Assembly (NCBI GenBank): GCA_020846935.1
Contig: JADLCY010000010.1
Span: 186,001-250,000, forward strand
DNA length: 64,000 nucleotides
Direction: 5' to 3'
Source: Gemmatimonadaceae bacterium
GTDB lineage: Bacteria; Gemmatimonadota; Gemmatimonadetes; Gemmatimonadales; Gemmatimonadaceae
Positions 1 through 64,000 of the stretch are shown one piece after another. Made by a program: the position numbers and the translations under genes. The notes beneath the pieces were generated by a model, which searched no databases, was not told the origin of the DNA, and was given only the letters and a program-made list of their open reading frames with translations. Every line of letters begins with the position of its first letter. Within the stretch, counting starts at the first letter, position 1.

Positions 1-2
1 AC

Positions 3-2228
3 GGCGGGTTCGTGATTCCGCCCGGCAGCCGGCGCGTTGCGGCCTCGGGCGGCGTGGCGCTGGACGATGCCGGGCCGGTGCCCGGCGCCTCGGGCACCGC
101 CGGCCTGCGCGTCCTCACCGATCACGAGATCTTCCGGCGCGACCGCCGGCTGCGGCGCGCGAGGCGATACGCCACCGGGTCCGTCCTCGAGACCATCACG
201 CAGCTCAAGGCAGGCGACTACGTGGTCCACCTCGAACACGGCGTCGGGATCTATCGCGGCATCGAGCAGATGTTCATCCGCGAGAGCACCATCGAAGTAG
301 CGGTGATCGAATACGAGGGCGGTGACCGCCTCAACGTGCCGCTGTATCGCATCGACCAGATCGAACGCTACCGCTCGGGTGTGGACGTCGGCGATGACGC
401 CCCGCCACCCAGGCTGCACAAGCTCGGCGGCCGTCGCTGGGCACAGCAACGCGATCGCACGCGCATCGCGATCGAGGCGATGACGCAGGAACTGCTCGAA
501 CTGTACGCCCGCCGCAAGGTTGCCGAGCGGCCGCCCCATGCGGCGGATACCGCATGGCAAAAGCAGCTCGAGTCGTCGTTCCTGTTCGAGGACACGCCGG
601 ACCAGCGCAAGGCGACCGAAGACGTCAAGCGCGACCTCGAAGGGCAGCGACCGATGGACCGGCTGCTGGTCGGCGACGTGGGCTACGGCAAGACCGAGGT
701 CGCCATCCGTGCCGCGTTCAAGGCGGTGCAGAGCGGGCGGCAGGTGGCCGTGCTCGTCCCGACGACGATCCTGGCTGACCAGCACTACCGCACGTTCACC
801 GATCGCATGGCCGACTTCCCGATCAAGGTGGCGGCCATGAGCCGCTTCCAGACGGCGAAGGAGCAGGCGCAGGTGCTGGCCGAACTCAAGGCCGGCAACA
901 TCGACATCGTCATCGGCACGCACCGCCTGCTGTCCGATGACGTGACGTTCCGGGCGCTCGGCCTGATCGTCGTCGACGAGGAGCATCGGTTTGGCGTCAA
1001 GCACAAGGAACGGCTCAAGCAGCTCAAGCTGGAGACGGACGTGCTCACCCTCACGGCGACGCCGATCCCGCGCACGTTGCATCTGTCGCTCGCCGGTCTG
1101 CGCGACATGACGCTCATGCAGACGGCGCCGCGCGACCGTTCGCCGGTGCTCACGTTCGTCGAGCCATGGGACGACGGCATCATGGAAGAAGGCATCGCCC
1201 GCGAGATCGATCGCGGCGGCCAGGTGTTCTTCGTCCACAACCGCATCGAAACGATCCAGGCCATCGCCGACCACATCGCGCGGGTGGCGCCGCGGGCCCG
1301 CATCGCGGTCGGCCACGGCCAGATGAAGGAGAAGGATCTCGAAGACGTGATGCACCGCTTCGTCAGCGGCGAGGTCGACATCCTGGTGTCCACGCTCATC
1401 GTCGAATCCGGCCTCGACGTGCCGAACGCGAACACGATGTACATCAACCGCGCCGACACGTTCGGGCTGGCGCAACTCTACCAGCTGCGCGGGCGCGTGG
1501 GTCGTTCACACCGTCGGGCCTACTGCTATCTCATGGTTCCCGATCGCGTGGACGAAGATGCGGAGCGAAGGCTCAAGGTGCTGGAACACCACACCGAGCT
1601 GGGGGCCGGGTATCGCATCGCGCTCAAGGACATGGAACTGCGTGGAGCCGGCAACCTGCTGGGTGCCGAGCAGTCGGGGCACGTACACGCGGTCGGGTTC
1701 GACCTGTATCTGCGCATGCTCGAGCAGACCGTGCGTCGCGTCCAGCTGGGCGAACTCGCGCCCAGGGCCGCCCCTGCCGACATCTCGATCGACGCCCCGG
1801 CCTTTCTGCCGGACGACTACGTCCCGTCCCAGGAGGCCAAGCTCGACATCTATCGGCGGCTTGGGGCGGCGGAGCACCCGGAACAGGTCGACGCCGTCCG
1901 GTTGGAGCTCAAGGATCGGTTTGGCCCGCTCCCGCCACCGGCGGCCAACCTCTTGAACAGCACCACCCTGCGTGTGGCCGGCGGGGACCTTGGGATCGAG
2001 GGGATTCTGGTGCATGGTGACGAGGCCCGTGTTACCTTTCGCGACTCCGTGGTGCCGCGGCTCAAGTCGCTGTCGGCCGCCTTCGGGGAGGTGCAGTTCC
2101 GCGCCGAAGTCCGGCGTCCGCACCCGCTCTCGCTCAAGCTCACCCGGCTGGGTGGCTCGGGCATCATCGACGGACTCGTCCGCGCGTTGCAGCTCATGCG
2201 GCCGGCCTCACGACCCATTCCCCAATGA
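3..2228 (+). CDS. mfd: Transcription-repair coupling factor Mfd, 3' part (5' cut by window edge)
   Basis: ATP-driven DNA translocase that removes RNA polymerase stalled at lesions and recruits UvrA. The frame is open to the left edge, so the GTG at 12 is probably internal; about 740 of the roughly 1,150 residues usual for Mfd are present. Numbering from that GTG, the RNA-polymerase interaction domain lies near residues 65-122, the Walker A motif GDVGYGKT at 221-228 and the DEEH box at 322-325. The GRVGRS motif and the C-terminal TRCF/D7 domain follow. The UvrA-binding N-terminal modules are outside the window. The stop overlaps the start of the next gene as ATGA, so the two are probably co-translated. 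Confidence 0.97.
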   Translation, partial: GGFVIPPGSRRVAASGGVALDDAGPVPGASGTAGLRVLTDHEIFRRDRRLRRARRYATGSVLETITQLKAGDYVVHLEHGVGIYRGIEQMFIRESTIEVAVIEYEGGDRLNVPLYRIDQIERYRSGVDVGDDAPPPRLHKLGGRRWAQQRDRTRIAIEAMTQELLELYARRKVAERPPHAADTAWQKQLESSFLFEDTPDQRKATEDVKRDLEGQRPMDRLLVGDVGYGKTEVAIRAAFKAVQSGRQVAVLVPTTILADQHYRTFTDRMADFPIKVAAMSRFQTAKEQAQVLAELKAGNIDIVIGTHRLLSDDVTFRALGLIVVDEEHRFGVKHKERLKQLKLETDVLTLTATPIPRTLHLSLAGLRDMTLMQTAPRDRSPVLTFVEPWDDGIMEEGIAREIDRGGQVFFVHNRIETIQAIADHIARVAPRARIAVGHGQMKEKDLEDVMHRFVSGEVDILVSTLIVESGLDVPNANTMYINRADTFGLAQLYQLRGRVGRSHRRAYCYLMVPDRVDEDAERRLKVLEHHTELGAGYRIALKDMELRGAGNLLGAEQSGHVHAVGFDLYLRMLEQTVRRVQLGELAPRAAPADISIDAPAFLPDDYVPSQEAKLDIYRRLGAAEHPEQVDAVRLELKDRFGPLPPPAANLLNSTTLRVAGGDLGIEGILVHGDEARVTFRDSVVPRLKSLSAAFGEVQFRAEVRRPHPLSLKLTRLGGSGIIDGLVRALQLMRPASRPIPQ

Positions 2229-3658
2229 TCAAACACCTCCGCGTTCTCGGCTTGGCCGGTCTGACGATTCTCTCGGCGTGCGATGGCCTCAAGGAGGCGC
2301 TGACCGCACACGTGGACGTCGTGGCCCGCGCGGGGTCACAGGAGCTGGCCGTGCAGACCATGGCCGACATGATGGGCAAGTCGCAGGTGCCCGTCCGTCG
2401 CGAAGTGGCGCAGAGCATCGCCGATGCATGGGTGAACTTCCACCTCCTCGGTGAAGCGGCGATCAACGCGGACTCGCTCGACGATCGCAAGCTGATCGAT
2501 GAGGTGATGTGGCCGGTGATCACCCAGGCCCGCACGCAGAAGTTCTACAAGGTGCTCACCGATTCGTGGGTCGCCGACACCACCAACCTCGAGCAGAAGT
2601 ACGCGACGGGTGAACTCCTCGCCGCGCGCCACATCCTGTTCTCGCTGCCGCAGGGGCAGGAGTCGACGGGCAGTGACTCCACGCTCAAGAAGGCCGAAGG
2701 CGTGCTCGCCCGCACCACGAGCGCCAACTTCGCGGCCATGGCCAAGCAGTACGGTTCCGACGGCACCAAGGACCAGGGCGGCGACCTCGGCGTCTTTGCT
2801 CCGTCGATGATGGTGCCTGATTTCGCGAAGGCCGTCAGCGCACTCAAGCCTGGCGAGATCGGGCCGCTGGTGAAGACGCAGTTTGGCTACCACATCGTGC
2901 GTCGCTCCACCTACCCGGAAGTCGCCGAGGCCTTCAAGCAGCAGTGGGTGCAGCGCCAGCGCACGGTCTCGGAGAGCACCTACATCACGGGACTCGAGAA
3001 CGCGGCGAAGATCACGATCGAGCCCACGGTCGCCAAGACGGTGAAGGCCCTCGCCGCCGATCCCGCCGCGCACGAAGACGACAACACGGCGGTTGCCAAG
3101 TCGACGCTGGGAACCTTCAGGGCGAGTGACGTCGTGCGCTGGCTCAACGGCTTCCCCAATCCCGACCAGGTGCGTTCGCAGATCGCCGGCGCGCCGGACT
3201 CGGTCATGCAGCTCCTGGTCCGTCAGCTGCTCCGCAATGAACTGATCCTCAAGGCCGCCGACAGCGCCAAGGTCACCGTGGACTCCACGGAACGCGCCGA
3301 GATCTACAAGTCGTTTGCCGCGATCGTGCAGAATGCATTCGCCGGACTGCGCATCACCCAGAGCAACCTGCAGGATTCGGCAAAGACCAAGGCCGAACGC
3401 GAGAAGATCGTCCCGGCGCGCATCGACGGCTACTTCTCCAGGCTCGTCAACGGCCAGGAGCAGTTCGTGGAAATCCCGCAGCCGGTCGTGCAGGCGCTGC
3501 GCAAGAAGTACGAGTGGAAGGTCAACGCCGCCGGGCTCGATCGTGCGGTCCAGGCGGCGCAGGCCATCCGGGCGAAGGAAGACTCGGCCAAGGCCGCCGC
3601 GATGCCCAAGTCCGCGGTGCCGATGCCAGGCGGGCAGCCGGACTCGACCAGGAAGTAG
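2225..3658 (+). CDS. Parvulin-type peptidyl-prolyl isomerase lipoprotein
   Basis: Predicted periplasmic folding factor of the PrsA/SurA kind, 477 residues. The N-terminus is a lipoprotein signal ending in LSAC, with Cys19 as the lipidated residue. A PpiC rotamase domain covers about residues 130-230: it opens with ARHILFSLP, contains the GGDLG turn and closes with FGYHIV. Flanking helices before and after it would form the chaperone part. The C-terminal 30 residues are rich in Lys, Ala and Pro. The ATG overlaps the mfd stop by four bases. A second parvulin-domain gene follows after 100 bp, so the two may act on the same outer-membrane clients. The rotamase domain is clear; the substrate is not. 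Confidence 0.88.
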   Translation: MIKHLRVLGLAGLTILSACDGLKEALTAHVDVVARAGSQELAVQTMADMMGKSQVPVRREVAQSIADAWVNFHLLGEAAINADSLDDRKLIDEVMWPVITQARTQKFYKVLTDSWVADTTNLEQKYATGELLAARHILFSLPQGQESTGSDSTLKKAEGVLARTTSANFAAMAKQYGSDGTKDQGGDLGVFAPSMMVPDFAKAVSALKPGEIGPLVKTQFGYHIVRRSTYPEVAEAFKQQWVQRQRTVSESTYITGLENAAKITIEPTVAKTVKALAADPAAHEDDNTAVAKSTLGTFRASDVVRWLNGFPNPDQVRSQIAGAPDSVMQLLVRQLLRNELILKAADSAKVTVDSTERAEIYKSFAAIVQNAFAGLRITQSNLQDSAKTKAEREKIVPARIDGYFSRLVNGQEQFVEIPQPVVQALRKKYEWKVNAAGLDRAVQAAQAIRAKEDSAKAAAMPKSAVPMPGGQPDSTRK

Positions 3659-3668
3659 TGAGTGGAGT

Positions 3669-3706
3669 GACGGGCCCGTGTCGGCGATCGCTGAACCGGG
3701 CCCGTC
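3669..3706 (+). terminator. 10-bp inverted repeat between the two isomerase genes
   Basis: Left arm gacgggcccg at 3669-3678 and right arm cgggcccgtc at 3697-3706 pair perfectly around an 18-base loop. It lies 10 bases after the stop of the upstream isomerase. No T-run follows, so it may be an attenuating hairpin rather than a full terminator. Confidence 0.45.
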
Positions 3707-3758
3707 GCGCTCGTTGCTCCCAGGCAACCTCGATCGAGGAACACGGGTACCAACCTTC

Positions 3759-5120
3759 ATGCGGACTTTCACTCACGCCCTCGTAGCGCTCGCGCTGGCC
3801 GCCGGTTCGGCGGGCGCGCAGGATAGCGCATCCACGGCACTCCGGATCGACGTCGATCGCATCGTCGCGGTCGTCGGCCAGACGCCGATTCTGTGGAGCG
3901 AGGTGCTCGAGCAGGTGAACATCCGCCGCGCGCGCGGCATCCAGATGCCGACCGATCCCGCCGAGCAGCTCAAGTTCGCGCGCGATGTGCTCGGTGAAAT
4001 GATCGATGTCGAGGTCATGGTGCAGAAAGCGCGCACCGACACCTCGATCGTCGTGACCGATGCCGATATCACCGAAAACGTCGAGCAGCGGCTCAAGCAG
4101 CTGCGCGGCCAGTTCAAGTCCGACCAGGAGCTCGCGCAGGCGCTCAAGGGCGACGGCTTCGGTACTGTCGAGGAGTACCGCCGCTGGATGATGGATCAGG
4201 CTCGGCGCGCGACGATGCAGCAGCGCCTCGTCCAGAAGCTGCGCCAGGACGGCAAGATGGTCACCGTGGGCGTCTCCGAAGCCGAGATCACCGAAGCGTT
4301 CGAGCGCGAGAAGGCGCGGCTCCCCAAGCGACCGGCCACGGTGACGTTCCGGCAGATCGTCGTCCCCACCACAGCCTCCGAGGCCGCAAAGAAGGTTGCG
4401 CGCGCCAAGGCTGACTCCATCCTCAAGGAACTGCTCGACGGCGGTGACTTTGAGAAGATCGCCAAGCGCGAGTCCATGGATTCGGCATCGGCGGTGCAGG
4501 GCGGTGACCTCGGCTGGAATCGCCGGGGCGCCATGGTGCAGGCCTTCGACGAAATGATGTTCTACCTGCCGCCGGGGCAGGTCAGTCCGCTCGTCGAGAC
4601 GCAGTTCGGCTTTCACATCATTCGTGTGGACCGCGTCCAGCCATCGGAACGGAAGGCGCGCCACATCCTGATCAAGCCGACGTACAACTCCACCGATGTG
4701 GAGCGCGCGCGGCTCCGTGCGGATTCGGTGCTCGCGCAGTGGAAGGCCGGAGTGCCTTACGACACCCTCGTCGCCCGGTATCACGACATCGCCTCCGACG
4801 AGGCGCGCGGCGTGCTGGAGCCCTTCGAGCGCTCCCGCCTGCCGGAGTCGTACCAGCAGGCGTTCACCGGCAAGGTCAATGGCGATTTCGTGGCGCCGTT
4901 CCCCGTCGAGGACCGTCAGCGTGGCGTTCCCAAGTTTGTCGTCGCACAGCTGATCACCGCGTCCGAAGAGGGCGATTACACCGTGCAGGATCTGCGCAAC
5001 CAGATCCGCGACCAGCTGAGCGAGGAAAAGTCCATGCGCCGGCTGCTGGACGCCCTCCGCAAGGAGACGTTCGTCGGCATCATGCTCGACACCGACGCCA
5101 AGAAGGTCGCGTCGCCCTAG
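3759..5120 (+). CDS. SurA-like periplasmic peptidyl-prolyl isomerase
   Basis: Predicted periplasmic chaperone for outer-membrane protein assembly, 453 residues, the size of typical SurA. The frame is open upstream to about 3315, but the ATG at 3759 is chosen because it is followed at once by a signal peptide (MRTFTHALVALALAAGSAGA, cleavage near AQD). A SurA N-terminal helical domain (IVAVVGQTPILWSEVLEQV) follows. The first PpiC domain starts around TVTFRQIVVP and includes GGDLGWN and FGFHIIRV; a second, more diverged one starts at KARHILIKP. It follows another parvulin-domain lipoprotein and precedes pdxA, an order reminiscent of the surA-pdxA pairing in Proteobacteria. Confidence 0.9.
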   Translation: MRTFTHALVALALAAGSAGAQDSASTALRIDVDRIVAVVGQTPILWSEVLEQVNIRRARGIQMPTDPAEQLKFARDVLGEMIDVEVMVQKARTDTSIVVTDADITENVEQRLKQLRGQFKSDQELAQALKGDGFGTVEEYRRWMMDQARRATMQQRLVQKLRQDGKMVTVGVSEAEITEAFEREKARLPKRPATVTFRQIVVPTTASEAAKKVARAKADSILKELLDGGDFEKIAKRESMDSASAVQGGDLGWNRRGAMVQAFDEMMFYLPPGQVSPLVETQFGFHIIRVDRVQPSERKARHILIKPTYNSTDVERARLRADSVLAQWKAGVPYDTLVARYHDIASDEARGVLEPFERSRLPESYQQAFTGKVNGDFVAPFPVEDRQRGVPKFVVAQLITASEEGDYTVQDLRNQIRDQLSEEKSMRRLLDALRKETFVGIMLDTDAKKVASP

Positions 5121-5143
5121 GCCGCGTCTGCGTGTCAGCCCAC

Positions 5144-6046
5144 ATGCCTGACGCGCTGCCGCGACTCGCGCTCACGCTCGGTGACCCGCGAGGCATCGGG
5201 CCCGAGATCATCGCGAAAGCACTCCCGCACGCCCGGGATCTGGCCGAGTGGGTGCTCGTGGGCCCCACGGGCTGCGGACTCGATGTCACGGAGTCCGTGG
5301 GCGAATGGCACAACGGGTCGTCGGATGCGGCGCGCGCGGGTCAGCTCGCCGGGCGCGCCATCGCCCGCGCCATCGAGCTGGCCCAGTCCCGCGCCGTCGA
5401 CGGCATCGTCACCGCACCGATCGACAAGGCCGCCCTGCTCGCCGGCGGCTTCGACTACCCGGGCCACACGGAGATGCTGGCCCAGCTCACCGGGGCGCGC
5501 GTCGCCATGATGCTGGCGTCACCGCGACTCCGGGTCGTACTGGCCACGACCCACATCCCGCTGCGCACCGTTGCGTCCGCGCTGACCGCGCAGGCTCTCG
5601 AAGACGCCATCGCGGTTACACGCGCGGGACTCATCGCGTGGTTCGGCATCGCCGAGCCCCGGATCGCGTTGTGCGCGGTGAACCCGCACGCTGGTGACGG
5701 CGGGCGGTTCGGGACCGAAGACGACGACGTGCTCGCGCCCGTGGCCGCAAGGCTCGGCGTTGCGGGTCCGTTTCCGGCCGACACGGTCTTCGTGCGCGCG
5801 ATGCGTGGCGCGTTCGACGCCGTCATCGCTCCCTACCACGACGTGGGCATGACCGCGATCAAGGTGGCGTCGTTCGGTGAAGCGGTGAACGTGACGCTCG
5901 GTCTGCCGTTCCCGCGCACGTCACCCGATCACGGCACGGCGCTGGACATCGCGGGGCAGGGCATCGCGGACCACGGAAGCATGCTCGCGGCGATGCGCGA
6001 GGCCGCGCGCATCGCCGCGACGCGTGTTCACCGCGAAGGTGCCTGA
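5144..6046 (+). CDS. pdxA: 4-hydroxythreonine-4-phosphate dehydrogenase PdxA
   Basis: NAD-dependent enzyme of the DXP-dependent pyridoxal phosphate pathway; oxidises 4-phosphohydroxy-L-threonine. Family signatures are the N-terminal TLGDPRGIGPEI, the three metal-ligand regions (PGHTEML, NPHAGDGG and YHDVGMTAIK) and RTSPDHGTALDIAG near the C-terminus. At 300 residues it is about 30 shorter than the E. coli enzyme. The ATG at 5144 is used; an in-frame GTG at 5132 would add four residues. It lies 23 bp after the SurA-like gene. Its 3' end overlaps the converging CorC-like gene by 19 bp. Confidence 0.93.
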   Translation: MPDALPRLALTLGDPRGIGPEIIAKALPHARDLAEWVLVGPTGCGLDVTESVGEWHNGSSDAARAGQLAGRAIARAIELAQSRAVDGIVTAPIDKAALLAGGFDYPGHTEMLAQLTGARVAMMLASPRLRVVLATTHIPLRTVASALTAQALEDAIAVTRAGLIAWFGIAEPRIALCAVNPHAGDGGRFGTEDDDVLAPVAARLGVAGPFPADTVFVRAMRGAFDAVIAPYHDVGMTAIKVASFGEAVNVTLGLPFPRTSPDHGTALDIAGQGIADHGSMLAAMREAARIAATRVHREGA

Positions 6047-7374
6047 CGAGCCGCGGCGCCAGCGTCGCCCGCGCCGTCCGCGCCAGCGCCGTCGATGCCC
6101 AGCGCGATCGTCTTGATCCGGCGCCCGTCCATCTCGCGCACGGTGAGCGTCGTGCCGAGCACCACCACCCGGTCACCGAGCTGCGGGAGTCGGCCGAGCG
6201 CACCAAAGACGTAGCCACCGATCGTCGTGTAGTCCTCGTCGGTCAGGCCCAGGCCGTACGCCTCGTTCACATCCGTGACATGCGTCTCCCCCGGGATCAG
6301 CGTTTCCCCGGAAATCGACGTCGACGCCCGGCGCTCCGGCTCGTCGTATTCGTCCAGGATCTCGCCCACGATCTCCTCGAGCAGATCCTCCATCGTCACG
6401 ATCCCCGCCGTGCCGCCGAACTCGTCGAGCACGATAGCCATGTGCTCCTTGCGCCGCTTGAAGTCCGACAGCACCTCCTCCACTTCGCGCGACCCCGGCA
6501 CCACGTGCACCTCACGCATGATCTGCCGGAGTTCGAACCCTTCGGTGTTGCGGCGCACCGCCCGCAGCAGATCCTTGGCCAGCACGATTCCGACCACGTT
6601 GTCCAGCGAATCCTCGTAGACGGGGTAACGCGAAAAGTTGCTCTCCTCGACGATGGCGCACGCCTCGTCGATCGTCGACTCCACCGGCATCGCCACCACA
6701 GCCGTCCGCGGCGTCATGACCTCGCGCGCGTTTTTCTCCGAGAACTCGAAGACGCCCTCGATCAGCTCGGCGTCCTGTGGCTGGATCGCGCCACCTTCTT
6801 CGGCGTGCTCGACGAGCATGCGCAGCTCATCCGGTGAATGCACGGTCTCCTCAGACACGCTCCCCTGCTGCCCAAAGAGCCGCAGCACGACCTCGGCGGA
6901 GCGGTTGAGGACCCAGGTGAACGGCGCGGTGAGCCAGGCGAACACCAGCAGCGGAGGCGCCAGCCACTTGGCGACGACTTCCGGGTGGTTGAGCGCGGCG
7001 GCGCGTGGCGCCAGCTCACCAAAGACGACGTGCATGAACGTCGCGACCGTCAGCGCCACCGCGGCCGCGATGCTCACGCGCAGCGAGGCGTCGATCGCCA
7101 CCGGAAGGTTCGCGAACCAGTGCTCGAACAGCGCTCCGAGCACGCGCTCGGCCACCCAGCCCAGCCCGAGCGAGGCGAGCGTGATCCCCAGCTGCGACGC
7201 CGAGAGCACCTTGGTGAGGTTTCCCGTGGCCCGGAGCGCGATGCCCGCCACCCGGTCCCCCCCGCGGACCATTGCTTCGAGCCGCGTGCGCCGCGACCGC
7301 ACGAGCGCAAACTCCACGGCCACAAAGAAGCCGTTGAGCAGGAGCAGGAGGATGACCGTCAGGGCGCTCGACAC
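6028..7374 (-). CDS. CorC/HlyC-family membrane protein (CNNM-CBS-CorC)
   Basis: Predicted divalent-cation (Mg/Co) transport protein of the hemolysin C/CorC/CNNM family, 448 residues. An N-terminal DUF21/CNNM membrane domain starts at LTVILLLLLNGFFVAVEFAL, a pair of CBS domains follows (around EVMTPRTAVVAMP and VVGIVLAKDLL), and the C-terminal CorC_HlyC domain (LPQLGDRVVVLG) ends the protein. The GTG at 7374 is chosen because it sits directly before the first membrane helix. The frame stays open to 7596 through a low-complexity C-rich tract that would code for an implausible Cys/Gly/Arg-rich leader. It converges with pdxA (19-bp overlap) and diverges from the CDF exporter gene. Confidence 0.9.
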   Translation of the reverse strand: MSSALTVILLLLLNGFFVAVEFALVRSRRTRLEAMVRGGDRVAGIALRATGNLTKVLSASQLGITLASLGLGWVAERVLGALFEHWFANLPVAIDASLRVSIAAAVALTVATFMHVVFGELAPRAAALNHPEVVAKWLAPPLLVFAWLTAPFTWVLNRSAEVVLRLFGQQGSVSEETVHSPDELRMLVEHAEEGGAIQPQDAELIEGVFEFSEKNAREVMTPRTAVVAMPVESTIDEACAIVEESNFSRYPVYEDSLDNVVGIVLAKDLLRAVRRNTEGFELRQIMREVHVVPGSREVEEVLSDFKRRKEHMAIVLDEFGGTAGIVTMEDLLEEIVGEILDEYDEPERRASTSISGETLIPGETHVTDVNEAYGLGLTDEDYTTIGGYVFGALGRLPQLGDRVVVLGTTLTVREMDGRRIKTIALGIDGAGADGAGDAGAAARQAPSR

Positions 7375-7469
7375 GTCGATGCAAATTGGGGGCGCCGCGC
7401 GGTCTGCGGAATCCGGTGCCTGCGACCCGTCGATGTGCGGCCCGCCTTGCGCGCCGCCCGCCGACCGCA

Positions 7470-7680
7470 TAGCCCTCCACACCCGCACACCCGCACACCC
7501 GCACACCCGCTGCACCCGCACATCCGCCACACCCGCTGCACCCGCCGCACCCCAACGCATCCGACCTTCCCAACGCAGCCCACGCAGCCGACGCACCGGA
7601 CGCAGCCCGACGCAGCCGACACACCCGTCTCGCCCGCCAGACCCGCCAAACCCGCCAAACCGCAGCCAGACCCCAGCCCG
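7470..7680. repeat. C-rich low-complexity tract between divergent transport genes
   Basis: The 314-bp gap 7375-7688 contains no supported gene. Its core is made of short reiterated units: cacacccg several times in a row near 7480-7515, then imperfect cgcagccgacg units near 7575-7620 and cccgccaaac units near 7640-7670. The + strand is almost purine-free in places. It must contain the promoters of both flanking genes, but no clear -35/-10 pair was recognised. Confidence 0.7.
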
Positions 7681-7688
7681 CCAGCACC

Positions 7689-8606
7689 TTGCAGCGCCAC
7701 GACCACGACCACGCCCACGCGCACGCCCACCCGCACGACTCCCACGCCGATGAGCAGCAGCGGCGTCGGCTGCTGCTGGCGCTGGTGCTCACCTCCCTGT
7801 TCCTGGTGGCCGAGGTCGTGGGCGGCATCGTGGCCAACTCGCTGGCGCTGCTCGCCGACGCCGGCCACATGTTCACCGACGTTGCGGCCCTTGGCCTGTC
7901 GCTGTTCGTCGCCTGGTTCAGCCGGCAGCCCGCGACGCCGCAGAAGACCTACGGCTACCTGCGCTGGGAAGTGCTGGCCGCGTTCATCAATGGGGCCGCC
8001 CTGCTCGTCGTCTCCGCGGCCATCGTGTGGGAGGCGATCGCGCGTTTCCGGGCGCCCGAGCCCGTGGCCGACACGACCATGCTCCTCATCGCGGTCGGCG
8101 GCCTGATCGTGAACGCGGTGTGCGCCTGGCTGCTTCACGGCCTGCACCAGCACAGCATGAACACCCGCGGTGCCTACCTCCACGTTCTCGGCGACCTGCT
8201 CGGCTCCGTCGGGACCGTGGCGGCCGCGCTGATCATCCGCTGGACGGGGTGGTTGGCCGCCGACCCGCTGGCATCGGTCATCGTGACGCTCCTCGTGGTG
8301 CGCTCGGCCTGGCGTCTCGTGCACGAGAGCGTCGACGTGCTGCTGGAGTCGACCCCTTCGCACATCTCACTCGGTGCCGTACGAGCGCGGCTGGAGGCCC
8401 TCCCGGGGGTGACGTCGGTCCATGACCTGCATGTCTGGACCGTGACCTCGGGAACGATCGCGATGAGCGCGCACGCCATCATCCCCGAGCCGGCGCAGCA
8501 TCAGGAGTTCCTGGAGCAGTCCGTGGCGGCGATGCGCGAGTTCGGCATCGGCCATGTCACCGTGCAGATCGAGCGCGAGGAGATCTGCCGGGAAGCACAC
8601 GCCTGA
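7689..8606 (+). CDS. Cation diffusion facilitator (CzcD/ZitB-like)
   Basis: Proton-coupled exporter of Zn2+ or related divalent metals in the inner membrane, 305 residues. The start is TTG at 7689. The first 20 residues are a His/Asp-rich metal-binding tail (RHDHDHAHAHAHPHD). The CDF metal site is visible as ADAGHMFTD in helix 2 and HVLGDLLGSVG in helix 5. Six helices precede a cytoplasmic ferredoxin-like domain (ARLEALPGVTSVHDLHVWTV). It is transcribed away from a CorC-like gene, so both neighbours handle divalent cations. The exact metal cannot be told from sequence. Confidence 0.93.
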   Translation: MQRHDHDHAHAHAHPHDSHADEQQRRRLLLALVLTSLFLVAEVVGGIVANSLALLADAGHMFTDVAALGLSLFVAWFSRQPATPQKTYGYLRWEVLAAFINGAALLVVSAAIVWEAIARFRAPEPVADTTMLLIAVGGLIVNAVCAWLLHGLHQHSMNTRGAYLHVLGDLLGSVGTVAAALIIRWTGWLAADPLASVIVTLLVVRSAWRLVHESVDVLLESTPSHISLGAVRARLEALPGVTSVHDLHVWTVTSGTIAMSAHAIIPEPAQHQEFLEQSVAAMREFGIGHVTVQIEREEICREAHA

Positions 8607-8746
8607 GTCGTGTGCGGAGGGTCACACGGCGGGGCCGATAGCCGCCGGGACAGTCCAGAATTGTGATTCCGGTGACGATGCTTTCAGGGAGAACCCACCC
8701 GACCCGGCGGTGACAGGAGCTGCCGCCGGGGCGTCCTTGACCCGAT

Positions 8747-9238
8747 ATGCCGCGCACGTCGCCCATGTGGACGATCGTCAACGACTTTCACATCGAGAAA
8801 GTCCGCGTACCCGTCGTGGTGATCACCACGAGCGGGGAGCGGATCGAGGGTGACCTGTTCGCGCAGGCAAACACGCGAACCGAGAGCGGTCACGAGCGCG
8901 CCACCGACGTCGTGAACACGGCCGACGCGTGGTTCCCGATCGCCAACGCCGCCGGCCGCGTGCTGCTGTGCAGCAAGGCGCGTGTGCGCGTCATGCACGT
9001 CTCGGGGGGCGAGGTCGATACGTCCGCGTGGTCACTCGGTACCCCGGCGCAGGTCGTCGTGGTGCTCGATGACGGGCAGCAGGTGTCCGGCACGATCCTC
9101 ATCGAGATGGAGTCGGCCCGTCAGCGCGTGCTCGACTTCCTGAATCGCCTTCCTCTCCGGTTCCTTCCGATTCACACCAGCGGGGGTGTGGTGCTCGTCA
9201 ATCGCGACAACATCGTACACGTGGAGCAGGTGTCCTGA
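8747..9238 (+). CDS. Unknown protein coupled to the PilT-like ATPase
   Basis: 163 residues, no signal peptide or membrane segment; product not recognised. Two stretches resemble each other: residues starting VVVITTSGERIEGDLF and VVVVLDDGQQVSGTIL. Each is a beta-strand, a turn with Gly, and another strand, so an internal duplication of a small beta-barrel (Sm-like) unit is possible; that is inference. An ATG at 8765 is an alternative start. The stop overlaps the ATG of the next gene as TGATG, implying co-translation with the PilT-like ATPase and a related role, perhaps in pilus or adhesion control. Confidence 0.8.
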   Translation: MPRTSPMWTIVNDFHIEKVRVPVVVITTSGERIEGDLFAQANTRTESGHERATDVVNTADAWFPIANAAGRVLLCSKARVRVMHVSGGEVDTSAWSLGTPAQVVVVLDDGQQVSGTILIEMESARQRVLDFLNRLPLRFLPIHTSGGVVLVNRDNIVHVEQVS

Positions 9239-10788
9239 TGTCCCAGATCAAGCGACTGCTCGACGTGCTCTCGCAGTCCCCCGGTGGCGAATTGCAGCTG
9301 GCCCCCGGCACACCGATCCGCCTCGTCACCGATGCAAGCCAGAGCGAACTCACACGCTCTCCGCTGACGGCGGAGAGCTGGCGTTCGGTCGTGATGCAGA
9401 TCGTGCCGCCGTTCGCGTATGCCGCCTTCGAAGACGAAGGCCGCCTCGACTCCACCTTCCCGTTAGGCGGCCGCCAGTTCCTCGTGCGATTGCAGAAGGA
9501 CGCCGACGCCGCGCCATCGGCGACGGTACGCGAGGCGCCGTCTGCGCTGGACGTGCGCACCCTGGCGACTGGCAGCCTGCTCGAGGCGCCGCCGCTCCCG
9601 ATCCCGAGCGGCACCGTCGCGTTCCCCGACGCGTTCGAGGCCATGGAGCGGTTGCTGCGAGCCCAGATGGACGCGGGCGCATCAGACCTGCATCTACGCG
9701 CAGGCTCCCTGCCGCTGCTGCGAAGGAACGGGGACATCGAGCCAATGGAGGGCGAAGCCGCGATTGCCGGGGACTACCTCCTCGCGATGGTGCAGTCGAT
9801 CATGCCGGAAGATGTGCGGCGGCTCTACGCGGACACCGGTGACGCCGACTTTGCCCACGAAGTCGACGGCGCGGGTCGCTTTCGCATCAACGCCTTCCGC
9901 GATCGACTCGGCCCGGGCACGGTCGCCCGGTCGATTCCAACCCGCATCGTGTCCGCCGAGGAGCTCGGGTTGAGCGCAGAGGTGCGTGCGCTGTCACAGC
10001 TGAGCCGGGGACTCGTGCTGGTCACCGGTCCGACGGGCAGCGGAAAATCCACGACGCTGTCGGCACTGGTCGATCTGGTGAATGCCACGCGACAGGATCA
10101 CATCGTCACCATCGAGGATCCGATCGAGTTCGTGCATCCCAGCAAGGGGTGTTTGGTGACCCAGCGCCAGGTGGGATCACATACGCAATCGTTCAAACAC
10201 GCGCTGCGTGCGGCGCTCCGCGAGGATCCGGACGTGGTCCTCGTCGGCGAGCTGCGCGACCTGGAGACGGTCTCCATCGCGATCGAGACCGCGGAGACCG
10301 GGCACCTCGTCTTCGGCACCTTGCACACGTCCACGGCCGCGAGCACGGTCGATCGCATCATCGACCAGTTTCCGCCCGACCGTCAGTCGCAGGTGCGGGT
10401 GATGCTGTCCGAGTCACTCAAGGGCGTAGTCTCGCAGACGCTCTGCCGGAAGATCGGCGGCGGTCGTGTGGCGGCGATGGAGATCCTCCTCGTGACGCCG
10501 GCCTTGAGCAACCTGATCCGCGAAGGCAAGACGTTCCAGATGACGTCGATCATGCAGACGTCGAAGAAGCTGGGGATGGTCACCATGCTCGACGCGCTCG
10601 TGTCGCTGGTGGAGCGCGGGCTGGTCGAACCGCAGGAGGCCTACTTGCGGTCACCGGACAAGGCCGGGATCGTACAGCAACTCAAGGCGCGCGGGTTCGA
10701 CGTGTCGTTCGCCGAAGTGGACGCGCCCGCGGCGCCGCCGGGCAACAGCGGAGCCACCTCGCGCACGCCCGTCGGGGCCCGGCGGTAA
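9238..10788 (+). CDS. PilT/PilU-like twitching-motility ATPase with duplicated N-domain
   Basis: Predicted type IV pilus retraction ATPase (secretion-ATPase superfamily). The core is canonical: Walker A GPTGSGKST at 264-272, Asp box TIEDPIEF, Walker B region DPDVVLVGELRD, His box GHLVFGTLHT and the PilT-type motif NLIREGKTFQM. At 516 residues it is about 150 longer than usual PilT. Residues 131-225 are the normal PilT N-terminal domain (ASDLHLRAG... GRFRINAFR). Residues 1-90 align by eye with that domain (IKRLLDVLSQSPGGELQLAPG... GRQFLVRLQ) and look like a diverged second copy. No other pilus gene is nearby, so the pilin and assembly genes must lie elsewhere. Confidence 0.93.
   Translation: MSQIKRLLDVLSQSPGGELQLAPGTPIRLVTDASQSELTRSPLTAESWRSVVMQIVPPFAYAAFEDEGRLDSTFPLGGRQFLVRLQKDADAAPSATVREAPSALDVRTLATGSLLEAPPLPIPSGTVAFPDAFEAMERLLRAQMDAGASDLHLRAGSLPLLRRNGDIEPMEGEAAIAGDYLLAMVQSIMPEDVRRLYADTGDADFAHEVDGAGRFRINAFRDRLGPGTVARSIPTRIVSAEELGLSAEVRALSQLSRGLVLVTGPTGSGKSTTLSALVDLVNATRQDHIVTIEDPIEFVHPSKGCLVTQRQVGSHTQSFKHALRAALREDPDVVLVGELRDLETVSIAIETAETGHLVFGTLHTSTAASTVDRIIDQFPPDRQSQVRVMLSESLKGVVSQTLCRKIGGGRVAAMEILLVTPALSNLIREGKTFQMTSIMQTSKKLGMVTMLDALVSLVERGLVEPQEAYLRSPDKAGIVQQLKARGFDVSFAEVDAPAAPPGNSGATSRTPVGARR
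9461..9468 (+). repeat. Recurrent octamer CGTTAGGC (one of seven exact copies)
   Basis: Hand-scanned exact copies, either strand: 9461-9468, 11802-11809, 18379-18386, 19527-19534, 20135-20142, 39182-39189 and 62261-62268. Near copies with T as last base: 40926-40933 and 41436-41443. Inside genes the octamer is read as Leu-Gly with a TTA codon (9461, 20135, 62261) or as Pro-Asn (11802, 18379, 40926). Two copies lie over stop codons (19527, 39182) and one between genes (41436). Confidence 0.7.
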
Positions 10789-10890
10789 GCCGGGCGGCTG
10801 GCCACTCCTCTCCCATATCCAGCGCGGACGCTCGCGCTCCTCCGCCGGGCCTGCTGGCAGATTCGAGTTGGTGTTGGGAGAGCGCACAAA

Positions 10891-10911
10891 GGGCGAGCCA
10901 TCAGCTCGCCC
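10891..10911 (-). terminator. Hairpin terminator of the small gene at 10920-11111
   Basis: gggcgagc (10891-10898) and gctcgccc (10904-10911) form an 8-bp stem with a 5-base loop. On the minus strand it lies nine bases past the stop and is followed by tttgtgcgc. The same flank is found after the infA terminator at 30305. Confidence 0.7.
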
Positions 10912-10919
10912 TGTCTCAC

Positions 10920-11111
10920 CTACTGGACGGTCGTGTCATCGGAGTCACGCGCGCCCGGTTCGTCCCCCGTGGTTTCGCCCCGCGTTCGTTCGTACTCGGC
11001 GCGGTCCTTGTAGCCGTATCCTCCGAGGACCTCGCCTCCTCTCATGTAGTCGTGGCCGTACCCGCGGCCGTGGGGGTAGTCGTGCGGTCGTGGCTCCTGG
11101 TCCTGGTGCAT
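10920..11111 (-). CDS. Small charged Gly/Tyr-rich protein, unknown
   Basis: 63 residues, hydrophilic, with many Gly, Tyr, Asp, Glu and Arg and a central GYGHDYMRGGEVLGGYGYKD stretch. No domain recognised. It is believed real because the ATG at 11111 has a strong Shine-Dalgarno sequence (ggaggtg, six bases upstream) and the stop is followed by a perfect hairpin. The composition suggests a disordered or surface-coating small protein such as a stress peptide; that is a guess. It is transcribed away from typA. Confidence 0.6.
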   Translation of the reverse strand: MHQDQEPRPHDYPHGRGYGHDYMRGGEVLGGYGYKDRAEYERTRGETTGDEPGARDSDDTTVQ

Positions 11112-11214
11112 GGGACACCTCCGGAACGGTTCGTCGCACGGTCAGAGTGCGACTGGGCCCCGGAATGGGCAAGAGCCTTGAACCGGAAAGTCGGCCCGGA
11201 GATACTTCAGGGCT

Positions 11215-13059
<1,845 letters not shown>

Positions 13060-13085
13060 TCACTCATCAGGTGGAGACTCGAGAA

Positions 13086-13478
<393 letters not shown>

Positions 13479-13503
13479 GCCGATCGCCGGCCTGAAATGA
13501 CCA

Positions 13504-13533
13504 GGGGCGCCGCACACCGCGGCGCCCCTTTTT
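13504..13533 (+). terminator. Rho-independent terminator after typA and acidic gene
   Basis: ggggcgccgc (13504-13513) pairs with gcggcgcccc (13519-13528) around loop acacc, followed by five T. Classic intrinsic terminator for the typA/acidic-protein transcript. Confidence 0.92.
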
Positions 13534-13697
13534 CGTCACCAGGGGGAGGGAAGCGAGATTCAAACGGAAACGCGCCGCCGGCTCCCGCTACGGTCCTGTC
13601 GACCTACAGCGCCTCATGCACGGACGAGTCGCTCGTCCAACGCTGAGACCAACCCCGATATCGGCGATTGGCCTGATACGGCGTTCGTCTGCCTCAC

Positions 13698-13726
13698 GAG
13701 CGGCGGCGACGGCGCTGCCGCCGCTC
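13698..13726 (-). terminator. GC hairpin after the FHA-kinase-Ig-TPR operon
   Basis: gagcggcggc (13698-13707) and gccgccgctc (13717-13726) form a perfect 10-bp stem, five bases past the stop of the last gene of the operon. There is no T-run, so it may be a weak or Rho-assisted terminator. The rest of 13534-13730 shows no gene. Confidence 0.55.
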
Positions 13727-13730
13727 GGCG

Positions 13731-14870
13731 CTAGCGAATCGCGAGTCCCAGACCCACGCGGTCCCTCGTGAGCGGCACGACGGTGATGCCGAGCGATGGG
13801 CGGCCGCCGCCTGGGAGCGAGGCGCCATCGCGCGCGATGATGGCCGCGGCCCGTGAACGCGAGCGGCGCGCGTACGCGCTGGACTCGATCGCCGCCATGA
13901 GCCATACGGCGCCCGCGGTGGCAAGGCCGGCCACGAGTCGGGGCCTCGTCACCTTCGTCACCGTGTCGGTGTAGCGATTGCCGAACGGGTCGGTGAATGT
14001 CTGCGTCTCGGTCTTTTCCTGCTGTCGCCAGGCGAAACCGATCGCTCCACCCACGACGCCGAGCGTGAGCACGCCAAGCACGGGACGCCCGGTGTTCATC
14101 TGGCCAAGGCCGGGGACGAGCAGGCCGGAGCCGAACGCCTGTCCCGGCCCGTACACGCGATCGGGCAGGCGCGACATCGCCGCGCGCACCGTCCCCTGGT
14201 CGGCCGCGCGCGGCGAGAGGTCGAGGTAGCGCTCGAAGTCCTGCATCGCGATGGCGCGTTCCCCGCGGGCGGCGCGCGACAGGGCCCGGTTGAAGTACGG
14301 CTCGGGTGCGTTCGGCACCGTGGTGGCCACGGCGCCGAACACCGAATCGGCGGCAGCGTACTGTTGCCGGCGCAGGAGGGCCACGCCGGACTGGAAGTTG
14401 GCCCGCGCTTCTTCGAGTCGAGCCAGTTCATTGGCCGGCGTGAGGCGCACGATGCGCCCGCGCACCTCGTCGGCATCGGTCGCGGTGGTGGCGAGGCCGA
14501 GGTACCGACAGTAGGCGCGTACGGCCGAGGTGTTGTCCTGCAGCGCCTCGTACTCGCGGCCCAGATAATACGCGAGTCGCGCGTTGGACGGCACGAGCGT
14601 GGCCGCCTTGGCGAAATTGTCGCGCGCGACGGCGTGTTCACCGAGGAGCGCCGCGTCCTGACCGTCGGCGATGAGTTGTTGCGCCTCGGCCTCGGCGGTG
14701 GGATTGGGCGGTGTGGTGGTGGGCGTCGGCGCCTCGAACGCCGCGCAACCCGTCACCCCGCCGGCGGCGAGCGCCGTCTTGAGCTGAAAGCCCTGCGCGT
14801 TGCTGCGCGTGGCGGTCGCGACGATGAGCGCTGCCGCCAATGCGGCCGCTCGGTGACAGCCACGCCTCAT
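13731..14870 (-). CDS. Exported TPR protein, last gene of the FHA/kinase operon
   Basis: 379 residues. The ATG at 14870 is chosen because it begins a signal peptide (ALAAALIVATATRSNA) and overlaps the stop of the upstream Ig-like gene as ATGA; the frame is open further upstream but only as shadow. Tetratricopeptide-like helical repeats cover about residues 65-210 (GEHAVARDNFAKAATLVPSNARLAYYLG and similar). The C-terminal part has two hydrophobic stretches around GSGLLVPGLGQMNTGRP and LVAGLATAGAVWLMAA, common in envelope TPR proteins. Probably an envelope scaffold that works with the co-translated Ig-like lipoprotein and kinase. Confidence 0.8.
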   Translation of the reverse strand: MRRGCHRAAALAAALIVATATRSNAQGFQLKTALAAGGVTGCAAFEAPTPTTTPPNPTAEAEAQQLIADGQDAALLGEHAVARDNFAKAATLVPSNARLAYYLGREYEALQDNTSAVRAYCRYLGLATTATDADEVRGRIVRLTPANELARLEEARANFQSGVALLRRQQYAAADSVFGAVATTVPNAPEPYFNRALSRAARGERAIAMQDFERYLDLSPRAADQGTVRAAMSRLPDRVYGPGQAFGSGLLVPGLGQMNTGRPVLGVLTLGVVGGAIGFAWRQQEKTETQTFTDPFGNRYTDTVTKVTRPRLVAGLATAGAVWLMAAIESSAYARRSRSRAAAIIARDGASLPGGGRPSLGITVVPLTRDRVGLGLAIR

Positions 14871-17800
14871 TGGACCGTGAGGAGCAGGGTGCCCACCTTG
14901 CCCTCGCACGTCACGGTCATCGTGGCCGAGCCCGTATTCATCGCGTTTGCGGTGGCGTTGAAGGAGAAGGTGCCTGCCGCGATCGTGACGGCGGATGCCG
15001 CCGATACGCTGATGATCGATGGGGCGCTGCTCACGATGGAGCACGTGCGCCCGCTCGGGGCGAACGCCGGTCCGCCACCCACCACGGTGACCGCCACGTC
15101 CACCTGCTGCGTGGTGCCAAGGCCGAGCGTGGAGTCTGGCGAGGAAGTGACGGTCACGGTGTTGATGGGCACGAGGTTCACGGTGGCAAGCACGCTGTCC
15201 TTCTTTATGCCGCCCATGCCCGTCCCCGGCGACGTCTCGGCGATGACGTAGACCTGCCCGGTGTCAGCCAGGGTCGCCGACCCGGACGTCGCATTGATCG
15301 AGATCTTGGCGTTGGACGCGCTCCACGTGACGGTGCGCCCGGTGAGCGTATTGCCGGCGGTGTCGGCCAGCAGTGCGGTGAACGTGGGAGTGGTGCCGTG
15401 TGTCACCGAGGTTGGCGTGATCGTGATGGTGTGCGTCGGCACGAGGCTCACGGTCAGCGTGAACGAGCCCGTCTTGGTTTCTGACGTGGCCGTGATCGTC
15501 GCGCTGCCGACCGCCACCGCGGTGACGACGCCTGACGAGTTCACGGTGGCCACGCTGGCATTGGACGAACTCCAGGTCACCGGGCGATTGAGCACCGCAT
15601 TGTTGATGTCACGCGGTTGCGCCGTGGCCTGCACGGTCTGTGTGACATAGATGCTCGAGTCGGGTGCCTCGACCGTCACGGAGTTCACCGGGTAAAGCAC
15701 TCGCACCGGGAAGTTGGCGGACTGGCCCTCAACGAGGGCAGTGATGGTGGCTGAGCCGGGTGCGAGACTCGTCACGATCCCCGCCTGACTTACTGAGGCA
15801 AACGCTGCTCCAGCCGGCTGGACAGACCACGATACCGAGCGGCCAAAGAGCTCCACGAGTGCCGCATCGAAGAACCTCGCCGTCAGTTGCTTTGTACCCG
15901 CGTGTATGATCGAATCACCCATCGTCGTCGACGTGAGGGTGACTGACGCGACCGGAGGGAGCATGCGCAGCGTGCGGCTTACGGACTGCCCGTTGACCGA
16001 CACGGTGAGTGTGGAGCTACCAGCCGCGACGTAAGTTGCTGGGAGGTTCACCTGGCCGTTCTGGTCGGTCACGTAGGGTCCGGCGGGGATCGTCACAAAG
16101 GCGGGATTTGGCGCCGTGACCGTTAGCGTGCGACCCGGCAAGGGCGAGCCACCTGACGACGTGGCAGTTACTACCAGTGGCAGCGTCTGCGTTACGAAGA
16201 GCGAGTCAGCCGGCATCGGCGGCGACAGGACGAGCGAGGCAACGGGCGCCAGAACCCGGATGACCTTCGTGGCCGAAACCGATTCGCTCGTCGCCCGGAT
16301 TGTGGCGTTGCCCGGAGCAAGGGCGGTCACCACCCCCGTGGAGGCGTTCACCGATGCAAAGGCCGATCCCGCACTCACGTCCCAGAATACTGGTCGGCCC
16401 GTAAGGACGACGCCGTTCACGTCCTTGAGGGTGTCGACCATCTGAATCGTGCCGGTCCCGATGACGGAATCACCGGGCGATCCGACAATGACGCTGCTAA
16501 CGGGTCGCAACAAGCTAAACACGCGCGAGCCCGTCTTGCCTTCGCTGGTTGCCGTGATAGTCGCGCTGCCGTAGTTGACGGCGGTGACGACCCCGCTCGG
16601 ACTGACCGTCGCGAAGGTCGGGTGGACGCTGTTCCACGTGGTCGGGCGGATACCGAGCGTATCGCCGTTCGCGGCCAGCCTGATGGCCGTCGCGTTGATC
16701 GTGGCACCGGGCGCGCCAATCACGGAGTCTTGCGGGCTCATTGCAAGAGACACCGTCGAGACCGTATCGAGGATGCGCGCCACGAACGTAGCGGACACGT
16801 CGCGGGTCGCGGTGATGGTTGCGCTGCCAGCTCCCACGCCGGAGATCGTGATTCCAGTGATCTGGCCCGATGCATTGGATGTCGCTGACAACGGGCTGAC
16901 GGTAGCTATGGCAGGGTTTGATGTGGAGAAGCTGACACTGCGGCCCTGCAACAGATTGTTTGCCGCGTCACGCAGCGTCGCGGTACCCGTCAACGATGGT
17001 TGCCTGGCCAGGATCTGTGAGTCGGGTGCGATCGCCAGGGTGATCGAGGCGACCGGCGCCACGTTCTGCACGGTGATCAGCGCCGTATCTCGAGGAGCAG
17101 TCAGCGTGTCCTGGAGCGGCGAGTACACCAGAAGCTCAATGCGCGCCGAGCCGGATCCAACGCCAGTGACGACACCGGATGTCACCCCAACGGTTGCAAA
17201 CGCGGGGTCCAGGCTCAGCCAGCGAACGCTTCGGCCACTGACGGGAAGGAGCGTGCCGGCCGCATTGCGAATCGTCAGTGCCAGCGGCAACGTCGACCCA
17301 ACGCTGAGTGTCGCAACTGCCGGGGAAACGACTGTCGTCGCTACCGGTGCCCATGAGACGTTCACCGTCGTCGTCGCCGAGGGCGTGCTCCCACCTGGCC
17401 CACCACCCGGCGCCGACGCCGTGATCGTGGCCACACCGCCCCCCGCGCCGATCAGCGCCGTCACCTGCCCGTTCGACGAATTCACGCTCACCAGCGGATT
17501 GTTCGACGACCAGAAGAACGTGCGCCCCGCCAGGACATTGTTGTTCGCGTCACGCGCCGTCGCGGTGAGGACCAGCGGCGCCGCGTTTCCTTCCTGCACC
17601 GACGCCGGGTTGGGCGCCACCGTGATCGACGCGATCGGCGTCGAACTCACGGTGATCGTGGCCGTTCCGCTCACACCCTCCGTCGTGGCCGTGATCGTCG
17701 CGGTTCCCTGGCCAACCGCGGTCACCACGCCGGTGGTGCTGACGGTCGCGACGGCGGTGTTCGACGACGACCAGATGATCGTGCGGCCAATCGGTGAGAG

Positions 17801-19525
17801 CGGCAGCCCGTTGGTGCCCGTGAGGTTGGGCACCAGGGTTTGTGTTCCGCCCGGAGCGAGGGTGGCCACGCTCGGCACCAGCGCGATTGCGCCGACCGGC
17901 ACCGGCGACACGGCGTACGTGCCGGTGCCGATCACCCCGTCCACGGTCGCCGTGATCGTCACCGTGCCCGGCGCGATGCCCAGCACGCGTCCCGTCGACG
18001 ACACGGTCGCGATGGCCTCGTTGCTCGAGGACCACGTCGGCACCTTGCCGGTGATGGGGTTGTTGTTGGCGTCGAGCACCTGCGTGTTGAGCTGCAGCTG
18101 CGTGCCCTGCTGGATCGACCCGGTCGATGGCACCACCCGCACCACCGACACGCCAACGGTGGTGACGGTGATCGTCACGCTCGCCGAGACGCCTTCGGTC
18201 CCGGCAAAGATCACCGCGGAGCCCGGGCCGACCGCCGACACCAGACCACTCTGCGACACGGTCGCGACGCTCGGCGCGCCGGAGATCCACGTCACGATGC
18301 GCCCGGGGAGGGTCACCCCGTTGGCGTCCCTTGCGGTGGCCGTGAGCTGCTGGGTGCCGCCCACCAGCACCGTGGCGCCGTTAGGCGCAATGGTGATGCT
18401 CGCCACCGGCACCGGCGTCACCGTGATGGTCGCCGAGCCCGTGACGTTGCCCACGCTCGCATTGATGCGCACCGAGCCGGCGTTGATCCCGGTGACGAGG
18501 CCGGTCTGCGACACGGTCGCCATCGACGGTTGATCGCTGCTCCATGCGATCGTCCGGTTGAGCACGTTGTTGTTGGCATCCAGGGCCTGAGCGGCCAGCT
18601 GCGCCGTCTGACCGGAGGCCACCGTCGCCGTCGTCGGCGTCACGCGGACCGACGCGACCGGCACATCGGTCACGGTGAGCCGCGCCGTCCCCGTGCGACC
18701 TTCACTCGTCGCACTGATCGTGGCCGACCCGGCTGCGACGGCCGACACGAGTCCCGTGGAGGAAACGGTGGCGACAGCATTCGCGCTCGACGACCACGTG
18801 ACCACGCGTCCGGTGAGCGTCTGGCCCGTGGACGACGCGGTGGTCGCACCGAGCTGCAACGTCTGGCCAACCACGAGCGACCCGGTCGACGGGCTCACGG
18901 TGACGGAGGCCACCGGCACCGGAGTGACGGTCACGACCGACGAGCCGACGACACCATCAACCGTGGCAGTGATCGTGGCCGAACCCGCCGCGACGCCCGT
19001 GACCACGCCGGTGGAGGTGACTGTCGCGATCGTGCCCGGCGTGCTGCCCCACAACACGGTGCGCCCAGCGACCGCGGCTCCGGTCGCATCAACAGGCTCG
19101 GCGCGGAGCGTCACCGCGTTCCCGACCTGCAGGCTGGCGGTCGCCGGTGTGATGCGGACCTGCGACACGGGCCGCGCGGTGACGCCGACCTGTACGATGG
19201 CCGACTTGCCTCCAGCGCTCACGGCTACCTGCGTGTTGCCGGCAGCGACTCCGGTGATCACGCCGCTCTGTGAGACGGTCGCGACCGCGGCGTTCTGCGT
19301 CGCCCAGAACATGCTCCGTCCATTCACCGTCGCGCCGTCCGCGCCGACCAGCCGCGTCGCGATGGTGCGGCTCTCGCCGACGGTCATCGACACGCCGGGC
19401 GGCGTGACGTCGATCCGGTCGACGGAATCGCTGTCGGGCGACAGGGGATTGTCGCACGACACGGAGCCGAGGAGGAGGCAGGCGAGCGCGCGAAGCGCGA
19501 CGCGTCGGGCGTGCAGGGCGATCAT
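14867..19525 (-). CDS. Giant Ig-like (BIG2) repeat lipoprotein
   Basis: 1,552 residues. The N-terminal signal ends in a lipobox-like LGSVSC, so the protein is probably lipid-anchored. From about residue 37 to the end there are 17 consecutive units of 80-95 residues, each opening with a pattern like PVASVTVSPSTGSL and containing a WSSSNxxVATVSxxGxVTxVxxGxATITA core, the hallmark of bacterial Ig-like group 2 domains. Such stalks usually present or anchor surface structures. The middle units (9-14) are more diverged. It starts three bases after the kinase-RCC1 stop and its stop overlaps the TPR gene by four bases, so all are translated from one message. No catalytic domain is present. Confidence 0.9.
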   Translation of the reverse strand: MIALHARRVALRALACLLLGSVSCDNPLSPDSDSVDRIDVTPPGVSMTVGESRTIATRLVGADGATVNGRSMFWATQNAAVATVSQSGVITGVAAGNTQVAVSAGGKSAIVQVGVTARPVSQVRITPATASLQVGNAVTLRAEPVDATGAAVAGRTVLWGSTPGTIATVTSTGVVTGVAAGSATITATVDGVVGSSVVTVTPVPVASVTVSPSTGSLVVGQTLQLGATTASSTGQTLTGRVVTWSSSANAVATVSSTGLVSAVAAGSATISATSEGRTGTARLTVTDVPVASVRVTPTTATVASGQTAQLAAQALDANNNVLNRTIAWSSDQPSMATVSQTGLVTGINAGSVRINASVGNVTGSATITVTPVPVASITIAPNGATVLVGGTQQLTATARDANGVTLPGRIVTWISGAPSVATVSQSGLVSAVGPGSAVIFAGTEGVSASVTITVTTVGVSVVRVVPSTGSIQQGTQLQLNTQVLDANNNPITGKVPTWSSSNEAIATVSSTGRVLGIAPGTVTITATVDGVIGTGTYAVSPVPVGAIALVPSVATLAPGGTQTLVPNLTGTNGLPLSPIGRTIIWSSSNTAVATVSTTGVVTAVGQGTATITATTEGVSGTATITVSSTPIASITVAPNPASVQEGNAAPLVLTATARDANNNVLAGRTFFWSSNNPLVSVNSSNGQVTALIGAGGGVATITASAPGGGPGGSTPSATTTVNVSWAPVATTVVSPAVATLSVGSTLPLALTIRNAAGTLLPVSGRSVRWLSLDPAFATVGVTSGVVTGVGSGSARIELLVYSPLQDTLTAPRDTALITVQNVAPVASITLAIAPDSQILARQPSLTGTATLRDAANNLLQGRSVSFSTSNPAIATVSPLSATSNASGQITGITISGVGAGSATITATRDVSATFVARILDTVSTVSLAMSPQDSVIGAPGATINATAIRLAANGDTLGIRPTTWNSVHPTFATVSPSGVVTAVNYGSATITATSEGKTGSRVFSLLRPVSSVIVGSPGDSVIGTGTIQMVDTLKDVNGVVLTGRPVFWDVSAGSAFASVNASTGVVTALAPGNATIRATSESVSATKVIRVLAPVASLVLSPPMPADSLFVTQTLPLVVTATSSGGSPLPGRTLTVTAPNPAFVTIPAGPYVTDQNGQVNLPATYVAAGSSTLTVSVNGQSVSRTLRMLPPVASVTLTSTTMGDSIIHAGTKQLTARFFDAALVELFGRSVSWSVQPAGAAFASVSQAGIVTSLAPGSATITALVEGQSANFPVRVLYPVNSVTVEAPDSSIYVTQTVQATAQPRDINNAVLNRPVTWSSSNASVATVNSSGVVTAVAVGSATITATSETKTGSFTLTVSLVPTHTITITPTSVTHGTTPTFTALLADTAGNTLTGRTVTWSASNAKISINATSGSATLADTGQVYVIAETSPGTGMGGIKKDSVLATVNLVPINTVTVTSSPDSTLGLGTTQQVDVAVTVVGGGPAFAPSGRTCSIVSSAPSIISVSAASAVTIAAGTFSFNATANAMNTGSATMTVTCEGKVGTLLLTVQ

Positions 19526-19528
19526 GGC

Positions 19529-22141
19529 CTAACGATTGGCCCCGGCCACGCGCGCCGGTGCGCTGGCACTTTCCTGGTCGCCCGAACCCAGCTGACCGTC
19601 CACGTTGTAGCCCCAGCAGTACGCTTCCCCGCCGGAGACGGCGCACGTGTGCGCCCCGCTGGCGTTGAGCGCGCTCAGGGCGCCCAGTCCGCGGATCGCC
19701 ACGGGCCGGCCGCGGTCGACGGTGGATCCGTCGCCGACCTGTCCGTAGGCGTTGCGCCCCCAGCAAAAGCCGCGACCATCGGCGGTCCGTGCGCACGTGT
19801 GATAGTCGCCGGCCGCGACGGTGCTGAACGGCCCGCTGGCCTCGACGCGCTGCGGCGTCGGTCCACCGCTCGTGCCTCCGGTCCCGAGCTGTCCATACTG
19901 ATTCTGTCCCCAGCACCAGGCATCGCCACCGGTGGTGACCGCGCAGGTGTGGGAGTTCCCCGCCGAGATGCTGATGAAGCGTTCGCTGGTCAACACCGGC
20001 ACGGGCGAGGTGTGGTCGGTGGTCGTGCCGTCGCCGAGCTGCCCGGCGTCATTGCGCCCCCAGCACAGCGCTTCGCCGCTGCGCGTGAGCGCACACGTGT
20101 GCTGGCCACCAACCGCGATGGCGCCGGCCGGGCCGCCTAACGCGACGCTCACCGGTGTGCTGCGTCCGCTCCGCGAGCCGTCGCCCAGCTGACCGCGTGC
20201 ATTGCTTCCCCAGCACTGCACGGCTCCGCTCCGCGTGAGACCGCAGGTGTGCAACCGGCCCGCGCGCACGACCCGGAAGGAGGCGCTGCCGGACACGCGC
20301 ACCGGGGCGTTGCGCGGCGTCATGGTGCCGTCGCCGAGCTGCCCGCTTTCGTTGGCCCCCCAGCAGTACGCGTCACCGTCGCTGCTCGCGCCGCAGGTGT
20401 GTGAACCGCCGGACGAGACGAACGCAAACGCAAACGCGCCGGCCACGAGGGCGGGCGTCCGCCGCGAACCGAACGTTCCATCGCCGAGCTGGCCACTCGT
20501 ATTGCTGCCCCAGCAGAGCGCGCGCCCGTCGCCGTCGATCATGCAGGAATGCCGCGCGCCGGCGGCGATCGTCCCGCGATCGGTGGAGAAGGCGACCGCG
20601 GGCGTGACGGGTTCGGCCGGTTGCGGCTTGACCGAATCTGCTGGGGCCGTGGCGGGCGTGACGGTCGGCACCGAAGTCGGAACGGTGGTCGGCGGCTGGC
20701 GCACCGAGTCCTGACGCGGCGGCGTCATCGCGGCCGGTGGGATCGCGGCTGCCGCGGAATCCACCTGGTGCGCCTCCCCGGTCGCCGCGATCGAGTCCAC
20801 GGCCACGGCGGTATCGGGCGGTGCGATGAACGGCGCCTCGACCGTGGCGGCGTCGGCAAAGCGCGCGGAGTCGGCCGTGGGCGTGGTCGCGTTGACCGGG
20901 CGAAACTGCATCCACGCGAGGAGTGCGACCGTGGTCGCTCCGGCGAGGCCAAGGATCGCGGGGAGCCAGCGCCGCTTGCGCTCGGGCTGGTCGAACGGCA
21001 CCGAGATCGTGGGCTGGCCCCACGGAGACGGCAGCCGCGGCACTTCACCGGATGCCGTCGCCGACTGTTCGTTGGCCGAACTGGGCGTGGTGCCCATCGG
21101 CGTATCTCCACGACGGAACTGCACCGTCGAGGACTGTGGCGACACGGCGCGCACTTCGACCGTCCGGCCGCGCGCGCCCGCTTTCTTTCGTTTGCGCGCC
21201 GCCGACTGCCATTCCTTGAGGCCCGGCAGCTTGTCGGTGCTGGAGAGCAGCGTCAGGAAGCGCGCCGCGCTCGGCCAGCGGTGATCCGGCTTCTTGGCCA
21301 TCAGTCCCTCGAGGAGGAACTGGAGGCGCGGCGGCACGTCGGGGCGGGCGATGTCGAGCGGTGGGAGCGCGTCGTGCTTCTGGCGATAGATGACGCTGTA
21401 GAGGCTTTCGCCCATCCAGGGCCGCTGGCCGGTGAGCATCTCCCATCCGACCATGCCGAGGGCGTAGAGGTCGCTGCGCCCGTCGAGCGAGCCGCCGTCG
21501 ATCTGCTCGGGCGACATGTAGGTCGGCGTGCCGATCGCCGTGCCCGTGGCCGTCAGCTCGGTGTTTTCGGTGATCGAGCGCGCGACACCAAAGTCGGAAA
21601 GCAGGGCGCGCCCGGTGACCTCGTCGAGGAAGATGTTCTCCGGCTTGACGTCACGGTGGACGACGCCACACCGGTGCGCGTACGCCAGGGCACGCGCGAT
21701 GTCCTTGAGCACGCCCTCGGCGCGATCGACCGGCAGTCCGCCGTTGGACAGGGCAGCCTTGAGCGTGTGCCCGGGCACGATCTGCATCACCAGCGCGAGC
21801 CCGTTGTTCAGCCGCTTGATCGCGTGCAGCGAGACGATGTTCGGATGCTCGAGCTGCGCGACCGTGCGCGCCTCGCGGGCGAGCCGCGCGACCGCTTCTT
21901 CGTCGGCGTGGAATCGCGGGCGCACGACCTTGACGGCGACCTCGCGGCCAAGCGCGCGTTCGCGCGCGCGGTAGACCACGGCCATCCCGCCGCGCCCAAG
22001 TTCACCCAGGAACTCGTATTCGTCCGAGAGCTCGACGGGCCACCCCGTCGTCGCGTCCGTCGTCGCGCCGTCGCGCACGTTCGGTTCGGTCACGGGCGGA
22101 GCCCCCTCCGCCGCGGCGTGGAGCGCGGTGTCATCGCGCAC
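19529..22141 (-). CDS. Transmembrane Ser/Thr kinase with seven RCC1 repeats
   Basis: 870 residues from a GTG start. Residues 42-305 are a Hanks-type kinase with every key residue: GELGRGGMAVVY loop, VAVK (Lys71), HRDVKPEN (Asp164), DFG (183-185) and GTPTYMSPEQ. A basic, Pro/Ser-rich juxtamembrane part leads to one membrane helix at about 392-412, then a Pro/Thr-rich linker. Residues 521-865 hold seven RCC1 units, each with CWGxNxxGQLGDG and HTC motifs, enough for one seven-bladed propeller outside the membrane. So the propeller probably senses something outside and controls the cytoplasmic kinase. It overlaps the upstream FHA gene by 11 bp; FHA domains bind phosphothreonine, so that protein is the likely partner. 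Confidence 0.95.
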   Translation of the reverse strand: MRDDTALHAAAEGAPPVTEPNVRDGATTDATTGWPVELSDEYEFLGELGRGGMAVVYRARERALGREVAVKVVRPRFHADEEAVARLAREARTVAQLEHPNIVSLHAIKRLNNGLALVMQIVPGHTLKAALSNGGLPVDRAEGVLKDIARALAYAHRCGVVHRDVKPENIFLDEVTGRALLSDFGVARSITENTELTATGTAIGTPTYMSPEQIDGGSLDGRSDLYALGMVGWEMLTGQRPWMGESLYSVIYRQKHDALPPLDIARPDVPPRLQFLLEGLMAKKPDHRWPSAARFLTLLSSTDKLPGLKEWQSAARKRKKAGARGRTVEVRAVSPQSSTVQFRRGDTPMGTTPSSANEQSATASGEVPRLPSPWGQPTISVPFDQPERKRRWLPAILGLAGATTVALLAWMQFRPVNATTPTADSARFADAATVEAPFIAPPDTAVAVDSIAATGEAHQVDSAAAAIPPAAMTPPRQDSVRQPPTTVPTSVPTVTPATAPADSVKPQPAEPVTPAVAFSTDRGTIAAGARHSCMIDGDGRALCWGSNTSGQLGDGTFGSRRTPALVAGAFAFAFVSSGGSHTCGASSDGDAYCWGANESGQLGDGTMTPRNAPVRVSGSASFRVVRAGRLHTCGLTRSGAVQCWGSNARGQLGDGSRSGRSTPVSVALGGPAGAIAVGGQHTCALTRSGEALCWGRNDAGQLGDGTTTDHTSPVPVLTSERFISISAGNSHTCAVTTGGDAWCWGQNQYGQLGTGGTSGGPTPQRVEASGPFSTVAAGDYHTCARTADGRGFCWGRNAYGQVGDGSTVDRGRPVAIRGLGALSALNASGAHTCAVSGGEAYCWGYNVDGQLGSGDQESASAPARVAGANR

Positions 22142-22874
22142 GGAACCGGAACACGAGCGCGCCCATCTCCACCAGGTCGTCGTCGTTCAGCAACTGCGCG
22201 CTGTTCACGCCGTCGAGCGCAGCGCCGTTCACGACCACCGGGTTGGTGCGCGAGAGGTTCGTGAGGCGCCAGCGGTCCCCTTCGGGTGAGAGCCGCGCGT
22301 GGGTTCGCGACACCGTGGGTTCGAGGAGTTGCACGTGACGATACGGCGGGCCTTCCTTGCGCCCGAAGGTGATGTCGGGCGACTCGCCCAGCGCGGGATG
22401 CACGAAGCGCACTTCGTGACCCGCATCCGGGCCGCCGACAACCTCCAGAAAACCCTGAAGGAACTGCAGCGTTCCATCGCTCGGTCGATGAAATCGCAGC
22501 GAGTGGCCCATGACCACTTCAGGTGCGATCGTGCCCGGGGCAAACCGGCCCGTGGTCGCCGTGACCGGGTCTTCGACGGCGCTGATCGGCCCCGAGAGCG
22601 GGACCGCGACGTCCGCGATGAGCGGCTGCGCGAAGATCCGCTGATCGACCGCGGTCGACCGATGCGCCGAGGTTGCCGGCGGTGTGGCGCGCGAGCCCGC
22701 GGGCATGACGAGCGGGCCAGCGCTCATGCCCGAAACCACGAGCAACGGATTCCCGTGCGCGCGCAGCTCTTCGTCGCGTCGACGACGGTTCATCCACATC
22801 GCGGCAACGATCGCCAGCGTCGCCGTCGCCAGCGTACCGAGGATGATGAAAAGCCCCGCGAGAGAAACGCGCAT
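22131..22874 (-). CDS. Membrane-anchored FHA-domain protein, first gene of kinase operon
   Basis: 247 residues from the ATG at 22874, preceded by a ggag ribosome site; the frame is open upstream to 22976 but without a better start. One N-terminal membrane helix (GLFIILGTLATATLAIVAAMW) is followed by an RRRR stop-transfer, a low-complexity linker and a C-terminal FHA domain with ITFGR, VSRTHARL and LTNLSRTNPVVVNG. FHA domains recognise phosphothreonine, and the next gene, which it overlaps by 11 bp, is a Ser/Thr kinase. A paralogue with the same plan lies 211 bp upstream. Confidence 0.9.
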   Translation of the reverse strand: MRVSLAGLFIILGTLATATLAIVAAMWMNRRRRDEELRAHGNPLLVVSGMSAGPLVMPAGSRATPPATSAHRSTAVDQRIFAQPLIADVAVPLSGPISAVEDPVTATTGRFAPGTIAPEVVMGHSLRFHRPSDGTLQFLQGFLEVVGGPDAGHEVRFVHPALGESPDITFGRKEGPPYRHVQLLEPTVSRTHARLSPEGDRWRLTNLSRTNPVVVNGAALDGVNSAQLLNDDDLVEMGALVFRFRAR

Positions 22875-23084
22875 CTCACTCCATCTGCTCGCTTTCGGGC
22901 TCACCGCGCCCAAATGCAAAGACCGCCCGTGCCCAGTGCCCTGGTCGAGCCGACAAGGAAGTAGTTCACTCGGCACGCATTGACGCGTCCGTGTGACTTT
23001 CCGCTAATCTGAAGCGCTGTAAGTGACGACGCCAGCCAGCGTTGCGGCTGCGCTACAGTCTATCGGTCCTTCTGTCGCGAGAGC

Positions 23085-23870
23085 TCAGCGAGACCGGAAA
23101 CGGAAGATCACCTCGCCCATCTCGATCCGGTCGCCATCGCGGAGCACGACGGATGGCGATTCCTCGCTCATGGCGAGGCCGTTGACCGAGACCGGATTGG
23201 TCCTGGAGAGGTTGGTGAGCGTCCAGGTTTTCCCTTCGAGCGACATGCGAGCGTGCTGCCGCGAGACCGTGTGTTCCTGGAGCTGGACGTGGCGGTATTG
23301 CGGCCCTTCGGCGCGGCCGAAGGTAATCGTCTGGCCGTCCGGACCGGCCGTGCGGACGAACCGGATCTCCTGGCCCACGTCGCGTCCCTCCACGACTTCC
23401 AGCTTGCCGGGGAGGAACTGCAGCGTGCCGTCGACCGGCTTTTCCAGCCGGAGCGTGGAGGCTGGGGAGTGGCTGCCCTCCCGGTGGCCGTGCCTCGGGT
23501 CGCCCGCCACCTGCAGCTTGAGCACGCGGCCCGGTTCTTCGGCTTCCGCGGCTCGTGCGGCCCGCGCTTCCACCTGGATCGCATCCATCCCGAGCGTCGG
23601 ACGCTCATAGGCCACCGGCTCGGCGACCGGGGCTGGGACCGGAGGCGCGTACTGGCTGGCGGTGGGCGGCTGCGCTGGCGCGGAGGGCGGCGTGGGCGGT
23701 CGCTCAGGCCTTGGCGGCACGATGGCCCTGGAATCGCGGCCGAACGGGGCGATCGCGATGGGGCTGGACTTCATGCGCCGGCGTTTGAGGCTGGGCAGGA
23801 AGTAGCCGAAGATCATCGCAAGCACGATGACCCCCAGCGGAATGCCGACGAGCACGAGGGGACTGAGCAA
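23085..23870 (-). CDS. Second membrane-anchored FHA-domain protein
   Basis: 261 residues from a TTG start. Plan: one membrane helix (LVLVGIPLGVIVLAMIFGYFL), basic cluster KRRRMK, a Pro/Ala-rich linker and a C-terminal FHA domain (ITFGRAEG, VSRQHARM, LTNLSRTNPVSVNG). About half the residues of the C-terminal 125 match the FHA protein encoded at 22131-22874, so the two are tandem duplicates. The 210-bp gap between them suggests separate transcripts or a promoter in the gap. Probably another phosphothreonine reader for the downstream kinase. Confidence 0.9.
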   Translation of the reverse strand: MLSPLVLVGIPLGVIVLAMIFGYFLPSLKRRRMKSSPIAIAPFGRDSRAIVPPRPERPPTPPSAPAQPPTASQYAPPVPAPVAEPVAYERPTLGMDAIQVEARAARAAEAEEPGRVLKLQVAGDPRHGHREGSHSPASTLRLEKPVDGTLQFLPGKLEVVEGRDVGQEIRFVRTAGPDGQTITFGRAEGPQYRHVQLQEHTVSRQHARMSLEGKTWTLTNLSRTNPVSVNGLAMSEESPSVVLRDGDRIEMGEVIFRFRSR

Positions 23871-24067
23871 GGAGCGAATGTGGCGGGTGAGTGCTTGCCG
23901 GTATTAGACGAGACTCGGGGAACATCGTCAATTGGCGCCCGTGGTTGCAAACCTTGTTCCGTGCGCGCACAGACAACACCGGGCGAGGGATGATACCCTC
24001 AAGCGTCAGGGCGGCGTCTCCGTTGACCGGGTTGGGGGCGGTGGCTAGGTTTCCGTGCTCTTTGTAA

Positions 24068-24141
<74 letters not shown>

Positions 24142-24156
24142 TTTTTCAGAATCTGG

Positions 24157-24190
24157 AAGCCCCGCGTGGACTTATGTCCGGGTGGGGTTT
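24157..24190 (+). terminator. tRNA-Ile terminator hairpin
   Basis: A long imperfect stem: aagccccgc (24157-24165) against ggtggggttt (24181-24190) with two G-T pairs, and gga/tcc inside, loop cttatg. It is followed by tctcatt. A related hairpin sits after the second tRNA fragment at 25576. The rest of 24191-24376 has no supported gene. Confidence 0.65.
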
Positions 24191-24376
24191 CTCATTCGTG
24201 AGACGTCGGGCTGTCCGTTCGAGCACGCGACGGGCGGTTCCTGGCCTCAGCGCCCGGCTGCGGCCCGAAGCGCTGCCCGGTTCCTGAGCGCTTCGGCCAT
24301 CGTGAGTTCGTCGGGCTTCTTGCAGCACAGCAGGATGGTCTGGCCCGGAGAGGGACAGTGGTCTTGGTCGGGCGAC

Positions 24377-24961
24377 TCAGCCGAGGAGCCTTGGGTCGTA
24401 CTCGAACGGCCGTTTGGCGATGATGCTCGCATTCGACGCGTCCGGGTGCCTGGGGTTGATCAGTATGTTGTACTCCTCCGGAACCGGTGCGGCGGGCACA
24501 CGAAGCAGTGCGGTTGTCGCCTCGGAAAGCCACTTGTCTCCGATGCCCTGGCAGGTTGGGCAGCTCGTGCGTTTGGCCCACTCGCGCCCCAGCCGTCTTA
24601 CGTCAACGGTTTCCACTGCGAGGGTGTCGGGTACCTCAATGGTCAGCGCGACGAGATCAGAAGGCGCGTCGGTCGGGTCCAGGTGTACGAGATATTCCAG
24701 CGCCGCCAGCGCAAGCGAGGTTGGTGTGTAGATGACAGGCGCGCCAGGCGAGTTCCAGCGGCCGCCATACAGCCGTGCGCCTTCGCCATCCAGCGCGCTG
24801 AACGGGTCTCGGCAGAGGCGATAGAGATACAAATCTCCCCACTCAGCTCGCGATGCCGTGTTCAATGCGGCCGAGGACTCGCTCAACGGCGAGAGCGCCG
24901 GCGTCACTGTCGAGCAACGCAAGCGGACGCGCCCCTCCAAGAGCCCGATTGGGCTTCGCAA
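24377..24961 (-). CDS. RES-domain toxin (NAD-consuming type)
   Basis: Toxin of the RES/Xre (MbcT-like) type II system; known members deplete NAD+. Family marks: LYRLCRDPFSALDGEGARLYGGRWN near the start, ALEYLVHL in the middle and the C-terminal NASIIAKRPFEYDPRLL. These contain the Arg, Glu and Ser that name the family. The start is uncertain: the given TTG makes 194 residues; a GTG at 24907 would make 176. Either way the gene begins inside the antitoxin gene, which ends at 24843, so the two are translationally linked. Confidence 0.87.
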   Translation of the reverse strand: MRSPIGLLEGRVRLRCSTVTPALSPLSESSAALNTASRAEWGDLYLYRLCRDPFSALDGEGARLYGGRWNSPGAPVIYTPTSLALAALEYLVHLDPTDAPSDLVALTIEVPDTLAVETVDVRRLGREWAKRTSCPTCQGIGDKWLSEATTALLRVPAAPVPEEYNILINPRHPDASNASIIAKRPFEYDPRLLG

Positions 24962-25280
24962 GCCACCGATGCGCCTTGTCGTCGTCGGCGAACGCGCTTT
25001 CGGCGCGCACGATCAAACGAGCCAGGCGGGCCAAACGATCGGACTCATCTGCCGAGAGAGTGATCTCTTCCTTGCGCTTGCGCTGAAGGGTGCGTGCGCT
25101 TCCTACGGCGCGATAGATGTCGCTTTGGATACCGACGAAAGCCGCAAACTCCTCGAAGACTCGATCAAGCGCGCGCGCGGGAATCCCGGCACGTACGGCC
25201 GCGATCAGGTCGTACTCCGACTCGTCCCTTCCGAGGACGCTCCTTCCCCCGAGTTTCCTGGCAACAGCAGCGACAGTCAT
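24843..25280 (-). CDS. Xre/MbcA/ParS-type antitoxin (DUF2384)
   Basis: 145 residues from the ATG at 25280. The N-terminal part (LIAAVRAGIPARALDRVFEEF) resembles the Xre-like helix-turn-helix of these antitoxins; the C-terminal half (RLARLARLIVRAESAFADDDKAHRWLAKPNRALGG and on to ALAVERVLGRIEHG) is the MbcA/ParS toxin-binding domain. It neutralises the RES toxin encoded by the overlapping downstream gene and normally also represses the operon. The frame stays open to 25454, but that stretch shows no domain. Confidence 0.88.
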   Translation of the reverse strand: MTVAAVARKLGGRSVLGRDESEYDLIAAVRAGIPARALDRVFEEFAAFVGIQSDIYRAVGSARTLQRKRKEEITLSADESDRLARLARLIVRAESAFADDDKAHRWLAKPNRALGGARPLALLDSDAGALAVERVLGRIEHGIAS

Positions 25281-25513
25281 TTCTTCGATGCGCCAAGTGA
25301 CGTTAGCCGTATACCCATTTGGCGCTCCGTGGGGCACCCCCCGCATGCTCCGGAGAGGGAGGAAGTGCGCTGAGAGTCCCCGATCGCGCGCAGTCCGTTG
25401 GTTGTCTGTTTCCCCACAGCAACTCCCGGTCTGGGGGCAAGGGGTTCCCGGCACATCGCGATGTCCGTCAACGACTTACAGGCATGGTGCCGCCCACGAG
25501 CCCCTGTTCGGGA

Positions 25514-25557
25514 GCCTGATAAGCGTGAGGTCGGCAGTTCAACTCTGCCTAGGCCCA
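25514..25557 (+). pseudogene. 3' half of a tRNA-Ile gene (attachment-site repeat)
   Basis: Matches 24098-24141 from the anticodon stem to the discriminator base in 41 of 44 positions. The 5' half (acceptor strand and D-arm) is missing: upstream sequence is unrelated. The T-stem is GGCAG/CTGCC here but GGTAG/CTACC in the intact gene, so pairing is kept; the acceptor strand is TAGGCCC rather than CAGGCCC. It marks the far junction of the inserted segment. Confidence 0.85.
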
Positions 25558-25575
25558 TGATCTGACCCTTTGGCG

Positions 25576-25601
25576 CCCCACCGGACTGTATCCTGGTGGG
25601 G
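25576..25601 (+). terminator. Hairpin after the tRNA fragment, related to the tRNA-Ile terminator
   Basis: ccccacc (25576-25582) pairs with ggtgggg (25595-25601), with gga/tcc inside. It shares the GGACT and TCCxGGTGGGGT pieces with the hairpin at 24157-24190, so homology extends past the tRNA half and this may be the original downstream flank. Confidence 0.6.
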
Positions 25602-26023
25602 TCGCTGCTTGTCGGACTCAGGTCGCCGCCGTCAGGGGGTGGAGGTACACTGCGAGCGCGCCATGGCCTCAGCTTCCGAGCCGTGTCAGGAGCGCAGCCG
25701 GGCCCCTACCACTGCTGTCTCGCGACCTGACCTGCCCTCGCTTGCGCGACTCCGAGCGGTTCTTGGCTCTCCCGGCCTGACGGCGGGGTTGAGCACCGAG
25801 GCGTTGAATCAGGACCTTTCGGTTCGGTTGGAGCGCGGCCGGGTCGCCCTTCACGCGGGCGAGAGTCACCCCGATAATTGCCGGAGAGGACGTGCGTCGA
25901 GGAACTCGCCCGCCAGTTTCAAGGCCATGCATGCCAAACACGCCACCCTGGGCCTCCGCGCGAGAACCCTGCCTTCGACCTGGATATGATCCATCCGCTG
26001 CGCAGCACCAGCAGCCGCATCGC
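25602..26023. other. Intergenic stretch, nothing supported
   Basis: Frames are open on both strands here but none has a ribosome site, a recognisable domain or plausible composition. No promoter was recognised for the nuclease gene that begins at 26024. Likewise 25281-25513, between the antitoxin gene and the tRNA fragment, shows no gene. Confidence 0.5.
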
Positions 26024-26947
26024 ATGAAGTCCTACTACCGCGTGATGCTGGGAGCCAAGAGCGTGCACGCCGAAGCCTGCCTGTCAGGCGGGTTCATTGG
26101 TACGGACTTCGACCTGCATCAGGACCTTGGCGGCAAGCTGTCGACGGACTGGCGTGCATTCAACAAGGCGTTCATCCCCGTCTATCTCGCCATCCATCCC
26201 GGGAAGTCCAGGATCAGCGCTGGCCTGGCCTGCGGTGCGGTCTGGACCGTATCGAAGGGCATCTTGAAGGGCGACGTGGTGCTGTGCCCGGATGGGAGTG
26301 GCCAGTATCGCGTAGGCGAGGTGACGGGAGACTACCACTACGAAGCGGGCGAAATTCTCCCGCATCGCCGTGCGGTGCGCTGGCTCGGAGTCGGCCTCGA
26401 GCGCATCGCCATGAGCGAGGCGCTGCGAAACTCGACCGGCTCCATCGGCACGGTGAGCGACATCACGCAGCATCGGCAGGAGATCGAGAGTCTGCTTGCC
26501 GGCGCCGCCGCACCGATCCTGATCTCCACCGATGTCACCGTGGAGAACCCTTCGGCGTTTGCCCTCGAGGCGCACCTCGAGGACTTCCTCGTGGTGAACT
26601 GGTCGCAGACCGAACTTGGCAAGGACTACGACATCTACGAGGAGGACGGCGAGAGGGCGCAGCAATACCAGACCGATACCGGGCCACTCGACATCCTGGC
26701 CATCAGCAAGGACAGAACGCGACTCCTCGTCGTTGAGCTCAAGAAGGGTCGGGCCAGCGACGTCGTGGTCGGACAAACGCTGCGCTACATGGGCTTCGTT
26801 CAGGAGCAGCTTGCCGAAGTTGGCCAGCAGGTGCTCGGCGCGGTGATCGCCCTCGAAGACGACCAGCGTCTGCGGCGCGCGCTGTCCATGACGCCCACCA
26901 TCAGCTTCTACCGCTATCAGGTCAGCTTCAAGCTGGTGAAGGGCTGA
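26024..26947 (+). CDS. NucS/DUF91-like PD-(D/E)XK nuclease
   Basis: 307 residues from the ATG at 26024; the frame runs upstream to 25892 without a better start. The C-terminal half is a NucS-type nuclease: LEDFLVVNW, then PLDIL (Asp223), VVELKKG (Glu238, Lys240) and VVGQTLRYMGFV, which supply the D-ExK site and the Gln/Tyr motif. The N-terminal half has no clear family; its size and GDVVLCPDGSGQYRVGEVTGDY stretch suggest a beta-barrel DNA- or base-reading domain. The fusion fits a restriction-type or mismatch nuclease. No methyltransferase is adjacent. It lies just outside the tRNA-Ile insertion, in a typical place for accessory defence genes. Confidence 0.82.
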   Translation: MKSYYRVMLGAKSVHAEACLSGGFIGTDFDLHQDLGGKLSTDWRAFNKAFIPVYLAIHPGKSRISAGLACGAVWTVSKGILKGDVVLCPDGSGQYRVGEVTGDYHYEAGEILPHRRAVRWLGVGLERIAMSEALRNSTGSIGTVSDITQHRQEIESLLAGAAAPILISTDVTVENPSAFALEAHLEDFLVVNWSQTELGKDYDIYEEDGERAQQYQTDTGPLDILAISKDRTRLLVVELKKGRASDVVVGQTLRYMGFVQEQLAEVGQQVLGAVIALEDDQRLRRALSMTPTISFYRYQVSFKLVKG

Positions 26948-27072
26948 CGGGCGCCCTCCCTGACGTCACGGCAGGGCCTTCTCTCCGTGGCCTACGGCAC
27001 GGACATTTGGGGGGTGAGGGGGGTGATCATCTGCGCTCGATGCACGAGCCGCGCACCCCACGGAGATCGAAC

Positions 27073-28941
27073 ATGACGGCCAGGAAGCGAACCACCACGC
27101 CCGCCTTCACGCTGGGCAGTCGCGTCGAGCGGGCGTGCCGCGTCGTGCCATACGAACGCCGCGCGGGAGACCCGAGCACGCGCCCGCTGCGGATCTTTGC
27201 CCTCGATCCCGCCGAGTCCAAGCTCCATGGCAACGTCGCGCGCGTGGACGTGCCCTACGAGCCCCTCGAACCGGGCCCGATGGGAAAGATCTTCGAGGTG
27301 GTGGGCAGCGAGTTCGGTGGCGACGGTCGCCACATCCTCAAGGAACTGCCCGCGCTCGATCTGGACGCGCGCGAGCTGATGCTCTCCGGAGGGCTCGAGC
27401 CGACGCAGTCGGACCCTCGGTTCCATGCGCAGATGGTCTACGCGGTGTGCAGCTCGTTGTATCAACGATTCCGCGAGGCGCTGGGGCGGAGTGTGGCGTG
27501 GGGATTCGAGCTGCCTGACGACGACGGGCGGAGCGCCATCCGGCTGCGGGTCAAGCCGCTCGCGATGGGTGAGCCGAACGCGTACTACGATCCGGAGCTG
27601 GGCGAACTGCTCTTTGGCTACTACCCGGCCGAGGCGTCGACGCGGGGCCGGACGCTCCCGGGGGGCTACGTGTTCACGTGCCTCGCGCACGACATCGTGG
27701 CGCACGAGTGCACGCACGCGCTGCTGGACGGGTTGCGGGCGCACTTCACGACGACGACGCACGAAGACGTCGCCGCGTTCCACGAGGGGTTCGCCGACAT
27801 CGTGGCCCTGCTGCAGCGGTTCTCGCACGAAGCGGTGGTGCGCGAGGCGTTGCGGGCGTCACGTGGGCGCCTGGAGACGGACCGCCTGACGGCGATCGGT
27901 CAGCAGTTCGGGGAGACGTCGGGGGGCTTTGGGCCAATCCGCAATGCGATCGACGCGGCGGCGGGCAAGGTACCGCCGCGGTACACGGCGCACACCGAAC
28001 CGCACGACCGGGGGCGGTCGCTGTGTGCGGCGATCTATGAGGCGTTCGTCACGATCTACAACAGGAAAGCTGGCCGCTTCCGACGGCTGGCGACGGGTGG
28101 CACGGGCATTCTCGACGAACGCGCCGAGCTCCCGGCCGAGTTGCTGGAAGCGCTGACCGGCCTCGCGGCGACGCTCGCGGGACAGTTCCTCAACATCTGC
28201 ATCCGGGCGATCGACTACTGCCCGCCGGTGGACATCCGCTTCGGCGACTACCTGCGGGCGGCGATGACGGCCGATCACGATCTGGTCCCCGACGATCCGT
28301 GGGGCTATCGCGAGGCATGGATCGACGCGTTCCGGCGTCGACGGATCTATCCGCAGGACGTGCCGAACCTCGGCGAAGACGCGTTGTTCTGGAACGGACC
28401 GGAGCTCGCGATTCCGCGGGTGAATGCGCTGAGCTTTTCGGAACTCGCCTTTGACGGTGACCCGGGGCGCGCCCCCAAAGCGACGGAGCTGCGCCGTCAG
28501 GCGATGGCCATCGGCGCACTGGTCACGGACGCGCGGTATCGGGGCGAGTTTGGACTCGTCGACCGGGCCGCCGCGATGAAATCCGGCAAACACGCGGGCC
28601 TGGTGGACGTGGACCTGCCAAAAGTAGAGTCCGTGCGTGCGGCGCGCCGGATCGGGCCAAACGGCGAAGTGGTGTTCGACCTGGTCTCGGAGGTCACGCA
28701 GCGCGTGGTGAAACTCCACAAGGGCCGGCTGGTGGAACTCCACGGCGGTGCGACGGTGCTGTTCGATCCCTACGGCGACGTGCGGTGCGTGATCCGCAAG
28801 CGTGTGCTGCACGAGACCCGTGATCGCGAGCAGCTCGACTTCATCGCCCGAAACGCCTCGAAGTACTACGCGCGCGTCAAAGGGGTCCTGCGCCCGCGTC
28901 GCGGCGCGTTCAAGGCGATCCACGCAGGGAGGCTCAAGTAG
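27073..28941 (+). CDS. Cytoplasmic HExxH metallopeptidase (M4/gluzincin-like), unknown role
   Basis: 622 residues from the ATG at 27073 (ggag eight bases upstream). The zinc site is AHECTHALLDG at 210-220 with His211, Glu212 and His215, and a third ligand is probably Glu238 in FHEGFADIVAL, 23 residues past the second His; that is the thermolysin/gluzincin layout. There is no signal peptide or membrane helix, odd for this family. The C-terminal third (from about 480) has short beta-rich elements and a basic tail (VLRPRRGAFKAIHAGRLK). Gene context gives no substrate; the nuclease gene is 125 bp upstream on the same strand. Confidence 0.75.
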   Translation: MTARKRTTTPAFTLGSRVERACRVVPYERRAGDPSTRPLRIFALDPAESKLHGNVARVDVPYEPLEPGPMGKIFEVVGSEFGGDGRHILKELPALDLDARELMLSGGLEPTQSDPRFHAQMVYAVCSSLYQRFREALGRSVAWGFELPDDDGRSAIRLRVKPLAMGEPNAYYDPELGELLFGYYPAEASTRGRTLPGGYVFTCLAHDIVAHECTHALLDGLRAHFTTTTHEDVAAFHEGFADIVALLQRFSHEAVVREALRASRGRLETDRLTAIGQQFGETSGGFGPIRNAIDAAAGKVPPRYTAHTEPHDRGRSLCAAIYEAFVTIYNRKAGRFRRLATGGTGILDERAELPAELLEALTGLAATLAGQFLNICIRAIDYCPPVDIRFGDYLRAAMTADHDLVPDDPWGYREAWIDAFRRRRIYPQDVPNLGEDALFWNGPELAIPRVNALSFSELAFDGDPGRAPKATELRRQAMAIGALVTDARYRGEFGLVDRAAAMKSGKHAGLVDVDLPKVESVRAARRIGPNGEVVFDLVSEVTQRVVKLHKGRLVELHGGATVLFDPYGDVRCVIRKRVLHETRDREQLDFIARNASKYYARVKGVLRPRRGAFKAIHAGRLK

Positions 28942-29036
28942 ACGACGAGAGGCGCGACTGGCGCCGCCGCCGATCGACGGACGGAGAACCCAACCCGGGA
29001 CCGAGTGCCATCGAAGCGGTCCTGATCGGCCGCCCG

Positions 29037-29200
29037 TTGATCGTCCTCGTCGTCCGCGCCATCGGGACCACGTTGCCCGCGACCAGCCTCAGCGCGTCGC
29101 GGGTTCGACTTCCGGCAGTTGATCGTCCCCGTCGTCCATGCCATCCGGACCACGTCGCCCGCGCCCAGCCTCAGCGCGTCGCGGGTTCGCTTCCGGGGTG
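29037..29200. repeat. Two tandem copies of an 82-bp unit
   Basis: Unit 1 is 29037-29118 and unit 2 is 29119-29200; both begin ttgatcgtcc and contain the identical core agcctcagcgcgtcgcgggt. About nine in ten positions match. The copies lie in the 312-bp gap between the peptidase gene and the DsrE-like gene and code for nothing plausible. Confidence 0.85.
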
Positions 29201-29253
29201 TCTACCTACGCACGGCGTGCGCCGCGCCTGATGTCGCCGCAAGGCTGCCCGCC

Positions 29254-29934
29254 TCAGGACGCCATGATGTAGTGACAGCCCGCTTCCTGCGCACGGAGCG
29301 CGGCAAAGATGCCGTTGGGCTGGAGGATCACACCCGGGATCACGAGGTCGAGTGCCCTGGCGCGGGCGGCGGCGGGCTCCAGCTTGTCCTGCTCGCGGAT
29401 GGTCCCCACGAGTTGGGCAAACGCCCAGTTGCAGGCGAGGACCACGCCGCCGCCGGCCATGAACGTCTCGACCTTGTACTTGCCGCTGTTGCCGCTCGCG
29501 GCGGCGCCGCCGGTGCTCACGGGGTTGGCCCTGGCCCACTTGCCGCGCTCGTCCTTGAGCTTGAAGCGCTTGCCGGCGTCGTACTGCTCCCAGAACGCAT
29601 TCTGCATGATGAGCGGAATCGCGCTGTGCCGAAACACCACGACCGGCGACATCTCGCCGCGTTCGGTGCCGTACACGTCCTTGTACATGTCGCACCATGC
29701 CACGGCGCGGAACAGCGCGGCGCCGTCGGCGGGTTCCGGGGAATCGAAGACCGCGCGATACCGGCCGGCGACGCGCTCGGTCCAGCTCATGTCCCAGGTG
29801 TCGGCGATCGGCGGCGCGTGATCGGGCGCCTTGCGCGACTCGCCGAGTGGGGGCCTGAGCGAGGGGATCATGGCTGCCCCAAAGAGCGAGCTGCCGCCAA
29901 GCCATTCAAGGAATCGCCGACGCGGGTGTTCCAT
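29254..29934 (-). CDS. Tat-exported DsrE-like protein
   Basis: 226 residues. The N-terminus is a twin-arginine signal (RRRFLEWLGGSSLFGAAM). The C-terminal third fits the DsrE-like fold: GGVVLACNWAF, then LVIPGVILQPNGIFAALRAQEAGCHYI. The last part matches the layout of sulfur-relay-like DsrE proteins, with a Cys near the expected place. The central part (VVVFRHSAIPLIMQNAFW) supplies the first strand and helix of that fold. The function of exported DsrE-like proteins is not known. No sulfur genes are adjacent. Confidence 0.7.
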   Translation of the reverse strand: MEHPRRRFLEWLGGSSLFGAAMIPSLRPPLGESRKAPDHAPPIADTWDMSWTERVAGRYRAVFDSPEPADGAALFRAVAWCDMYKDVYGTERGEMSPVVVFRHSAIPLIMQNAFWEQYDAGKRFKLKDERGKWARANPVSTGGAAASGNSGKYKVETFMAGGGVVLACNWAFAQLVGTIREQDKLEPAAARARALDLVIPGVILQPNGIFAALRAQEAGCHYIMAS

Positions 29935-30304
29935 GTTCTGCCGACCGTGGTGAGGGGGCTGCGCGCGGGGAAAATAACCTCAGTGCGCGTCGTGGACTTC
30001 TACACCACTCGTTCCGGTGCCGCGTCGCACCTCGGCGAGCGATGACGGGCTCCATGACCCTGGTCGGCTGCGGACGGCGACGTCTTCGCCCCGACGTCGA
30101 GTTCTGAACTTCGGTAATCGGAGCGAGCTCCGCGCACCTGGGACGCCGATCGCGGCGTCGCATGTGTGCACGCCGGCGCATCCAGATCGTTCGACTGCCC
30201 GTTACTCCGAGGATGACGGCGGCCTCGAGGACGGAGACCCGCCCTGGCAGGGGCGTCGCCGAGCGGCGGCTCAGCGACCGCTGCGTGTCCTCCGGGAAGC
30301 GCAC
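29935..30304. other. Intergenic stretch, no gene seen
   Basis: 370 bp between the DsrE-like gene and the infA terminator. Short open frames have no ribosome sites or domains. It should hold the promoter for the DsrE-like gene, but no convincing one was found. Confidence 0.45.
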
Positions 30305-30332
30305 AAAGGCCCCGCTGGTAGGCGGGGCCTTT
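30305..30332 (-). terminator. Terminator of the csp-rpsU-infA operon
   Basis: aaaggccccgc (30305-30315) pairs with gcggggccttt (30322-30332), 11-bp stem, loop tggtag. On the minus strand it follows the infA stop by 16 bases and runs into tttgtgcgc via the A/T pairs at the stem base. Confidence 0.85.
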
Positions 30333-30348
30333 GGGAGTCTTCAGCAGG

Positions 30349-30570
30349 TCAGTCCCTGTGGCGGAAGGTGATGCGGCCGCGCGAGAGATCGTAGGGGGAA
30401 ACCTCGACCTTCACGCGATCTCCGGTGAGCACGCGAATTCGGAAGCGTCGCATCTTGCCGCCGATGGTCGCGAGCACGGAGTGCCCATTGTCGAGTGCGA
30501 CCCGAAACGTTGCACTCGGGAGGACGTCGGAGATGACGCCCTCCATTTCCACCATGTCCTCTTTCGCCAT
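30349..30570 (-). CDS. infA: Translation initiation factor IF-1
   Basis: 73-residue S1/OB-fold protein that binds the ribosomal A site during initiation. The sequence has the standard IF-1 layout: [44 protein letters not shown] and [16 protein letters not shown]. It is the last gene of a three-gene transcript, four bases after rpsU. Confidence 0.97.
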
Positions 30571-30574
30571 CCGG

Positions 30575-30757
30575 TTACTTCTTGGTCCGGAGACGACGGC
30601 GAGCGGCGGCAGCCTTGAGCTGACGGGCTTCGCTGGGCTTCACGTAATGGCGGCGGCGACGCAGTTCCTGAAGAATGCCGGCGCGGAGCACCTGCTTCTT
30701 GAAGGTGCGGAGCGCACGCTCGACGTTATCGCCGTCGCCAAGGGTGACCTGGGCCAT
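30575..30757 (-). CDS. rpsU: Small ribosomal subunit protein bS21
   Basis: 60 residues, slightly shorter than many S21 proteins. [35 protein letters not shown] is diagnostic, and the C-terminal tail is strongly basic (RRRLRTKK). It lies between a cold-shock gene (three bases upstream) and infA (four bases downstream), so all three are translated together. S21 helps mRNA engagement at initiation, which fits the neighbours. Confidence 0.96.
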
Positions 30758-30760
30758 GCG

Positions 30761-30976
30761 TTAGCGACCGAGCTTGACGACGTTCTCGGCGGCCGGGCCC
30801 TTCTGGCCCTGCACGATGTCGAACTCCACCTTCTCGCCTTCCGCCAGCGACTTGAAGCCCTGGCCCTGGATGGCCGAGTGATGGACGAAGCAATCCTTCT
30901 GCCCGCCGTCAGGCGTCACAAAGCCGAAGCCCTTGGCGTCATTGAACCACTTCACGGTGCCGGTAGTACGTGCCAT
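30761..30976 (-). CDS. Cold-shock domain protein
   Basis: 71 residues. RNP1 is [11 protein letters not shown] and RNP2 is CFVHHSAI (usual FVHFSAI), so it should bind single-stranded RNA/DNA as an RNA chaperone. The ATG at 30976 has ggag nine bases upstream; the open frame continues to 31210 but covers the promoter and leader. It leads an operon with rpsU and infA. A leader of roughly 90 bases is predicted from the promoter at 31074-31102, and cold-shock genes often use such leaders as thermosensors. Confidence 0.95.
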
Positions 30977-31073
30977 TGCTGAAAACTCCTGGTGCGAAAA
31001 CGAAAAATGGGGCCGACGCGAGAGCGAAGGCCCCGGCAACTGCCGGTCGAAAGGATTGACTACCGGCCCTGAC

Positions 31074-31102
31074 AGTTTAGCGGTGCCGGCCTCTTCACGC
31101 AA
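31074..31102 (-). promoter_or_regulatory. Predicted sigma70-type promoter of csp-rpsU-infA
   Basis: Reading the minus strand: TTGCGT (31102-31097), a 17-base spacer, TAAACT (31079-31074). Transcription would begin near 31067, leaving a leader of about 90 bases before the ATG at 30976. The same TTGCGT with a 17-base spacer occurs before the efflux operon at 54510. Confidence 0.55.
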
Positions 31103-31172
31103 GGCCCAACTCCGCCTCGCACAACAAGTTTGCGGCCCGAAGCAATCCAAACTGTCTGCAATTCCAAGCACC

Positions 31173-32042
31173 TCACGGCCACACGCGCGGCGGTAACGGG
31201 GCGTCAGCAACGTAAGCGAGCGACACGCGCTCCCGCTCGAGCGTCCTCGCGATCGCCTTCAGGTCGTCCCGACCCCTCGGTGTGCCCTTTTCGGCCACAC
31301 CACTCGTCAGCACGGTCACCGTTTGCGTCACGGAGAACGGGCCCTTCTTCGCCGAGACGCGCGCGACCTGCACCCCGCTGTCGGCAAAGGCAAAACGCGA
31401 CTGAGTCGCGCGCGCGTCGCCCAGCAGGTCGAACATGAGCCCGAGCACCCCGGAGGTGGCGCGGCCGCCAATGCCGCGAATCTGGTCGTGCAGGACCATG
31501 TTGCCGTAGTCGACGATGGTGTATCGCGTATCCCGGTCGTGCCTGACGCGCAGGTGCGGAGAGCCGGAGTTGTCCTCATAGGAGTAGCTCTTCTGCGAGG
31601 CGTCGGCCCATCCGCCGCGGACGCGGAGCGCGAGCAGGGGCTGTCGTCCCTCGATGATGCGCTCGAGCACGTGCGACATGCGATGTTCGACGAGCAGGCT
31701 CTCGCGATAGCGGGTCGCGATGCGGATGAACACGGGCAGCGAGTCGTCGCTGACGCCGGTGACCTCGCGGAACGCGGCCTCGTAGTCGTCGAACGTCACG
31801 AGAAAGGGGACGCCGAGGCTGTCGCGGGCGTGCGCCGCGTGGGCGAGACGAAGCAGCACGCCGGCCTGCAGGCGTGCTCCGTTGGCGGTCGCCCGCAGGT
31901 TGTAGCCGAGCCGATGCTCCTCGCGCATGGCGGCGATCACCTCGTCACGCGGGGCGCGCACGAACCCCGGGCCCAGGGTCGAGTCCTGGGCACTGAGCGC
32001 GCCGGAGAATACCAACACGGCGAATGCAGCCAGGCGCATCAT
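31173..32042 (-). CDS. Secreted protein of unknown function, last in CHAT/UbiA operon
   Basis: 289 residues from the first of two adjacent ATG codons (32042 and 32039). A signal peptide ([19 protein letters not shown]) is clear; cleavage probably at LSA-Q. The rest is soluble, mixed alpha/beta, with no domain recognised. Stretches that could help identification are [34 protein letters not shown] and [15 protein letters not shown]. It starts ten bases after the stop of the second prenyltransferase, so it is very probably co-transcribed with both prenyltransferases and the CHAT gene. Confidence 0.72.
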
Positions 32043-32052
32043 GGTCGTCGCC

Positions 32053-32898
32053 TCACGAGGGCAGGAGGAGCAGGGGGACGACGCCGCCCATCCAGGCCAC
32101 CCGCGACCAGCGCACGGCGCTGGCGATGCGGGATTCCGTTGCGTCGGCAAGGAGTGCGAGCACGATGACGGTGGGCGCCACGGCGCACGCCAGGACCGCG
32201 ATCAGGTACGCCGTTGCGCCGGGCACGCTGCCAAAGGGCGCGAGCGCCACGCCGAGAAAGAGGATGGCCAGCGCGCGATGCAGGCGGATGGCACCGGGCC
32301 GCCCGAGTCGGGCCGCGGTGGTGGCCTGTCCTGCCCGCCGGTCGCCAGGTTCGTCTTCGATGTTGAAGAGCACTTCCTGGGTGGTGATGTAGAGGGCGGT
32401 CATCACCGCACCCCAGAGGATTGGCGGGGACACCCGGCCGGCGATGACGCCGCCAAACAGCAGGACGCCGCCGACGCAGCTGCCCACGGCGGCATTGCCG
32501 GCGAGGAGAGTGCTCTTGAGCCGGAGGGAGTAGGCGGCGGCGAGCAGCATGGCCACCGCTGCCACGATCGCGGCTCGTGCGCCCAGCGTGAACGCGAGCG
32601 CCATGCCCGCTGCCGCGAGGCTCCACGCGAAGCGACGGGCGAATTGTGGCGACACGAGGCCGGAGGGAATGGGCCGGGCCGGCCGCGTGAGCGCATCGGA
32701 GCCGGCATCCGCCACGTCGTTGATCGCGTTGCCGAACCAGGTGAGGCACGCCACGACGAGCATGCCAACGAGCGCATCGGCCGGCTCCACGCGCAGCGGG
32801 CGCGACGACAGGCTCATCCCGACCGGGACGTAGAGCGCGGCCGCGAGCCCGCGATCGACGCGCATGAGTCGCGCGAGTGCACCGAGCGTTGCCGACAT
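32053..32898 (-). CDS. UbiA-family prenyltransferase, second copy
   Basis: 281-residue membrane protein with about eight or nine helices. Both Asp-rich motifs that bind prenyl diphosphate through Mg2+ are present: NAINDVADAGSDALTRPARP near residue 58 and NIEDEPGDRRAGQATTAARLG near 179. The acceptor cannot be told; quinone, haem, chlorophyll and lipid prenylators share these motifs. Its ATG overlaps the stop of the upstream prenyltransferase gene as ATGA. No other quinone genes are nearby, which argues against simple menaquinone synthesis. Confidence 0.9.
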   Translation of the reverse strand: MSATLGALARLMRVDRGLAAALYVPVGMSLSSRPLRVEPADALVGMLVVACLTWFGNAINDVADAGSDALTRPARPIPSGLVSPQFARRFAWSLAAAGMALAFTLGARAAIVAAVAMLLAAAYSLRLKSTLLAGNAAVGSCVGGVLLFGGVIAGRVSPPILWGAVMTALYITTQEVLFNIEDEPGDRRAGQATTAARLGRPGAIRLHRALAILFLGVALAPFGSVPGATAYLIAVLACAVAPTVIVLALLADATESRIASAVRWSRVAWMGGVVPLLLLPS

Positions 32899-33902
32899 CA
32901 CCAACGCCGTCCGTTGCGCACGCACATCAGGCCCACCGGAACGCCAAACGCCAGCAGCAGGGCGAAGGGGAGCGGCGCGGGTACCGCGCTGCCACCGGCA
33001 AGGACGAGCGCGCCGAGCGTCGTACCGATGTAGGTGGCGCCCAGGCGCGGCAGTCGGCGTCGATCGCGCAGCGCGGCCGGCGCGACGAAGCACAGGATCC
33101 AGGTGCCGAGCAGCAGCAGGCCGGCCACGACGAGCTGCGCAACAACAGGAGCGGGCCAGGCGAGCCACACCACGGTCGCGACGAACGTCCCGTGCGTGAT
33201 CGCCGCGTACATCGCGGCGCGCGCGGGAAGCACGACACCGCCATCGCGCGCCCGAGCGCCGAGCCAGAGCGCGGTGGTGCGGGCCCCGCACGCGTGGTCG
33301 TTCTCGAGGTCGCGGACCGGGCCGATAATGCCGTTTACCAGCAGGATGTAGGCGACCACGCCCGCGGCCGCGATGGTCACGCGGGGCGTGATCGAGGTGG
33401 CGCCGCAGGCGAGCAGTGCGGCCCAGCCGAACGCCTGCACGGCGTCCGTGAGCACCGGCCATGGACACGCCTTGCCCCAACGATCGTATGCCGCGAGCCC
33501 GGCAACGCCGACGGCGAGCCAGAAGGCCTGCTGCCGTCCGCCTCCGCTCCAGCCAACGAGCAGCGCCATCACCGGAAGTTGCGCCATGGCGAGTGCGAAT
33601 ACGGCGCCGGGTGAGATGAGCCCGCGGACGAGCGGATCGTCGGCGCGCTGCGGCTCGCGACGGTCGAGCGGCAGGTCGCACACGTCGTTGAGCGCGTAGG
33701 CAAAGACATGGAACGACGCGCCGATCGCCAGCAGCATCCCTGCCCGCGCCGGTGTCACCGGACTTCCCGACAAGGCCGCGCCGAGCAGTGGCAGGACGAG
33801 GGTGAACCCCATGGCGGCGACGTGCAGCGTGAGGTACGCGTCGTCGAGCACCGACCACACGCTCAGGGTCCGCAGCGCTGGGGTGTCCGCCCGCCCGGTC
33901 AC
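32898..33902 (-). CDS. UbiA-family prenyltransferase, first copy
   Basis: 334 residues, about nine membrane helices. Motif 1 is ALNDVCDLPLDRREPQRADDP and motif 2 is VRDLENDHACGARTTALWLG; both keep the Asp pairs. It is distant from the second copy, so the two probably have different substrates or form a heteromer. The GTG at 33902 is chosen because it overlaps the stop of the CHAT gene as GTGA; a GTG at 33926 would add eight residues. The stop in turn overlaps the second prenyltransferase gene by four bases. Confidence 0.9.
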   Translation of the reverse strand: MTGRADTPALRTLSVWSVLDDAYLTLHVAAMGFTLVLPLLGAALSGSPVTPARAGMLLAIGASFHVFAYALNDVCDLPLDRREPQRADDPLVRGLISPGAVFALAMAQLPVMALLVGWSGGGRQQAFWLAVGVAGLAAYDRWGKACPWPVLTDAVQAFGWAALLACGATSITPRVTIAAAGVVAYILLVNGIIGPVRDLENDHACGARTTALWLGARARDGGVVLPARAAMYAAITHGTFVATVVWLAWPAPVVAQLVVAGLLLLGTWILCFVAPAALRDRRRLPRLGATYIGTTLGALVLAGGSAVPAPLPFALLLAFGVPVGLMCVRNGRRW

Positions 33903-36900
33903 GCCCACGGCTCCGGCAACGTCCACTCACGCAGGTCGAAGCGGCTCTTCCAGAACAGGCTCTCGGCGGCGGTCGAATATTCGAGCGCAAACGCCTGGGC
34001 ACTGGGCGCGTTCGCGACCAGCTCGTAGCACGGGGCCACGATGCCGGTCCGCATGCGGGGATACCGATGCGCGCAGAAGACGCCGTGATTGAAGAGCCCC
34101 ACGTACCAGATCAGCTGCCTGACGAGCCGCGGGTCGGCGTGACTGCGTACGCGCCGCGAGGCATCGTCGCCGAGGGACGCGTCGAGCAGGAAGGTGTCGA
34201 CCTCGGTGCGGTGTTTGGTCCGCATGAGCCCGAGCGACGACTCCAGCGCGCCCTTCGACTCCGCACCGCTCAGCAGTGGCATGCATCGAGCCAGCAACAG
34301 GAGCACCGGATGCGGGTGGTAGAACCCGGGGACGCCAAGCGCGCGCACCAGGCGCGCGAGCAGCGCGTGATCGCCGTCGGTGGCCGCGGCGCGCATGAGG
34401 CGTTCGACGACCTCGAACTCGCGCGCACGCTTGCCGAGCGCGAGTCCGAGCGGGAGCAGGGCCGCGTCGAGCGCGGTGAGCAGCGAGGGCTCGGTCCCAT
34501 CGAGGATGGCGCGGTCTCTTTGTGCGAGTTCGGTGGTCCAGCGCTCCAGCGCGGGGATCCATTCATCCGGGGTGTCATTGGCGAGCACCGTGAACGCGAG
34601 CAGGAGCCAGAGCCTCGACCGCGGCGATCCGGCGGCGCGAAGGTCGTCGACGAGCGCGATGGTCGGTGCGGGGTGCGCGCAGGCGTGCACGCCGATCGGG
34701 AGCGCCGCGAGGATGCGGAACGCGGGCACGTCGGAGTCCAGCATCGTCGCGAGGTCGTCGCGGTGCGCGGCGAGCGTCGACGAGGGATCCAGTGCCGGGA
34801 TCACCCGCTGCGCGATCTCGCGGTCGGGCGGCGCGAGCGCAAAGGGATCGCGCCCATCTTCGACATCGCGGAGGCGCAGTGCGTCGAGCACCTGCTCTCC
34901 GTATTTGCGGTACAGCACGCTGATCACGAGCTTTGAGGCGGCCGTGCGGGCCTTTCCCGGGATCCAGTCGAGGCGTGGGAGCTTGAGGCGGTCCACGGCG
35001 AGCGTGCGGTACCACGCGATGGTCTTTTCCATCACGTCGCGCCGGTCGCAGTGGTTGATGTAGATCGCCATCGTGACGGCGAGGAAGAACGACAGCAGCT
35101 CGCCGCGCCCGACGGCGCCGCGCGCCACGTCCATGAGGCTGATGCGGCCAAGCAGGTCGTCGAGGAACGCCTCGGCAAAGCCGGGCCGCTGCTCCCACAT
35201 CGCGACGAGCGACGCGTCACCCGGCGGATGCACCTCCGTTTCTTCGTTGAACCAGATGAGGTAGAGCACGTCCCGCACGTCGTCGCGCACGGTGTCGGAC
35301 GGTGCGGACGCGGCGCTGAGGAGCAGGTCGTGGGCGGCTGCACCCAGATAGAAGGCGGCCTTGAGTGCGGTGCGCCGTGCGTCGGCGTCATCGCCATTGA
35401 TCAGGCGCTGCAGCGATTCGCGCGCGCGTGCGGGCTCGACGTCGGTGTATTCGATGAACGCTTCGCTCACCAGTTCACGGATCTCGGCGACCGGGGAACC
35501 GGCGAGCCGCTCGTAGAGCATCTGATCAGCGGCGAGCAGCAGGGAGAGGCGCGCGGCACCCCAGGCCAGTGGGAACGTGCGCGACGCCGCAACGAGACCG
35601 GTGATCACGTCGGCAGGTTGGGGCCCGGCAGCGCGCAACGCTCGCGCCAGGAAGTAGGCGCCGATCGCCGGGATGACGAACGTGACCGTATCACCCGTGA
35701 GCGGCGTGCCCGGCTCGACGCGGATGATGTCGCGTTCCTGGAGCGTGGTCCACGGCACGGCCCGGCCGTCGCGTGCGATCTCGATGTCGAGGGCAGGATC
35801 GTGGAGGATTTCGTCGACGCGCAGCGGGACGCGCTGCGTGGTCCACATGCGCAGGGCGAGGCGTTCGGCCAGGGCAACGTCGTCGCTGCTCGTCAGGCGC
35901 TGCGTCACGAACCGGTCGAAGATGTCGAGCGTCACGTCGGTCGCGGCCACGGGTCCGGCGCGGCCGGCCCAGGCTTCGGCGACCATGCGGAGCAGGAGCG
36001 GTCGGCGGAGGCGGAGCGCGAGGTCGGGTGAGAGGTCACCGGCCGCGGTCGTCAGGCGGAACTGGCGTGCATACGCTTCCCACGCCGCCGCAAACTCCTC
36101 GCGCGCGAACGGGCCGAGCTGGAGTGCGAGGTGACCGCCGGGGTGGGTGAACCAGCGGTCCCGGGTGACGCGCGGCAGGACGCCCTCGCGAGCGAGGCGA
36201 TTCCACGTCGTGGTGTTGCAGGCGCCGAGCAGTGCGAAGGCGGGCCATGCGGTGCGCGTCGCGCACGCATCGAGCGAGATCAGCAGGTCGCCCGCGTCGC
36301 TGCCGTCGCGTCCCTGGTAGTCGTTCAGGGCGTCGACGACGATCACGAGCCGGCGGCCGTGGGCGGCGGCGATCGCGGCCGCGCGGTCGAGCAGCGGGTC
36401 CACATCGTCGGGGGATCGGAGCGCAAGGTCGTTGGCCAGCTCGTGTTCGATCCCGTTGTGGAGTGCGGCATCGGCGCTGTAGAAGAAGACCAGATGCCCA
36501 TCGGCGCTCAGGCGCTCGGCCCATCGGCACAGCGTCGTCGTCTTGCCCATGCCGGCGTCGTCGACGACCATGAGCACGCGCTGCGACCCGGCCAGGAAGC
36601 CGTCGAACGCGTTGCGGACGTGCGGTCGCTCGACGCAGGCAGACGGGAGGTAGGCGCCCGGCGTGGCGTCGGTGCCGCGATAGCGCGCGAGCTGGCGCTC
36701 CACCTGCGCACGGGAGGCCGCGAGCAGCCGTGCCCAGGTCTCGGCGTCATCGGCGGCGTCGGCGGCGCTGAGTCGCGGGAACAGCGGACCGTCGTGGGCG
36801 CCAAGGTAGATGGCCGGCACGCCGAAGTCCCGTTCTTCGCGGCCGCAGCGATTCACGATCTCGAGCCGGCCGTCCACGACCGCGGCGTCGAGCGGAAGCC

Positions 36901-37888
36901 CGGCGGCAATTGCCGTGTAGACCTTCCGGGCAAACGCGATGGCGGAATCGTCCATCAGGTCGTATTGCATCGCCACGATCGCGGGAACGTCTACTCCAAG
37001 CAATGAGGAGGCCACGCCGCTCCACGTCGCATGCATCGCGCGCTTGCCGCCAAAGCAGGCGCCGAGGACGATCAGGCGCGTGGGTCGGCCGCGCATCCGC
37101 GCCGCAAACAGGTCGGCGGCGAGCGGGCTGCCGCGTCCGTCGGGGCCGAGGAGGATCAGCGCGCCGCGTGGCGGGTCGGCGTCGTCGTCAAAGTCTCCGT
37201 GGCCGGCGAAGTGCAGCAGGTGTGGATCGGCGGCGAGCGCGCGGTCCAGCGCTTCGCTGTCGGCGGCCAGGAACCATTGCGGTGCGATGTTCGAGGTGGG
37301 GTCGAGGGCGGCTTCGATGACCTGCTGCTCCTTCTCGAGCGCAAGCGGTGGCCACGTTGCGTCGTTGGTGGGGGAGGCGAACAACGCGCACAGGGTCAGC
37401 GCGTCGACCTTGACGGGTTCACTCGCAACATGTTCGTCCGGCAACTGCTGGCATCGCACGATGCTGAGCCGTCGATCGAGGGCGATGAAGCGCGTGACCG
37501 GGGCGTCGTCGCCATCCGTGGGATCGCCGAGATACATGTACTCCCACGGGAAGCGCTCGAGTGCCGGGGCTTCGAAGCGCAGGCGGAGCCTCAGCCCTTC
37601 GGCGGGCCCATCGAGCTCGATGAGGCTCTTGTCGAGCAGGTCACGCACGCGCGGCGGGAGGAGCAACGCGGAGAGTGCGGCGCCGAGGCGCGCGACGTCG
37701 CGCATCGCGAGCTGGCGACCTTCCAGGCCCTGCAGCGAGGCGTGAATCGACGGGTCGATCGAGACCGCTTCGGCCTCATCGCTCGGCATCATGCCGACCG
37801 GAGACCGGAGTACGCGCACGGTGAAGCGCTCGACGTCGCCGTCGCGCACGTAGTCGCAGGCTTCGATGTCGAAATTGCGATACTGCAC
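33899..37888 (-). CDS. CHAT protease - STAND NTPase fusion protein
   Basis: 1,329 residues from a GTG start. Residues about 100-370 are a CHAT (caspase-like) protease: FPWEYMYLGD, the His motif HFAGHGD (His230) and the Cys motif LGACFGG (Cys278), so the catalytic dyad is intact. Residues about 435-700 are a NACHT/STAND-type NTPase: DDAGMGKTTT (443-452, Walker A) and RLVIVVDALND (513-523, Walker B). The last 600 residues are helical and rich in Ala, Leu, Arg and Asp, suiting a sensor or scaffold. CHAT-STAND proteins are known in bacterial defence and regulated cell death, with the STAND part as sensor and the protease as effector. Here it is translationally coupled to two prenyltransferases. 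Confidence 0.9.
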   Translation of the reverse strand: MQYRNFDIEACDYVRDGDVERFTVRVLRSPVGMMPSDEAEAVSIDPSIHASLQGLEGRQLAMRDVARLGAALSALLLPPRVRDLLDKSLIELDGPAEGLRLRLRFEAPALERFPWEYMYLGDPTDGDDAPVTRFIALDRRLSIVRCQQLPDEHVASEPVKVDALTLCALFASPTNDATWPPLALEKEQQVIEAALDPTSNIAPQWFLAADSEALDRALAADPHLLHFAGHGDFDDDADPPRGALILLGPDGRGSPLAADLFAARMRGRPTRLIVLGACFGGKRAMHATWSGVASSLLGVDVPAIVAMQYDLMDDSAIAFARKVYTAIAAGLPLDAAVVDGRLEIVNRCGREERDFGVPAIYLGAHDGPLFPRLSAADAADDAETWARLLAASRAQVERQLARYRGTDATPGAYLPSACVERPHVRNAFDGFLAGSQRVLMVVDDAGMGKTTTLCRWAERLSADGHLVFFYSADAALHNGIEHELANDLALRSPDDVDPLLDRAAAIAAAHGRRLVIVVDALNDYQGRDGSDAGDLLISLDACATRTAWPAFALLGACNTTTWNRLAREGVLPRVTRDRWFTHPGGHLALQLGPFAREEFAAAWEAYARQFRLTTAAGDLSPDLALRLRRPLLLRMVAEAWAGRAGPVAATDVTLDIFDRFVTQRLTSSDDVALAERLALRMWTTQRVPLRVDEILHDPALDIEIARDGRAVPWTTLQERDIIRVEPGTPLTGDTVTFVIPAIGAYFLARALRAAGPQPADVITGLVAASRTFPLAWGAARLSLLLAADQMLYERLAGSPVAEIRELVSEAFIEYTDVEPARARESLQRLINGDDADARRTALKAAFYLGAAAHDLLLSAASAPSDTVRDDVRDVLYLIWFNEETEVHPPGDASLVAMWEQRPGFAEAFLDDLLGRISLMDVARGAVGRGELLSFFLAVTMAIYINHCDRRDVMEKTIAWYRTLAVDRLKLPRLDWIPGKARTAASKLVISVLYRKYGEQVLDALRLRDVEDGRDPFALAPPDREIAQRVIPALDPSSTLAAHRDDLATMLDSDVPAFRILAALPIGVHACAHPAPTIALVDDLRAAGSPRSRLWLLLAFTVLANDTPDEWIPALERWTTELAQRDRAILDGTEPSLLTALDAALLPLGLALGKRAREFEVVERLMRAAATDGDHALLARLVRALGVPGFYHPHPVLLLLARCMPLLSGAESKGALESSLGLMRTKHRTEVDTFLLDASLGDDASRRVRSHADPRLVRQLIWYVGLFNHGVFCAHRYPRMRTGIVAPCYELVANAPSAQAFALEYSTAAESLFWKSRFDLREWTLPEPWA

Positions 37889-38398
37889 GCTTACTGTCTC
37901 ACGCCCGGATCCCCCTCACGCGCCGATCGCCGCGCAGTGCGACCGAATCGGCATCCACTGTCATCGTCTACGCAGGCGTGGAGCGCAATGGTCATGCCTC
38001 GACGCGTCGTGCGGCCTCAGCTGTGAGGAAACCGCTCGACCGCGCCGCCAAGGTCGGCGACTGATTCCCCTGTGCGCACCGGGCCCGGCGCGGAGGGGCT
38101 GCTCCGAGTGGAGACCTCGAGCGGACGTGCGGGCAATCGCTCGCGGAATGGGGTAGTGTCTGAAAACGATCCGCACCGGGGGCGCCAGTAGCGACCGAGC
38201 TTCAGCCTCCCGGCCACCTGGCGGCAAGAGGGGTCACTGGATGGCGTTACCCCTGCGATCGAGTTCTCTTCATCAGCCGACGCGGAGCGCGGCCGCCGCG
38301 CGCCGTCGGCGACGCGGCTCCTCGGTCGGTCGTTGCCGGAGCGGCCCCCATCGGATCCCGCGGGAAACACTGGTGACCGGATTGCGTAGTTTCCGAGC
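37889..38398. other. Intergenic stretch between divergent genes, no gene seen
   Basis: 510 bp with no frame that has a ribosome site or plausible composition. It should carry promoters for the CHAT operon (minus) and the coiled-coil gene (plus); none was convincing. Confidence 0.45.
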
Positions 38399-39064
38399 AT
38401 GAGTCCACAAGCGACCGCAGCGCCCGCTCCCTCCGCGCCGACCGCCCAGGCGCCGGCAACTGCTCCCGTGGCCGGCACGCGTTCGGCGGCGCTGGAGCGC
38501 GCGGTGCTCGAAGGGCGTCGCAATGAGCTGTCTCGGCAGCTCAACTCCGTCGAGTCGCGGCGGTCCGAGATTCTGAGAGAGCTGGGTCGCTCCAGTGACG
38601 GCGCGGTGCGTCAGGGCCTCGAGGGACGGCTCAAGATCCTGGACGAGCGGCTGGTGAGCCTCGAGCGCGAGATCGAGGTCAATGGTCGTGCCCTGTCGGC
38701 CAATCCACGTCCGGAGCGCGTGACCGGCTTTCCCGGGGTTGGTGGCACGGGCGACGCTGGCGGGGGCCGAAGTCGGGACCGGCTCGGACCCTTGATGGGC
38801 ATCGCGTCGCTGCTCGTGCTGACGCCCCTGGTGTTCGCGATGGCTCGCCGGTTGTGGCGAGGGTCGCCGGCCCCGGTGGTGCATCGTGATGCCGCGAGTG
38901 ATGCGCGCCTCGAGCGCATCGAGCAGGCGGTCGACGCGATCGCGATCGAAGTGGAGCGTATCTCCGAGGCGCAGCGTTTCCAGAACAAACTGTTGGGAGA
39001 AGGGCAGGGTGTGGGCGCCTTTGGCCGCGTGATGCCGCGAGAGGCCGAGCGGGTCGGCGGATAG
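38399..39064 (+). CDS. Single-pass membrane protein with coiled coils, unknown
   Basis: 221 residues. An Ala/Pro/Thr-rich start is followed by a charged coiled coil (about 31-95, RRNELSRQLNSVESRRSEILREL and LEREIEV), a Gly-rich linker, one membrane helix near 131-150 (GPLMGIASLLVLTPLVFAMARRLW) and a second coiled coil (about 165-197). No catalytic domain. No gene family recognised; the plan suits an envelope scaffold or sensor partner. A terminator hairpin lies 62 bp downstream. Confidence 0.75.
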   Translation: MSPQATAAPAPSAPTAQAPATAPVAGTRSAALERAVLEGRRNELSRQLNSVESRRSEILRELGRSSDGAVRQGLEGRLKILDERLVSLEREIEVNGRALSANPRPERVTGFPGVGGTGDAGGGRSRDRLGPLMGIASLLVLTPLVFAMARRLWRGSPAPVVHRDAASDARLERIEQAVDAIAIEVERISEAQRFQNKLLGEGQGVGAFGRVMPREAERVGG

Positions 39065-39126
39065 TACGCGCTTCGGGCGGTGCGACGCGACCCTGCGTCG
39101 GCCCCATCGAGATGCGAAGAAGCGAT

Positions 39127-39155
39127 CGAGGGGCCTCCTGGTGGGAGGCCCCTCG
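39127..39155. terminator. Shared hairpin terminator between converging genes
   Basis: cgaggggcctcc (39127-39138) pairs with ggaggcccctcg (39144-39155), 12-bp perfect stem, loop tggtg. It lies between the coiled-coil gene (plus) and the PQQ dehydrogenase gene (minus). No T-run on either side. Confidence 0.75.
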
Positions 39156-39183
39156 TCGCGTCCGTCTGGCCTGGTGGCGGTGC

Positions 39184-41406
39184 CTAACGTCTCGGTCGGT
39201 TGAGCGCCAGCGCGACCAGCGACACCTTGGTGTCGGCGCCGGTCGCAAAAACGATGTACTGCCGGCCCTGGTGCATGTAGGTCATGGGCACGGCGGTCGT
39301 CTTGGCGGGGATGCGCACCGCGCCGACCTGCTTTCCGGTGGCCTTGTCGACGGCAAAGAGGGTAGGTGCCTGGTCCGGCGGTCCGCCCGTGCGCCCCTGG
39401 CCGTAGATCACGAGGGTCTTCGTGGTGATGATCTGCGCCTGGCCGCGGCTGGCACCCGGCGGCAACGTGACGCCGGCAAAGAGCGGGCTGTTGCTGGTGA
39501 TCTTTGGGTGCCCCCCGTTGGGGATCCACCAGGCCTTGTCGCCCGTGTTCATGTTGTAGGCCGTGATGCCGCCTTCCTGCTTTGGCTTGAGGATCGACAC
39601 GCCACCGATGTTGGTCGGCACCCCGCCGCGTCCCTCGAAGCCACCGCCGCGACTTGCCGGCGCGCGATAGCCGTCGGGGGGTGGGAGCGCACCAGCGAGG
39701 CCGCAGTTGTCACGGGGCGAGCTGTAGCGGAACTCGGAGCACGGGTCCTTCTGGAGCGCGATCGCGCTCAGGCCGGTGAGCGCGGCCACGTACATCATGC
39801 CCGTTTCGGGGTCCACCGCGGCGCCACCATCGATGTTCACGCCACCGCTCGCGCCCGGTGAATACCAGCCGCATTTCCAGGTTGGGCTATCGGTGGATCC
39901 ACCGGGGATGTAGTACGGACCCATGCGGCAGCGCTTCGCGATCTTGAGTGCGCTGTCCTTGATGGCCGGCGTGTAGTCAATGAGATCTTCTTCCAGCAGG
40001 CCCTGTTGCGAGTAGGGCTCCGGCTTCGACGGGATGGGTTGCGTCGCCGCGGTCTGCTCGCCGGGCACGTCGCTCTGCAGCACCGGTGTTTCGGGCATCG
40101 GCCAGATCGGTTCACCCGTCGCCCGATCGAAGGTGTAGATCCAACCTTGCTTGGTGGTTTGCGCGACGACCTTGCGTCGCTGTCCGTTCACCGTGATGTC
40201 GAGGAGGTTCGGCGCCATCGGCGTGTCGTAGTCCCAGATGTCATGGTGGACCATCTGGAAGTGCCACTTGCGCAACCCGGTGCGCGCGTCGATCGCGACG
40301 ATACTGTTGCCAAACAGATTGAAGCCGGGCCGATGACCGCCGTATTCGTCCATGAGGGGCATGCCGACCGGGATGTAGACCAGCCCGAGTTCGGGGTCGG
40401 CGGAATACGTCGCCCACGCGTCGTTCTTGCCCACGCCTTCGGTCCCGACCTTCGAGCCGTTCTTCCAGCTGTCGGCGCCGAACTCTCCGGGTTGGGGCAC
40501 GAGGTTGAACCTCCAGAGTTGCCGGCCGGTCCGCACGTCAAAGCCGCGGATGTAGCCGGGGATGTTCTTCGTGCGGATCGGGTAGTAGCCGTGGATCGAG
40601 GAGTTGCCCACGACAATCACGTCGCCGACGAGGATGGCGGGCGACGAGTTGGCGATCTGGCCGTAGCTCGGGTCGATACCTACCGTGCCGTCGGCGCCGG
40701 TGCGCGTGACGGGGTTCCAGCGCTCGCCGGGTTTCGCTTTTCGGTAGGGCGCGGCGTCAGAGATGATGAGCGAGCCGGTATCGTCGACGGCGAGGGGAAC
40801 GAGCGGCAGGCCGAGGCCGTCCATGAGATCCACGACGCCGTTGCGGCCGAAGCGCGGGTCGGGCCGGCCGGTCTTTGCGTCGAGCGACACCATGTGGTAG
40901 CCCGGCGTGACCGTGATGATCCGCTCGTTAGGTCCGCCGTCGGTCCAGTAGGCGAGCCCGCGCCCCGCAAACTGGCGCGGCGCCTTCTGCCAGCGGATGC
41001 CCTCATCCAGTCTGTACATCCAGAGACTCTCGCCGTTGGACGGATCGAGTGCCACGGTGACGCGGCGGGTGGTCGCGACGGTGAACAGTCGGCCGTTGGC
41101 GTAGATCGGCGTGGTGCGATAGTACTCATCGCTGCCGAAGGCGCCGCCCTGCCATTCCCAGGCCACCTTGAGCGAGTCGAAGTTGGAGGCGTTGACCTGG
41201 TCGAGCGGCGAATAGCGCGTGCTCCAGGCGTCGGCGCCCCAGTATCGCCACTCGCCTGCGACGTTGCCGCGCACCGTGCGGGCGGCAGCCTGCGCCAGGG
41301 CATCGCCTGGCGGCGCCTGGACGACGAGGAAGGCCGCCGTGAGGGCGACGAGGGTGCGGGAGCGCGACAGGCGATTCGCGACGTCGGGTCCGGGGAAATG
41401 CGGCAT
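39184..41406 (-). CDS. PQQ-dependent dehydrogenase (quinoprotein, eight-bladed propeller)
   Basis: 740 residues with a signal peptide (TLVALTAAFLVVQAPPGDALA), so periplasmic. Propeller repeats with the W-docking type pattern run through the protein, e.g. GESLWMYRLDEG, GRQLWRFNLVPQPGE and GLRKWHFQMVHHDIWDYD, the last being typical of quinoprotein glucose and alcohol dehydrogenases. It oxidises a sugar or alcohol using PQQ and passes electrons to quinone or cytochrome c. No membrane domain and no CxxCH haem site were seen, so an external acceptor is needed. No PQQ synthesis genes are in the window. The stop codon lies inside the octamer GCCTAACG. Confidence 0.9.
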   Translation of the reverse strand: MPHFPGPDVANRLSRSRTLVALTAAFLVVQAPPGDALAQAAARTVRGNVAGEWRYWGADAWSTRYSPLDQVNASNFDSLKVAWEWQGGAFGSDEYYRTTPIYANGRLFTVATTRRVTVALDPSNGESLWMYRLDEGIRWQKAPRQFAGRGLAYWTDGGPNERIITVTPGYHMVSLDAKTGRPDPRFGRNGVVDLMDGLGLPLVPLAVDDTGSLIISDAAPYRKAKPGERWNPVTRTGADGTVGIDPSYGQIANSSPAILVGDVIVVGNSSIHGYYPIRTKNIPGYIRGFDVRTGRQLWRFNLVPQPGEFGADSWKNGSKVGTEGVGKNDAWATYSADPELGLVYIPVGMPLMDEYGGHRPGFNLFGNSIVAIDARTGLRKWHFQMVHHDIWDYDTPMAPNLLDITVNGQRRKVVAQTTKQGWIYTFDRATGEPIWPMPETPVLQSDVPGEQTAATQPIPSKPEPYSQQGLLEEDLIDYTPAIKDSALKIAKRCRMGPYYIPGGSTDSPTWKCGWYSPGASGGVNIDGGAAVDPETGMMYVAALTGLSAIALQKDPCSEFRYSSPRDNCGLAGALPPPDGYRAPASRGGGFEGRGGVPTNIGGVSILKPKQEGGITAYNMNTGDKAWWIPNGGHPKITSNSPLFAGVTLPPGASRGQAQIITTKTLVIYGQGRTGGPPDQAPTLFAVDKATGKQVGAVRIPAKTTAVPMTYMHQGRQYIVFATGADTKVSLVALALNRPRR

Positions 41407-41657
41407 GCCGTGGAATCCTCGGGGCGTTGGGATGTCGTTAGGTCAGCCAGGCCCGGCCAGCGGGCGCGGTCGAACGCCGGCAAATGTAGTGCTGGTACTG
41501 CGGGCGGATAGGCGGGCGCGGTGGGACAGCGGTCGCTCGCACGGTGCGGCGCCGGGGCGGGCGTGGGCGCTGCGGCGTTCCGACACCGGAGCGGAAGTTG
41601 GCTTGAACCATTCAAGTGGCGGGCCCAGTATGACGGACCACCGAGAGGAGAGTCTCC

Positions 41658-42494
41658 GTGAATCGTCGTGAGTTTGCGCGCACCGTGGGCGCGACGCTCC
41701 CCGCCTGGGTCGTGGCCCGATCGCCCCTCGCCGTCCGGCGGCTCACTCGCATCGGGCTCGAGCTCTACAGTGTGCGCGGTGCGATGCGAAGGGATCCGGA
41801 GGGCACGCTGGCCGGGATTCGCGCCATCGGGTACACCGACGTCGAGCTGCTGTGGTCGTTCGGCAACTTCGGACGCACGCCGGCGCAGGTCAAAGCTTCG
41901 CTTCAGGCCACGGGACTCGCGGCGCCCTCGGCGCACATCGCGCCGCAGATTCTCACGAAGGACTGGGCCAAGTCGCTGGACGACGCGAAGCTGCTGGGCC
42001 ATCAGTACCTCATCGCCGCAGGCCTGCCGGCCGAGGCGCGGGCATCCTTGGACGTGTGGCGGCAGTGGGCGGACCGGTTCAACGCCGCAGGCGCCGAGGC
42101 ACGCGCTGCCGGGGTCTGGCTCGCGTTTCACAACGAGCCTGACCACATGAAGCCGATCGATGGCCAGGTGCCCTACGACCTGTTCATCTCGCGGCTCGAT
42201 CCGGCGCTCGTCAGGCTGCAGCTCGACGTCGGCAACATGGTGATGGGGAATGGCGATCCGATGGCGTATCTGCGACGTCATCGTGATCGCTACTGGAGCT
42301 TCCACCTCAAGGACGTGGTGCCGGACCGGTCGCGTGACACGGGACTCGGCACGGGGATCGTCGACCTGAAGGCGCTGCTCGCCGCGGTGCCGGACATCGA
42401 GCACAAGCCCTGCTTTGTCGAGCAGGAGGGCAAGTCCGAGGATCTCGCCGCGGCGAGGGCGGACTGGGCGTGGCTGAGTCGGCTGGAGTTCTGA
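41658..42494 (+). CDS. Sugar phosphate isomerase/epimerase-like TIM-barrel protein
   Basis: 278 residues from a GTG with a strong ribosome site (gagaggagag). The start MNRREFARTVGATLPAWVVA is a twin-arginine signal, so it is exported folded. The rest is the xylose-isomerase-like AP endonuclease-2 barrel: IGLELYSVRGAM, AIGYTDVELLWSFGNF, GVWLAFHNEPDHM, LQLDVGNMV and YWSFHLKDVV, with Glu, His and Asp in the usual metal positions. Substrate unknown; exported relatives act on sugars or cyclitols. It diverges from the PQQ sugar dehydrogenase gene and may work with it. Confidence 0.87.
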   Translation: MNRREFARTVGATLPAWVVARSPLAVRRLTRIGLELYSVRGAMRRDPEGTLAGIRAIGYTDVELLWSFGNFGRTPAQVKASLQATGLAAPSAHIAPQILTKDWAKSLDDAKLLGHQYLIAAGLPAEARASLDVWRQWADRFNAAGAEARAAGVWLAFHNEPDHMKPIDGQVPYDLFISRLDPALVRLQLDVGNMVMGNGDPMAYLRRHRDRYWSFHLKDVVPDRSRDTGLGTGIVDLKALLAAVPDIEHKPCFVEQEGKSEDLAAARADWAWLSRLEF

Positions 42495-42497
42495 GGG

Positions 42498-42986
42498 CTA
42501 CGTGGTCGGGCGCCGCGTGAAGTCGAGCGAACCGCCGACGCGGACGCGCTCTTCCACTTGCTCCCGGCGCGAGGCAACGCACACGCGTCGCCCCGCCTGA
42601 TCGGCGGCGTACCGATCACACACCTCCCGCGTCACGCTCCGTGTCGACCACCCGGTCCACGAGCTGCGATGCAACGGGTTGCGACGATCGATGGTAACGC
42701 GCAGGTCACCGATGTCGACGCTGTTGTCGCAAAGGTACACGGCGCTGCCGATGTTGGCGCTGCCTGGATCCGTGCGGCAGCGGCCGCTCTCCGGCTCGAG
42801 GACGACCGTGCCGGAGTCGACGACGAGCCGTCCTCGGAGGTCGCCGGTCTCGCCGGTTCGCATCACATAGTCGTACGTGCCCGCCTCGGCGACGACCCGG
42901 CTTCGACCCACCGACGATGCGCACGCCGCCGCGCCGCCGAGCAGCGCGGCGCACACGAGCACCCGGATGGTACCCGAAGCTGTCAC
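42498..42986 (-). CDS. Small predicted lipoprotein, unknown
   Basis: 162 residues from a GTG that overlaps the stop of the peptidase gene as GTGA. The signal ends in GGAAAC, a good lipobox. The mature part has four Cys (CRTD, LCDN, VCDRY, RVCVA) that could form two disulfides, and an all-beta look at the start (GTYDYVMRTGETGDLRGRLVVD). No family recognised. Because of the overlap it is co-translated with the S9 peptidase, so a helper or anchor role for that enzyme is possible. Confidence 0.75.
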   Translation of the reverse strand: MTASGTIRVLVCAALLGGAAACASSVGRSRVVAEAGTYDYVMRTGETGDLRGRLVVDSGTVVLEPESGRCRTDPGSANIGSAVYLCDNSVDIGDLRVTIDRRNPLHRSSWTGWSTRSVTREVCDRYAADQAGRRVCVASRREQVEERVRVGGSLDFTRRPTT

Positions 42987-45061
42987 TGGGCGACCGGCGC
43001 GCGGAGCACGAGGTTCTCGATGAAGAACTCCATCATGCGATCCGGGCGCAGGGGGGTGTGCCCCTGGTCCGGCCCGACCTGCACCTCGAAGCTCTTGCCG
43101 GCGCGCTGCAGCGCCTGGATCAGCTGCATCGAATTGTTTGGGTGCACGTTGTTATCGGCCGTGCCGTAGTAGATCATCAGGCGGCCCTTGAGCTTGTCGG
43201 CGTAGGGCATGGCCGAGCCGGCGTCGTACCCCGCCGTGTTCTCCTGCGGGATCCACATGTATCGCTCGGTATAGATGGTGTCGTAGTGCCGCCAGTCGGT
43301 GACGGCGGACATGGCCGAGCCGGCCGCAAAGACGTCCGGGTGACGCAGCAGGGCCATCGCCGAAGCATACCCGCCATACGACGTGCCAAAGATGCCGACA
43401 CGTGCCTTGTCGATGTAGCGCCGATTCCAGAGTGAGCGTACGCCGGCGGCCTGGTCGTCGATCTCCACCGTCCCGAGTTTCTGGTAGATCGCGTCGAGGA
43501 AAGCCTTGCCGCGGCCCGCCGCCGAGCGGGAGTCGAGCGACAGCACGATGAAGCCGTATTCGGTGAACGGGTGCGGCGTCGTGAAGGTCTCGCGTGCGCC
43601 GTTGGTGGCGGGTCCGGCGTACACGGTCACGAGCACCGGATACGCGCGCGTGGAGTCGAACGTCGAGGGCCGGTGCAGCATGCCGTGCAGCTCGGTCACA
43701 CCATCTGCGGCCTTGTAGGTGAACATCTCGACCCGACGGAGACCGAGCTGGTCGAACTTCGTGAGGTCACTCGTGGCCAGTTCCGCCACGACCTTGCCCC
43801 TGGCATCCAGCAGGCGGGTCACCGGGGCGATGTCATGCGTCTGGGCCACGTCGACGATGTACTGGCCGGTCGGCGAGACGGCGACCGTGTGGTTGAACGC
43901 CGGATCCGTGAGCCGGACGTCGTCGCGGCCGTCGAGGCGCACGCGGTGCAGCTGAACCTTCATGTGGTTGTCGCCGCTGCGTGCCGTGTACAGCAGCGTG
44001 CCGGCCTTCTCGTCGACGCTCACCAGCTGGTCGACCTCGAAAGGGTGGCGGGTGACCGCGCCGTGCAGCTTTCCCGTGAGATCGTACAGGTACAGGTTCG
44101 CGAACCCGGTGCGCTCCGACATCCACAGGAAGCGCTTGCCGTCGGCGAGGTAGCGCATCTGGGGGCTGTTTCGCACCCACGACGCCGGCCACTCCTCGCG
44201 CACGATCACGCGGCACGCGCCGGTGTCCGGGCGGCACGCCGTGAACTCCATTACGTTCTGTCGGCGGTTGGTGCGGTTGAACGTGAGTTCGCTGCCGTCC
44301 GGGGTCCACCCGACGCGGTACACGTAGTGGCCGACGACGTCGTTGGTGAAGGGCTTGCCGTCGCGCACGTCGATGCGCGTCGTGCGGCGCGTGGCCACGT
44401 CGTAGACCATGAGTTCGACGACCGGATTGGGGTCGCCGGCCTTGGGATAGGCCTCGACGTCCACCGCGCCATGGACCTTGGTCTGCGCCATCTGGAGGAC
44501 GTAGTCCGTCACCGGCGACTCGTCGAACCGATAGAACGCGAGCTTGCTGCCGTCGGGGCTCCACCACATCGCGGTGACCTGCCCGAGTTCTTCCCCGTAG
44601 ACCCAGCTCGCCGAGCCGTTCTTGGTGCGCGCTGTTTCGTTGCCATCGGTCGTGATCGCGACTTCGCCCGAGCCGTCGCGGTTCGCGAGCCACACGTTGC
44701 GGTCGCGGTAGAATGCGCGGTGGCTGCTGTCGGCCGCCCACGCGACGTCGAATTGCCGGCCCCGTTCCGGTCCGCCGCGTCGAGCGCCGGTCGCGGCCGC
44801 GGCCGGCGCTTCGACGGCCGAGCGCGTCGCCACGGCGTAGCGCCAGGACTTGCCGTCGCGCTGGTAGCGGAAGCCCGAGCCGTCGGCGTCCCAGGTCACG
44901 GCGAGCGCGCCAGACTTCACCGCGTTCGGAATCTCGCGGCTCATCTGGGTGAACCGGTCGTAGCCGGGCATGGATTTCAGGCGATCCTGCGCCGGGAGTC
45001 GCGTCGCCTGGGTGGCGAGGGCGCAGGCAAGGAGCGCGGGGACGATCGAGGTTCGTTGCAT
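42983..45061 (-). CDS. Secreted S9 prolyl oligopeptidase (dipeptidyl peptidase IV-like)
   Basis: 692 residues with a signal peptide (VPALLACALATQATRLPA). The first two thirds are the DPP4-type beta-propeller (YRVGWTPDGSELTFNRTNRRQN, WMSERTGFANLYLYD). The C-terminal alpha/beta hydrolase has the nucleophile GTSYGGY (Ser561), the Asp in YYGTADNNVH and the His in QGHTP. It releases N-terminal dipeptides from peptides outside or in the periplasm. The downstream lipoprotein gene overlaps by four bases. It diverges from the M14 peptidase gene, the two sharing a 172-bp promoter region. Confidence 0.95.
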   Translation of the reverse strand: MQRTSIVPALLACALATQATRLPAQDRLKSMPGYDRFTQMSREIPNAVKSGALAVTWDADGSGFRYQRDGKSWRYAVATRSAVEAPAAAATGARRGGPERGRQFDVAWAADSSHRAFYRDRNVWLANRDGSGEVAITTDGNETARTKNGSASWVYGEELGQVTAMWWSPDGSKLAFYRFDESPVTDYVLQMAQTKVHGAVDVEAYPKAGDPNPVVELMVYDVATRRTTRIDVRDGKPFTNDVVGHYVYRVGWTPDGSELTFNRTNRRQNVMEFTACRPDTGACRVIVREEWPASWVRNSPQMRYLADGKRFLWMSERTGFANLYLYDLTGKLHGAVTRHPFEVDQLVSVDEKAGTLLYTARSGDNHMKVQLHRVRLDGRDDVRLTDPAFNHTVAVSPTGQYIVDVAQTHDIAPVTRLLDARGKVVAELATSDLTKFDQLGLRRVEMFTYKAADGVTELHGMLHRPSTFDSTRAYPVLVTVYAGPATNGARETFTTPHPFTEYGFIVLSLDSRSAAGRGKAFLDAIYQKLGTVEIDDQAAGVRSLWNRRYIDKARVGIFGTSYGGYASAMALLRHPDVFAAGSAMSAVTDWRHYDTIYTERYMWIPQENTAGYDAGSAMPYADKLKGRLMIYYGTADNNVHPNNSMQLIQALQRAGKSFEVQVGPDQGHTPLRPDRMMEFFIENLVLRAPVAQ

Positions 45062-45233
45062 GGGAGGGATCAGGGAAAGTGCCCGGGCAAGCTAGCGAGG
45101 CGTGCCGTGCTCGGCAGCCCTGACGGGGCAGGGCGCAGCGGCCGGGGGTGAGCGCAATCGAGGCGTTGCGCGTAACGGGGTGCAGTGGCAACGTGTCCGG
45201 CTCCCACGACCCCCCATATCCCACCCCTACCCC

Positions 45234-48134
45234 ATGAGAGTCCATCGCTGGTCCGCCAGCCTCGCCTTCGCCCTGGTGGCCGCGACCGTGCCGGTCGCCG
45301 CCCAGCAGCAGCGAATCGACGAGGAGTATACGAAGAAGATCAAGGAGTTCACCCGCGATCCGCGCATCACCACGGAACTGGTGGACTACCTCCCGTACTC
45401 CGCCACGGTGCCGAGCCCGCTCAAGTTCCACGGGCGCATCGTCGGGCAGCCGGGTGAGCTGACGTACGCGAAGGACATCCAGCGCTACTTCGAGGCGCTG
45501 GACAAGGCGAGCGACCGGGTGAAGACGTGGACGATCGGGAAGTCGGAGGAGGGGCGCGACATGATCGTGCTCGCCGTGGCCGACGAGGCCACGATCCGGA
45601 ACCTCGACAAGGTCAAGGCGGACCTTGCGGCGCTCGCCGATCCGCGCAAGACCACGGACGCGCAGGCGAAGTCGATTATCGCGAACGGCAAGATGGTCTA
45701 CTGGCTCACCTCGGGCATGCACTCGCCGGAAAACGGCGGCCCTGAGGCCCTGCAGGAACTGGCGTATCGCCTGGCCGTGGACGAGTCGGAATACATCCGG
45801 ACGATCCGCAACAACGTGATCACGCTCATCACGCCGGTCATCGAGGTCGACGGTCGCGAGAAGCAAGTCGACACGTACTACTACAACAAGAAGCTGCCGC
45901 AGGGCGCCACCCGGCTCCCGCTCATGTACTGGGGCAAATACGTCGCGCACGACAACAACCGCGACAACATCGGCCAGTTCCTCCAGCTCTCGAAGCACGT
46001 CAACAAGTTCTTCCTCGAGTGGCACCCGCCGATCATGCACGACCTGCACGAGGCGTCGAACTACCTGTACGCCTCGACCGGCACCGGTCCGTACAACGAA
46101 GCCATCGACGCGATCACGATCGACGAGTGGTGGATCCTGGCCAAGAACGAGGTCATGGAAATGACCAAGCGCGGCGTGCCGGGCGTGTGGACCTACGGCT
46201 TCTACGACGGCTGGGTCCCGAACTACATGTTCTTTGCGGCGCACGCGCACAACGCGACCGGCCGCTTCTACGAAGTGCAGTCCTACGGACCGGACACATC
46301 GACGGTCCGGCTCGGCGCCACACAGACGAGCCGCGAGTGGTTCCGCCCGAACCCGCCGCTCGCCTCGATCGCCTGGGGCCCGCGCAACAACACCAACATC
46401 CAGGAGTCGGCGCTCCTCATCACGCTCAACCACGTGGCAAAGAACAAGGCCACGTATCTCGACAACTTCTGGGTGAAGGCCAAGCGCCAGGTCGACAAGG
46501 GCAAGACCGGCCCGACGTTTGCCTGGGTGATCCCGGCCGCGCAGTACCGCAAGGCCGAGGTGGCCAGTGTGGTGAACGACCTGCGCGTGCAGGGCGTGGA
46601 GTTCCACACCGCCAACGCCGCGGGCCGCATCGGCAACGTCGAGGTGAAGGCCGGCGACTACATCATCCGCGGCGACCAGCCGTACCGCATCATCCCGGAC
46701 ATGTACTTCTCGCTGCAGAACTTTGCGCCGGGGAACCCGCGTCCGTATGACGACACCGGCTGGACGTACCAGCTGATGCGCAACTTCACGGTGTATCCGG
46801 TGGCCGACAAGGCGATCCTCGCCTCCGCGATGACCGCGGTGACGGGTGATGTAAAGGCGCCGGGCGGCATCGAAGGCAGCGGCAACATCGTCGTGGTGGA
46901 GCACACGACCGACAACAACCTCATCAAGTTCCGCTTCCGCCACGCCAACGTGGCGATGCAGGCCGCCGAGGAGGACTTCGAGGCGGGCGGCAAGCGATTC
47001 CGTGCCGGTGCGTTCATCATCAGCGGTGGCGACCGGTCGGCACTCGACGCGTCGCTCAAGGAACTGGGTCTGTCGGCGTGGGCCATGGCGTCGGCGCCCG
47101 TCGTGAAGACGCACGAGCTCGACGTGCCGCGCATCGGCTATGTGCACAGCTGGGCGCGCACGCAGGACGAAGGGTGGGTGCGCGCCGCGCTCGATACGTA
47201 TGGCGTGCCATACACCTACATGGCCGATATCCGCCTCCGCGAGGGGAACCTGCGCAGCAAGTTCGACGTCATCGTCTTTCCGCACGTCGGCGGTTCGGCG
47301 ATTTCGCAGGTAAACGGCATCGCCAAGAACGGCCCGCAGGCGCTGCCCTACAAGAAGTCAGCGGCCACGCCCAACCTCGGCGGCATCGATGAAGCCGACG
47401 ACATCCGCGGCGGCATGGGCATCGAGGGGCTGACGGAGCTGGCGAAGTTCGTCCAGTCTGGCGGCACGCTGCTCGTCGAAGGGTCGACGACGACGATCTT
47501 CCCCGAGTATGGCCTTTCGACCGGTGTGACGATCGAAGAGCCGGCCAACCTGTTCGCCCGCGGGTCGGTGATGCGCGGCATCATTTCGGACCGGCGCAGC
47601 CCGATCATGTACGGCTACCAGGGCACGCAGTTGCCGGTGTACTTCAACCAGGGGCCGGTACTGGCCGTGGGTGGCGGTCTCGCCGGCGGCTTTGGAGGGT
47701 TTGGGGGCGGCGCGGCCGGCCCGAGCCAGAACATCACGCCGATGGCGACGCGCCTGACGTTGTCGCCGTGGGACTCTGCGTCCCGACCGCCTGCGGCCCG
47801 CCCCGGCCCGTCGGAGGCCGAGCAGTTCCGCGAGATGGCCCGGCAGTTCGGGATCAACGTCGATGAGGGCCGTCCGCGCGTGATCATGTCGTTCCCGCAG
47901 AACCCGGCCGACATGCTGCTCTCGGGTACGCTGCAGAACGGTCAGCTCCTGAGCGGCCGTGCTCAGGTGGTGGATGCGTCGGTTGGCGAGGGTCACGTGG
48001 TGATGTTCGGCATCCGTCCGTTCTGGCGGTGGCAGACGCACGGCACGTACTTCCTCGGCTTCAACACGATCCTCAACTGGAACGACCTGGGCGCGGGGCG
48101 CGATGCCCCGACCCGGCCGGCAAGCCTTCAATAG
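45234..48134 (+). CDS. Secreted M14 zinc carboxypeptidase
   Basis: 966 residues from the ATG at 45234, which starts the signal peptide (SLAFALVAATVPVAAQ). The M14 zinc pair is HSPE (His163, Glu166) within SGMHSPENGGPEAL; the third zinc ligand is probably in MHDLHEASNYLY (269-273). The last 500 residues are an additional region with ThuA/amidotransferase-like stretches (DVIVFPHVGG) that many large M14 proteins of this phylum-type carry. It removes C-terminal residues from peptides and so complements the dipeptidyl peptidase encoded in the opposite direction. The Gly/Ala/Phe-rich stretch near residue 820 is a linker. Confidence 0.9.
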   Translation: MRVHRWSASLAFALVAATVPVAAQQQRIDEEYTKKIKEFTRDPRITTELVDYLPYSATVPSPLKFHGRIVGQPGELTYAKDIQRYFEALDKASDRVKTWTIGKSEEGRDMIVLAVADEATIRNLDKVKADLAALADPRKTTDAQAKSIIANGKMVYWLTSGMHSPENGGPEALQELAYRLAVDESEYIRTIRNNVITLITPVIEVDGREKQVDTYYYNKKLPQGATRLPLMYWGKYVAHDNNRDNIGQFLQLSKHVNKFFLEWHPPIMHDLHEASNYLYASTGTGPYNEAIDAITIDEWWILAKNEVMEMTKRGVPGVWTYGFYDGWVPNYMFFAAHAHNATGRFYEVQSYGPDTSTVRLGATQTSREWFRPNPPLASIAWGPRNNTNIQESALLITLNHVAKNKATYLDNFWVKAKRQVDKGKTGPTFAWVIPAAQYRKAEVASVVNDLRVQGVEFHTANAAGRIGNVEVKAGDYIIRGDQPYRIIPDMYFSLQNFAPGNPRPYDDTGWTYQLMRNFTVYPVADKAILASAMTAVTGDVKAPGGIEGSGNIVVVEHTTDNNLIKFRFRHANVAMQAAEEDFEAGGKRFRAGAFIISGGDRSALDASLKELGLSAWAMASAPVVKTHELDVPRIGYVHSWARTQDEGWVRAALDTYGVPYTYMADIRLREGNLRSKFDVIVFPHVGGSAISQVNGIAKNGPQALPYKKSAATPNLGGIDEADDIRGGMGIEGLTELAKFVQSGGTLLVEGSTTTIFPEYGLSTGVTIEEPANLFARGSVMRGIISDRRSPIMYGYQGTQLPVYFNQGPVLAVGGGLAGGFGGFGGGAAGPSQNITPMATRLTLSPWDSASRPPAARPGPSEAEQFREMARQFGINVDEGRPRVIMSFPQNPADMLLSGTLQNGQLLSGRAQVVDASVGEGHVVMFGIRPFWRWQTHGTYFLGFNTILNWNDLGAGRDAPTRPASLQ

Positions 48135-48172
48135 GTAACGGGTTCGCAGGCGCGAGCCCACGGGTGGTACCC

Positions 48173-48204
48173 ACGGCCGGAGCGAGTTCGCTTGCTCCGG
48201 CCGT
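48173..48204 (+). terminator. Hairpin after the M14 gene
   Basis: acggccggagc (48173-48183) and gctccggccgt (48194-48204) form an 11-bp stem, 38 bases past the stop, followed by tgcgttt. The rest of the 271-bp gap up to 48406 has no supported gene. Confidence 0.7.
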
Positions 48205-48405
48205 TGCGTTTCCCGGGGATGCCACGGCCGCAAGGGAATGCTTCGCGGTCGCCGGCGCACGCGGTGGCGTTCGGAGGGGTGCGCCCGGATGGTCCCGGGC
48301 GTATGGTGTGCCCGGCGGTGTGTCACGGTTTTCCGACCACTGCCCGGGTGCGCGGCATGCCCGCGGATCCGGACGGCTCTCTGGCACAACCTAACCCTCC
48401 AAAGC

Positions 48406-50046
48406 ATGCGACTCTGCGTGGCAGTTCTCCCGCTGCTTGGCGCCTGGGTGGCGTCGGTATCCGCCCAGGCCACGACGCCCCCGGGTTGGCCAACGGGTCG
48501 AGCGAAACTCCGTTTCGAGGTGGAGATACCGGCGACGGCGCGTCGTGAAGCGATGACCGGACGCGCGTATGTGATCTTTGCGCGCACCAACCAGGCCGAG
48601 CCCAGGCTGCAGATCAGTCGCGTCGGGACGCCAATGTTCGCGCGGGACTTCCAACGCCTGGCGCCGGGTGGCGTGGCCGTGATCGATGGCACCGACCTCG
48701 GACATCCCGTGTGGGATCTCGCCGACATCCCACCGGGCGACTACTGGGTGCAGGGCATGATCAGCGTCTACTCCGAGTTCAAGCGGGCTGACGGCAAGGT
48801 CGTGTGGATGCATGACGACCAGTGGGAAGGGCAGCAGTGGAACCGATCGCCGGGCAATCTCTACTCGGTGCCCAAGCGCGTTCGCATCGACCCCGCGCAG
48901 TCCACCACGGTTCGCCTGGTCGCGGATCAGGTGATCCCGCCGATCCCGATGCCCACGAACACGGCGTGGGTCGAGCGGTTCCGCTTCGAGTCGCCCACGC
49001 TCACGAAGTTCTGGGGGCGCCCGATCTACCTCGGCGCTACGGTGCTGCTGCCCCGCGACTACCAGACGTCGACGATCCGCTATCCCATCCTGTACGAGCA
49101 GGGCCACTTTTCCACGGCCGCGCCGCTCCGGTTCGAGGAAGGCAGCGACATCCACCGGGAGTGGGTGAAGGACAACTACCCGCGCATGATCGTCGCGACG
49201 TTCCAGCACCCCACGCCGTATTTCGACGACTCCTACGCCGTGAACTCGGTGAACGTCGGCCCGTATGGCGACGCCATCATGCAGGAGCTGATCCCCGAGA
49301 TCGAGAAGCGGTATCGCACGATCCGCGAGCCCTGGGCGCGCTGGCTGCACGGCGGTTCCACCGGCGGGTGGGAAGCGCTCGCCCTGCAGATCTACCACCC
49401 GGCCTTTTTCGGCGGCACGTGGGCCTATTGCCCGGATCCCGTCACGTTCACGGATGTCGAAGGCATCAACATCTACAAGGACGAGAACGCCTACTACAAG
49501 CAGATCACCGAGTGGCACCGCACCCCGACGATCAATTCACGTGAGGTAAACGGCGAGGTGCGACAGACGTCGCAGCAGCGCAACTGGATGGAACTGGTGA
49601 ACGGTACGAAGGGCCGTTCAGGGCAGCAGATCGACATCTGGTCGGCCGTCTACGGTCCGGTGGGTGCCGATGGCTATTTCAAGCCGGTGTTCGACAAGAA
49701 GACGGGCGTCATCGACCGCACGGTTGCCGACTACTGGCGCGAGCATCACGACCTGCTGGAGTATCTCAAGCGCAACTGGAACACCGTTGGTCCCCAGCTC
49801 ATTGACAAACTGCACATCTACACCGGAGATGCAGACACGTATTTTCTGGACCGCGCGACGCGCGATCTGCAGGCCTGGATGAAGACGACGCAGAACCCGC
49901 ACTACGAAGGCTTCTTCATGTACGGCGACCAGAAGCCGCACTGCTGGAGTGGCCCGCTCACTCCCGCCGAGCGGCTGAAGGAGATGGCGCAGCACGGCCT
50001 GCGTCACATGCCGGCTGGCACGACCACGCCGTGGTGGACCTACTGA
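48406..50046 (+). CDS. Secreted alpha/beta-hydrolase esterase
   Basis: 546 residues from the ATG at 48406, which starts the signal peptide (RLCVAVLPLLGAWVASVSAQ); the frame upstream to 48238 is not plausible. An N-terminal beta region of about 200 residues precedes a putative-esterase (D/LipO-type) domain: nucleophile elbow HGGSTGGWE (Ser318), then an Asp in YTGDADTYFL and a His in GDQKPHCWSG. It probably cleaves an ester or peptide bond in a polymer outside the cell. The SusC gene starts 32 bp downstream, so the two are probably one transcript. Confidence 0.82.
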   Translation: MRLCVAVLPLLGAWVASVSAQATTPPGWPTGRAKLRFEVEIPATARREAMTGRAYVIFARTNQAEPRLQISRVGTPMFARDFQRLAPGGVAVIDGTDLGHPVWDLADIPPGDYWVQGMISVYSEFKRADGKVVWMHDDQWEGQQWNRSPGNLYSVPKRVRIDPAQSTTVRLVADQVIPPIPMPTNTAWVERFRFESPTLTKFWGRPIYLGATVLLPRDYQTSTIRYPILYEQGHFSTAAPLRFEEGSDIHREWVKDNYPRMIVATFQHPTPYFDDSYAVNSVNVGPYGDAIMQELIPEIEKRYRTIREPWARWLHGGSTGGWEALALQIYHPAFFGGTWAYCPDPVTFTDVEGINIYKDENAYYKQITEWHRTPTINSREVNGEVRQTSQQRNWMELVNGTKGRSGQQIDIWSAVYGPVGADGYFKPVFDKKTGVIDRTVADYWREHHDLLEYLKRNWNTVGPQLIDKLHIYTGDADTYFLDRATRDLQAWMKTTQNPHYEGFFMYGDQKPHCWSGPLTPAERLKEMAQHGLRHMPAGTTTPWWTY

Positions 50047-50078
50047 TCACGACCCGACCACCCTTCACACCTCCGCAC

Positions 50079-53036
50079 ATGTCACGTCGATGGTTCGCCC
50101 TGCTCGCCGGACTCGCGCTCGCGAGCCCCGAGGCCAGGGCGCAGGGGCGACAGATCACCGGATCCGTCGTCGAGGAAGGCAGCAACGCGCCGATTGCATC
50201 GGCGCAAATCCAGGTGCGCGGCACGACGACCGGCGGGCTCTCCCGGGAAGACGGCACGTTCAGTCTGCGCGTGCCGGATGGCGCGGTGACGCTCGTCGCG
50301 CGTCGGCTGGGGTATCCGCCCGTCGAGGCGCACGTGGCCGCGGGTGAGACCACGGTCCGGATCGTGATGCGGCGTGACGCGCTCAAGCTCGACCAGGTGG
50401 TGATCACGGGGCAGGCGACGGGCATCTCGCGCCGCAACCTCCCCACCTCGATCGCCAGCGTGAGCGCCGAGCAGGTCTCGCGCGTCTCGGCGCAGTCGGT
50501 GGACCAGGCATTTCAGGGAAAGATCGCCGGTGCACAGATCTCCACGAGCACCGGGGCGCCGGGCGGTGGCAATCGCGTGCGCATTCGCGGCATTTCCTCG
50601 ATCCTGGGCAGCGCGCAGCCGCTGTACGTGGTGGATGGCGTCATCACCAGCGACGTGTCGATCGGCAGTGGCACGAACCGCGTGACTCGCGCGGCGGGCA
50701 GCGCCATTTCATCGGCGAGCCAGGAGAACCCGGTGAACCGGATCGCCGACATCAATCCCAACGACATCGAGTCGATCGACGTGCTGAAGGGCTCGGCCGC
50801 GTCGGCCATCTACGGTTCCAAGGCGTCGGGCGGCGTGATCATCATCACGACCAAGCGCGGCCAGGCCGGTCGGCCGCAGTTCAGCCTGCGCACGGGCGCC
50901 GGCACGGCGTCGTTGGCATATCGCAACGGTTCGCGGCGCTTCAAGACGCTGCAGGACGCCCTGGGGGTGTGGCCGAACGCCACGCCATACTACGACCCCA
51001 ACCGCGTCATCGACTACGAAGACCTTGCCTACGGCGAGCGTCCGTTCAACAAGGAAGGCACACTCAGCGTGAGCGGTGGCTCGCAGGACACGCGCTACTT
51101 CGTGTCCGGCAACGCGCGGGATGAAGGCGGCATCGTGAAGAACACGTTCGCCCAGAAGTATGGCCTTCGCGTGAACCTCGACCAGCGGCTCTCCGATCGC
51201 ATGGAGCTGCAGGTGGGCACGGAAGTGCTTCGGACGCTGAGCGACCGCGGACTCTTCGGCAACGACAACGCCGGCAACTCGATCGCCTACACGCTCACCA
51301 AGATCCCGAGCTTCCTCGACCTGCGGCAGCGGCCCGATGGCACCTGGCCGGTGAACCCGTTCTACAACTCCAATCCCCTGCACACGATTGCCCTGTTCAA
51401 GAACGAAGAAGGCGTGTGGCGCAACATCTCGAATGCGAGGCTCACGTGGGACGTGTGGGCCAACAACAAGCAGTCGCTGCGCTTCGTTGGCTACGGCGGA
51501 GCGGACGTGTTCCAGCAGCACAACGAGGTGTATTCGCCGCCTGAACTGCAGTACGAGCCGCTCGACGGACTGCCCGGCACGACGGTGGTATCGGACGGCA
51601 GCAACACGCAGGCGAACATGAACCTCAACGTGGTACACGAATGGCGGCCGATCTCGGGCTGGACGGCGACGAGCCAGTTGGGCACCCAATACGAGCGACG
51701 CAAGTTTGCCTCGAACCGCGGCGCGGGACTCGGACTGCTCGGTGGGCTCGAGGTGGTGACCGCGGGCACGCAGCGCGAGGTGGACGAAGCCCGTGCTCTC
51801 ACCGAGGACTTCGGGGTCTTTGGACAGACGGAGTGGCTGTACAACGACCGGCTGCTGCTCACCGTCGGCGCGCGCGCCGATCGCAGCTCCAACAACGGCG
51901 ACCCGGGCAAGTTCTTCATCTTCCCCAAGGCCTCCGCGTCGTATCGTATGCCCGGCCTCGCTCCCGGTCGCGTGGATGAACTCAAGCTGCGTGTGGCCTA
52001 CGGCGAGACCGGCAACCAGCCGCTGTATGGCCAGAAGTTCACGGCACTCAACCTGTCGAACATCGCGGGGCAGGGCGCGTTCAGGATCGGCGCCAATCGC
52101 GCCGCGCCCGACCTCCGTCCGGAGCGTCAGCGCGAGCTGGAGGTCGGCTTTGACGCCACGCTCTTCGGCAACCGCGGCACGCTCGACTTCACGGCGTTCC
52201 AGCGTGACATCTCCGACCTGCTCATCACGCGCACGTTGCCGCCGACGAGCGGCTACGCCTCGGAGATCTCGAACGGCGCCGAGATGCGCGTGCGCGGCCT
52301 GGAGAGCTCGGTGTCCCTCTTCCCGATCCAGCGCCCCGGGCTGACGTGGACGTCACGCTTCAACCTCGGGCTCAACCGCAGCACCATCACACACCTGCCG
52401 GTGCCGGCGTTCCTGCTCAGCACGTTCCAGGTGGGCGCGGTGAAGATCGAACAGGGCAAGTCCGCGACGCAGCTCTATGGCAACGACACGCTCCCGGAGC
52501 CCGGTCGCAAGCTCTACCCCAACGGCGTGCTGATGGGCGACGGCAATCCCGACTGGACCGGTGGATGGTCCAACGAGTTCAGGATCGGGCGCTTCACCGC
52601 GTTCGCGCTGCTCGATCGTCAGCAGGGCGGCATGCTCGCCAACGGCACCTGGCGCCACTACGACCTCGGCCAGAACAGCCGCGACTACGACGACGTGATG
52701 GCCTCCGGTCGCAAAGTTGGCGAGTTCCGGCGCACGACGTACCTCTCGGTGACCAGCATCTACTACCAGGATGCGTCCTACACCAAACTGCGCGAGGTGA
52801 CGCTCGGCTACGACGTCCCCAACAGCCTGGTGCAGTCCCTGACGTCGCGAGTGACCAACGCGCGGTTGCAGCTCAGCGGCCGCAATCTGTACTGGTGGAC
52901 GCAGTTCCGCGGTGGCGACCCCGAGGCGGAGAACTTTGGCGCCGGCAACGTGCCCGGTTCCGTCCAGCGCAACCGCGAACTGGCCGCGTACCCGGCCAGC
53001 CGCACGTTCTGGCTCAACCTCAGCCTGGAGTTCTGA
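50079..53036 (+). CDS. SusC/RagA-family TonB-dependent outer-membrane receptor
   Basis: 985 residues from the ATG at 50079, which starts the signal peptide (WFALLAGLALASPEARA). Domains in order: carboxypeptidase-like beta-sandwich (ITGSVVEEGSNAPIASAQIQV), plug with the SusC-type LYVVDGV and SIDVLKGSAASAIYGSKASGGVI, then a 22-strand barrel ending in a Phe (LNLSLEF). It imports oligomers across the outer membrane with TonB energy; the lid is the SusD-like protein encoded three bases downstream. The upstream esterase suggests an esterified polymer or peptide as cargo, which is inference. Confidence 0.94.
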   Translation: MSRRWFALLAGLALASPEARAQGRQITGSVVEEGSNAPIASAQIQVRGTTTGGLSREDGTFSLRVPDGAVTLVARRLGYPPVEAHVAAGETTVRIVMRRDALKLDQVVITGQATGISRRNLPTSIASVSAEQVSRVSAQSVDQAFQGKIAGAQISTSTGAPGGGNRVRIRGISSILGSAQPLYVVDGVITSDVSIGSGTNRVTRAAGSAISSASQENPVNRIADINPNDIESIDVLKGSAASAIYGSKASGGVIIITTKRGQAGRPQFSLRTGAGTASLAYRNGSRRFKTLQDALGVWPNATPYYDPNRVIDYEDLAYGERPFNKEGTLSVSGGSQDTRYFVSGNARDEGGIVKNTFAQKYGLRVNLDQRLSDRMELQVGTEVLRTLSDRGLFGNDNAGNSIAYTLTKIPSFLDLRQRPDGTWPVNPFYNSNPLHTIALFKNEEGVWRNISNARLTWDVWANNKQSLRFVGYGGADVFQQHNEVYSPPELQYEPLDGLPGTTVVSDGSNTQANMNLNVVHEWRPISGWTATSQLGTQYERRKFASNRGAGLGLLGGLEVVTAGTQREVDEARALTEDFGVFGQTEWLYNDRLLLTVGARADRSSNNGDPGKFFIFPKASASYRMPGLAPGRVDELKLRVAYGETGNQPLYGQKFTALNLSNIAGQGAFRIGANRAAPDLRPERQRELEVGFDATLFGNRGTLDFTAFQRDISDLLITRTLPPTSGYASEISNGAEMRVRGLESSVSLFPIQRPGLTWTSRFNLGLNRSTITHLPVPAFLLSTFQVGAVKIEQGKSATQLYGNDTLPEPGRKLYPNGVLMGDGNPDWTGGWSNEFRIGRFTAFALLDRQQGGMLANGTWRHYDLGQNSRDYDDVMASGRKVGEFRRTTYLSVTSIYYQDASYTKLREVTLGYDVPNSLVQSLTSRVTNARLQLSGRNLYWWTQFRGGDPEAENFGAGNVPGSVQRNRELAAYPASRTFWLNLSLEF

Positions 53037-53039
53037 CCC

Positions 53040-54428
53040 ATGCGACTTCGATTCCATTCCGCCACGCGGCGGCTGGCCACGATCGCACTCGTCGGGACGA
53101 TGGCCGCGATGGGCGCCTGCAAGGAAGTGAATGTTCCCAATCTCAACTCGCCGAACATCGATCAGCTCCTCGCGGCACCCAAGGCGTCGGTCGTCAACAC
53201 GACCGTGCTCGGGCTGCTCGTGGGCGCGCGCGGCACGATCGGCGGGTACGCGTCCACGCTCGGCGTGTTCGGGCGCGAGTCCTACAACCTCGATCAGGCG
53301 GAAGCGCGCTTCGTGCTCGCGTGGCTGGCGCAGCCGCTCACACCCGGCGGCTTCGGGACCGACCTCGGATGGTCGGCCACGTACCAGCAGGTGCTCGCCG
53401 CGCAGACCATCCTCGACATCGTCGACAAGGTGCCGGACTACTCGGCCGCGCAGAAGGAAGCGGTGAAGGGATTCACCAAGACCTTCATGGCGATGGCCTT
53501 CATCGATCAGCTGCGCGTGCGTGACACCTTCGGCATCGTGCTCGAGGTGGATCCCACAGCCAAGAACCTGGGTGCGTTCGTGACCCGGGATCAGGGCTTC
53601 GATCGGGTGGCGCAATTGCTCGATGAAGCGAGGACGCACCTGAACGCCGGCGGTACCGCGTTTCCGTTCACAATGCACTCCGGGTTCACGGGCCTCTCGA
53701 CGCCGGCGACGTTCCTCCGCTTCAACCGCGCGATCAAGGCGCGCGCCGAGGTCTACCGCGGCCGGTGGCAGGACGCGCTGACGGCCATCAACGAGAGCTT
53801 CATCTCCACGACGTCGCCCACCACGGCCACGCTGGCCACGGGAGCGTATCACGTGTTCTCGGCGAGCGCGGGCGATGCAACCAACGGCCTGTTCGACCCG
53901 GCGCCGCGCGCGCTGGTGGCGCACCCGTCGATCCTGACCGATGCCCAGCTCCGGGCCAACGGGCAGCCAGACCTTCGCACGTCCAAGGTGACGACGGGCG
54001 CGACGCTCTCGAACCAGGGGATCACGTCGAACCTGCGCTTCACGATCTACCCGACGAACGTGTCCTCGATTCCGATCATCAAGAACGAGGAGCTGATCCT
54101 CCTGCGTGCCGAGGCCTACAACGGTCTCGGGAACCGCGCGGCGGCGATCGCGGACCTGAACATCATCAGGACCGTGTCCGGCGGTCTGGCGCCGCTGGCC
54201 GACACGTTCGACGGTGACCTGGTGACGGAGATCCTGTACAACCGGCGCTACTCGCTGCTGTTCGAGTACGGCCATCGCTGGCACGACATGCGCCGATACG
54301 GGCGCCTCAACCAGCTGCCCAAGGCGTTGCCGAGTCATCTCGTGTACCCGCTCGTGCCGCTCCCGGCGGACGAGTGCAACCAGCGCTCGCCGCTTCCGAA
54401 GGGCTGCGTGCAGGTCAACGGGATCTAG
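53040..54428 (+). CDS. SusD/RagB-like substrate-binding lipoprotein
   Basis: 462 residues. The signal ends in MGAC, a lipobox (Cys29). Helical TPR-like SusD folds appear as NVPNLNSPNIDQLLAAP at the start, FNRAIKARAEVYRGRWQDALTAINES in the middle and ELILLRAEAYNGLGNRAAAIADLNIIR and YEYGHRWHDMRRYGR-like elements at the end. It forms the surface lid over the SusC channel. The ATG is three bases after the SusC stop. Confidence 0.92.
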   Translation: MRLRFHSATRRLATIALVGTMAAMGACKEVNVPNLNSPNIDQLLAAPKASVVNTTVLGLLVGARGTIGGYASTLGVFGRESYNLDQAEARFVLAWLAQPLTPGGFGTDLGWSATYQQVLAAQTILDIVDKVPDYSAAQKEAVKGFTKTFMAMAFIDQLRVRDTFGIVLEVDPTAKNLGAFVTRDQGFDRVAQLLDEARTHLNAGGTAFPFTMHSGFTGLSTPATFLRFNRAIKARAEVYRGRWQDALTAINESFISTTSPTTATLATGAYHVFSASAGDATNGLFDPAPRALVAHPSILTDAQLRANGQPDLRTSKVTTGATLSNQGITSNLRFTIYPTNVSSIPIIKNEELILLRAEAYNGLGNRAAAIADLNIIRTVSGGLAPLADTFDGDLVTEILYNRRYSLLFEYGHRWHDMRRYGRLNQLPKALPSHLVYPLVPLPADECNQRSPLPKGCVQVNGI

Positions 54429-54457
54429 CCCGGTCAGGCGGGCCGCCTTGTGACGAA

Positions 54458-54487
54458 CGCGGGGCATCGGTGATCCGGTGCCCCGCG
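54458..54487 (+). terminator. Hairpin after the SusCD genes
   Basis: cgcggggca (54458-54466) and tgccccgcg (54479-54487) form a 9-bp stem 29 bases after the SusD stop. There is no T-run. Confidence 0.6.
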
Positions 54488-54509
54488 CGTGCGTTCGGGA
54501 GGCCGAGGC

Positions 54510-54555
54510 TTGCGTCGTGGTGTCTATGCGGCTATATAACTACATAGTTATATAG
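54510..54555 (+). promoter_or_regulatory. Efflux operon promoter with an overlapping palindromic operator
   Basis: TTGCGT (54510-54515), a 17-base spacer and TATATA (54533-54538) make a likely promoter. The -10 lies inside a near-perfect palindrome at 54532-54555: arms ctatataacta and tagttatatag (11 bp each) around ca. An AT-rich palindrome of this type over the -10 suits an ArsR/SmtB repressor, and an ArsR gene is the fifth gene of the operon. The first start codon (54557) begins one base after the palindrome, so the leader would be very short or absent. Confidence 0.75.
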
Positions 54556-54556
54556 T

Positions 54557-55969
54557 ATGGCCACACGCCCGGCATCGTACATGCGCTCGGTCCACCACGT
54601 CACGCTCGCAGTCCTCGCCGCCCTGGCGGTCGTTCTCCCCCGGTGCGTACCCGCACAGGGAGGACCCATCGACCTCGCAGAGGCCTTGCGTCGCGCGGAC
54701 GAGGCAGGATTCGCAAACCGCCGGGCACGCGCCGCCGTGGCGACGCAGCGCGCGGCCACGATCGCGGCGCTCCGCGGCGTGCTCCCAACCATGCGTATCG
54801 AGGCAGGCATTGCCCGCACGACCGACCCGATCGGCGCCTTCGGTACCCTGCTGCGGCAGCGTGCAATCACCCAGCAGGACTTCGAGCCCACACGGCTCAA
54901 CTACCCGTCGGCGGTCACGAACCACCTCGGTGGCCTCGTGTTCGAACAACCGCTCTTCAACGCCGATGCCTGGGTCGGACGACGCGCGGCAGCGCAGGCT
55001 CATGACGCAGCCAGCGCCACCGCCGCGTGGACGCTGACCGGTCAACGCGTTGAGGTGATCAGAGCCTACTACGGGGCGGTGCTCGCCGCCGAGAAACTGG
55101 CCACGCTTGGCGTTGCGCTGCAGGCGGCTCGCGAGCACCTCCGCTTCGCCGAGACCCTGGCGAGGAATGGCGTGGTTACCAGCGCGGACGCCATGCTGGC
55201 CGGTGTCAAGGCCGGAGACATCGAGACGCAGCTCGTCGCAGCGAAGGGTGAGCTGGCCATCGCGCGGCTGGCCTTCGCGACCGTGCTCGGCACGCCTGAC
55301 GACGAAACGCTCACGCTGCCTTCCCGGCTTCCAGCCGCTGATGCGCTGCGTCGCTTCGCCCAGCGTTCGGATACGTCGATGATTGCGGGCCGTCAGGATG
55401 TGCGCGCAGCGAACGCCGGCGCCAACGCGGCAGCGATGGACGTTCGCCGTGCACGGAGCCTCTACGTCCCGCGACTCAACGGCTTTGCACGATACGACTG
55501 GAACTCGGCGCTCCGGCCATTCGATGGCCAGAAGAACTGGACCGTGGGCGTGATGGCGTCCTGGACGCCGTTCGCGGGAGCGTCGGAGATCGGCGATCGC
55601 CTGGCGAGTGAAGGGCGACTCCGTGAGGCGGAGGCCATGCGTGACGGCGCCGTTGCCGAGAGCGCGCTCGACCTCGCGCGCGCTGAGTCCCGATGGAGTG
55701 TGAACCTGGCCCGCCTCGACATCGTCGAGCGCATGGTCCGCCAGAGCACCGACGCGCAGCGAATCGTCGCACGTCGCTATGAGGGCGGGCTCGGGACCAT
55801 CGCGGAACTGCTCGACGCGCAGGCCGCCGCCACGCAGGCGCAACTCACCCTCGTCGCCGCTCGATTCGACGTGATCATTGCCACGGCCGAGCGCCTCCGT
55901 GCTCGAGGCCTGGACCCGGCAACACTTCGCGTTCTCGATGATCTCGCGCCGGACGCCGACGCGCGCTGA
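54557..55969 (+). CDS. TolC-family outer-membrane efflux channel
   Basis: 470 residues. A signal peptide (VTLAVLAALAVVLPRCVPAQ) is preceded by eight residues; an ATG at 54581 is an alternative start. Two outer-membrane efflux protein repeats: the first has VFEQPLFNADAWVGRRAAAQ and QRVEVIRAYYGAVLAAEKL; the second has VGVMASWTPFAGASEIGDRL and VARRYEGGLGTIAELLDAQAA. It is the exit duct for the RND pump encoded downstream (17-bp gap to the adaptor gene). Placement directly after the palindromic operator indicates regulation by the ArsR protein of the operon. Confidence 0.92.
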   Translation: MATRPASYMRSVHHVTLAVLAALAVVLPRCVPAQGGPIDLAEALRRADEAGFANRRARAAVATQRAATIAALRGVLPTMRIEAGIARTTDPIGAFGTLLRQRAITQQDFEPTRLNYPSAVTNHLGGLVFEQPLFNADAWVGRRAAAQAHDAASATAAWTLTGQRVEVIRAYYGAVLAAEKLATLGVALQAAREHLRFAETLARNGVVTSADAMLAGVKAGDIETQLVAAKGELAIARLAFATVLGTPDDETLTLPSRLPAADALRRFAQRSDTSMIAGRQDVRAANAGANAAAMDVRRARSLYVPRLNGFARYDWNSALRPFDGQKNWTVGVMASWTPFAGASEIGDRLASEGRLREAEAMRDGAVAESALDLARAESRWSVNLARLDIVERMVRQSTDAQRIVARRYEGGLGTIAELLDAQAAATQAQLTLVAARFDVIIATAERLRARGLDPATLRVLDDLAPDADAR

Positions 55970-55986
55970 CCCTCCCGACCTCCCCC

Positions 55987-57027
55987 ATGATGTGCCCTCT
56001 CGGTCGCAACTCTACTCCTCTCCTCGCCATCGCGGTCTTCGTGGCCTGTGGCGGTGACCCGCGCGAGGCGTCCAAGGCCGTCGTCCGCACCGCCGATTCG
56101 AGCGGTACCCGCTATGAGGTCCGCGACACCACGATCGTCGCCACGCTCGACGCCGCCGGCATTGCCGAACCGATCCTGCAGGCCACCCTGAGCACGCGCC
56201 TGGTTGGCGCCGTCACCGCGGTGATCGTGAAGGAGGGACAATCCGTGACACAGGGTCAGGAGCTCGTCAGGCTTGACTCGAAGGAGATCGACGCCAAGCG
56301 CGCGCAGGTGCAGGGAGCGATCGCCGCGGCGGAGGCGGCGCACACCGAGGCGCGCCAACAGGCGGAGCGCATCCGTCGGCTGTTCGCTGACAGCGCCGCG
56401 CCCCGGGTTCAGCTGGAGGCGGCCGAGGCGGGCCTCGAACGGGCACGTGCCGCGTTGCAGGCCGCACGCGCGGGTGAGGCCGAGCTGCTGGCCGTGTCGG
56501 CGTACGCGGTGGTGCGGGCGCCGTTCGACGGGATCGTTACACGCCGCTTCGTCGATGCAGGTGCGCTCGCGGCACCGGGAACTCCCCTCGTCGTCGTGCA
56601 GGACCAGCGGTCCCTCCGCGTGTCGGTGACCGCGTCGCCATCATCGGTCAGAAGCCTCGCCCGGGGTTCGGTGGTCGAGGTTCTCGTCGAGGGCACGGTG
56701 GCCCGTGGGACGATCGAAGGCATCGTCCCGGCAGCGGTGGCAGGTCTGCTCACGATCAACGCGGTGGTACCAAACCCGCGGGGCCACCTCGTGGCTGGAG
56801 GGGCCGCGACCATGCGCCTGCCGCAGGGGCCACGAACGGTGCACCTGGTGCCCTCGGCGTCAGTTCGGCGAGAGGGGGATCTCGCGGGAGTGAACGTCGT
56901 AGACGGCGCGCGCGCGATGACGCGATGGGTGCGCGTCGGGGCGACCTACGGTGATCGCGTGGAGGTGCTATCCGGTCTTCGCGTGGGCGAGACCATCGTC
57001 GTGCCGGCTCTCGGCGCACGGGAGTAG
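55987..57027 (+). CDS. RND efflux periplasmic adaptor (HlyD/MFP family)
   Basis: 346 residues. The signal contains a lipobox-like FVAC, so it is probably a lipoprotein as in AcrA. Barrel-sandwich half-motifs flank a helical hairpin: LVGAVTAVIVKEGQSVTQGQELVRLDSKE and AVVRAPFDGIVTRRFVDAGALAAPGTPLVVV. Beta-barrel and membrane-proximal domains follow. It connects the TolC-like channel with the RND pump; the pump gene starts three bases after its stop. Confidence 0.93.
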   Translation: MMCPLGRNSTPLLAIAVFVACGGDPREASKAVVRTADSSGTRYEVRDTTIVATLDAAGIAEPILQATLSTRLVGAVTAVIVKEGQSVTQGQELVRLDSKEIDAKRAQVQGAIAAAEAAHTEARQQAERIRRLFADSAAPRVQLEAAEAGLERARAALQAARAGEAELLAVSAYAVVRAPFDGIVTRRFVDAGALAAPGTPLVVVQDQRSLRVSVTASPSSVRSLARGSVVEVLVEGTVARGTIEGIVPAAVAGLLTINAVVPNPRGHLVAGGAATMRLPQGPRTVHLVPSASVRREGDLAGVNVVDGARAMTRWVRVGATYGDRVEVLSGLRVGETIVVPALGARE

Positions 57028-57030
57028 CCC

Positions 57031-60000
57031 ATGGGAATCTCGGGACGGATCGCTCGCGCGTTCCTCACATCGCGCCTGACGCCGCTGGCCACGCTGGCCT
57101 CGCTTGCCGTGGGATTGCTGGGACTCCTCGCGACGCCGCGCGAGGAGGAGCCGCAGATCTCGGTACCGATGATCGATGTGATCGTCGCCCTGCCCGGCGC
57201 GGGCCCAACGGAAATCGAGAACCTGGTCTCGCGTCCCGTCGAGCGACGCATGTGGGAGATTCCCGGTGTCGAGCACGTCTATACGAAGTCGAGCGACGGC
57301 CACGCGCTGGTCACGGTGCGGTTCGCGGTGGGGGAGGACCAGGAGCGCAGCCTGACGCGCGTGCATGCAAAGCTGCAGGCGTCTGTCGGCGTGATGCCGC
57401 CTGGCGCGACGCCTCCGCTGGTGAAGGCGCACTCGATCGACGACGTGCCGGTGATGGCCCTGACGCTTTCTTCCGGCACGTACTCCTCGAACGCGCTGCG
57501 CCAGGTCGCGCTCCACCTCGAGGACGAGATCCGGACGGTGATCGACGTCGCGGAGACGTCCGTCATTGGTGGTCAGCCGCGCCAGATGCGTGTGGACATC
57601 GATGCGTCGGCGCTCGCGGCCCGTGGCGTGTCGCCTGGTGAAGTGGCGATGGCACTCCGCGGCGCCAGCGCGCGCGTGCAGGCGGGGGAGTTCGCAGCGG
57701 GCAACGAAGTGTATCGCGTGTGGGCCGGCAACGGGCTCTCTTCGGCGAGTGACGTGGGTCTCGTCGTCGTGACGGCGCGGCAGGGTGTCCCGGTGCTCGT
57801 GCGCGATGTGGCGACGGTGCATGAAGAGTTCGGCGACGTCACCGACTACGTCACGCACGCGACCCGTGATGGGGCGCCGCGACAGGCGGTCACGATCACC
57901 GTCGCAAAGCGCAAGGGCGCGAACGCGACGACCGTCACGCATGCCGTGCGCGAGCGGATCGAGGCGGCGCGTGAACGCATTCTCCCGGCCGACGTGTCGC
58001 TCGATGTTACGCGGGACTACGGCGAGACGGCGGCGGAGAAAGCCGAAGAACTCATCCTGCACCTGATGCTCGCGACAATCTCCGTGACGCTGCTGGTGGG
58101 ATTGTTCCTCGGGTGGCGTGAGGCTCTCGTTGTCCTCATTGCCGTACCGGTGACGCTGGGGCTCACGATCTTCGCGTACTACGCGCTGGGGTATACGCTC
58201 AATCGCATCACACTCTTCGCGCTCATCTTTTCGATCGGCATTCTCGTGGATGATGCGATCGTGGTGGTGGAAAACATCTATCGCCACATGCAGCTGGCCC
58301 GCAGGCCGCCCGAGGAGGCAGCGGTGGAGGCGGTCGACGAGGTTGGCAACCCAACGATCCTCGCCACGCTGACCGTCATTGCGGCGATTCTGCCGATGGC
58401 GATGGTATCCGGCCTGATGGGGCCGTACATGCGACCGATCCCCGTCGGCGCGTCGGTGGCGATGATCGCCTCTCTCGCGGTTGCCCTGATCGTGACGCCG
58501 TATCTTGCGTTGCGGCTGCTTCGCGGACATGTGACGCAGCGCGTAGACGACGCCGAGCACGCATCAGAAGCGGAGAACGGAGGGCGCTTCCGTCGATTCT
58601 ACACGGGCATCATGACGCCCCTCATCGAGCGGCGCAGCACGCGCCTCGCGTTCTACGGTGCGACCGCGCTCCTCTTGTTCGCGTCAATGGGGCTGGTTGC
58701 CGTGCGTGCCGTGCAGGTCAAGATGCTCCCGTTCGACAACAAGTCCGAGTTCCAGGTGGTCGTTGACCTTCCGGAGGGCACGTCGCTCGAATCGAGCCAG
58801 GCGCTCGGCGAGGCGATTGCCGCGCGCTTGCGGGCGGTGCCCGAGGTGCGCAGTACCGAGGTGTACGCGGGGACAGCAGCACCGTTCAACTTCAACGGGC
58901 TCGTTCGCCACTACTTTCTCCGTCGCGGGGCGAACGTCGTGGACGTGCAGGTGAACCTGACATCCAGGGATGAACGCAGTCGACAGAGCCACGAGATTGC
59001 CGTCGCGGTGCGGCCCGTCATCGACTCGATTGCGCGTGGCTACGGCGCTTCGGCCAAGGTGACGGAGATTCCCCCCGGGCCACCGGTGCTCTCCACGCTC
59101 GTCGCCGAAGTGTACGGCCCCAACGACTCCCTGCGCGTGCGAGCGGCCGCTGAGGTGAAGAGGGTGTTCGAGCGTACGCCCGGCGTGGTCGACGTCGACT
59201 GGACGATCGAGGATGCCCAGGGCCTGCGCACGTTTCGCATCGATCGCGCGGTCGCCGCGCAGGCCGGTGTCGACGCAGAGCAGGTGTCACAGACGCTCGT
59301 GCTGGCGCTCTCGGGGCAGCCGACGGGTCTTGCTCCGTCACTCACGGCGCGCGAACCGGTGACGATCGTGCCGCGCCTTGCCCTGGCCGATCGGTCTTCG
59401 ATCGAGGGGCTGCTGGCGATCCCGGTAGCCACGACGACCGGACCGCAGCCACTTGCCCGATTCGTTCATGTGGAAGCGGTGCGGCGCGAGGGGGTTCGCA
59501 TCCGCAAGGATCTGCGGCCATCCATCTATGTGACCGGCGATGTTGCCGGGACGATCGAGTCGCCGGTGTATGCGATTCTCGAGATGAATCGCCGACTCGA
59601 CTCCGTGCGCATCGACGGACACCGCCTGTCCCGCTACAACGCGACGGCGCCCGCGCAAGTGGACGAACTCGCGGTCAAGTGGGATGGAGAGTGGCAGGTG
59701 ACCATCGAAGTATTCCGCGATCTGGGTATCGCGTTCGGCGCCGTGCTGATCCTCATCTATGTGCTCGTCGTCGGATGGTTCCAGTCCTTTACGACGCCGC
59801 TCGTCATCATGGCGCCCATTCCTCTGACGTTGATCGGCATCCTGCCAGGTCACGCGCTCAGTGGCGCCTTCTTCACGGCGACGTCCATGATCGGGATGAT
59901 TGCGCTGGCCGGCATCATCGTGCGCAACTCGATTTTGCTCGTCGATTTCATCGAGCAGTCGGTTGCCGGCGGCCGGACACTGCGTGAGGCGGTGATTGAC

Positions 60001-60216
60001 GCCGGCGCTGTGCGCTTTCGGCCGATTGCGCTGACGGCCGCCGCGGTCGTGATCGGGGGGCTCGTCATGGTGCTCGATCCGATCTTTCAGGGCCTGGCCG
60101 TCGCGCTCATCTCGGGCGCCGTCGTTGCCACCTTGCTCACCATGGTGGTCGTACCACTGCTCTATTGGGAGCTCGCCTCGCGCCAACGTGCTCGCGGAGC
60201 GCCGGCGCTCGACTGA
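57031..60216 (+). CDS. RND-superfamily efflux transporter (AcrB/CzcA-like)
   Basis: 1,061 residues, full length for an RND pump, with 12 expected helices and two large periplasmic loops. The helix-4 proton relay is seen in FSIGILVDDAIVVVENIYRHM. The N-terminal loop opens with IDVIVALPGAGPTEIENLVSRPVERR. Its specificity is unclear: the PREEEPQISVPMI and PGVEHVYTKSSDG stretches are like multidrug/HAE-type pumps, while the ArsR regulator and DUF2892 partner hint at metals or thiol-reactive compounds. Co-transcribed with the TolC and adaptor genes. Confidence 0.95.
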   Translation: MGISGRIARAFLTSRLTPLATLASLAVGLLGLLATPREEEPQISVPMIDVIVALPGAGPTEIENLVSRPVERRMWEIPGVEHVYTKSSDGHALVTVRFAVGEDQERSLTRVHAKLQASVGVMPPGATPPLVKAHSIDDVPVMALTLSSGTYSSNALRQVALHLEDEIRTVIDVAETSVIGGQPRQMRVDIDASALAARGVSPGEVAMALRGASARVQAGEFAAGNEVYRVWAGNGLSSASDVGLVVVTARQGVPVLVRDVATVHEEFGDVTDYVTHATRDGAPRQAVTITVAKRKGANATTVTHAVRERIEAARERILPADVSLDVTRDYGETAAEKAEELILHLMLATISVTLLVGLFLGWREALVVLIAVPVTLGLTIFAYYALGYTLNRITLFALIFSIGILVDDAIVVVENIYRHMQLARRPPEEAAVEAVDEVGNPTILATLTVIAAILPMAMVSGLMGPYMRPIPVGASVAMIASLAVALIVTPYLALRLLRGHVTQRVDDAEHASEAENGGRFRRFYTGIMTPLIERRSTRLAFYGATALLLFASMGLVAVRAVQVKMLPFDNKSEFQVVVDLPEGTSLESSQALGEAIAARLRAVPEVRSTEVYAGTAAPFNFNGLVRHYFLRRGANVVDVQVNLTSRDERSRQSHEIAVAVRPVIDSIARGYGASAKVTEIPPGPPVLSTLVAEVYGPNDSLRVRAAAEVKRVFERTPGVVDVDWTIEDAQGLRTFRIDRAVAAQAGVDAEQVSQTLVLALSGQPTGLAPSLTAREPVTIVPRLALADRSSIEGLLAIPVATTTGPQPLARFVHVEAVRREGVRIRKDLRPSIYVTGDVAGTIESPVYAILEMNRRLDSVRIDGHRLSRYNATAPAQVDELAVKWDGEWQVTIEVFRDLGIAFGAVLILIYVLVVGWFQSFTTPLVIMAPIPLTLIGILPGHALSGAFFTATSMIGMIALAGIIVRNSILLVDFIEQSVAGGRTLREAVIDAGAVRFRPIALTAAAVVIGGLVMVLDPIFQGLAVALISGAVVATLLTMVVVPLLYWELASRQRARGAPALD

Positions 60217-60246
60217 GCTGCAACCTCACCCTGGACCCAGTCCACC

Positions 60247-60459
60247 ATGTGCCCTCGCATCGTGCTCTTCCGGTTCGCCGGATCGTTCGTGCTGATCTCG
60301 CTCCTGTTGTCCCGTCTCCATCACCCGGCCTGGCTGGCGTTCACAGCCTTTGTCGGCTTCAACCTGCTGCAATCGAGTTTCACGGGGTTCTGCCCGCTGG
60401 AACGGATGCTCGCGGCACGGCGTGCCTTTGGCTGCCGCCCCGTGGGCGTGGATCTGTAG
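60247..60459 (+). CDS. DUF2892 (YgaP-like) membrane protein
   Basis: 70 residues with two membrane helices ([15 protein letters not shown] and [27 protein letters not shown]). The [16 protein letters not shown] stretch with its single Cys is diagnostic of DUF2892, often seen beside rhodanese and ArsR genes in sulfide or metal resistance loci. The ATG lies 30 bases after the RND gene. Confidence 0.88.
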
Positions 60460-60521
60460 GCGCCAGCCCTGGCTATCATTCGGCACCAGAGGTGCCTGCC
60501 TTTCTCCCGGAGTGTCCTGAC

Positions 60522-60848
60522 GTGCCGAAGGAGATGTCTCCCGAGTTGCTCGGGCTGGTCGCCGGTCGATTCAAGGTGCTGGCGGACCAGGCACGCCTGA
60601 GCATTCTGAGCGTGCTGCGAGACAGCGAGCGAAGCGTCGGTGAGATCGTGGATCGCACGGGCCTGACCCAGGCCAATGTGTCGAAGCATCTCGCGCTGCT
60701 GCACTCGGCCGGGTTCGTGCGCCGTCGCAAGGAGGGGCTGTACAGCTACTACGGACTCGCGGATTCGTCGGTGTTTCGACTCTGTGACATCATGTGCGGC
60801 CGGATCGAGGCCGAAGTGGCCGGCCGCGCCAGGATTCTGCGACGATAG
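60522..60848 (+). CDS. ArsR/SmtB-family repressor
   Basis: 108 residues from a GTG at 60522 with ggag nine bases upstream; the ATG at 60534 has its purine run too close. The winged helix is KVLADQARLSILSVLRDSERSVGEIVDRTGLTQANVSKHLALLHSAGFVRRRKEGLYSYY. Two Cys in LCDIMC near the C-terminus could bind a metal or sense thiol oxidation. It is the last gene of the efflux operon and the natural ligand of the palindrome at 54532-54555, making a negative feedback loop. Confidence 0.92.
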   Translation: MPKEMSPELLGLVAGRFKVLADQARLSILSVLRDSERSVGEIVDRTGLTQANVSKHLALLHSAGFVRRRKEGLYSYYGLADSSVFRLCDIMCGRIEAEVAGRARILRR

Positions 60849-60902
60849 GCGACACGCCGCCGCGTCAGGTGCAGATTTCTCCCGTCACCTCGACCGGAAT
60901 CG

Positions 60903-61937
60903 ATGCAGATCCTCCACCACAAGCGCGAACGCGCCGGCCTGCTCATCGTGGTGCTTGGCATCGCGATCGCGATTGCCATCTCGTCGTTCGCCGTCGGCCT
61001 GCTTGGCGCGGCGGTCCTCTACGTGTTGTGCGCGCCGGTGCATCGCTGGTTGCTCACAAAGACCGGCCGGCCGGAACTCGCGGCGTCTCTCACGCTCATC
61101 TTCGCGGTCCTCGTCATCGCCGTCCCGGTGATGTGGATCGTTGCCCTCGTCGCCGATCAGGCGCCCGAGATGATCCGGTCCGCGCAGGGCTCCGACCTGT
61201 TCAGCCGCCTCGGGCGGCTGCCGCGCATCGGTCGCGTGGACATCGGAGCAGAGCTGGCCAAGGCGAGCGGCACCTTCTTCACATGGCTCTCGCAGCAGGC
61301 GTTCGACGTCGTTGGGGGCGCCGCGCGAGCGACGCTCAACCTGGTCATCTCGTTCTTCGCGCTCTACTACATGCTCGTTTCCGCCGATACGTCGTGGCGC
61401 GTGTTCAGCAGCGTACTGCCATTTTCCGAGGCGTCCGCCGGGGAACTCAAGGACCGTTTCTACTCCGTAACACATGCCACCGTGCTGGGGACGGTACTGA
61501 CGTCGGCGGTGCAGGGCACGCTGGTCGGCATCGGCTTTTTGCTGGCGGGCATCCCGAACCCGATGTTCTGGGCGGTGGTCACCGGATTCGCGTCGATCCT
61601 CCCGGTCCTGGGATCGGCACTCGTGTGGCTCCCGGCGAGCGTGATGCTCCTCCTGCAACAGCGCTACGGCTCGGCGGCGATCCTCATCGTGATCGGCGCG
61701 GTGATCGCGAGCAACGTGGACAACGTCATCCGTCCGCTGGTGTATCGTCGCGTGTCGAACATCCATCCGATGGTCACGCTCATCGGCGCGTTCGCCGGCG
61801 TGAAGTACTTCGGGCTCCTTGGTGTGCTGCTCGGGCCGCTCGCGATCCAGTACTTCTTCGAGTTCGTACGACTGTATCGTGAGGAGTACATCGTGGGCGC
61901 GCCGAGCCTCACGAGTGCCAGTGCGTTGCCGGAGTGA
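60903..61937 (+). CDS. AI-2E/PerM-family permease
   Basis: 344 residues with seven or eight membrane helices in the family order: ERAGLLIVVLGIAIAIAISSFAVGLL at the start, a soluble segment with DLFSRLGRLPRIGRVDI, LVISFFALYYMLVSADTSW, then GTVLTSAVQGTLVGIGFLLAGIPNPMFWAVVTGFASILPVLGSALVWLP and NVIRPLVYRR near the C-terminus, which is the family signature. Substrate not predictable (autoinducer-2 export or sodium/proton antiport in known members). It lies 54 bp after the ArsR gene and may or may not share its transcript. Confidence 0.92.
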   Translation: MQILHHKRERAGLLIVVLGIAIAIAISSFAVGLLGAAVLYVLCAPVHRWLLTKTGRPELAASLTLIFAVLVIAVPVMWIVALVADQAPEMIRSAQGSDLFSRLGRLPRIGRVDIGAELAKASGTFFTWLSQQAFDVVGGAARATLNLVISFFALYYMLVSADTSWRVFSSVLPFSEASAGELKDRFYSVTHATVLGTVLTSAVQGTLVGIGFLLAGIPNPMFWAVVTGFASILPVLGSALVWLPASVMLLLQQRYGSAAILIVIGAVIASNVDNVIRPLVYRRVSNIHPMVTLIGAFAGVKYFGLLGVLLGPLAIQYFFEFVRLYREEYIVGAPSLTSASALPE

Positions 61938-62107
61938 GGCCACGCCGCGCCTGAGCGCCACTCCGGGCGGCGAACCGGCCCCGAGCCACCGTACCTGGCA
62001 CGGCGCCGGATCGTGGCGTGACGCTGCGAGCGCAGCGGAGCCACTCTTCCCTCCCTGTCACAATCCCGTGACCAGGCTCGTGAAAGGGCCGCGTGGCACG
62101 TGCGCGA

Positions 62108-63757
62108 TCAGTCCCGGCGCAGCAGTTCCAGGAACCCGGCGGCGCTGACCGGCTCGGAGAACAAGGCCCCCTGGCCGTATTCGCACTTGAACCGGAGCAG
62201 TTCGGTGAGCTGCTCCTCGCGCTCGATGCCCTCGGCCACGGTGCGCAGGCGCTTGAGCTTGCCTAACGCCACGATGGCGCGCGTGGCGGCGTGCTCCTCG
62301 GGCCGTCGGGTCACCTGGCTCACGTAGCTGCGGTCGATCTTGAGGATGTCGACCGGAATGTCAGAGGGATCGCCGAGCGAGGCGCCGCGCGAGCCGTAGT
62401 CGTCGATCGCGATGCGGACGCCGAGGGTACGCACGTGCCGCAGGCGCTGCAGCGCCTCGACCTTGTTGCGGGCGAGGCCACCTTCGGAGATCTCGAGCAC
62501 CAGGCGATGCGGCTCGATGCCGCTCGCTGAGATCGCCTCGGCCACGTCGTCGACGAAGCTGGCGTGCAGCAGCTGCTTTGGCGTGATGTTCACCGTCACG
62601 GTGAGCGAGCGATCGGGGCCGATCGAGTCCTGCCACACGCGCGCCTGACGACAGGCCTCGCGCAGCACCCACTTGCCGAGGGGCAGGATCAGGCCCGTCT
62701 CCTCGGCGACCGGAATGAACGCGGCCGCAGGCACGAGCCCGCGCGTGCGGTGGTTCCAGCGCACGAGCGCCTCCACGCCGGCGATGCGGCGGCTGCGCAG
62801 GATGACGATGGGCTGATAGACCAGCGAAAACTCGCTGGCATCGATGGCCCGTCGCAGGTCGTCTTCGAGGCGCGTGTGGGCCAGCGCGGGTTCGTGCACA
62901 CGCGCGTCGAACAACTCACAGGCGCCGCGCCCACGCCGCCTGGCGGCGCGCAGAGCCACGTCGGCATGGCGCAGCAGGTCGTCGGGGCTGTCGTCAGGCG
63001 TGGCGCTCGCGATGCCAAGGTTCGCGTTGCCGACGAACCCGAGGCCGTCGATGGTGAGCGGCACGGCGAAGGACTGACCGATGCGCTCGGCCACCTGGAC
63101 GAAGTTGCTCTCGTCGGCCATGTCCTCGAGCAGGATCCCGAATCGCGCGCCTTCGAAGCGCGCCGCGGAGTCGGAGGAGCGCAGGCACGTCGTCAGCCGA
63201 TTGGCCGCGGCGGCGATGATGCGCTCGATCTGTCCGACCTGTGCGCGGTGTGCTCCGGCGCGGAAGTCGTCGAACTCGAGGATGAGCACCGCGAGCGGAA
63301 GCTGCTGGCGATGCGCGCGGGCCAGGGCGTGCTGCACCCGGTCGCGAAAGAGAGCGCGCGAGGCGAGCCCCGTGAGCGGATCGCGAAGCCCGTTGACCGG
63401 CGCGGCGTCGTCAACGGCCGGCGCAATGCGGATGGCGAGCACCACGCTCCGCTCGGGGGGCGCATCGGCGAGTCGCGTGGCGGTGCACTCCACGTGAACG
63501 AACGCCCCGTCCGCGCCGCGGACCTGCCACCGCTGCGGGATGTGCAGCTCGGCCCCCTCGGCGACGCGCAGCAGAGCCTGAGTCGCTTCAGCGACACAAT
63601 CCTCGTGCAGCAAGCTGGCCACGCGCCGACCACGCAGCTCGGGCATGCCGTGCCCAAGTACTTTCTCCACCCCCTTGCTGGCCTTCGCGATGACCCCGTC
63701 TCGTCCCACGAGCAGAACAGCGTCGGACAATTTGGCGAGAAGCGATTCTTCGGTCAT
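62108..63757 (-). CDS. PAS-GGDEF-EAL protein, probably a c-di-GMP phosphodiesterase
   Basis: 549 residues, no membrane helix. A PAS domain (about 1-110), a GGDEF domain (about 124-285; starts LRDPLTGLASRALF) and an EAL domain (about 305-545). The GGDEF signature is replaced by EGARF at 202-206, so cyclase activity is very unlikely; it may bind GTP as a regulator. The EAL domain looks active: VEALVRW, VNITPKQL, LVLEISEG, IAIDDYGS, ILKIDRSY, VAEGIE and EYGQGALFSEP supply the metal and catalytic residues, although the loop after DDYG reads SRGAS instead of TGYSS. The PAS part may gate the enzyme. Confidence 0.93.
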   Translation of the reverse strand: MTEESLLAKLSDAVLLVGRDGVIAKASKGVEKVLGHGMPELRGRRVASLLHEDCVAEATQALLRVAEGAELHIPQRWQVRGADGAFVHVECTATRLADAPPERSVVLAIRIAPAVDDAAPVNGLRDPLTGLASRALFRDRVQHALARAHRQQLPLAVLILEFDDFRAGAHRAQVGQIERIIAAAANRLTTCLRSSDSAARFEGARFGILLEDMADESNFVQVAERIGQSFAVPLTIDGLGFVGNANLGIASATPDDSPDDLLRHADVALRAARRRGRGACELFDARVHEPALAHTRLEDDLRRAIDASEFSLVYQPIVILRSRRIAGVEALVRWNHRTRGLVPAAAFIPVAEETGLILPLGKWVLREACRQARVWQDSIGPDRSLTVTVNITPKQLLHASFVDDVAEAISASGIEPHRLVLEISEGGLARNKVEALQRLRHVRTLGVRIAIDDYGSRGASLGDPSDIPVDILKIDRSYVSQVTRRPEEHAATRAIVALGKLKRLRTVAEGIEREEQLTELLRFKCEYGQGALFSEPVSAAGFLELLRRD

Positions 63758-64000
63758 TCGTTCAGGAGGGGCAGGGGAACATCAGGAAACCAGACGATTG
63801 CAATGCACGCCGCGTTCCAGCGCAAACGTTGTCGTGGCGCCATCTTTCCCGTTGTCGTATCGGCAGATAGGGGGCGATGGCTCCGACCGAGGGCCGCACG
63901 TGGGGAGAAGAAGCGACAGGGTGTGGCAGTGAAGGGGAAGGGGTCACCATGCGGATGTGAGACCCCTCACGGTGAGGCGACTGGCGGGCTCGGGGGTACA
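63758..64000. other. Terminal intergenic stretch, no gene seen
   Basis: 243 bp upstream of the EAL gene to the window edge, without a supported gene. It should hold the promoter of that gene on the minus strand, but none was recognised. Confidence 0.4.

Follow-up and report, generated by a model that had tools for sequence, protein, structure and literature searches.

Transmembrane kinases with a propeller outside the membrane are already known (PknD), as are RCC1-like propellers on plant receptor kinases (CR4), in which the propeller is N-terminal and the kinase C-terminal. The plant receptors CRINKLY4/ACR4 (PDB 7a0j, 7a0k) are single-pass receptor kinases and carry an extracellular seven-blade RCC1-related propeller with a Cys pair in each repeat. 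According to the available part of PMC4617170, the pair has the form C(X10)CWG in each repeat of CR4, bonds have been proposed within each blade, and a TNFR-like domain is also present. The available part of PMC1262709 describes PknD/Mbk of Mycobacterium tuberculosis with an N-terminal Hanks kinase, one transmembrane segment (TM) and C-terminal NHL repeats outside. The PASTA kinases (PknB/Stk1) share the kinase and TM layout, and secreted Cys-paired RCC1 proteins and BLIP-II possess the same blade type outside the membrane, without a kinase and without a TM link to the cytoplasm. The eukaryotic kinases NEK8 and NEK9 are cytosolic or ciliary, without a TM between kinase and RCC1 region and, to our knowledge, without paired Cys; in their published descriptions the RCC1 region comes after the kinase. 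The open-licence PubMed Central literature yielded no paper describing a kinase-RCC1 receptor in bacteria, and a term search in the available part of a 2005 survey of bacterial kinase architectures (PMC1262709) gave no mention of RCC1.

The window analysed here, a whole stretch of 64,000 nucleotides of a Gemmatimonadaceae contig, harbours a kinase-TM-RCC1 open reading frame (ORF) of 870 aa, open over 19529-22141 on the minus strand. In the open-licence PubMed Central literature, no bacterial receptor kinase that combines an RCC1 ectodomain with a cassette of FHA, PP2C, Big_2 and TPR proteins was found. The gene and its parts are the following.

19529..22093, minus strand: receptor gene for kinase-TM-RCC1 (854 aa from the likely start GTG 22093; reading frame open up to 22141)
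21275..22018, minus strand: Ser/Thr kinase domain (residues 42-289 of the 870-aa ORF; Pfam PF00069, catalytic residues)
20906..20965, minus strand: predicted single membrane helix (residues 393-412; hydropathy, AlphaFold2 helix, Lys/Arg flanks 4 vs 1)
20585..20905, minus strand: low-complexity Pro/Ala/Ser/Thr linker, predicted to be extracytoplasmic (residues 413-519; composition, low pLDDT)
19532..20584, minus strand: seven-bladed RCC1 propeller (residues 520-870, seven Cys pairs; Pfam, AlphaFold2, PDB matches, pair census)

Pfam placed the Pkinase domain PF00069 at residues 42-289 with an E-value of 1.4e-48 and 166 bits, over the cut-off. An earlier note on this DNA had described the catalytic residues as intact, and K71, E90, D164 (HRD), N169 and D183 (DFG) were all found. 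With these residues and a single predicted TM, the sequence identifies the product as a putative Hanks-type transmembrane receptor Ser/Thr kinase. The PASTA kinase model of NCBIfam (NF033483) matches the kinase below its cut-off (274.8 vs 450 bits), and Pfam detected no PASTA repeats, no NHL match and no TNFR-like domain in the ORF. The protein shares the kinase-TM-propeller layout of PknD/Mbk, but possesses RCC1 instead of NHL repeats. Compared with CR4 the order is reversed, the kinase being N-terminal and the propeller C-terminal, and no evidence of common descent of the window and CR4 fusions was found. GTG 22093 is a more probable start of the gene than 22141, because an RBS-like GGAGGGGG is located just upstream, the stop of the preceding FHA gene lies 37 bp before, and the resulting 854 aa match the ortholog of locus L009.

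The ORF has one membrane-length hydrophobic segment, with its peak at residues 393-411 (Kyte-Doolittle 1.78), and AlphaFold2 draws a helix at residues 393-412. Hydropathy and AlphaFold2 both predict, in agreement with the earlier note, a single membrane helix between kinase and propeller. Four Lys/Arg residues flank the helix on the N-terminal side and one on the C-terminal side (positive-inside), which predicts that the kinase is inside and the propeller outside. The linker comprises about 107 residues with 18% Pro, and the AlphaFold2 pLDDT is below 50 over residues 413-513. In most fusions the linker is ~103-170 residues long.

Pfam found seven stretches of RCC1 (PF00415) with an E-value of 6.2e-66 and 219.2 bits against a cut-off of 21.7. 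The AlphaFold2 model of this region, built on an alignment of 26 sequences (window and relatives), is one closed seven-blade propeller with pLDDT 95.1 and pTM 0.91. The description of seven complete repeats forming one full propeller agrees with both results. The closest solved fold is UVR8 (Z 55.4, 348 residues, 31% identity), followed by HERC2, RPGR and RCC1 (RCC1 Z 43.8), while BLIP-II (Z 27.8) and the CR4/ACR4 receptor-kinase ectodomains (Z 27.3 and 27.1) rank lower. A UV-B photoreceptor like UVR8 could be suspected from this best match. UVR8 blades carry GWRHT pentads with Trp. However, the pentads at these sites in the window propeller are GARHS, GGSHT, GRLHT, GGQHT, GNSHT, GDYHT and SGAHT, with the Trp replaced in 7/7 blades, and UVR8-like photoreception was rejected as vanishingly improbable.

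The ORF contains 15 Cys, with C158 in the kinase and the other 14 in the propeller as seven pairs, which bears out the two Cys per blade reported earlier. The accompanying claim of HTC and CWG in each unit held for HTC in six of the seven blades, but blade 1 has HSC. The CR4-type C(X~10)CWG pair was found in 7/7 window blades with X9 or X8 between the Cys, which are 10 residues apart except in the last pair, where they are 9 apart; most window blades thus have X9, compared with C(X10)CWG in CR4 (PMC4617170, available part). In the AlphaFold2 model, the two Cys of each blade face each other across the two adjacent strands of a single hairpin, for example model residues C84 (strand 82-87) and C94 (strand 92-96). 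The hairpin turn of the seventh blade is one residue shorter in the model, so the Cys register is kept despite the spacing of 9. The structure prediction that the earlier note had proposed for the Cys pairing therefore gives, in a confident model, pairs facing each other in all seven blades, and this cross-strand register supports the suggestion that the Cys of each blade may be disulfide-linked.

Exactly 14 ectodomain Cys, counted after the membrane helix, are present in 42/42 Gemmatimonadota fusions; in L076 no segment exceeded the hydropathy threshold, and its Cys were counted from residue 381. The spacing census took the 40 of 42 fusions with all 14 Cys in the excised propeller (L152 and L153, cut at the first detected blade, were left out), and over their 280 Cys pairs the spacing is 10 in 265, 9 in 14 and 11 in one. 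In blade counts that include near-duplicate loci, and from which 19 blades were dropped (lacking WG or gapped at the first Cys; five of them in kinase fusions), a Cys-blind profile found both Cys in 257/258 scored blades of kinase fusions, Gordonia included, and the first Cys alone in none. Non-kinase secreted bacterial RCC1 ORFs have the pair in 242/248 scored blades, an absolute rate biased upward since this set was partly retrieved with CWG-containing patterns. By these sequence counts, the C...CWG pair is a trait of exported RCC1 propellers and not special to the kinase fusion.

The genome to which the window belongs has DsbA-family matches at five places and VKOR matches at two, all over the cut-off, which fits an oxidising envelope. 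Disulfides in the propeller are likely, because of the pairing register in the model, the conservation of 14 Cys and the DsbA and VKOR matches. The invariance of the pairs in 42/42 fusions, with 14 Cys also in 2/2 scored Gordonia fusions, would suit a redox sensor, in which reductive stress in the envelope opens the seven Cys pairs and alters kinase activity. Nevertheless, the pair is as well kept in kinase-free secreted RCC1 proteins (242/248) and in plant CR4 (PMC4617170, available part), so that the bonds are more likely structural than redox-sensing, and we regard a redox sensor as very unlikely.

The kinase gene belongs to a conserved operon, in which kinase-RCC1 is accompanied by one or more membrane-tethered FHA readers, a Big_2 lipoprotein and a TPR protein. 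This operon, which the earlier note does not mention, is what is new relative to the known kinds, and it is the more informative aspect of the locus. The neighbours of the kinase gene are the following.

23085..23870, minus strand: membrane-tethered FHA protein 2 (Pfam FHA 182-252)
22131..22976, minus strand: membrane-tethered FHA protein 1 (Pfam FHA 202-272; likely start Met about 22874)
14867..19525, minus strand: Big_2 Ig-like repeat lipoprotein, 1552 aa (Pfam Big_2, 13 stretches; lipobox by motif)
13731..14870, minus strand: TPR protein with hydrophobic C-terminal part (weak TPR matches; start inferred from overlap)

Both FHA proteins possess one TM. The phosphothreonine-binding motif of FHA domains (GR / SRxH / NG), named in the available part of PMC1262709, is kept in both, as GR, SRTH and NG in protein 1 and as GR, SRQH and NG in protein 2. 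The Big_2 lipoprotein gene begins 3 bp downstream of the kinase gene. The ATG of the TPR gene overlaps the Big_2 stop by 4 bp, and its orthologs sit in the same position.

At least 27 of the 99 genomes of the GTDB family carry a kinase-RCC1 fusion, as confirmed among the 30 loci inspected. The family-level set comprises 31 loci with 32 fusions (window, L009-L012, L014-L016, L072-L091 and L149-L151), L016 being counted without known family placement. Of these 32 fusions, 29 have an FHA gene at most 150 bp upstream, 25 have a Big_2 gene at most 150 bp downstream, and 19 have a TPR gene downstream. The FHA exceptions are L016, with the gene 818 bp away and a PP2C-like ORF between, the second copy in L075, with the gene 6.1 kb away, and L078, where the search near the fusion found none. 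A Big_2 gene was sought and not found downstream of the fusions in L015, L016, L091, L149 and L151, and the misses in L011 and in the second copy of L075 come from contigs that are too short (72 and 319 bp). In L075 (6540-16371), two RCC1-kinase genes flank a Big_2 gene in one cluster.

For comparison, identical queries were applied to the surroundings of 27 further kinase genes in the own genome, Big_2 being searched by single repeats with all filters off. An FHA neighbour was found in 0/27 and a Big_2 neighbour in 1/27, the latter being a kinase-TM-TPR protein whose gene precedes that of a Big_2+RCC1 lipoprotein (L006/L103). In this locus (L103 1826-7012, own genome C11:10000-25000) both genes are on the same strand, and the modules of the window operon appear rearranged.

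Elsewhere in the class, ten fusions belong to other families (L142-L148 and L152-L154), and 10/10 have 14 ectodomain Cys. Five of the ten have the FHA gene at most 150 bp upstream and four have it at 598-999 bp; in L148 none was seen within the 193 bp of contig. A Big_2 gene within 150 bp downstream was found in 0/10. Together with its absence beside 7/32 fusions of the family set, this indicates that a Big_2 gene at this position is not obligatory. In L142, L143 and L145, motifs show a PP2C phosphatase fused to the FHA protein, with Pfam confirmation for L143, whereas in L147 (motif) and L154 (Pfam-confirmed) a PP2C gene separates the FHA gene from the kinase gene. The upstream ORF of L144 has the PP2C motif and a match to the FHA query, but the FHA motif was unmatched. 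The wider cassette can thus be described as writer, reader and eraser, with surface Ig-repeat and TPR proteins in some loci. In L143 (533-2233) and L145 (3518-5197), the TM-FHA-PP2C fused protein overlaps the RCC1 kinase gene by 4 nt.

The kinase-TM-RCC1 arrangement far exceeds chance expectation and has been kept in 42 Gemmatimonadota fusions. In the kinase tree, 29 fusion kinases group together with support 71/26, and with 100/100 when one further L012 kinase is included, and they stand apart from the 27 other kinases of the own genome. By itself, this tree weakly supports the monophyly of the fusions. In the propeller tree, the 42 Gemmatimonadota fusions form one clade (SH-aLRT 99), to which neither the 18 secreted propellers nor the three Gordonia fusions belong. 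The Gordonia fusions (L030, L031 and L039) are also kinase-TM-RCC1, with short linkers (25 aa in L030, 35 aa in L031), and their kinases fall elsewhere on the kinase tree. FHA, Big_2 and TPR neighbours were sought and none found in the 2/2 scored Gordonia fusions, L039 being below the blade threshold and hence unscored for neighbours. A single origin of all kinase-RCC1 fusions is not supported for Gordonia, as its kinase domains and propellers are both outside the Gemmatimonadota clade. Because both parts branch apart, the design most likely arose at least twice. RCC1, mostly known as a nuclear or secreted module, would thus be used repeatedly as a receptor-kinase ectodomain.

The ectodomain sequence drifts outside the frame residues, as might be the case if it were an inert spacer or surface decoration and the kinase were driven from the cytoplasm. 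This is highly improbable, considering that the seven-blade, 14-Cys build and the upstream FHA gene are kept across three GTDB families and that a second phylum (Gordonia) built the same fusion.

Most bacterial Ser/Thr kinase sensors lack a known ligand. Among the 42 fusions, a search of the propeller for conserved patches that could bind a ligand recovered only structural blade frame residues and none that are blade-specific, and a fixed binding site is therefore not apparent. RCC1-type propellers are best known for binding proteins, and by title the PDB match list includes the complexes RCC1-Ran, BLIP-II-beta-lactamase and UVR8-COP1. Both results argue against a propeller that senses a small molecule or cell-wall fragment, with the Big_2 and TPR genes merely co-regulated outputs. 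Such sensing is thought to be the role of PASTA domains, bacteria are known to possess receptor kinases whose ectodomains bind the cell wall, and Big_2 is missing beside some fusions; nonetheless we consider a small ligand rather unlikely. The lack of a fixed conserved pocket suits a lineage-varying partner such as the Big_2 protein, whose length varies widely among fusion loci. With modest confidence, we consider it probable that the protein is a receptor kinase sensing an extracytoplasmic protein, with the co-encoded Big_2 lipoprotein as a candidate, while FHA proteins read phospho-Thr and PP2C resets the signal.

For this protein-sensing receptor, we infer the following course. The kinase would be cytoplasmic, with one helix crossing the inner membrane of the Gemmatimonadota envelope, and the flexible linker would carry a disulfide-braced propeller into the periplasm. 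Outside the membrane, the propeller may bind a protein partner, the candidate being the lipoprotein with Big_2 repeats, perhaps together with the TPR protein. This contact would alter the clustering of the kinase and lead to autophosphorylation. The kinase would then phosphorylate Thr sites recognised by the co-encoded membrane-tethered FHA proteins, and an FHA-based complex could assemble at the membrane as output, which PP2C from the cassettes of other families may reset. It is also conceivable, although doubtful, that the cassette is an envelope-surveillance system, complete in itself, in which the propeller on its long linker reads the state of an outer-membrane Big_2 lipoprotein, with the periplasmic TPR protein as part of the sensed partner, in a disulfide-braced, CR4-like design reached at least twice, in Gemmatimonadota and in Gordonia. 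Kinase-RCC1 would in any case be a small bacterial counterpart to the plant CR4 receptors. As likely partners are encoded beside the kinase and the cassette is kept in three families, candidates for ligand, substrate and eraser are directly testable.

In the surroundings of the operon, the search for a sigma-70-like promoter ahead of the FHA and kinase genes found none, where chance alone gives 0.6 on average. The plus strand of the window has a strong stem-loop and a T run at 13503-13529, between a converging TypA/BipA gene and the operon end. A RES-domain toxin and an Xre/MbcA-type antitoxin (PF08808, PF09722 and PF20432) are encoded directly upstream of the operon, at 24377-25454 on the minus strand. 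At 25892-26947 on the plus strand, the window encodes a protein with a sub-threshold match to the NucS C-terminal nuclease (23.1 vs 24 bits).
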